NCBI GenBank assembly: GCA_012518235.1
Contig: JAAYSY010000270.1
Coordinates: forward strand, 1 to 35,467
Direction of reading: 5' to 3'
Source of the DNA: Bacteroidales bacterium
GTDB lineage: Bacteria; Bacteroidota; Bacteroidia; Bacteroidales; Bacteroidaceae
Length of the DNA: 35,467 bases
The notes under the pieces are model-generated. The model had not been told where the DNA came from. It did no database searches and saw only the letters and a program-made list of their open reading frames with translations. Below are positions 1-35,467 of the stretch, piece after piece; the stretch's first letter is position 1, and each line of letters opens with the position of its first letter. The position numbers and the translations under genes are program-made.

Positions 1-23
1 ATAATGTATTATAAATACATAGT

Positions 24-482
24 ATGCGTAAACTTATATTTTTATTCTTAGTTGCTCTTTTATCTGGAAATTTAGTTGCTCAAAATCATCAAAATATTGT
101 TGAAAGCTTAAAACGGAGTGTTCCTGGTCAAGGACGTATTGTTATTGTTCAAGATGCTCGTTTAGAAGCGTTGGTTGGAGTTAACCTAGATGTTATATCT
201 AGTACAGATCAGATGCTTAAAGTTCCTGGATTTAGGGTGCAGATTTATGCAGGGAAAAATTCTCGAGAGTCTCGAGCTGAGGCCACTTCTTTTGGTGAAA
301 AAGTAAAAGAGTTATTTCCTGAACTTCCTGTATATACCTTGTTTGTATCACCTCGTTGGTTATGTCGTATTGGAGATTTTAGAAGCATAGAGGAAGCAGA
401 TGCAATGATGAGGCAATTAGAAGAAACAGGAGCCTTCAAAGAGATTACTATTGTTCGTGAACAAATTAATATTCCTTTATAA
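24..482 (+). CDS. SPOR-domain-like exported protein
   Basis: ORF track; N-terminal signal peptide; 'GFRVQIYAGKNSRESRAEA...' resembles the start of a SPOR repeat. Confidence 0.8.
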   Translation: MRKLIFLFLVALLSGNLVAQNHQNIVESLKRSVPGQGRIVIVQDARLEALVGVNLDVISSTDQMLKVPGFRVQIYAGKNSRESRAEATSFGEKVKELFPELPVYTLFVSPRWLCRIGDFRSIEEADAMMRQLEETGAFKEITIVREQINIPL

Positions 483-497
483 TCAATTATTCATAAA

Positions 498-1082
498 ATG
501 GCGGATAATTACGATCAAATGCCCCCAGAGGTCTTAGCAGAGTTAGAAAAACATTATTGTGAAATTATAAAATTATTGGGTGAGGACCCATCACGAGAGG
601 GATTAATTAAAACTCCAAAACGTGTTTCTCGTGCGATGTGGAATTTAACTAGAGGGTATAGAATGAATCCTCGCGATGTCTTACTTTCTGCTAAGTTTCA
701 TGAAGACTATAAGCAAATGGTTATAGTCAAGGACATTGATTTTTTTTCACTTTGTGAACACCATATGCTTCCTTTTTATGGAAAAGCACATGTTGCTTAC
801 ATACCTAGGGATTATATTACTGGATTAAGTAAAATTGCCCGTGTTGTAGATATTTTCTCGCACCGTTTACAAGTACAAGAAAGAATGACATTTCAAATAA
901 AAGAGTGTATTCAAGAAGCTCTTGATCCATTAGGAGTAATGGTTGTGATAGAAGCTAAACATATGTGTATGCAAATGAGGGGAGTTGAGAAACAAAATTC
1001 AATCACTACGACTTCAGATTTTACTGGAGTATTTAATCAGTCGAAGACACGTGCAGAATTCATGAATTTAATTCGAGGATAA
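498..1082 (+). CDS. folE: GTP cyclohydrolase I
   Basis: Conserved motifs '[25 protein letters not shown]' and '[22 protein letters not shown]'. Confidence 0.97.
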
Positions 1083-1131
1083 GAATAATGAGTTTGGGTT
1101 GATTAATAAATAATAGTTGTAGTAGAATGTG

Positions 1132-1169
1132 GAGGTTTGAAATGATGAAATTTGAACCTCTTTCTTTTT
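1132..1169 (+). terminator. Likely intrinsic terminator after folE
   Basis: GAGGTT...AACCTC stem extended by wobble pairs, followed by TTTCTTTTT; lies in the folE/dnaG convergent gap. Confidence 0.65.
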
Positions 1170-1226
1170 AAAAGAATGATTTTTAATTTTCCGTATTTAT
1201 ATTAGAACTAGTTTAAGTGGGTATTC

Positions 1227-3191
1227 TTAAGGAAGAATAACACGATCACCCAAACGTTTAGCCATCCCTGCTTGAATGTTTTTTAATTCTTGATAGCGAA
1301 TCATCATTTGATTACATGTTTCATTATCATTAAATACCTCTGGTTTCTGAAGCTCTTTTAATAGGTGTTTTATTTCTGAATCTACAATTTCATTTTTAAA
1401 GTTTCCCATTAAAGTGGGTACAATTTCATAGAGTCTATCTTCGTCAGGAATGATGGTTTCATCTTCTTTGTACAAGTTGCTAAGTTGATATTTATCACTA
1501 AGTAATTCTGCTGCTAAACGACTAATCTCTACATCTGAATGCTTTAAAAAGTAGTCGTCTACTTTGAAATTATCGTCTTTTAAATGTTCTCTTGCTTCTG
1601 CTAAGATTTGTCTGTGTATGGGATTGTGAAAAGAGAGATCGTCGTAGCTTAAGTCTTTAATAATAAACTCTATAACAGTAAGAGGAACTTCGTTTCCATT
1701 GTTATCTTCAACTTTACACATTATTTTTTCACCATAACGAAGTACAGTTTGAATAATTAAGCGTTCTATTTTGTAGAATAGTAGTTTTTCTTTTCCTTCT
1801 TGTGGTAAATAAGATTGATAATCGTGAGTTGAAGTAGCTTTTTCCTTTTTTTGTTCTTCTCTTTTTTGTCTTGATTGTAATTGTTGATCTTCTTTCTTTT
1901 TAAGTTTGCCTATTTCACCTGCGATAATACGCTCTTCAATATTTAGCAATCTACTACTCTCCTTAATATAAACAGAACGAACAATAGCCTCAGGAATAAC
2001 TGAAATGCTTTTTACAACACTACTAATAAGTTCTGCACGTTTTATAGGGTCGTTTGCCGATTCACTTAGAAGTAATTGCGTCTTAAATCGAATGAAGTCA
2101 ACTTCATTAGCAGTAATAAATGTTCTAAAGTCAGTAGCATTGTGTTTACGGGCAAATGAGTCTGGGTCTTCACCATTAGGTAATAGAACAACTTTAACGT
2201 TAAGTCCTTCTTCTAAAAGCATATCTATACCTCGTAAAGAGGCTTCAATACCTGCTGAGTCTCCGTCATATAGAACCGTTATATTTTCTGTAAATCGATG
2301 GATTAATCGAATTTGTCCAGGAGTAAGTGCTGTTCCCGATGAGGAGACTACATTTTCCACCCCTGCTTGATGCATGGAAATAACATCTGTATATCCTTCA
2401 ACTAAAAAGCAACAATCCTCTTTTACAATGCTTCTTTTGGCAAAATAAATGCCATAAAGCTCGTTGCTTTTGTGGTAGATTTCTGACTCAGGTGAGTTTA
2501 CGTATTTAGCTAATTTTGAATTGCTACTTAATATACGTCCACCAAAAGCGACTACTTTTCCTGATAGCGTGTGAATAGGGAAAATAACACGACCTCTGAA
2601 TCGATCGACTAGTTTTCCATATGATTCATAACAAAGTCCATTTTTAATTAAAAACTCTTGTTTAAATCCATTTTTAATGGCTTCTTGAGCTAGAGTATCA
2701 GATTCTTCAAGAGAATATCCTAATTGGAACTTTTTGATTGTATCGGGTCTAAAACCTCTTTGTTTAAAATAAGCTTGTCCAATGGATTTTCCTTCTAAAT
2801 GATTTTCCAATGTATTTTGAAAGTGATTGTTTGCAAAATCATTTACAATGAAAAGGCTCTCTCTTAAACTTTGTGCTTCTTTCTCTTCTGTGCTAAGTTC
2901 GCGTTCTTTTATTTCAATATTATATTTCTTTGCAAGAAATCGTAAAGACTCATAATAGTTAAGTTGTTCATGTTCCATAATGAAATGGACCACATTTCCC
3001 CCTTTTCCACAGCCAAAACACTTACAGATACCTTTAGCAGGAGAAACACTGAATGAAGGCGTCTTTTCATTATGAAAAGGACATAATCCAACAAAATTTG
3101 CTCCCCTACGTCGTAGGGTAACAAACTCTGATACAACATCTAAAATTTGTGCTGTATCCATTATTTGGTCTATTGTTGCTTTATCTATCAT
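1227..3191 (-). CDS. dnaG: DNA primase
   Basis: CHC2 zinc finger 'CPFHNEKTPSFSVSPAKGICKCFGCGKGG' and Toprim 'LVEGYTDVISMHQAG'. Confidence 0.97.
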   Translation of the reverse strand: MIDKATIDQIMDTAQILDVVSEFVTLRRRGANFVGLCPFHNEKTPSFSVSPAKGICKCFGCGKGGNVVHFIMEHEQLNYYESLRFLAKKYNIEIKERELSTEEKEAQSLRESLFIVNDFANNHFQNTLENHLEGKSIGQAYFKQRGFRPDTIKKFQLGYSLEESDTLAQEAIKNGFKQEFLIKNGLCYESYGKLVDRFRGRVIFPIHTLSGKVVAFGGRILSSNSKLAKYVNSPESEIYHKSNELYGIYFAKRSIVKEDCCFLVEGYTDVISMHQAGVENVVSSSGTALTPGQIRLIHRFTENITVLYDGDSAGIEASLRGIDMLLEEGLNVKVVLLPNGEDPDSFARKHNATDFRTFITANEVDFIRFKTQLLLSESANDPIKRAELISSVVKSISVIPEAIVRSVYIKESSRLLNIEERIIAGEIGKLKKKEDQQLQSRQKREEQKKEKATSTHDYQSYLPQEGKEKLLFYKIERLIIQTVLRYGEKIMCKVEDNNGNEVPLTVIEFIIKDLSYDDLSFHNPIHRQILAEAREHLKDDNFKVDDYFLKHSDVEISRLAAELLSDKYQLSNLYKEDETIIPDEDRLYEIVPTLMGNFKNEIVDSEIKHLLKELQKPEVFNDNETCNQMMIRYQELKNIQAGMAKRLGDRVILP

Positions 3192-3267
3192 TCTAAATTA
3201 AGTCTAAAGTAAAGGTAGTTCTATTTTATATAAAAACAGTGAGAGTACCTAAGAGTGTTAGCGCTTT

Positions 3268-4041
3268 TTATTTGATTTTTCTTCTTACATCCGTTAAGAA
3301 GTTCTGCATGCCATCGGCATCTTTACTCTTAATGATGTTAAGCAGTTTTTGAATTTCTCCCAATATATTCTCTACCTGAGCTGGTGTTTTAGAATTAAAA
3401 AGAATTTCTTGTAATAGGTAATCATCCTCGCTTAATAATCCTTTTGCAATCTCCATGTGTTTTTTAAAAGTTGTTCCTGGAGCTTCTTGGTGTTTCATTG
3501 TAGAAGCAAAAACAAGGGTAGAAACAAATGGTATTGATAAGGAGTAAGCAGCAGTAACATCATGTTCTTCAAAAGTGTACTCAAAAATATTCAGATTTAA
3601 GCTACTATATAAATCTTTAAAAAACACTTTACCAAGATGGTTGCTTTCACTAATGATAATAGCACTTTCATTACTTAATTTATTAAGTTTTGCAAAAGTA
3701 GGACCAAACATTGGATGTGTTGAAACATACGGAAATTTACATTGTTTATAGAAGTTTTTTAACCCATTTTTAACGGATGCAATGTCACTTAATATACAGT
3801 CTTTAGGAAGTATGGGCATAATATTTTCAAAAGCTTCTATTGTATATTTGAGTGTAACAGCATTTATAACTAATTGAGGTTGAAATTTTTCAATTTCATC
3901 TAATGATGTAAATCGATAAGCGTTATGAGTAAATCGTAGTTTTTGTGAGTCACGATCGTAAATAGCTGTTTCGTGTTGAAAGCTTAATAAGTCAAGGAAA
4001 AAAGAACCCATTTTTCCAGCTCCTAAAATTAATATTTTCAT
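3268..4041 (-). CDS. tyrA: Prephenate dehydrogenase
   Basis: N-terminal Rossmann 'MKILILGAGKMGSFFLDLL', 'STHPMFGPT' motif, aromatic operon context. Confidence 0.88.
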   Translation of the reverse strand: MKILILGAGKMGSFFLDLLSFQHETAIYDRDSQKLRFTHNAYRFTSLDEIEKFQPQLVINAVTLKYTIEAFENIMPILPKDCILSDIASVKNGLKNFYKQCKFPYVSTHPMFGPTFAKLNKLSNESAIIISESNHLGKVFFKDLYSSLNLNIFEYTFEEHDVTAAYSLSIPFVSTLVFASTMKHQEAPGTTFKKHMEIAKGLLSEDDYLLQEILFNSKTPAQVENILGEIQKLLNIIKSKDADGMQNFLTDVRRKIK

Positions 4042-4069
4042 TGAAATGATGTCTATAATATAAGAATAT

Positions 4070-5131
4070 CTATTTATTAATAATTTCTATTTGTTGGCGA
4101 ACAGATTCTTCATGAATAGCTTGGAATATATTCTTGATAAAGTCAGAATCCATATTGCATACTTCACCTTGTTCTGCTCTTTTCTCTAAAATTTCGTTAT
4201 ATCTACCCGATTGTAATACCGTAATATTGTGCTCTTTTTTATAAATACCTATTTCACGGCAGACACGCATACGCTTTGAGAGAATTTGTATTAAATCATT
4301 ATCACAATCATCAATTTGTTTTCTAAGTACGGATAGATTTTCTGTAGATTGAATTTCATCACGAATGACTAGTAGGCTTAGTATGTATTCTAATACCTGT
4401 GGTGTAACTTGTTGTTTTGCATCGCTCCAAGCTTCATCAGGACAACAGTGACTTTCAATAATAAGTCCATCAAAGTTTAAGTCCATGGCTTGTTGACTAA
4501 TAGAAGCTATTAATTCTCTTTTTCCACCGATATGGCTTGGGTCATTAAAAATAGGTAGGTTAGGAATACGGCGACGTAATTCAATGGGAATATGCCAGTT
4601 AGGTAGATTTCTATAAATTGATTTGTCAAAACTACTAAAACCTCTATGTATAGCTGCTAGTTTAGTTATACCTACATTATAGATTCGTTCTATTGCACCA
4701 ATCCAAAGTTCTAAATCTGGATTTACTGGGTTTTTTATGAATACAGGTATATTAACCCCTTTTAATGCATCCGCAATTTCTTGAACAGCAAAAGGATTAG
4801 CTGTTGTACGAGCCCCAATCCAAAGAATGTCTATATCCGCTTTAAGAGCTTCATAAACATGTTGTGCTGTGGCTACTTCAATGGCAATATACATACCAGT
4901 TTCTTTCTTCACGCGCTTAAGCCATTGTAGACCCTCTACGCCTATACCTTCAAAACCTCCTGGTTTGGTTCTTGGTTTCCATATTCCAGCACGAAATATT
5001 TTAATATTTTTGTCGGCAAGTTCTTTTGCTGTTTTTATTACTTGTTCTTCTGTTTCTGCACTACAAGGTCCTGATATAACAATAGGTCGTTCAGGACAAA
5101 TGCCAGGTAGTAAAATTGATTCTAGTTCCAT
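4070..5131 (-). CDS. Bifunctional 3-deoxy-7-phosphoheptulonate synthase / chorismate mutase (AroQ-type C-terminus)
   Basis: DAHPS motifs 'VISGPCSAETEEQV', 'FRAGIWKPRTKPGGFEGIG', 'DPSHIGGKRE'; C-terminal 'LRKQIDDCDNDLIQILSKRMRVCREIGIYKKEH' chorismate mutase domain. Confidence 0.93.
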   Translation of the reverse strand: MELESILLPGICPERPIVISGPCSAETEEQVIKTAKELADKNIKIFRAGIWKPRTKPGGFEGIGVEGLQWLKRVKKETGMYIAIEVATAQHVYEALKADIDILWIGARTTANPFAVQEIADALKGVNIPVFIKNPVNPDLELWIGAIERIYNVGITKLAAIHRGFSSFDKSIYRNLPNWHIPIELRRRIPNLPIFNDPSHIGGKRELIASISQQAMDLNFDGLIIESHCCPDEAWSDAKQQVTPQVLEYILSLLVIRDEIQSTENLSVLRKQIDDCDNDLIQILSKRMRVCREIGIYKKEHNITVLQSGRYNEILEKRAEQGEVCNMDSDFIKNIFQAIHEESVRQQIEIINK

Positions 5132-5132
5132 A

Positions 5133-6329
5133 TTATATGTTTTTTTTGTTCATTGTGTTTTTTATGCGTTGTAATGCCTCACTTAGTTGATTGGGTGGGC
5201 AACAGAGTGAGATTCTAATGTATCGTTCTCCATTTTTTCCAAAAATAAATCCAGGAGTTATAAATACTCTAGCATTCTGTAGCACTTGTTCCGTTAGTTG
5301 TTCAACCTCTTGATAATGTGATGGGATTTTTCCCCATAAAAAAAGACCTACTTGGTTGGGGTTATAAGTACATTGTAATGTATTCATTATTTCCTCAGCA
5401 ATAATTCTTCTTTCTCTATATTGTTTATTATTTAGTTCGTACCAACTAGCCTCTGCTTGTAATGCTTTAGCTGCTGCTAACTGTAATGGGCGGAACATTC
5501 CACTGTCAATATTACTTTTGACTTTAAGTATCCATTCAATGAAAGTTGAATTTGTAGCTAACATACCGACTCTCCATCCTGGCATGTTATGACTTTTACT
5601 CATTGAGTTTAATTCAATACAACAATCTTTAGCTCCTCTAATAGATAGTAAACTTAAGGGTTCTTTGTTTAATATAAAACTATAAGGGTTGTCATTAATT
5701 AATATAATGTTCTTCCTTTTTGCAAAGGAAACTAATTTTTCAAAGAGATCTATTGTGGCTCTAGTTCCTGTAGGCATATGTGGGTAATTTATCCACATAA
5801 TTTTCACTTTTTCTAAATCCATTTGTTCCAGCTCTTGTAAGTTAGGATACCAGTTGTTTTCTTCACATAAGTTGTACTTAATAACTTCAGCACCTAATAA
5901 TTTACTTAATGAAGTATATGTAGGGTACCCTGGATCAGGAACTAATACTTTATCTCCTGGGTTGACAAAAGCCAAAGTAATATGTAAGATACCTTCTTTA
6001 GATCCAATTAAAGGTTGGATTTCATTTTTTGGATTTAAGTGTACACCATACCATTCTTTATACCATGAAGCAAAATTTTCTCTGAGTTCAGGAATACCTA
6101 TATAAGGTTGATAACCATGCGTGTTACTCTCTTTTGCTGATTCACAGAGTGTATTTATAGCTTCTTCTGATGGAGGGTTATCAGGGCTACCTATTCCTAA
6201 ATTGATAACAGGTTGCCCAGAAAGATTCATTTGAGCTACCTCTTTTAACTTTCTAGAGAAATAGTACTCGCTTATTGTTGATAACCTATTTGCTGGTTGT
6301 ATATTTATAGTGTGTTCAGTGTTTAGCAT
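5133..6329 (-). CDS. PLP-dependent class I/II aminotransferase (putative aromatic aminotransferase)
   Basis: Fold-type I motifs 'DPGYPTY', 'INDNPYSFI', 'NSMSKSHNMPGWRVG'; overlaps pheA by 14 nt within the Phe/Tyr operon. Confidence 0.9.
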   Translation of the reverse strand: MLNTEHTINIQPANRLSTISEYYFSRKLKEVAQMNLSGQPVINLGIGSPDNPPSEEAINTLCESAKESNTHGYQPYIGIPELRENFASWYKEWYGVHLNPKNEIQPLIGSKEGILHITLAFVNPGDKVLVPDPGYPTYTSLSKLLGAEVIKYNLCEENNWYPNLQELEQMDLEKVKIMWINYPHMPTGTRATIDLFEKLVSFAKRKNIILINDNPYSFILNKEPLSLLSIRGAKDCCIELNSMSKSHNMPGWRVGMLATNSTFIEWILKVKSNIDSGMFRPLQLAAAKALQAEASWYELNNKQYRERRIIAEEIMNTLQCTYNPNQVGLFLWGKIPSHYQEVEQLTEQVLQNARVFITPGFIFGKNGERYIRISLCCPPNQLSEALQRIKNTMNKKNI

Positions 6330-7146
6330 ATTCTCCTAATATTTTAAGTTGGCTTATTAAAGGCTTTATGGCAGTTAGTGCTTGTAAGTACCGTTCGTAA
6401 TTACTATACGTAACGTCAATATAAAATTGATATTCCCACTCTCTACCGATAATGGGTAAAGATTGAATTTTAGTTAGATTCATCTGGTAAAATGAAAAAA
6501 CAGATAATACTTGAGATAAGCTTCCTTCCTCATGAGGTAGTGTAAAAACCAAACTTGTTTTATTGGGCTTGATACTCGCTTTGTAAGTGTTTACAATAGG
6601 TTCATTTGCTACCAGTAAAAAACGGGTAAAATTATGCTTATTGGTTTCAATACTTTTTTGAAGTATTTTCATATTGTATTGATTGGCAGCTTCCTCCGAG
6701 CAGATGGCTGCATGTCCTTTAAGATTATTTTCTTTTATTTTTTTAGCACTCATAGCGGTATCTTCTCCTTCTACTATTTTCAATTCAGGATGCTCATTTA
6801 AAAAAGCTCTACATTGCATCAATGCTATAGGGTGAGAATTTACTTCAGTTAAATCGTTCCAGTCTTCTTCAGGAAGACAAGCAAAACAGTGTGATATGCG
6901 TAGTTTTTGTTCACCTATAATTTGAGTGTCACTTTGTTTAACTAGTTCGTTATTGTAAAGAAGGCTACCTGCTATGGTGTTTTCTATAGCTAATAGACCT
7001 AGTGTTTGAGGTTCATTTTTTAATACATTAAAAATATCTTCAAATGTTTTACAGCAGATTAAGTCTATTTGTTCTTTTTCAAAAAGAAGGTGCACTGCAA
7101 TATCATGATAGGACCCATAAGTACCTTGTATAGCTATTCTTTTCAT
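6316..7146 (-). CDS. pheA: Prephenate dehydratase with C-terminal ACT domain
   Basis: 'IAIQGTYGSYHDIAV', 'AIENTIAGSLLYN', 'NFTRFLLV'; ACT-like C-terminus 'TSLVFTLPHEEGSLSQVLSVF'. Confidence 0.93.
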   Translation of the reverse strand: MKRIAIQGTYGSYHDIAVHLLFEKEQIDLICCKTFEDIFNVLKNEPQTLGLLAIENTIAGSLLYNNELVKQSDTQIIGEQKLRISHCFACLPEEDWNDLTEVNSHPIALMQCRAFLNEHPELKIVEGEDTAMSAKKIKENNLKGHAAICSEEAANQYNMKILQKSIETNKHNFTRFLLVANEPIVNTYKASIKPNKTSLVFTLPHEEGSLSQVLSVFSFYQMNLTKIQSLPIIGREWEYQFYIDVTYSNYERYLQALTAIKPLISQLKILGEYAKH

Positions 7147-7160
7147 TGTAAATTGATGTA

Positions 7161-7200
7161 AAAAAAGAATCCCGCACCTTTTTGGAGCGGGATTCTTAAT
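7161..7200 (-). terminator. Attenuator terminator of the Phe/Tyr biosynthesis operon leader
   Basis: Minus-strand RNA AAGAATCCCGC-TCCAAAAAGGT-GCGGGATTCTT followed by a U run (plus-strand A run 7161-7167); it is located before, not after, the operon genes. Confidence 0.92.
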
Positions 7201-7232
7201 GTATTGTTTGTGTTTTTATTTTTTATAAAATG

Positions 7233-7310
7233 CTACATAGCATACCCCGCTCTACTTTTAGTTGTAAAGTAAAAAAAGAAGTAATAATATGTGTAGCTAA
7301 ATAAATTCAT
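7233..7310 (-). CDS. Phe/Tyr-rich leader peptide (25 aa): MNLFSYTYYYFFFYFTTKSRAGYAM
   Basis: Manual translation of the minus strand, ATG at 7310-7308 to TAG at 7235-7233; 11/25 residues Phe or Tyr, 10 of residues 4-15; followed by a terminator and the pheA operon. Confidence 0.88.
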   Translation of the reverse strand: MNLFSYTYYYFFFYFTTKSRAGYAM

Positions 7311-7329
7311 CTATTGCTTATAATATGTG

Positions 7330-7361
7330 CAAATGTATAGACAATAAATAAAACAAACAAA
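7330..7361 (-). promoter_or_regulatory. Bacteroidetes-type promoter for the Phe/Tyr leader
   Basis: -33-like TTTG (7361-7358), 20-nt spacer, -7-like TACATTTG (7337-7330) matching TAnnTTTG; leader ATG begins about 20 nt downstream. Confidence 0.7.
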
Positions 7362-7640
7362 TGGTTTCTCTAAAAATATATTCTTTTCATAGGCTATGTT
7401 TGAATCGAATAAAATAAAGTTTCTATGAATAATGAGAAAACTTGAGATTATTTCAGTTTTAATAAAAATTGATTAGTGAGGCTCTGTTTTTTTAGTATCT
7501 TTAGATTCTTTTAAAAGACATAAGTCAAAACAAATAGAGTAATTAAGTAGATAACTTGTCTACTTGTAAATAGTATGAAAATGGTTAGCCCAGTTGATAT
7601 TAGCTGTTGATAAAGGCTAACAGTCTAAATTTTAATTGTT

Positions 7641-9305
7641 ATGAAAAAGACAACCTTGTTATTTTTTAGTTTAGTATTGTCTGTATTCGGAATAACAGCA
7701 CAGACTTATAACGGTAAACCTTATCGGAAGGGTGTTAGACCTACAAAGAATGTTATTGTGATGATACCTGATGGTACATCAGTAGGTGTGGTTTCTGCTG
7801 CTCGTTGGTATAAAATATACAATGATTTAGGTGGAGACAATTTAGCATTAGACCCTTATTTTTGTGGAACGGTAAAAACTTATTCTTCAAATGCACCGAT
7901 TGGTGATTCAGCTCCTACTACATCATGTTATATGACAGGAATGCCTCAGCAAACAGGTAATGTAGCTATTTATCCACCGGCTGATCCTGAAAATGATTTG
8001 GTTAAGGTTGATCCAGAAATGGCATATCAACCATTGACAACTATTTTAGAGGCAGCACGAATTGTCAAAAATAAGGCTACAGGCTTAGTAGTAACTGTTG
8101 AATTTCCACATGCTACTCCTGCCGATTGTGCAGCTCATCATTATAAAAGAGGTCGTTATGATGTGTTAAGTTCTCAAATGGCATATCAAAACTTAGATGT
8201 GATGTTTGGAGGTGGAACGAGTCTTGTTACGGATGATATGAAGAATCATTTCAATGAGAAAAATATATCCTATTATACTGATGATATTTCTTCATTTAGA
8301 AATCATAAAGAGGGTAAAGTTTGGTCATTATGGTGTGAAAGAGCTATGCCCTATAATTTAGATCGTGATACTACCCAAATTCCTTCATTGCAAGAAATGA
8401 CAGAAAAGGCTATTGATTTACTTTCACAGAATGAAAGAGGATTCTTCTTAATGGTTGAAGGTAGTAAAGTAGACTGGGTTGCACATGCTAATGATGCGGT
8501 AGGTTGTATTACAGAGTTCTTAGAGTTTGATAAGGCGGTGAAGTCTGCTATCGATTTTGCTAAAGAAGATGGCAATACAACGGTTGTTGTACTTTCTGAT
8601 CATGGTAATAGTGGTTTCACCATTGGACGAAGTGATTTGAATGGTTATGATAGAGCAAGTTTAGACAAGCTTTTTGGTACAGTTTCAAAATACAAAAAAA
8701 CAGCTGAAGGATTAGAAAAGGTATTGCTGAAAGAATCTCCTGAAAACTTTAAGGAAGTTATTAAAACACATACTTCTATTGATATTACGGATGAAGAGCT
8801 ACAATCATTATTAGAGTCTAAAAATTACAAGCACGATGATTATATGACTGTTAGTGATGGGAAAAATATGATTGCTAAGTTAGTTGAAATTATGAACAAA
8901 AGAACCTATTTTGGATTCACTACGGGTGGTCACACAGGAGAAGAGGTTTTACTTGCTGCTTATCATCCACAAGGAGATGTTCCTATGGGGATGAATACGA
9001 ATATAGAAATTAACCATTACTTATCTGACGCATTAGGGTTGAATACAAGATTACCAGAGATAACTGAAGAAGTATTTGCTAAGCATACAGAGGTGTTCTC
9101 GGGTATGAATTTTATTATAGATAAAAAGAATCCTGATTTTCCTGTACTTATTGTTAAAAAAGGAAAGAAAACACTGACAGTCCCTTCATTTAAATCGGTA
9201 GCTTACCTAAATAAAGAAAAGTTTGATTTGGGCTCTGTAACTGTATATATTGATAAAAATGATACTTTTTATCTTCCAAAAAGCTTGGCGGATAAATTGA
9301 AATAG
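7641..9305 (+). CDS. Alkaline phosphatase (secreted)
   Basis: Signal peptide; 'KNVIVMIPDGTS', 'APIGDSAPTTSCYMTG', 'LSDHGNSGF', 'FTTGGHTGEEV'. Confidence 0.93.
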   Translation: MKKTTLLFFSLVLSVFGITAQTYNGKPYRKGVRPTKNVIVMIPDGTSVGVVSAARWYKIYNDLGGDNLALDPYFCGTVKTYSSNAPIGDSAPTTSCYMTGMPQQTGNVAIYPPADPENDLVKVDPEMAYQPLTTILEAARIVKNKATGLVVTVEFPHATPADCAAHHYKRGRYDVLSSQMAYQNLDVMFGGGTSLVTDDMKNHFNEKNISYYTDDISSFRNHKEGKVWSLWCERAMPYNLDRDTTQIPSLQEMTEKAIDLLSQNERGFFLMVEGSKVDWVAHANDAVGCITEFLEFDKAVKSAIDFAKEDGNTTVVVLSDHGNSGFTIGRSDLNGYDRASLDKLFGTVSKYKKTAEGLEKVLLKESPENFKEVIKTHTSIDITDEELQSLLESKNYKHDDYMTVSDGKNMIAKLVEIMNKRTYFGFTTGGHTGEEVLLAAYHPQGDVPMGMNTNIEINHYLSDALGLNTRLPEITEEVFAKHTEVFSGMNFIIDKKNPDFPVLIVKKGKKTLTVPSFKSVAYLNKEKFDLGSVTVYIDKNDTFYLPKSLADKLK

Positions 9306-9330
9306 TTTATTCTAAATGAAGATTCTAAAA

Positions 9331-9373
9331 GGTCTTAAGTTGTTATATTGTAATGACTTAAGATCTTTTTTTT
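9331..9373. terminator. Intrinsic terminator between convergent phosphatase and recQ genes
   Basis: GGTCTTAAGT...ACTTAAGATC stem followed by a run of Ts; A run on the other side suggests bidirectionality. Confidence 0.75.
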
Positions 9374-9381
9374 GTGTGGTG

Positions 9382-11292
9382 TTATTTATGAGGTAAGTGA
9401 AGCATTCCATCCTTGAAATGTATTTCATTTTCTGCTATTAAGAAACGGATGATTGGTAAAACCTCTTCTTTTTTAAGGTGTAGTTCATTTGCTAACTCAT
9501 AAGGTGGGTATGATTTTTTTACTAGTAAATCAAGAATAGATTGCTTAGTCATTGTAAACTGCTGATTTGTTATTTGATCTTCTCCTTTTATGTTGTTTAA
9601 ACAAACATCACATTGTTTACAAGTGTTATTATTGTGTTCACCAAAGTAATTCAGTAATAGTCTACTCCTGCAAATAGACTCAGTACTGGCATAATAAATC
9701 ATTGAGTTGATTCGTTCTTCATACCCCTCTTTTCTGTCTTCATATGCTGATCTAGGGATAAAGATATTATTGGTTTCTATACGTTCTCTTGTGTAGATGA
9801 TATAAGGTGTTTTTTTACGAGGAATATAATGAATAATTCCTCTTTTTGAAAGATATATTAATAAGTGATATACTGTTTCTCTATTGGTATTTGTTTTATT
9901 AGCTATCGTTTCTTCTTGTATATAGACGTAGTCTGTAAAAACACCTGTGTAGGATCGCAAAATAACTTGTATAACTCCTTCAGCTTCTTTACTTAGCTCT
10001 CTTAATTGATAGAGTTGATTACGTCGTAGACGAAATAAAATACGTGAGTTCGACTCTTGTTCATCAGTATACTCTATGTAACCAGCTTGTGTAAGAATAC
10101 GTAAGGCACTATCAACAGGAACAGGAAAGAACTTAAAATTGACACAGAACTCTTCTAAATTGAATTCATAAATACAGCCTTTTCCATCACCCATTGCCAT
10201 TTGGTAATAGTACTGTAGTGATTCATAGACTCTTTTGATGTATTCCTTTTCTGGAAATGTATCTCGTATCCTTTTGAGTAAAGCCGTTTTATCTGTTTTT
10301 GCGTACAGTAAAATAGCATAGGCTTTATTACCATCTCTACCCGCTCTACCCGCTTCTTGAAAATAAGCTTCAGGTGAGTCGGGTAAATCCAAATGAATTA
10401 CTTGCCTTACATTTGGTTTGTCTATTCCCATACCGAAAGCATTGGTGGCAACTATGATTCTGTATCTATCATTCATCCATAGTTGTTGCCTCTCATCTTT
10501 TTTTATGTTGGATATGCCTGCGTGGTAATAGGTCGCTGTAAAACCATGTTGATTTAATAACTGAGACACCTCTCTAGTTCGCCTTCTGCTTCGGACATAA
10601 ACAATGCTGCTTCCTGTAGTATTGTTAAGTATATGTAGAAGTTCTCCTTGTTTGTCTTCAGTTTTACGTACTACATAAGCCAAGTTTTTTCGCTCAAAGC
10701 TTGTTCTAAAAACATTCTCTTTTTTGAATAAGAGTCGTTCTTGAATGTCCTTAACTACTTCAGGAGTAGCTGTAGCAGTCAGCGCTAAAATAGGAGTATG
10801 AGGCAAAAGAGTTCTTATATTCGCAATGTTAAGGTAAGCAGGTCGAAAATCGTATCCCCATTGGGATATACAATGACTTTCATCTACTGTTATTAAATTA
10901 ACATTCATTGAGTGCAGTTTGGTTTGAAAAATCTCTGTATCTAAACGTTCTGGTGATATGTATAAAAACTTATAGTTTCCATAAATACAATTCTCCAAAG
11001 CAGAAATAATTTCATGTCTATTCATTCCAGAATAAATAGCTAACGCTTTTATTCCTCTTGCCCGAAGATTTTCAACTTGATCTTTCATTAAAGCAATGAG
11101 AGGGGTTATAACTAGGCAAATTCCATCTTTAGCTAAAGCCGAAACTTGGAACGTTATTGATTTACCTCCTCCCGTAGGCATTAATCCTAATGTGTCTTTT
11201 CCTTCATAGACACTTTTAATAATATCCTCTTGGAGTTCACGAAATTCATCAAAACCCCAATACTTTTTAAGTATAGATAGAAAAAGATTCAT
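9382..11292 (-). CDS. recQ: RecQ-family ATP-dependent DNA helicase
   Basis: 'GLMPTGGGKSITFQ', 'VDESHCISQWGYDFRPAY', 'GRAGRDG', zinc-binding cysteines 'CRSRLLLNYFGEHNNNTCKQCDVC'. Confidence 0.96.
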   Translation of the reverse strand: MNLFLSILKKYWGFDEFRELQEDIIKSVYEGKDTLGLMPTGGGKSITFQVSALAKDGICLVITPLIALMKDQVENLRARGIKALAIYSGMNRHEIISALENCIYGNYKFLYISPERLDTEIFQTKLHSMNVNLITVDESHCISQWGYDFRPAYLNIANIRTLLPHTPILALTATATPEVVKDIQERLLFKKENVFRTSFERKNLAYVVRKTEDKQGELLHILNNTTGSSIVYVRSRRRTREVSQLLNQHGFTATYYHAGISNIKKDERQQLWMNDRYRIIVATNAFGMGIDKPNVRQVIHLDLPDSPEAYFQEAGRAGRDGNKAYAILLYAKTDKTALLKRIRDTFPEKEYIKRVYESLQYYYQMAMGDGKGCIYEFNLEEFCVNFKFFPVPVDSALRILTQAGYIEYTDEQESNSRILFRLRRNQLYQLRELSKEAEGVIQVILRSYTGVFTDYVYIQEETIANKTNTNRETVYHLLIYLSKRGIIHYIPRKKTPYIIYTRERIETNNIFIPRSAYEDRKEGYEERINSMIYYASTESICRSRLLLNYFGEHNNNTCKQCDVCLNNIKGEDQITNQQFTMTKQSILDLLVKKSYPPYELANELHLKKEEVLPIIRFLIAENEIHFKDGMLHLPHK

Positions 11293-11305
11293 AATGCATT
11301 AAGAA

Positions 11306-13030
11306 TTAAGAATCGATTCGTGGTTTAATATCTTCTATTTGAAGTTGTATTTCGCCTTTTTTGTAAATATTCTCTTCTATGGTATAACAGATATCAAAAG
11401 CTTGTTTTGTCTTTATATATCGCACATGGGAGCTTTGTCCAAAGGCAATTCCATTCATTATACTATTGGAGTTGTTATCAACGAGTTCTAACTTAATGTG
11501 AGCTTGATTTCTGCCTACTACTTTACTAGTACCATAGTCGTAAACATGGTGGGTAGAGAATATGGGTTTTTCATTGGTTGGGCCAAAAGGCTCAAAGCGC
11601 TGTAAGTTTTTTAGAAACTTCTTCGTAATATCTTTGAACTCTAGCTCAGCATCAATTTGTAAAACGGCGTTAGTCTGTTCGGGTAAGATGTTTTCTGCTA
11701 CATATTTTTCAAATCGTTTAGCAAAAATAGGTACATTTTCAACTCGCATAGATAACCCTGCTGCATAGGTGTGTCCTCCGAAGCTATCTAGTAAATCTCG
11801 ACAATGTTCAATGGCTTTATAAACATCAAATCCAGGAACTGATCGAGCTGATCCTGTAGCGTAATTTTCTGTTCGTGTTAATACGACAGCAGGTCTATAG
11901 TACTCCTCAGTTAAACGAGAAGCAACAATACCAATAACCCCTTTATGCCACGATTCATTGTATAACACAATAGAGCGTTTACTATCTAACTCTTTATACT
12001 CATCAACAATTCTATTCGCTTCTTCAGTAACTCCTTTATCTAAATCTTTTCGAGCCTCATTGTATTGGTTAATTTGCTCTGCTTTTTCTCGTGCCAGCTG
12101 ATAATTATTTTCTACCAATAAATCTACCGCTTCTTTTCCACTTTGCATGCGACCAGAAGCATTTATCCGCGGTCCAATTTTAAATATAATATCACTGGTT
12201 GTAATGTCTTTTTTTGTTAAGCTAGTAATATCAATAATTGCTTTTAATCCCACACAAGGATGTCTATTGAGCTGTTTTAAACCGTGGAATGTTAATATCC
12301 TATTTTCGCCACAGATAGGTACAATATCAGAAGCAACACTTACAGCGACTAAGTCGAGTAGCGGTTTTAGCCTTCTAAATTTAATACCATTATTTATAGC
12401 AAATCCTTGCATGAATTTGAAGCCCACACCACAACCCGATAGGTGGGTGTACGGATATGTATTGTCCAATCGTTTAGGATTTAATATGGCCACAGCGGGA
12501 GGTAGAACCTCATCGGGTACGTGATGATCGCAGATTATAAAATCTATACCCTTTTTCTTTGCATAAGCTATCTGCTTTACAGCTTTAATGCCACAGTCAA
12601 GAACAATAATTAAGCTAACTCCATCTTCATAAGCAAAGTCTATTCCTTGTTTAGAAACTCCATATCCTTCATCATCTCTATCTGGAATATAATAGGTAAT
12701 GTTGGAGTATATTTGTCTAATGAATTTATAGACTAAAGCTACAGCTGTTGTACCATCTACGTCATAATCACCATAAACCAGTATGCGTTCTTTTGACCCA
12801 ATAGCTTTATTTAATCGATCTACAGCAATATCCATATCTTGCATAAGAAAAGGATCGTGAAGTTCTTTTAAGTCTGGCTGAAAGAAACGTTCTACCTCTT
12901 CTTTCGTTTTGATATTTCTTTGCTGTAATAATTGTCCTAAGATGGGATGAATATTTAATTCTTTAGCTAATTCTATGCTTTCATTTTTTTGTTCTTCTGT
13001 TAAGGGTTGATAATTCCATTTGTAGTTCAT
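11306..13030 (-). CDS. recJ: Single-stranded-DNA-specific exonuclease RecJ
   Basis: DHH motifs 'VYGDYDVDGTTAVAL', 'CDHHVPDE', 'GGHTYAAGLSM'. Confidence 0.96.
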   Translation of the reverse strand: MNYKWNYQPLTEEQKNESIELAKELNIHPILGQLLQQRNIKTKEEVERFFQPDLKELHDPFLMQDMDIAVDRLNKAIGSKERILVYGDYDVDGTTAVALVYKFIRQIYSNITYYIPDRDDEGYGVSKQGIDFAYEDGVSLIIVLDCGIKAVKQIAYAKKKGIDFIICDHHVPDEVLPPAVAILNPKRLDNTYPYTHLSGCGVGFKFMQGFAINNGIKFRRLKPLLDLVAVSVASDIVPICGENRILTFHGLKQLNRHPCVGLKAIIDITSLTKKDITTSDIIFKIGPRINASGRMQSGKEAVDLLVENNYQLAREKAEQINQYNEARKDLDKGVTEEANRIVDEYKELDSKRSIVLYNESWHKGVIGIVASRLTEEYYRPAVVLTRTENYATGSARSVPGFDVYKAIEHCRDLLDSFGGHTYAAGLSMRVENVPIFAKRFEKYVAENILPEQTNAVLQIDAELEFKDITKKFLKNLQRFEPFGPTNEKPIFSTHHVYDYGTSKVVGRNQAHIKLELVDNNSNSIMNGIAFGQSSHVRYIKTKQAFDICYTIEENIYKKGEIQLQIEDIKPRIDS

Positions 13031-13210
13031 TATATATGTTATTTTCTTTTTATCGAGTCTGAAGGTTTACTTAGAAAAGTAGAACCTGTTGTAAAATTAC
13101 GAAAAAAAGATGGAATGTTATTGTTTATTTTAGGTTATTAATAGAATCAAAATCGAATTGTCTCAGCCTTTCTTATTCTGCATGCATCTTTTGTTTTTTT
13201 AATTATCGAG

Positions 13211-13275
13211 TGCCTCGTATGACTAGGGCAAGCGAGGCATTTGACCTAGTCATATGAGGTGGATGACTAGGTCAA
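13211..13275. repeat. Cluster of overlapping inverted repeats (three copies of ATGACTAGG[G/T]CAA, direct-inverted-direct)
   Basis: CCTCGTATGACTAGG (13213-13227) pairs with CCTAGTCATATGAGG (13245-13259); TTGACCTAGTCAT (13241-13253) pairs perfectly with ATGACTAGGTCAA (13263-13275); TGCCTCG (13211-13217) pairs with CGAGGCA (13233-13239). Confidence 0.9.
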
Positions 13276-13474
13276 GTTAAATAGATGCTTTTGCTCGTTC
13301 TAGGGGGGTAATTATAAGTTTTCTGGAATATTTTAGTACTTAACTTTTGTTCTAAGGTTGTTTTTAAGTAAAAAACGTATTGAACATGTATTGTTGTATA
13401 GTGACTCATTTTTAATGTAATAATGAACATATTATAAGTATATTGAAACATTCTAATATTATTAAATTAAGACA

Positions 13475-15507
13475 ATGAAAAAAATACATTTATTATTTTT
13501 GCTTCTCTTCTTATTACTTGTGAGTTGTATAGAGAAAAACTATACAATAACAGTGGTTGATAGACCAAATATGAACCATCAAAGTAAAAACTATAAAATA
13601 GAGCACCTCTTCAAAACTCTAGTTTCATAAAGCTACCTAGTGGTAGTATTAAGCCTGGAGGGTGGTTGAAGAAGTATTTGGAACTGCAACGAGATGGGTT
13701 AACAGGACATTTAGGTGAAATTAGTGCTTGGTTGGAAAAAGAGAATAATGCCTGGTTAGAAAAAGGAGGTGATCATGGTTGGGAAGAAGTTCCTTATTGG
13801 TTAAAAGGATATAGTGTAATAGGCTATACTCTAAATGATCAATCGATGATAGATGAAACCAAAATTTGGATTGAGTCTGTTTTAGCAAGTCAACAAGAGG
13901 ATGGTTATTTTGGTCCAATAAATGAACGAAATGGAAAAAGAGAATTGTGGGCTCATATGATTATGCTGTGGTGTTTACAGTCGTATTATGAATTTACTGA
14001 AGATCATCGTGTTTTAGATTTAATGACTAATTATTTTAAGTGGCAATTACAAGTGCCAGATGAGAACTTCTTAAAAGATTATTGGGAAAACAGTAGGGGA
14101 GGAGATAACTTATTAAGTGTTTTATGGTTATATAATAGAACAGGAGATGAATTTCTACTAGAATTAGCAGAAAAGACACATCGGAATACAGCCGATTGGA
14201 CACAATCTACAACACTCCCTAACTGGCATAATGTAAACATTGCTCAAAGCTTTAGAGAGCCAGCTACTTATTATGTATTAACTGGAGACTCTTCTATGTT
14301 ACGAGCTTCGTATAATGTACACGATTTAATACGTAGAACCTTTGGGCAAGTACCAGGGGGAATGTTTGGAGCCGATGAGAATGCCCGTTTAGGTTATATC
14401 GATCCTCGACAAGGTACTGAAACCTGTGGATTTGTTGAGCAAATGGCCTCCGATGAAATTATGTTTCGTATAACAGGTGATCCTTTTTGGGCTGAGCATT
14501 GTGAAGACGTAGCTTTTAATTCTTACCCTGCTTCTGTTATGCCAGACTTTAAGGCTTTACGTTACATAACTAGTCCGAATCATGTAATGAGTGATTCTGA
14601 AAATCATCATCCAGGAATAGATAATAGCGGTCCTTTTTTATCTATGAATCCTTTTAGTAGTCGTTGCTGTCAGCATAATCATACGCAAGGCTGGCCTTAT
14701 TATATTGAAAACTTAGTGTTAGCTACATCCGATAATGGAGTAGCTATTGCATTGTATGGTGAGTGTAGTAGTACTATAAAAGTAGCTAATAATGTCCCAA
14801 TTAAGTTATATGAATCGACAAATTATCCATTTGATGAGAAAGTTGTTTTTACAATAGAGACTAACGAACCTGTTCAATTTCCCTTTTATTTTAGAATACC
14901 TTCATGGGCTATTGGAGCAAAACTACATATAAATGGAAAGAGTGTAACAGACGAAATAGTACCTGGTAAATATGCTTGTATTGAAAGAGAGTGGAAAAAT
15001 AATGATGAAGTTGAGCTTCTATTTCCTATGAGTTTTTCAATAAGAGAGTGGCAGGTGAATCAGCAGAGTGTTAGTGTGAATTATGGCCCATTAACTTACT
15101 CTTTATATATAAAAGAAAACTATATAGAGAAAGATAGTAAAGAGACTGCGATATGGGATTCAAAATGGCAGAAAAATGCAGATCCTCAAAAATGGCCTAC
15201 AACGGAAATTTATCCAGCTAGTTCTTGGAATTACTCTTTAGTTTTTAAAAAAGGTGATTTATTTAAAGATTTCAATGTAGTAAAAAGAGAGTGGCCGACT
15301 AATAATTTTCCTTTTACTCCCGAAACAGTACCTTTTAAAATAAAAGCCAAAGCACGAAAAGTTCCTTCTTGGACTCTTGATGAAACGGGATTATGTGGTG
15401 TGTTACCTTTTGATAATGTTAAGAGAGGTGAGCTGGAAGAGGTAGAGCTTATTCCAATGGGAGCTGCAAGATTAAGAGTGTCTTCTTTTCCTAAAACAAT
15501 AGAATAA
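13475..15507 (+). pseudogene. GH127/DUF1680-family (beta-L-arabinofuranosidase-like) lipoprotein, interrupted by an apparent one-base deletion near 13595-13598
   Basis: Lipoprotein signal MKKIHLLFLLLFLLLVSC... from 13475 runs out of frame to a stop at 13628; the next frame continues NRAPLQNSSFIKLPSGSIKPGGWLKKYLELQ... into the long ORF (track start 13666 is TTG); DUF1680 motif 'SRCCQHNHTQGWPYY'. Confidence 0.75.
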
Positions 15508-15531
15508 AGAAATTACCTTATAGATATAAAG

Positions 15532-15583
15532 ATAAGATTCTTCACAAGAGAAATAAAAAAAGACCTCTTGTGAAGAATCTTAT
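15532..15583. terminator. 19-bp perfect inverted repeat between convergent genes, possible bidirectional terminator
   Basis: ATAAGATTCTTCACAAGAG (15532-15550) and CTCTTGTGAAGAATCTTAT (15565-15583) are exact reverse complements; 14-nt loop; no clean T tract on the plus strand. Confidence 0.6.
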
Positions 15584-15601
15584 AAAATGGGTGCTGAGTT
15601 A

Positions 15602-18244
15602 TCAGTCTCTTACTAGTTCTGAAACATTGTAGATAATAAATCCTTCATCGCTTACACCTTCAATAATTATAGAATAGGTAGTTGGTGTATCTGCAGTGTA
15701 AAAATCGAAGTAGGCGTCTCCTTTGGTTTCAATACGAACATCAGGTTTCCAATAGATGGTTGTTCTTAAGTCAGGTGTCGATGATTTATAGGCTTCGTGG
15801 CTATCGTAATGAGGAGAGTAAAACTCTACAGTTTGTTGATAACCTAAAGGTTGAATATTTTTGATGTTATCAGCAGGGGGTGACTTTATAAAACGTCCTT
15901 CTTTCATTGTGAATACAATTGAGGGTTTCATATTAGCAACACCAAATCCATCTTTAATAACAAAAGCACTTTCAATATCTTCAAAAACAAGTAGGTCTAA
16001 ATCGAACTCATCATAATCTCTAACTATATCATCTATTATAATTTGTGCATCCTGGTTTCTAATTTGTGGTTTACCATTCGTAACATAGATGCCTAAGTGA
16101 ATAAGTAAGGAGCTCATGTTGTTAATGCCAAACTTTTTAAATGACTCCTCATCAAGAATTTCACCTCCAGTTACTGGACTATAATAGCGAGAACGTGTAG
16201 CCTCTTTTTTCTTTGCTGTTACAACTAGTTCATCTAAGTCGATTAAACGCATACCATGTTCTAGTACATATTGTTGATCTGCTTTTTTGATGTAACTATT
16301 GTCGATAGCGTGATCTTCTTTTTTTCTTAATGGAGGAAGAGTTTCTATTTCGGGTGCTAATTTATCGGGAAATAAATCAAGAATAACCTTATCATTTCCT
16401 TTTCCAGTTAAAGCCTCAACAACAATTAGTGTGCTATCAGGAAATTCAAAATCTTTGAAGGTGAAAAAACCTGTATTATTAGCTTCAGTAAGTTGAAAGT
16501 CAACAAAGTTATCTTTTATTCCAATCAATTTTACTTGTCCATTTTTTCCTGAGCTAAAGAGCTTTCCTTGAATTCTACCCGATAGAGTTTGACTTAATTC
16601 AGGTTCTATAGTAGGGGTTTCATATTCACCCTTTATAACCTTTTCCATATTATATCTTCTCCATCCTTGGGTAAGCATAAGATAGTCAAGGTTTAGCTTA
16701 TTAGTTCTATCATCTTTGGTGAGATAGGCTGCTGGTGATTCAATGTAACCTTTTAAATCTGAAGACAATAGAAGATAAGAGACGATATTATTACTATTGT
16801 TTAATTTAATATCGTTATTATCAATAACAGAAACGGAAAAATTTCCAGATAAAGGCTGCTCATCTTGTGTTGTAATATGGGCTATAGCACGAACCTCTTC
16901 ACGCCGATCGAAACGATTTTTATTGGTTGTTAATGTGGTTTTTGCTAGTTGTGTATTATCTGAGTTGAAGAGTAAGCGTTCACTCACAATGTTTTTATCT
17001 TTATCATAAAGAATAATATTAGAAATACCATAGGGTAGTGTGTTGCTATTGATTGGTAGAAAACTAACTTTAGAATTCCATGGCATGTTATATAGTGGAA
17101 TACCTCTGCTGTGAATTAATAAATACAGGGAGTCGTTTTCTTGATATGATGCTGATTTATTTACCGAAAGATAGATTTGGTCTTTTCTCCAATTTGCACT
17201 GAGGCTATAATGTGCCGTTTGTTCTATAGGAAGATTGAATTTTTTGGTTACACCATCAGCATTTGTACCTACTACATAATAGGTTTTTCCCTCTTCTATA
17301 AAACTAGTAAATATTCCCATACCAAAAGAGTTTGTTTTAAACTCTTGCAATACAGTCCCTTCATTATTGATGAGTTTTCCAGTGAGCTGTTCTGAAAGAC
17401 CATTGGGTTTCATTGCTTTGAAGGCTACTTTTATAGGTGTTCCTGTTAAGTAATGGCCGCCTTCTGGGAAAAAGGATAGATCAAAGTCGTCTTCAGGGTA
17501 TGGGACAACGATGTACTTTTTATATTTAAGACCATTCACTTCAAAATTAAGGAGCACTGTTCTGAATTTATCTTCTCGAGGAAACCGAAAAGAAATGGAA
17601 GATATAAAATCAGCACTTGGGTGAAGCTCACGTACTCTTTTATCACTAAACTCTAGGTTGATTTTATCTGGTTTGATAATTTCTTTTTTAGAGTTATCTA
17701 TAATTTTAATGGATGCCTTTACTTCTTCATTATTTTTATAGGTAAATTCTGTGGTTGCATCAATTTTTAAAAGTTTAGGGTTAGAAATATAAACAGCTTG
17801 TTTGTATAAGTAGTCATCTCCAATATTTTTCATAAACTCAGTATAGGCTCTTATAGAGTATTGTCCTTCAATTAGATTCTCTTCTAAGCTGAGATGTCCA
17901 TAGAATAAACCCGTGGAATCAGGTCTTATTTTAACTCTGTTTTCAACTTCCCCAAGAGGATTAATTAAGTCAACATATGCATATCGACTAGCATTAGCTT
18001 GTTTGTTGAATACAGCATCTACTAAATGAATACGAAACCAAATCTTTTCACCTGAAATATAGTGGGGCTTATCTGTGTGGACATATAACTTTTCTTGCGG
18101 ATAGACCTTAATTTGCTCTACAAGTTGAGATGATATTTTATTGATGAATAGCTCTTCAATAGGGGATGTCGTAGCTGATTGTTCCTGGGCAATAAGTGTT
18201 GTACTAAATAATAAACAGAGTGTAATTAGTAAGGTATTTTTCAT
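15602..18244 (-). CDS. Large exported protein with MG2-like and TonB-plug-like regions
   Basis: Signal peptide; 'YPQEKLYVHTDKPHYISGEKIWFRIHLVD' resembles MG2 domains; C-terminal 'EESFKKFGINNMSSLLIHLG' plug-like segment. Confidence 0.7.
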   Translation of the reverse strand: MKNTLLITLCLLFSTTLIAQEQSATTSPIEELFINKISSQLVEQIKVYPQEKLYVHTDKPHYISGEKIWFRIHLVDAVFNKQANASRYAYVDLINPLGEVENRVKIRPDSTGLFYGHLSLEENLIEGQYSIRAYTEFMKNIGDDYLYKQAVYISNPKLLKIDATTEFTYKNNEEVKASIKIIDNSKKEIIKPDKINLEFSDKRVRELHPSADFISSISFRFPREDKFRTVLLNFEVNGLKYKKYIVVPYPEDDFDLSFFPEGGHYLTGTPIKVAFKAMKPNGLSEQLTGKLINNEGTVLQEFKTNSFGMGIFTSFIEEGKTYYVVGTNADGVTKKFNLPIEQTAHYSLSANWRKDQIYLSVNKSASYQENDSLYLLIHSRGIPLYNMPWNSKVSFLPINSNTLPYGISNIILYDKDKNIVSERLLFNSDNTQLAKTTLTTNKNRFDRREEVRAIAHITTQDEQPLSGNFSVSVIDNNDIKLNNSNNIVSYLLLSSDLKGYIESPAAYLTKDDRTNKLNLDYLMLTQGWRRYNMEKVIKGEYETPTIEPELSQTLSGRIQGKLFSSGKNGQVKLIGIKDNFVDFQLTEANNTGFFTFKDFEFPDSTLIVVEALTGKGNDKVILDLFPDKLAPEIETLPPLRKKEDHAIDNSYIKKADQQYVLEHGMRLIDLDELVVTAKKKEATRSRYYSPVTGGEILDEESFKKFGINNMSSLLIHLGIYVTNGKPQIRNQDAQIIIDDIVRDYDEFDLDLLVFEDIESAFVIKDGFGVANMKPSIVFTMKEGRFIKSPPADNIKNIQPLGYQQTVEFYSPHYDSHEAYKSSTPDLRTTIYWKPDVRIETKGDAYFDFYTADTPTTYSIIIEGVSDEGFIIYNVSELVRD

Positions 18245-18511
18245 GATAATTTAATTATGACCAGTAATTTAAAGGTTGACGGAAACAAAAGGCTCTAATT
18301 ATTTCAAAGTCTTACACTGTAAAAGTAAGCAATAAGAAAGCGAAATAAAACTGTTTGCTTACAATAATATATAAGACTATGATTTAGGTCAAAGGTTTAA
18401 AGTTTTCACCTGAATTTTATTTGTTAATATTAATCATTGAATATTTGAAAACGGATACGGAAATATTTATTTATATGTCTTCTAATTGACGATTATCAGC
18501 TCTATATGTCG

Positions 18512-18519
18512 TATCTTTG
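18512..18519 (+). promoter_or_regulatory. Putative -7 element (TATCTTTG) upstream of pflB
   Basis: Matches TAnnTTTG; the nearest upstream TTG is at slightly long spacing (23 nt). Confidence 0.45.
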
Positions 18520-18579
18520 CACTCTCAAAGTAAAAAGATATTATTTAGGTTTAATAAGTAAAAGGTATAAGTTATTGAA

Positions 18580-20811
18580 ATGGAGGCATATAAAGGATTT
18601 AAAGGCTCTAAGTGGAAAGATCAAATCGATGTAAATAGTTTTATTCTTGAGAATTATACGGAATATACAGGCGACGAATCATTTCTTGAAGGTCCAACTG
18701 AAGCGACAAATGAGTTGTGGGGGAAGTTAAAAAATATGTTCAAAGTGGAACAAGAGAAAGGCATTTATGATGCTGAAACTCGCTTACCTTCGCAAATTGA
18801 TACTTATGGTCCAGGTTATATAAATAAAGACCTTGAAACGATTGTAGGAGTTCAAACAGATAAGCCATTGAAACGAGCTATTTTCCCTAATGGAGGATTG
18901 CGTATGGTGAAACAGAGTTTGAAAGAGTATGGATATGAATTGGACCCTGTGACCGATGAATTCTATACTAAATATAGAAAAACTCATAACGATGGAGTCT
19001 TTTCTGCATATACAGCAAGTATTCGTAGAGCTAGAAGCAACGGACTTTTAACAGGATTACCGGATGCTTATGGTAGAGGGCGAATCATTGGAGATTATCG
19101 TCGTGTGGCTTTGTATGGTGTTGATAGGTTAATAAATGAACGAAAATTACGATTTAAGGAATGTGATCCTACAGAAATGACAGACGATTTAATTCGTTTA
19201 CGTGAGGAGTTAAGTGATCAAATTGCTGCATTGGGAGCATTGAAAACGATGGCTCAGTCGTATGGATTCGATATATCACAACCGGCTACTACAGCTCAAG
19301 AAGCAATACAATGGACTTATTTTGGCTATTTGGGTGCTATTAAAGACCAGAATGGAGCAGCTATGAGTTTAGGTAGGGTAAGTACCTTTTTAGATATTTA
19401 TGTAGAAAGAGATTTGCAAGCTGGTAAAATCACAGAAAAAGAGGCTCAAGAGTTTATTGATCATTTTGTAATGAAATTACGGATTGTGCGTTTCTTGAGG
19501 ACTCCTGAATATGATGAGTTATTTTCTGGAGACCCAATTTGGGTAACAGAATCGCTAGGGGGGATGGCTAATAATGGAAAGTCTTTAGTTACTAAAAATA
19601 GTTTTAGAATGTTACATACACTCTATAACTTAGGGCCAGCACCAGAGCCTAACTTAACTATTCTATGGAGTGAAAGCTTACCTGAAAACTGGAAAAAGTT
19701 TTGTGCAAAAGTATCTATAGATACTTCTTCTCTACAATATGAGAATGATGACTTAATGCGAGAGCAATTAGGTGATGATTATGGTATTGCTTGTTGTGTT
19801 TCTCCTATGCGAATTGGTGGGCAGATGCAGTTCTTTGGAGCAAGAGCAAACTTACCTAAGGCTTTATTATATACCATTAATGGAGGAAAAGACGAGAATA
19901 CGAAGGTATATGTAGTGCCTGAAGGAGAACTAGAGCCAATTAAAGGTGACTATCTTGAGTTTGATGAGGTATGGAATAAGTATGATAAAATGCTTGATTG
20001 GTTAGCTGAAACCTATGTTAAGGCTTTAAATATTATACATTATATGCATGATAAGTATTCTTATGAAGCATTAGAAATGGCTCTTCATGATGTAGATATA
20101 GTTCGCACTCAGGCTTTTGGTGTGTCGGGCTTATCAATTATAGCCGATTCTTTAGCTGCTATAAAATATGGTAAGGTTCGTATTGTTAGAGATGAAGAAG
20201 GAGATGCTATAGACTATATAAACGAGAAGGATTATGTTCCTTTTGGAAATAACGATGAGTTAACAGACCAATTTGCTATTGATGTAATTGAGAAGTTTAT
20301 GAATAAAATTCGCAATTATAAAATGTACAAAAATGCAATACCAACACAGTCTGTGTTAACTATAACTTCAAATGTTGTTTATGGTAAGAAAACTGGAAAT
20401 ACCCCTGACGGAAGAAGAGCTGGAGCTCCTTTTGCACCTGGTGCAAATCCAATGCATGGAAGAGATACAAAAGGGGCTGTGGCTTCGTTATCTTCTGTAG
20501 CTAAATTACCTTTTGAACATGCAAATGATGGAATATCTTATACGTTTGCTATTACTCCAAGTACATTAGGGGGTAATAAAGAAGAGGAAAGGAATAACTT
20601 AATAGGATTGTTAGATGGTTACTTTAATGAAAAAGGACATCATTTAAATGTGAATGTTTTTGATAGAGAGCTTTTAATTGATGCTATGGAGCATCCAGAA
20701 GAGTATCCTCAATTAACCATCCGTGTTTCTGGATATGCAGTGAATTTTGTGAAGTTAACGAAAGAACAACAGCTTGATGTTATTAATCGTACGATTACAA
20801 CTTCATTTTAA
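18580..20811 (+). CDS. pflB: Formate C-acetyltransferase (pyruvate formate-lyase)
   Basis: Catalytic Cys-Cys '[11 protein letters not shown]', glycyl radical motif '[12 protein letters not shown]'. Confidence 0.97.
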
Positions 20812-20830
20812 TAATTAAAAGAGTATATTA

Positions 20831-20867
20831 AGCAGAGAGTTTGTGTAAATTCTCTGCTTTTTATTTT
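20831..20867 (+). terminator. Intrinsic terminator between pflB and pflA
   Basis: AGCAGAGA-loop-TCTCTGCT followed by TTTTTATTTTT. Confidence 0.8.
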
Positions 20868-20875
20868 TAAGCTAT

Positions 20876-21604
20876 ATGAAGGGTTATATTCATTCCTTTG
20901 AGACTTTTGGGACAAAAGATGGACCTGGTATTCGGTTTATTGTTTTTCTGCAGGGTTGTCCATTACGTTGTTTGTATTGTCATAATCCTGATACATGGAT
21001 TAAGTCTAATGCTAGATACCAAATGACAGCTCAAGAGGTTTTCAGGGAGTATGAAAAGGTCAAGGGGTTTGTTAAGGGTGGTATAACTTTATCGGGAGGT
21101 GAGCCTTTGATGCAACCTACTTTTGTTCTTGAGCTATTAAAACTGTGTAAATCTAAAGGTGTTCATACAGCGATTGATACTTCTGGCTACTTATTCAATG
21201 AGCAAGTTAAAGATGTCTTAAATTGGACAGACTTGGTGTTGTTGGATATTAAACAGTTTGACGAGGTTAAATATAGAGAACTAACAAGTAGAGAGTTAAA
21301 ACCTACTTTGGATTTTTTAGCCTATTTAGAAAAAAAGGAGATTGATACATGGATTCGTTATGTATTAGTCCCTGGTTATACTAATCAGAAAGATGATGTT
21401 GAGGCTTTAGCTAATTATTTATCTACAAAGCAGAATATTAAGCAAGTTGACGTATTGCCATTTCATCAGTTGGGAGCGTTAAAATGGGAAGAATTAGGGT
21501 TGGAATATAAACTCAAAGAGGTGATTCCACCACTAGATGTGGAACAACGAGAGATAGAAGGAATATTTAAGAAAAGGGGGTTAAAAGTGAAAGAAAGAGA
21601 GTGA
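20876..21604 (+). CDS. pflA: Pyruvate formate-lyase activating enzyme (radical SAM)
   Basis: 'GPGIRFIVFLQGCPLRCLYCHNPDTW' CxxxCxxC cluster; adjacent to pflB. Confidence 0.95.
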   Translation: MKGYIHSFETFGTKDGPGIRFIVFLQGCPLRCLYCHNPDTWIKSNARYQMTAQEVFREYEKVKGFVKGGITLSGGEPLMQPTFVLELLKLCKSKGVHTAIDTSGYLFNEQVKDVLNWTDLVLLDIKQFDEVKYRELTSRELKPTLDFLAYLEKKEIDTWIRYVLVPGYTNQKDDVEALANYLSTKQNIKQVDVLPFHQLGALKWEELGLEYKLKEVIPPLDVEQREIEGIFKKRGLKVKERE

Positions 21605-21609
21605 TAAAA

Positions 21610-22053
21610 CTACTCTTCATTCTTTCTTCTTCGTAAATCTCTTCCTTCAAAATCACAAAGGGATTTTTTACAATCTTCACTTAGGGGTACAGATTGTTGA
21701 TTTTCTAAGTCAAAACCGACCATGGTAGATCGACAAACACATTTTATTTCTTGTGTTTTAGTGTCTATGACTTGTTGATAAAGTTGAAAACTTTTTTCGC
21801 CAATTTCGGTTACTGCGGTTTGTACTGCAATGCTATCAGAGGCAAAAATAGGTTGAATAAAATCCACATTAATGTGGGCAACAACAATTCCTTCTTTTTT
21901 CCAGTTTACTTGTGGATAGGCTTCGCTAAAATATTCTGTTTTACCCAAGTCGTAATAAGTAAAATAGGCAGCATTATTAACATGTCCAAATTTGTCGATA
22001 TCACTGAAACGCAATTGGATATCTAGTGTGTGATTAAAGTTAATATCTAACAT
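21610..22053 (-). CDS. Acyl-CoA thioesterase (4HBT hotdog family); start moved from the track's 22125 to the internal ATG at 22053-22051
   Basis: 'RFSDIDKFGHVNNAAYFTYYDLGKTEYF' hotdog motif; the region 22054-22125 contains the divergent promoter and is unlikely to be coding. Confidence 0.85.
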   Translation of the reverse strand: MLDINFNHTLDIQLRFSDIDKFGHVNNAAYFTYYDLGKTEYFSEAYPQVNWKKEGIVVAHINVDFIQPIFASDSIAVQTAVTEIGEKSFQLYQQVIDTKTQEIKCVCRSTMVGFDLENQQSVPLSEDCKKSLCDFEGRDLRRRKNEE

Positions 22054-22082
22054 AAGTTTTGCCTTTCTTTTTAAAGTTTGAG

Positions 22083-22099
22083 CAAAAATACTATTTTTG
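22083..22099. promoter_or_regulatory. Palindromic bidirectional -7 element CAAAAATA-C-TATTTTTG
   Basis: TATTTTTG (matches TAnnTTTG) read on each strand; located between two divergent genes. Confidence 0.6.
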
Positions 22100-22130
22100 T
22101 ATGTTAATCTTCGAGTAATTACCATAAGAA

Positions 22131-22694
22131 ATGATAGAGGATATTAAAAAAGCTTGTGAAGTTATGCAAGCAGGTGGGGTAATATTGTATCCTACCGATA
22201 CCATTTGGGGCTTAGGCTGTGATGCAACAAATGCAGAGGCTGTTAAAAAAGTATACGATATTAAACATCGTATGGATCAAAAAGCTATGTTGGTTTTAGT
22301 GGATTCCCCTGTGAAAATAGATTTCTATGTGCCAGATGTTCCAGAGGTTGCTTGGGATTTAGTTGAGCTAACAACCAAACCCTTGACAATAATTTACTCT
22401 AATGCACGAAACTTAGCTGATAATTTAACCGCTTCCGATGGGAGTGTTGGAATACGTGTTACGAATGAAGAGTTTTCAAAACAATTGTGTTTTCGATTTA
22501 GAAAGGCAATTGTATCTACATCTGCAAATATCAGTGGCGAACCTTCACCTTCAATTTTTGATGAAATAAGTAGTGAAATTAAGGATCAAGTTGATTATAT
22601 AGTCAACTACCGACAAAATGATATTTCTCGTGCTACTCCTTCGAGCATAATTAAATTAGAATCTAATGGAGTAGTAAAGGTATTAAGAGAATAA
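22131..22694 (+). CDS. L-threonylcarbamoyladenylate synthase (Sua5/YrdC/TsaC family)
   Basis: 'GGVILYPTDTIWGLGCDATN', 'KPLTIIYSN', 'VGIRVTN', 'IVSTSANISGEPSP'. Confidence 0.93.
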   Translation: MIEDIKKACEVMQAGGVILYPTDTIWGLGCDATNAEAVKKVYDIKHRMDQKAMLVLVDSPVKIDFYVPDVPEVAWDLVELTTKPLTIIYSNARNLADNLTASDGSVGIRVTNEEFSKQLCFRFRKAIVSTSANISGEPSPSIFDEISSEIKDQVDYIVNYRQNDISRATPSSIIKLESNGVVKVLRE

Positions 22695-22727
22695 AAAATA
22701 CCTCTTTATAAATAAGTTGAATATAGA

Positions 22728-24518
22728 ATGGAAAAAGTAAAAACCGGTTGGTTTGATCAAGTTTTAATTTGGCGAGAAGCGTATATTAAGGATAGTCAGT
22801 TCATGTTAATACTGAGTTTTCTAGTGGGCTTTTCTACGGCTTGTGCTGCTTTAATTCTTAAGTATTTAATTCATATTATCCAGCATTTGTTGACTAATAA
22901 TCTTAATATAACAAGTGCAAACTGGCTATATCTTGTCTTTCCTGTAGTTGGTATCTTTTTATCAGGTTGGTTTGTTCGTAATATAGTAAAAGATGATATT
23001 AGTCATGGAGTAACTCGCATACTATATGCTTTTTCTAGAAAGCAAGGAAAAATACGTCCACATAATATGTGGTCTTCTATTATAGCAAGTTCTATTACTA
23101 TTGGGTTTGGAGGATCTGTGGGAGCAGAGTCTCCTATTGTTTTAACGGGTTCTGCAATAGGTTCTAATCTAGGGTCACGTTTTAACATGGAACATCGAAA
23201 CTTGATGCTATTAATTGGTTGTGGTGCAGCTGGTGCTGTGGCGGGGATTTTTAAGGCTCCAATAGCAGGTTTGGTTTTTACATTGGAAGTTTTGTTACTA
23301 GACTTAACAATGACATCTTTAATGCCTCTTTTAATATCATCGGTCACAGCTGCTGTTGTTTCTTATGTTGTTACTGGACAAGAGGCTATATTTAAGTTTC
23401 ATTTAGATGAACCCTTTGAGTTAAATCGAATTCCTTATGTTATTTTATTGGGTATTGTTTGTGGCTTAGTATCACTCTACTTTACACGAGCCATGAATTG
23501 GATTGAGGGTGTTTTTGGAAAATATACTAAACCACTACAAAAGTTTGCTTTGGGTGCTGTTATTTTAAGTATGTTAATATTTTTGTTTCCACCTTTATAT
23601 GGAGAAGGATATGATACGATTGATTTGTTACTTAATGGAACGACAAAAGCAGAGTGGGAAACAGTAATGAACAACTCTTTTTTCTATGGATATGGACAAT
23701 TATTAATTCCTTATCTTGTTTTGATTGTTCTATTTAAGGTGTTTGCCTCTAGTGCAACCAATGGGGGAGGAGGTTGTGGTGGTATATTTGCCCCATCACT
23801 TTATCTAGGATGTATTGTGGGTTTCATTTTTTCACATCTGTCGAATGATATTACATTTATTCCGACTTTGCCCGAAAAAAACTTCGCTTTAATGGGTATG
23901 GCTGGGATAATGAGTGGTGTGATGCATGCTCCATTAACAGGTGTTTTTTTAATTGCAGAATTAACGGGAGGGTATGATTTATTTTTGCCTTTGATGATTA
24001 TATCTGTGAGCTCCTATTTGACTATTTTAGTTTTTGAGCCACACAGTATTTATTCTATGCGTTTGGCTAAAAAAGGTCAATTAATAACGCATCATAAGGA
24101 CAAGGCTGTCTTAACCTTAATGAAGGTGGAAAATGTAGTGGAGACAGATTTCGTTTCGGTCCGTCCTGAAATGGATTTGGGAGAGTTAGTAAGAGCTATT
24201 TCTAGATCACATAGAAATATATTTCCAGTATTGAATGAGAAAAAACACTTATTAGGTGTAGTTTTATTAGATGATATTAGGAATATAATGTTTAGACAGG
24301 AATTGTATCATCGATTTACGGTAGAAAGGTTGATGACAGAAGTTCCTGCTTGTCTTAAGATTTCAGATAGTATGGAGAAGGTCATGAATGTATTTGATGA
24401 TACAAAAGCTTGGAATCTACCCGTAATAGATGAAGAAAATCGGTACATAGGTTTTGTGTCTAAATCGAAGATTTTCAATTCGTATCGACGAGTGTTAGTA
24501 CACTTCTCAGAAGATTAA
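22728..24518 (+). CDS. ClC-family chloride channel/transporter with C-terminal CBS domain pair
   Basis: 'GFGGSVGAESPIVLTGSAIGS', 'GGGGCGGIFAPSLYLG', C-terminal CBS-like repeats. Confidence 0.95.
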   Translation: MEKVKTGWFDQVLIWREAYIKDSQFMLILSFLVGFSTACAALILKYLIHIIQHLLTNNLNITSANWLYLVFPVVGIFLSGWFVRNIVKDDISHGVTRILYAFSRKQGKIRPHNMWSSIIASSITIGFGGSVGAESPIVLTGSAIGSNLGSRFNMEHRNLMLLIGCGAAGAVAGIFKAPIAGLVFTLEVLLLDLTMTSLMPLLISSVTAAVVSYVVTGQEAIFKFHLDEPFELNRIPYVILLGIVCGLVSLYFTRAMNWIEGVFGKYTKPLQKFALGAVILSMLIFLFPPLYGEGYDTIDLLLNGTTKAEWETVMNNSFFYGYGQLLIPYLVLIVLFKVFASSATNGGGGCGGIFAPSLYLGCIVGFIFSHLSNDITFIPTLPEKNFALMGMAGIMSGVMHAPLTGVFLIAELTGGYDLFLPLMIISVSSYLTILVFEPHSIYSMRLAKKGQLITHHKDKAVLTLMKVENVVETDFVSVRPEMDLGELVRAISRSHRNIFPVLNEKKHLLGVVLLDDIRNIMFRQELYHRFTVERLMTEVPACLKISDSMEKVMNVFDDTKAWNLPVIDEENRYIGFVSKSKIFNSYRRVLVHFSED

Positions 24519-24530
24519 AATATAGATGTT

Positions 24531-25514
24531 ATGAATAAGAGAGATTTAAGAATAGTGTATATGGGAACTCCAGAGTTTGCGGTAACTTCCTTGAAACGGT
24601 TAGTTGAAGGAGGTTATAACGTAGTAGGGGTAATTACTGCTCCTGATAGACCAGCGGGTAGAGGACAAAAAGTCCGCCCATCTGCAGTTAAAGAATATGC
24701 GGTTAGTCAAAATCTCCCTCTATTGCAGCCTGTTAAGTTACAAGACCCGGATTTTTTAACACAATTAAAATCTTGGAATGCTGATTTGCAAATAGTCGTT
24801 GCTTTTAGAATGTTACCCGAGGTAGTATGGGATATGCCACGTTTAGGTACTTTCAATTTACATGCTTCTTTATTGCCTCAATATCGTGGAGCAGCTCCTA
24901 TTCATTGGGCGGTTATAAATGGTGAAATAGAGACTGGGGTAACTACTTTCTTTTTAGATCATAAAATTGACACAGGAAAAATAATTCTTCAGAAAAAGGT
25001 CGCCATTAAGGAAGCAGATAATGTAGGCGTTATTCATGACAAGTTAATGGAATTAGGAGGAGAATTAGTGGTTGAAACGGTTGATGCCCTGTTAAATAAT
25101 AACATTCAACCTATACCTCAAGAGAAACTTATTGAGGGTGAACTAAAAAATGCCCCTAAACTTTTTAGAGAGAATTGTAAAATCGATTGGACTCAGTCTG
25201 TAGAGACTATTTATAACTTTATTCGAGGTTTATCACCTTATCCTTCTGCGTGGAGTCCGATGTTTGTAGCAAGTGAAAACAAAGCAATTGATGTAAAAGT
25301 TTTTGCTAGTGAAAAAATTATTCAAAAACACAATTTAGACACTGGAACTATTCAAACAGATGGTAAAGAGTATATTCAGGTTGCTGTTCGTGATGGATTT
25401 ATAGTTATAAAAGAATTACAGTTACCAGGTAAAAAAAGATTAAAAGTTGATGAATTGCTTAGAGGCTATGAAATAACGAATGATTTTTATATGTTAACTA
25501 ATAAGAAAAAATAG
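24531..25514 (+). CDS. fmt: Methionyl-tRNA formyltransferase
   Basis: 'IVYMGTPEFAVTSL', 'NLHASLLPQYRGAAPIHWAVINGE'. Confidence 0.97.
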   Translation: MNKRDLRIVYMGTPEFAVTSLKRLVEGGYNVVGVITAPDRPAGRGQKVRPSAVKEYAVSQNLPLLQPVKLQDPDFLTQLKSWNADLQIVVAFRMLPEVVWDMPRLGTFNLHASLLPQYRGAAPIHWAVINGEIETGVTTFFLDHKIDTGKIILQKKVAIKEADNVGVIHDKLMELGGELVVETVDALLNNNIQPIPQEKLIEGELKNAPKLFRENCKIDWTQSVETIYNFIRGLSPYPSAWSPMFVASENKAIDVKVFASEKIIQKHNLDTGTIQTDGKEYIQVAVRDGFIVIKELQLPGKKRLKVDELLRGYEITNDFYMLTNKKK

Positions 25515-25547
25515 TATCTTACTACTATTCTAAATAAATAAAAAGAT

Positions 25548-26198
25548 ATGAAACCACTAATATCTCCTTCCGTGTTATCAGCTGATTTTGGGTATTTAGC
25601 CGATGATATAAAAATGTTAAATGAGAGTGCTTGTGACTTGATCCATATTGATGTTATGGATGGTGTTTTTGTTCCAAATATTTCTTTTGGGTTTCCTGTA
25701 ATGAAACATATAAAGAAGTATAGTGAAAAGCCTTTAGATGTTCATTTAATGATAGTGCAGCCTGAGAAGTTCATAAGAGAAGTTCAGGAGATTGGGGTAA
25801 AATATATGACTGTTCATTATGAAGCTTGTATTCATTTGCATCGTGTAGTTCAACAAATACGTGAAGCAGGAATGAGTCCAGGTGTTTCTATTAATCCTGC
25901 AACTCCTGTGTCTTTATTAAAAGATATTTTACCAGAGGTTGACTTAGTTTTAATTATGAGTGTTAATCCTGGATTTGGCGGACAAGACTTTATAGCTAAC
26001 TCTCTAAATCGAGTTAAAGAACTTAAGGCATTGATAAAAGAGACAGGTTCAAAAGCATTAATTGAAGTTGATGGTGGAGTAAACCTTGAAACAGGAGCTC
26101 AACTAATAGATGCGGGTGCTGATGTCTTAGTTGCTGGAAGTGCTATATTTTCTGCACCCAATCCTTCAGATATGATTAACAAAATGAAGAATCTTTAA
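25548..26198 (+). CDS. rpe: Ribulose-phosphate 3-epimerase
   Basis: 'SPSVLSADFGYL', 'IHIDVMDGVFVPNISFG', 'SVNPGFGGQDF', 'EVDGGVN'. Confidence 0.97.
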   Translation: MKPLISPSVLSADFGYLADDIKMLNESACDLIHIDVMDGVFVPNISFGFPVMKHIKKYSEKPLDVHLMIVQPEKFIREVQEIGVKYMTVHYEACIHLHRVVQQIREAGMSPGVSINPATPVSLLKDILPEVDLVLIMSVNPGFGGQDFIANSLNRVKELKALIKETGSKALIEVDGGVNLETGAQLIDAGADVLVAGSAIFSAPNPSDMINKMKNL

Positions 26199-26211
26199 GT
26201 AATCTGTAGGA

Positions 26212-28311
26212 ATGGGGGTATCAATAACACAGCGATATCCCTTACTTCTTCCAACACTATCGCTTATCATTGGAATAAACTTTGGTAAGAAGATCTTTTT
26301 TTCTGAATGGATAATCTATCCATCTTCAGCACTATGGTTGTGTCTTCTTTTTCTGGTGTTTTTAATACTTTTCTATCCGATAAAAACATTCAGGTATCGA
26401 TGGTTTTATGGATTATTGTGCTGTTTTTTCTTTTTGATTTTTGGTTTGTTTCTGTCTATACAAGAATTAACTAAAACAAATTATACTTTTCCTATAACCT
26501 CTAGCGTCTATAAAGTACAGTTAGTGAGTTCTGTTTTAGAAACAGATAAATCATTGAGTGTTGATGCTAGAATATTGGCTGTTGGAGATAGTATTGGCTT
26601 AAAACCTACATCTCATAATAGTATAGTAAAGTTATTTTTCGAGAAAGATTCGGCAGTTTATAAATTACATTGTGATGATGAAATATTAATTTTTTCTCAA
26701 TTAAAACAACCTCAATCAAACTTAAATTTTGAATCTTTTGATTATGGTAATTTTTTAAGACTAAAAGGGTTTTCTGGTAGTGGCTATGTGTCAAAAGATA
26801 ATTGGAGTGTGTTATCAAGCCCATCGAAGCACAGTCTTCGATTTAAAAGTTTGTATGCTCAACAAAAGGTGGTTCAACAATATGAAACATGGGGATTAGA
26901 TGATGAGGCTTTATCTATAATATCTGCTTTAACTGTAGGATATAAAGACGATTTGACTAGTAATTTAAAGAGTGCTTTTTCTTCGGCTGGTGTTAGCCAT
27001 GTTTTAGCTTTATCTGGGTTGCATGTTGGTTTTATTTATTTGTTTTTTATGTTTGTGTTGAAGAAAATTGGACGTAACAAACCAAAAATTCAATGTCTGG
27101 GTAAGCTTATTATTGTTTGTATATTGTGGGGGTTCGCTTTTGTTGTAGGCGGTTCTCCTTCAGTTGTACGAGCTGTCTTTATGTTTAGTTTATTCACGCT
27201 GTCAACTATAATAACTAACGGGGGGGATTCTAAGCAAACTTTATGTATAGCGTGTTTTTTGATGTTACTATATAATCCTTTATGGTTATTTGATGTGGGG
27301 TTTCAATTGTCATTTATTGCTGTAGCTTCTATACTTATATTATTACCTGTCGTCAAACCACTCATTGTCTGTAAAACAAGATTGGGGAAATACATTTGGG
27401 ATACATGTTCTGTATCTTTGGTAGCACAAATTGGGGTTTTACCTATAATTCTTTATTGCTTTTCTTCGTTTCCTCTTTATTTTCTATTGGGTAATCTATT
27501 AATTATACCCTTAGTTTCTATTATAGTTTATCTCAGTTTTGTTTCCTTATTAATTTGCTACATTCCATATCTTAGTATTCCTACAGTATATCTATTAAAT
27601 AAATTACTTTCTATTTTAACTTTTGTGGTGAGGTGGATTGAACAGATTCCTTACTCATCAATAGATAATATTTGGCTTAGTAAAGCAGAGGTTCTGATTC
27701 TTTTTCTAGTGCTTATTGCTGTAGCTTATTTATTATATAATCCAAGTTATACCACAATGAGACGCTGTTTAAGTTGTCTAATTATCTTTTTAGTAGTTCA
27801 TTTTTATTATCAATATAAATCCACACTTAAAACAAGCATTGAGTTTTATAGTGTGAAGAATTGTCCAGCAGTACATTGTATAGAATCTACAGGTGAGAGC
27901 TTTTTGCTGCAGGTTAATGATACAGTGGAATATACAAGTCTTTATTCGACTATGAAGAAGTATTGGAGTCATCACCATTTGCACCCAGCTTGTCTATCGG
28001 ATTCCTGTTATTCGAATACTCTTTTTTACAAAAAACCATTATTGGTGTTTCATGATTATAAAATAGCTGTTGTTGATGTAGATTGTAGGAATCTTGAAGT
28101 AAGGTTACCTAAAAGAGTTAATATGATTTACTTGAGTAAGGGGTTTAGAGGCTCTATAAGTGATGTTCTAGCTGTGTTTTCTTCTCCATTAATTATATTA
28201 GATAGTAGTTTGTCTTCTTATTTACAAGAACAAATAATTACGGAAAGCAAAGAGAAAAGCATAGAATGTATACCATTATTAACAAAAGGTTCCTGTTGCT
28301 TTAGTCTATGA
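26212..28311 (+). CDS. ComEC/Rec2-family competence protein
   Basis: Hydrophobic segments; 'HVLALSGLHVGFIY', 'GGSPSVVRAVFMF', 'FDVGFQLSFIAVASI'; no recognisable HxHxDH metallo-beta-lactamase motif at the C-terminus. Confidence 0.92.
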   Translation: MGVSITQRYPLLLPTLSLIIGINFGKKIFFSEWIIYPSSALWLCLLFLVFLILFYPIKTFRYRWFYGLLCCFFFLIFGLFLSIQELTKTNYTFPITSSVYKVQLVSSVLETDKSLSVDARILAVGDSIGLKPTSHNSIVKLFFEKDSAVYKLHCDDEILIFSQLKQPQSNLNFESFDYGNFLRLKGFSGSGYVSKDNWSVLSSPSKHSLRFKSLYAQQKVVQQYETWGLDDEALSIISALTVGYKDDLTSNLKSAFSSAGVSHVLALSGLHVGFIYLFFMFVLKKIGRNKPKIQCLGKLIIVCILWGFAFVVGGSPSVVRAVFMFSLFTLSTIITNGGDSKQTLCIACFLMLLYNPLWLFDVGFQLSFIAVASILILLPVVKPLIVCKTRLGKYIWDTCSVSLVAQIGVLPIILYCFSSFPLYFLLGNLLIIPLVSIIVYLSFVSLLICYIPYLSIPTVYLLNKLLSILTFVVRWIEQIPYSSIDNIWLSKAEVLILFLVLIAVAYLLYNPSYTTMRRCLSCLIIFLVVHFYYQYKSTLKTSIEFYSVKNCPAVHCIESTGESFLLQVNDTVEYTSLYSTMKKYWSHHHLHPACLSDSCYSNTLFYKKPLLVFHDYKIAVVDVDCRNLEVRLPKRVNMIYLSKGFRGSISDVLAVFSSPLIILDSSLSSYLQEQIITESKEKSIECIPLLTKGSCCFSL

Positions 28312-28364
28312 TATCTAAAGATTTTTGTATTTTTGTCTATTCAAAATAGAAGTATAAAAATAGA

Positions 28365-29399
28365 ATGCTTAGAAAAGTAATAGAACCTTCCAAAGTAGAT
28401 CATTTTGTTCGATGGTTTGAGCGAAGTGAGAAAATAGTAATAGTCTCTCATATCTCTCCTGATGGTGATGCTATTGGTTCGTCTTTGGGATTATATCATT
28501 TTTTTTCTTGTCAGAATAAAGACGTTGCAGTAATTATGCCTAATGATTTTCCTAACTTCTTAAAGTGGATGCCAGGAAGCGATACGATATTGATTTATGA
28601 TAAAGAAAAAGACAGATGTGACCAGTTGATAAATGAAGCTGATGTTTTATGTTGTTTGGATTTTAATACACCTAGTCGTGTCGGTGAAATGCAGGATATT
28701 ATATTAAAAACACCTGCTCGAAAAATAATGGTAGATCATCATCCATATCCTGAGGATTTTTGCCGTATTATTATGTCTTATCCACATATCTCATCCACTT
28801 CAGAATTGGTCTTTCGATTAATTTGTGCTATGGGATATTATAGTGAAATATCTCGAGAAGGAGCTATTGGTATTTATACAGGTATGATGACCGACACGGG
28901 AAACTTCACCTATAATTCAAATCATGAAGAAATATATCTAATTATCAATCACTTAATTAAAAAAGGGATAGATAAAGATGCTATTTATAGAGCCGTTTTT
29001 AATACGTACTCAGTTAGTAGAATGAAGTTGCAAGGGCATATAATGAGTAAAATCAAGATATTTCCATCACATCATGCTTCACTAATCACTCTTACTGAGG
29101 AAGAGAAAGATGAGTTTAATTTTGTGAAAGGGGATAGTGAAGGTTTTGTGAATATTCCATTAGCTATTGATGATATCTTCTTATCTTGTTTTCTTGTAGA
29201 AGATAATGAGCAAAATATAATAAAGGTGTCTCTTCGTTCTCAAGGAGACTTTCCATGTAATAAGGTGGCTGCTGAATATTTTAATGGTGGAGGACACTTA
29301 AATGCATCAGGAGGAGAATTTAAAGGAACGATGAAGGGAGCTATTCAAGCTTTTGAAGATGCTTTAAAAGCTTATGCACCATTACTATGTAAGGGTTAA
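28365..29399 (+). CDS. DHH/DHHA1 phosphoesterase (NrnA-like oligoribonuclease/pAp phosphatase)
   Basis: 'SHISPDGDAIGSSLGL', 'MVDHHPYPE', 'YFNGGGHLNASGGEF'. Confidence 0.93.
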   Translation: MLRKVIEPSKVDHFVRWFERSEKIVIVSHISPDGDAIGSSLGLYHFFSCQNKDVAVIMPNDFPNFLKWMPGSDTILIYDKEKDRCDQLINEADVLCCLDFNTPSRVGEMQDIILKTPARKIMVDHHPYPEDFCRIIMSYPHISSTSELVFRLICAMGYYSEISREGAIGIYTGMMTDTGNFTYNSNHEEIYLIINHLIKKGIDKDAIYRAVFNTYSVSRMKLQGHIMSKIKIFPSHHASLITLTEEEKDEFNFVKGDSEGFVNIPLAIDDIFLSCFLVEDNEQNIIKVSLRSQGDFPCNKVAAEYFNGGGHLNASGGEFKGTMKGAIQAFEDALKAYAPLLCKG

Positions 29400-29495
29400 T
29401 TTTACAAACCTTAGGTTAAATTAGTAGAACAACCTATTGATTAAGAGAGCTATTTTATAAAAAAATATATATTTGTATAGAAGTATTTATATTCA

Positions 29496-30137
29496 ATGAA
29501 AAATATGAAAAAAGGATTACTTTTCTTTTGTTCTTTGTTAACGTTTATATTGTTTTTTGCTTGTGATAATAGCAAAACTTATGCAGAAAGACTAGAAGAT
29601 GAAAAGAAAGCGATACGTAGTTTTATTAAGGAGCATAATTACACAACGATATCGTTAGAAGAGTTTGAGAAAGATACAATAACAGGTGAAAATGAATTTG
29701 TTACATTACCCGATGGTATTTATATGAATATCGTTAGTAGAGGGTCTGAGAATCCAGCAGATACTATAAAAGCTGGGCAAAATGTAGTTGTTCGTTTCAC
29801 TGAATATGACATTATTCAAAAGTATATTACGGAAGCCTCTAATTATGGAAACCCAGTTGAAGAGTATAACAACTACCCTGATATGTTCCGATTTGATCAG
29901 GTAGGAACAACAGTTTATGGAGAGTTTATAACAGGGGAATTAGGTGTAGGTTATAATATGTATCGTACGTATGGGTCTACTTCTGTTCCTGGTGGTTGGT
30001 TACTTCCTTTAAGATATATTCGTAGTGGAGCTCACATCAAACTGATCATTCCTTCTAAGATGGGACACATTTCTGCACAGCGTACAGTTTTTCCCTATTT
30101 TTACGACATGCGCAATATAAAATTAGAGAAAAACTAA
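29496..30137 (+). CDS. DUF4827-like lipoprotein
   Basis: Lipobox 'FILFFACDNS'; position between the DHH phosphoesterase and glmM; FKBP-like overall composition is inference. Confidence 0.7.
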   Translation: MKNMKKGLLFFCSLLTFILFFACDNSKTYAERLEDEKKAIRSFIKEHNYTTISLEEFEKDTITGENEFVTLPDGIYMNIVSRGSENPADTIKAGQNVVVRFTEYDIIQKYITEASNYGNPVEEYNNYPDMFRFDQVGTTVYGEFITGELGVGYNMYRTYGSTSVPGGWLLPLRYIRSGAHIKLIIPSKMGHISAQRTVFPYFYDMRNIKLEKN

Positions 30138-30161
30138 TAAATACATAAACAACTTATTAAC

Positions 30162-31547
30162 ATGACACTTATAAAATCAATCTCTGGTATTCGAGGAACT
30201 ATTGGGGGACAGGTAGGAAATGCTTTTACTCCGTTGGACATTGTGAAATTTACTTCTGCTTATGGAACCTACATGAGAAGATGTCAGCCGATAAAGAATA
30301 ATAAAATTATTGTTGGTCGCGATGCTCGAATATCTGGTGAAATGGTTAGAAACTTAGTCGTTGGTACCCTAATGGGAATTGGTTGGGACGTTGTAGATAT
30401 AGATTTGGCTTCTACTCCAACCACTGAAATAGCAGTGATGAAAGAGGATGCAGCGGGGGGCATTATTTTAACTGCCTCGCATAATCCAAAACAATGGAAT
30501 GCATTAAAGCTTCTAAATGGCAAAGGGGAATTTCTGAATGCTGAGCAAGGAGAAGCCGTGCTTGATTTAGTAGAGACTGAGGATTTTGATTATGTTGAAG
30601 TGGATAACTTAGGAAGTTATAAAAAAGATTTGTCTTATAATCAAAAGCATATTGATAGTGTATTAGGTTTAGAATTAGTTGATGTAGAGGCTATTAAAGC
30701 TGCTAATTTTAAGGTGGCTATTGATTGTGTGAACTCTGTAGGTGGACTTATACTTCCTGATTTACTAAAACAATTAGGTGTTGAAAAAATAGAAAAACTA
30801 CATTGCGATGCTACAGGTCATTTCGCACACAATCCAGAACCGTTAGAGGAGAACCTCGGTGATATCATGAAGTTGATGAAGGAAGGTAGCTTAGATGTTG
30901 CTTTTGTTGTAGATCCTGACGTGGATCGTTTAGCATTAGTAGCAGAGAACGGTACGATGTATGGTGAGGAGTATACTTTAGTTACTGTTGCTGATTATGT
31001 ATTGAAACATACTCCCGGAAATACGGTTTCAAATTTGAGCTCAACAAGAGCTTTACGTGATGTTACAAAACGTTACGGAATGAATTATAGTGCTGCAGCT
31101 GTAGGAGAGGTTAATGTGGTTGCTAAAATGAAAGAAACGAATGCAGTTATTGGAGGTGAAGGAAATGGTGGAGTTATCTACCCTGAAAGTCACTATGGTA
31201 GAGATGCTTTGGTTGGTATAGCTTTGTTTCTATCGCATTTAGCTCATGAGAAGAAGACTGTAAGTGAATTAAGAGCCACTTATCCTGTCTATTTCATGTC
31301 TAAAAAACGAATTGATTTAACCCCTGAAATTGATGTCGATGGCTTATTGGATAAAGTCCAAGAACACTTCTCAGATGAAGAAATTAATACCGTTGATGGT
31401 GTGAAAATAGATTTTTCTGATAAATGGGTTCATTTACGAAAGAGTAATACAGAGCCAATCATACGTGTATATAGTGAAGCTCATACGAAAGAGAAAGCAG
31501 ATACTATAGCAAATGAAGTTATTGCTGTAATTCAAAGTATGATTTAA
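30162..31547 (+). CDS. glmM: Phosphoglucosamine mutase-type phosphohexomutase
   Basis: 'SISGIRGTIGG', 'GIILTASHNPKQWNALK', 'FVVDPDVDRLALV', 'GEGNGGVIYP'. Confidence 0.88.
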   Translation: MTLIKSISGIRGTIGGQVGNAFTPLDIVKFTSAYGTYMRRCQPIKNNKIIVGRDARISGEMVRNLVVGTLMGIGWDVVDIDLASTPTTEIAVMKEDAAGGIILTASHNPKQWNALKLLNGKGEFLNAEQGEAVLDLVETEDFDYVEVDNLGSYKKDLSYNQKHIDSVLGLELVDVEAIKAANFKVAIDCVNSVGGLILPDLLKQLGVEKIEKLHCDATGHFAHNPEPLEENLGDIMKLMKEGSLDVAFVVDPDVDRLALVAENGTMYGEEYTLVTVADYVLKHTPGNTVSNLSSTRALRDVTKRYGMNYSAAAVGEVNVVAKMKETNAVIGGEGNGGVIYPESHYGRDALVGIALFLSHLAHEKKTVSELRATYPVYFMSKKRIDLTPEIDVDGLLDKVQEHFSDEEINTVDGVKIDFSDKWVHLRKSNTEPIIRVYSEAHTKEKADTIANEVIAVIQSMI

Positions 31548-31575
31548 TTAGAGACTTGTTATACGACGATATATT

Positions 31576-31618
31576 AATTCCGAAGTTACTTAACCTATAA
31601 GTAACTTCGGAATTTTTT
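31576..31618 (+). terminator. Strong intrinsic terminator after glmM
   Basis: 17-bp perfect stem AATTCCGAAGTTACTTA / TAAGTAACTTCGGAATT with 5-nt loop and T6. Confidence 0.92.
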
Positions 31619-32840
31619 ATGGTATTAATAAGGAAGAATCCCCATAACTAAGAAAACGAAAATTGTGATTTAAAGCGAAGTCATAGATATCCTTCCAATT
31701 ATCTTCTTTTACAAAAGCAGACACTAGTAAAAGTAAAGTGCTCTGTGGTTGATGAAAGTTTGTAATCATCGCTTTAACTAGTTGGTATTCATAACCAGGA
31801 GCTATAATTATACGCGTATGTGTGTTTAATCTATCAAGTTGGTGTACTGTTAGATAGGTGAGTATGTTGTGTAAGGACTCTAGAGCTGTTAACTTGTGTT
31901 GTTGCTCATAGGCCTGCCATTGATTAATAGCTAGTTCATCTTCACTTGCATTTGGGTGATCTTGTAAAAAGACTCCAATATGATAAAGACTTTCTAATGT
32001 TCTCACCGATGTAGTACCTACAGCAATTGCTTGTCCTTTGTATTGTATTAGCTTTTCTATGACTTCTCTACGTACAGTGAAGTATTCTGTATGCATCTCA
32101 TGCTTACCTATTTCATCACTTTTTACAGGTCTAAAAGTTCCAGCACCTACATGTAGTGTGATTTCCTCAATTGCTATTTCACTCTTTCTTATACTATCTA
32201 AGACACGAGGTGTAAAGTGTAGTCCAGCTGTAGGAGCTGCTACAGATCCTTTTATCTTAGAATAAACAGTTTGATACGTTACTTTATCTGTTTCCTCTGT
32301 TTTTCTATTTAGATAAGGAGGAATAGGTAGTTCTCCAAAGGCTTCGAGAATATCAGTGAATGTAAAATTAGAATTATCCCAATGAAAGTTTACTCGATGA
32401 CCTGTTTCATGGGCTTCACCTCGTGTAGCTGATAAAGTTACTTTTTCTCCTTTAAGAACGAGCGATTGTTTAAGTGTTCCCTCTTTCCATTTCTTTAGAT
32501 TCCCTATCATACAATACCAAGAGACCTCTTCTTTTGATTGAAAATTAAGATTGTAATCAGTGGGGGATGCTGGTTCTAAACAGAAAATCTCTATCGTAGC
32601 ACCCGTCTCTTTTTGAAGGCGTAGCCTTGCTTGTATAACTTTGGTGTTATTAAAGATCATCAAAGAATCTTTGGGTAGGAAGTTTGCCAAGTTATGAAAT
32701 CGGTCTTCCGTAATTTGTCCTTGTTTATAAATGAGCAGTTTAGATTCATCTCTGACAGGAAGTGGAAACTTAGCTATACGTTCCTCAGGAAGTTGATAAT
32801 TGTAATCTTTAATTTGAATTTGTTGAGGCTTATTTTTCAT
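31617..32840 (-). CDS. queA: S-adenosylmethionine:tRNA ribosyltransferase-isomerase
   Basis: 'DYNYQLPEERIAKFPLPVRDESKLL', 'GSVAAPTAGLHFTPRVLD', 'HVGAGTFRPV', 'NFHQPQSTLLLLVSAF'. Confidence 0.96.
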   Translation of the reverse strand: MKNKPQQIQIKDYNYQLPEERIAKFPLPVRDESKLLIYKQGQITEDRFHNLANFLPKDSLMIFNNTKVIQARLRLQKETGATIEIFCLEPASPTDYNLNFQSKEEVSWYCMIGNLKKWKEGTLKQSLVLKGEKVTLSATRGEAHETGHRVNFHWDNSNFTFTDILEAFGELPIPPYLNRKTEETDKVTYQTVYSKIKGSVAAPTAGLHFTPRVLDSIRKSEIAIEEITLHVGAGTFRPVKSDEIGKHEMHTEYFTVRREVIEKLIQYKGQAIAVGTTSVRTLESLYHIGVFLQDHPNASEDELAINQWQAYEQQHKLTALESLHNILTYLTVHQLDRLNTHTRIIIAPGYEYQLVKAMITNFHQPQSTLLLLVSAFVKEDNWKDIYDFALNHNFRFLSYGDSSLLIP

Positions 32841-32933
32841 TTATACGTTTCTTTTGTAGCACAAAAATAGCGATATTAGCTGAGATAATAGATCAGTTCA
32901 ATAAAATCTGATCAAATATAAAAGATTGAAGTT

Positions 32934-33980
32934 ATGAAGATAGGTGATAAAGTACGTTTTTTAAACGATGTGGGTGGTGGAGTCATCAAAGGATTTAAAG
33001 ATAAAGGAACTGCTTGGGTAGAAGATGAAAGTGGTTTTGATTTCCCCGTTCCCTTACATGAACTAGTTGTGATTGAGACGGATGATTATAATATTGAAAA
33101 AAAAGGAAGTGCTACAGACTCAAAAAGGGCTGAAAATTTAATAGCTGGGACTGTAAAGATTGAAGAGCCTTCGCTGGAAGTAAGAGGTAGAGATAATCTA
33201 AATGTGTTCTTAGGTTTTGTACCTGAAAATAGTAGACAATTACAAACAACAGACTTTGAGAGTTATCTTATAAATGATAGTAATTATTATCTCTATTATA
33301 CGTACCAGAATGAGTTGGATGGTGCTTGGCAATTGAGAAGTCATGGATTACTTGAGCCAAACTCTAAATTGCTAATAGAGAAGTTTGATAAAATACGATT
33401 AAATGAGTTAGAGCAAGTTGCTATTCAGTTAATTCCTTTTAAACACGCTACAGGATATAATCTTAAGCCAGCTGTTTCTGTAGAATTAAAAATAGACGTA
33501 GTAAAGTTTTATAAATTACATGCATTTAAAGATACAGAGTTTTTTGTGGAATCTGCTTTACTTTATGATGTTGTTAAAGATGATGTTTCTGTAGATCCGG
33601 TTGTTATTGATCCTGTGTCTATTGAAGAAGCTATAGCTTTTCAGAAAAAAATTGATGCTCCTATAAAGAAATCTATAAGAAGACGTAAGGAGAAGAATAG
33701 TATTCTTGAAGTGGACTTACATATCCATGAGCTTTTAGATACTACTCAAGGAATGAGTAATAAAGATATATTAGAATATCAATTAAAAGAGTTTCACAAG
33801 GTAATGGAAGAAAATAAAAGCAATAAAGGGCAGCGAATAGTTTTTATTCATGGTAAAGGAGATGGTGTGCTTCGCAAATCTCTTGCCGATGAGATTCGAA
33901 AGAAATATAAAAAATGTATTTCTCAAGATGCCTCATTTAAGGAATATGGTTTTGGTGCTACAATGGTAACCATACGTTAG
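32934..33980 (+). CDS. DUF2027/Smr-domain protein
   Basis: C-terminal Smr '[11 protein letters not shown]...[24 protein letters not shown]'. Confidence 0.88.
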
Positions 33981-34007
33981 CTCATTTTCTTTTAGAGTTC
34001 ATAGATA

Positions 34008-34038
34008 GGATGTCTTTTTATTTAGGCATCCTTTTTTT
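34008..34038 (+). terminator. Intrinsic terminator after the Smr gene
   Basis: GGATGTC-loop-GGCATCC followed by T7. Confidence 0.75.
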
Positions 34039-34065
34039 ATGCAATGAATTATATGTAATGAGGGT

Positions 34066-35442
34066 TTATTTTATAGATCTTTTTCTGATAGATGATGTGT
34101 AGACACCTATTAGGCAAAGAATAGAGCTTATAATAAAAGTTATTCGCATTGCTGATATTAAATACCTAGCTTCTACATTTTCAAAAGAGTTATTACCTAT
34201 GGTCATAGAGAAAGCAAGCATTGCTAGTCCCATACTAAATGCTTGTCCTGTAAGACGCATCGTTCCCATACTTGCTGATGCACCACTATAATCCTTTTTA
34301 GTTACCGATCCCATAATGACATTAGTGTTAGGCGATGAGAATAGACCAAACCCAAAACCTAAAACAATCAGAATGGTAATTATATATGCAAAGTGGGTAG
34401 TAGCAGAAAGGAATATGAGGCAAATGAGTCCTATGAATACTATAAACATGCCAATAGTAGCTAAAATGGTGGGTGATTTTCTGTCCGATAAACTTCCAGC
34501 TTTGATGGTAACCAGTGTCATAATAATAGGTTGTGCAACCAAAATTAATCCTGCATCTCGAGGAGATAGTCCTCTGGCATATTGTAGATAAATACTCAAC
34601 ATAAAGGATACGGCAAAAGTTGAAGCGTAGTTAATTAAAGCAGAGAGTAAAGACATTCTAAAGACACGATTACCAAGAAATAGTTGAATGTTAAATACAG
34701 GGGATTTTTGTTTCTTTTCATAATATCCGAAATAGAACAGAAGAAAAGCACCTCCTAAAGTTAATATGAAGCCTTGTGTTTGAGGTAGCGTGGAGAATCC
34801 ATAGATAAGTGCAGATAATCCTATGGCATAAAGAGTCGCACCCCAGTAGTCAAAGGAGTATTGTTTATCTGTTTTCCAATTGTCCTTGATGTAAAAAACA
34901 GCTCCAATCATTGCTATAAAACTAATAAGTGCAGAAGCAAAGAATATACTTTTCCAACCTAAGTATTGTGTTAGTCCTCCTCCAATTATTGGAGCTGATG
35001 CTAAAGAAAAATAAACTGCTGCTGTATTAATACCTAATGCTTTTCCTCTCATTTGTGGTGGCGTTTTAGATACTAATATGGCATTAGATGTACTAAACAT
35101 CATCGCACTGCCAACACCCATAATAAAGCGATGAATTAATAGAAGTGTTCCAGAGTTTGAAAACCCAGAAAAAAGGGAAGATAAAAAGAAAAACAATAGA
35201 CCAAGAATAAATATTTTCTTTCGGCCCACTATGTCTGATATTCGTGCGGATGGAATTTGAAAAATAGCTGTAGAGAGTAAATAAATAGTTTGAAGCCAAC
35301 CTACTGTAACAGCTGTCAGTTCTAGCTCTTTATTTATATATGGAATTGCTAGGTTTAATGCTGACCCCATAAAAGGAACAAGACCTGATGCTAAACAGAT
35401 AACTATAACTAACTTTCTATAATCTTTACTATTTTCTTCCAT
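34066..35442 (-). CDS. MFS transporter
   Basis: Multiple TM segments; 'GWLQTIYLLSTAIFQIPSARISDIVGRKKIFILG'. Confidence 0.93.
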   Translation of the reverse strand: MEENSKDYRKLVIVICLASGLVPFMGSALNLAIPYINKELELTAVTVGWLQTIYLLSTAIFQIPSARISDIVGRKKIFILGLLFFFLSSLFSGFSNSGTLLLIHRFIMGVGSAMMFSTSNAILVSKTPPQMRGKALGINTAAVYFSLASAPIIGGGLTQYLGWKSIFFASALISFIAMIGAVFYIKDNWKTDKQYSFDYWGATLYAIGLSALIYGFSTLPQTQGFILTLGGAFLLFYFGYYEKKQKSPVFNIQLFLGNRVFRMSLLSALINYASTFAVSFMLSIYLQYARGLSPRDAGLILVAQPIIMTLVTIKAGSLSDRKSPTILATIGMFIVFIGLICLIFLSATTHFAYIITILIVLGFGFGLFSSPNTNVIMGSVTKKDYSGASASMGTMRLTGQAFSMGLAMLAFSMTIGNNSFENVEARYLISAMRITFIISSILCLIGVYTSSIRKRSIK

Positions 35443-35467
35443 TTTCTTTAAGTCGTTTGATTATCGA

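Follow-up and report, generated by a model that had tools for sequence, protein, structure and literature searches.

A probable Phe/Tyr leader-peptide attenuator upstream of the pheA operon in Bacteroidia

The pheA attenuator of Escherichia coli (pheL) comprises a short leader ORF rich in Phe codons, followed by an intrinsic terminator and a competing antiterminator upstream of pheA. In the E. coli trp attenuator, control codons are located in segment 1 of an RNA that can form three mutually exclusive helices, termed 1:2, 2:3 and 3:4. Multivalent attenuators are also known from E. coli, including those of the ilvGMEDA (Ile/Val/Leu) and thrABC (Thr/Ile) operons, in which one leader senses several end products of a branched pathway. 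Attenuators are reportedly mentioned for the Bacteroidetes/Chlorobi in the 2004 work of Vitreschak et al. Naville and Gautheret state that, to their knowledge, demonstrated leader-peptide systems were confined to Proteobacteria and Actinobacteria, and they add Firmicutes (Naville and Gautheret 2010, PMC2965389); attenuation is thus known mainly from Proteobacteria, and also from Actinobacteria and Firmicutes (PMC2965389; PMC1262725). In B. thetaiotaomicron, short ORFs within long 5' UTRs are reminiscent of such leaders (Ryan et al. 2020, PMC7366714), and a predicted cis-regulatory RNA of Bacteroidetes, Bacteroid-trp (RF01692; Weinberg et al. 2010, PMC2864571), is linked to trp genes by its name.

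The locus described here lies in a stretch of 35,467 nucleotides from a Bacteroidales bacterium of the Bacteroidaceae, the whole of which is referred to as the window. Upstream of its pheA-aminotransferase-DAHPS/CM-tyrA operon is an element that is very probably a trp/phe-type, ribosome-mediated transcription attenuator whose control codons interleave Phe with Tyr. Comparison of related sequences supports its leader ORF, its three mutually exclusive helices, their covariation and conservation, and a match between leader codons and operon content. The element resembles pheL in its leader ORF, in the competition between terminator and antiterminator and in its position upstream of pheA, but pheL is Phe-rich and serves pheA, whereas the window leader interleaves Phe with Tyr and its operon adds DAHPS/CM and tyrA. 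With the trp attenuator it shares the three alternative helices and the placement of control codons in segment 1, although the amino acids differ and, in leaders of the Bacteroidaceae type such as that of the window, the ORF encloses segment 2. Like the ilvGMEDA and thrABC leaders, it would sense several end products of a branched pathway; here, however, both pathway and phylum are different, and the codon mix in Bacteroidia appears to be re-tuned with operon splits.

The first-pass annotation of this DNA had suggested a search of Rfam, and a scan of the window returned no family at its gathering score, at the leader or elsewhere. Sub-threshold similarity to generic amino-acid leaders was present, namely Thr_leader (33.3 bits), Leu_leader (29.0 bits) and Phe_leader (RF01859; 22.3 bits against a gathering score of 55); these scores, far below gathering, were dismissed as a generic leader-plus-terminator resemblance and not membership. 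Trp_leader (RF00513) gave only a weak wrong-strand match of 15.7 bits, whilst RF01692 had no gathering match in the window, was not among the pheA-leader matches up to E = 5 and had no match genome-wide. No report of a Bacteroidetes Phe/Tyr attenuator was found in the open-access literature, although an earlier mention in subscription papers is possible. The mechanism is well known; its dual, class-wide and modular form appears to be new.

The operon and its leader ORF

Pfam domains bear out the predicted operon, whose genes (7146-3268) overlap or are separated by short gaps (Table 1), with DnaG next after tyrA. The next gene upstream encodes an alkaline phosphatase (7641-9305, plus strand) and is divergent, so the leader hairpin does not mark the end of an upstream gene. 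Elsewhere in the window (18580-21604, plus strand), a pyruvate formate-lyase gene lies beside that of a radical SAM protein which is probably the activating enzyme of the lyase, an ordinary arrangement.

Table 1. Coordinates of the attenuator and operon features within the window
Feature	Position	Strand	Description	Basis
Promoter -7-like motif	7330..7337	-	TACATTTG (TAnnTTTG)	Consensus match
Leader ORF	7233..7310	-	25 codons, peptide MNLFSYTYYYFFFYFTTKSRAGYAM*	Sequence and homologous leaders
1:2 leader hairpin (anti-antiterminator)	7232..7297	-	Sequesters segment 2	-16.4 kcal/mol
Core control codons Tyr8-Phe15	7266..7289	-	YYYFFFYF (4 Tyr, 4 Phe)	Within segment 1
Segment 2	7244..7252	-	GAGCGGGGU, within leader ORF; pairs with segment 3	Covariation
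Segment 3	7185..7193	-	AUCCCGCUC, terminator 5' arm	Alignment pairing and covariation
Intrinsic terminator (segments 3:4 and U run)	7160..7197	-	-21.4 kcal/mol	Folding and homologues
pheA, prephenate dehydratase	6316..7146	-		PF00800
Class I/II aminotransferase	5133..6329	-	14-nt overlap with pheA	PF00155
Bifunctional DAHP synthase / chorismate mutase	4070..5131	-		PF00793 and PF01817
tyrA, prephenate dehydrogenase	3268..4041	-		PF02153

The Phe/Tyr-rich leader ORF proposed in the first-pass annotation was recovered on re-reading the sequence, with ten Phe or Tyr among residues 4-15. When the 250 nt upstream were dinucleotide-shuffled 2000 times, no short ORF reached even nine F+Y per 12 residues, which argues that this density is not a by-product of composition, and across the whole window only one further short ORF attains eight. 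The leader ORF is below the length range of ordinary gene callers, and codon-level conservation suggests that it is translated. Its upstream region carries a match to TAnnTTTG, the -7 element of the Bacteroides promoter consensus, with a TTTG (7361-7358, minus strand) 20 nt further upstream. At 77 of 80 loci the same motif is found no more than 70 nt upstream of where the leader begins, against 6.6 expected from shuffles. Given the position of this motif, the transcription start would lie about 10-15 nt upstream of the leader ATG.

Competing RNA helices and ribosome position

In the window, the antiterminator (2:3) helix pairs GAGCGGGGU with AUCCCGCUC through nine pairs, including one G-U, at a predicted -17.9 kcal/mol. 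The original account of this helix, as GAGCGGG within the leader ORF (7252-7246) and a complementary CCCGCUC, holds as to complementarity, pair number and the position of GAGCGGG, but CCCGCUC is located at 7191-7185 and not 7192-7186. The terminator ends about 14-18 nt ahead of pheA (7146). Folding of the 166-nt leader yields -39.0 kcal/mol, compared with -21.2 +/- 3.3 for shuffles (z = -5.4), none of which was equally stable. A simple pattern-based terminator scan of positions 6500-8000 returned no match because the scanner's pattern is limited; the strong hairpin described after the leader ORF is nonetheless plain from folding and from 64 aligned homologues.

Conservation was assessed at 83 Bacteroidales pheA loci, consisting of 80 from a one-genome-per-species scan, two from same-genus genomes and the window itself. 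A Phe/Tyr-rich leader and terminator are located upstream of pheA in 81 of these, so both the codons and the orthologous position are kept; of the two exceptions, one has only 61 nt of contig ahead of pheA and the other (L066) has a different gene upstream. Both helices covary in alignment A1, which contains 64 distinct leaders, supporting the earlier proposal that terminator and antiterminator are mutually exclusive. Antiterminator cells are paired in 84.5% of cases, with 61 double-change cells, and terminator cells in 98.4%, with 110; these cells count related sequences and hence are not independent events. Neither result was reached in any of 500 shuffles, and slid controls gave 37-51% and 37-54%, respectively. 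Column pair 75/153 of the 2:3 helix is G-C in 23 sequences, A-U in 39 and G-U in two, with no mismatch. When column 174 is included, a C in segment 3 is accompanied by G in both partners (23 sequences), and a U by A in segment 2 and either purine in segment 4 (39 sequences). Segments 2, 3 and 4 thus change together in the alignment.

Every listed leader also possesses a GC-rich hairpin with a U run, and at most loci 14-35 nt separate its end from pheA. Translation-coupled Rho termination, or control of pheA translation initiation, could in principle replace intrinsic termination at this position, but the presence of this hairpin in all of these leaders, with a stem that covaries with the competing antiterminator, makes such control highly improbable.

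The position of the leader stop codon varies with lineage: it either immediately precedes segment 2 or falls 17-36 nt beyond the start of that segment. At A1 columns 71-79 (window 7252-7244), it precedes segment 2 in most leaders and follows well after it in relatives of the window, so that segment 2 RNA is coding in these relatives and non-coding in most other aligned leaders. The short ORF might instead encode a functional small membrane protein beside an ordinary terminator, since the peptide is hydrophobic and a C-terminal KVEREFVC is conserved in several Bacteroidaceae leaders. However, KVEREFVC is encoded by segment 2 itself and is absent from Dysgonomonadaceae-type leaders, which stop just before that segment; conservation extends to the RNA pairing but not to the reading frame, and no upstream gene needs a terminator here, the neighbour being divergent. 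This explanation is scarcely credible, and the attenuator remains the preferred reading.

A conserved 1:2 hairpin that is predicted to hide segment 2 refines the original model. Together with the aromatic leader ORF, the terminator before the first gene and the covarying antiterminator, it completes the set of attenuator elements: when leaders are folded up to segment 3, segment 2 is placed in a hairpin with the codon run in 64 of 64 (probability > 0.5). The mean stability of this hairpin is -20.8 kcal/mol, against -12.1 when the upstream part is shuffled. The mean probability of segment 2 sequestration is 0.84 for real leaders and 0.65 for shuffles; because such sequestration is fairly frequent in the shuffles too, stability is preferable as a measure. 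Synonymous recoding weakens the hairpin on average in 62 of 64 leaders (mean z -1.6), and the hairpin base can be closed by pairing between (A/G)CAUA, a conserved leader motif, and UAUG(C/U) on the downstream side of segment 2. When folding is modelled with neither ribosome nor segment 4 present, the window 2:3 helix outcompetes 1:2 (P = 0.96), implying that basal termination depends on folding order.

Ribosome stalling was modelled by masking a footprint codon by codon, with an assumed extent of -14 to +15 from the P site. In nearly all profiles shown, 2:3 pairing is about 0.7-1.0 while the ribosome occupies any Phe or Tyr codon of the run, and it is lost entirely one to three codons past the run, in agreement with the earlier argument that a ribosome stalled up to Phe15 frees segment 2. 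In this model, no leader among the 64 has fewer than two effective Phe codons or fewer than two effective Tyr codons. In 54 of 64 leaders, a ribosome that has reached the stop codon would mask half or more of segment 2; in most of these, the stop lies 2-3 nt before segment 2 (17 nt after its start in the window type). In the other ten it would mask less than half, and termination in these has to depend on the 1:2 hairpin folding again.

The proposed mechanism would operate as follows. Transcription would start some 10-15 nt before the leader ORF. With ample charged tRNA-Phe and tRNA-Tyr, the ribosome would reach or pass the stop codon, segment 2 would be covered or refolded into 1:2, and the 3:4 terminator would stop transcription before pheA. 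Were either tRNA uncharged, the ribosome would stall within Tyr8-Phe15 and open the 1:2 hairpin, allowing 2:3 to pair in place of the terminator and pheA-aminotransferase-DAHPS/CM-tyrA to be transcribed. An untranslated leader would form 1:2 and 3:4 and terminate. Actual termination, and a response to limitation of Phe or of Tyr, would be the expected outcomes of this architecture.

Leader codons in relation to operon content

Sensing of both amino acids, as proposed in the first-pass annotation, gains independent support because leader codon content shifts with operon content. In 84 leaders of combined operons, Phe (448) and Tyr (322) codons are interleaved. Where pheA stands alone, separate from DAHPS/CM (four genomes from four families), the leader core contains 28 Phe and one Tyr, as in MTRFFTHFFFFFTQQ, MRRNSFRFFFFFAFFFC... 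and MITINNSFFFFFFR...; in one such leader (L223), no convincing antiterminator was found. By contrast, eight tyrA-DAHPS/CM operons with no pheA detected have leaders with 11 Phe and 41 Tyr, two of them without Phe, and five of the eight include a Trp codon. The PF00800 search was negative in the no-pheA genomes tested, and G230 was placed in this class on not being among the matches of the pheA search. Split tyrA/DAHPS operons with pheA elsewhere have mixed, Tyr-leaning leaders (31 Phe, 36 Tyr). The ratio Y/(F+Y) is accordingly 0.42 for combined operons, 0.04 for lone pheA, 0.80 for no pheA and 0.54 for split tyrA, the last three differing from the first by Mann-Whitney tests that ignore kinship (p = 8e-4, 3e-6 and 0.004, respectively), with classes set by gene order in draft genomes and small lone-pheA (n = 4) and no-pheA (n = 8) sets. 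This match between codons and operon is the best evidence, and the strongest argument, for sensing of both Phe and Tyr.

The same attenuator might sense Phe only, with Tyr codons present only because the 1:2 hairpin requires UAC or because Phe codons have drifted. Phe does exceed Tyr in most leaders (28.7% against 18.2% of residues), and UAC is used twice as often as UAU, a synonymous choice that favours the hairpin. Against this, lone-pheA leaders are almost all-Phe yet keep the attenuator, so its structure does not need Tyr codons; Tyr-rich leaders, two lacking Phe entirely, precede tyrA operons without pheA, and at least two effective Tyr codons are retained in all 64 aligned leaders. Phe-only sensing is very unlikely on this evidence, and dual sensing is favoured.

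Four genomes carry split pairs of pheA and tyrA/DAHPS loci, with a Phe-only and a Tyr-leaning leader (L185/L186 in G135, L187/L165 in G145, L222/L213 in G155 and L223/L227 in G210). In four others (L233, L234, L235 and L236, in G311, G157, G171 and G302), an aminotransferase-tyrA-DAHPS/CM operon lies under a Tyr(-Trp) leader and no prephenate dehydratase was found; these organisms are possibly Phe auxotrophs. A Tyr/Phe leader and terminator also precede a DAHP synthase about 32% identical to the window enzyme (L217 in G281, position 1320, minus strand). Upstream of DAHPS/CM in about 30 further genomes no leader was found; most of these stretches have no detectable relative of the other operon genes, which places DAHPS/CM in a different context there. 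Trp codons account for 12 of 287 non-F/Y core residues and nine of about 557 outside the core; with only this modest excess as its basis, Trp as a third input is no more than a lead.

Distribution, tandem units and significance

A draw of 120 genomes from across the phylum includes 24 of the same class, the window's own excluded, that have a prephenate dehydratase gene, and a Phe/Tyr leader was found in 20 of these, with a terminator located by program or by eye. Several class members have a different stem sequence whilst keeping the complementarity of segments 2, 3 and 4, for example GAAACGAGGTT/AGCCTCGTTTT or GCCGGGA/TCCCGGC. In the four without a leader, pheA appears, in our reading, to follow directly after another coding sequence. 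Outside the class, a leader was found at only one of the loci looked at (L139). Judged from these sequences, the attenuator spans the class Bacteroidia. In a set of 199 genomes from the order, covariance model R1 detects the RNA in 60; some matches away from pheA (L188, L210), where no aromatic leader was found, are likely due to chance.

Two leader-terminator units in series were identified by scan at 12 of 75 combined-operon loci, although L178 represents a nested start and a few of the remainder are weak. Clear pairs occur at L166, L174, L175, L177, L184, L191, L197, L211 and L215, further pairs were recognized by eye at L017, L120 and L126, and R1 detects adjacent pairs in G201, G217, G289 and G313. 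Tandem attenuators are present in at least ten genomes. Such units before one operon occur in several unrelated families.

It is an evenly balanced possibility that these elements constitute a class-wide Bacteroidia attenuator family that is the default control of Phe and Tyr synthesis, with a modular codon mix (Phe-only, Tyr-rich often with Trp, or mixed) re-tuned as operons split or merge, and repeatedly duplicated into tandem two-stage switches. If so, the tandem switches could give graded or combined responses. Textbook attenuation, known mainly from Proteobacteria, is found here complete and with covariation support across Bacteroidia, a dominant gut class. The lone-pheA and tyrA operons amount to a natural experiment linking the codons of a leader with the products of its operon, and they make multi-input sensing directly testable, and the attenuator would offer a compact, predictable control element for Bacteroides.
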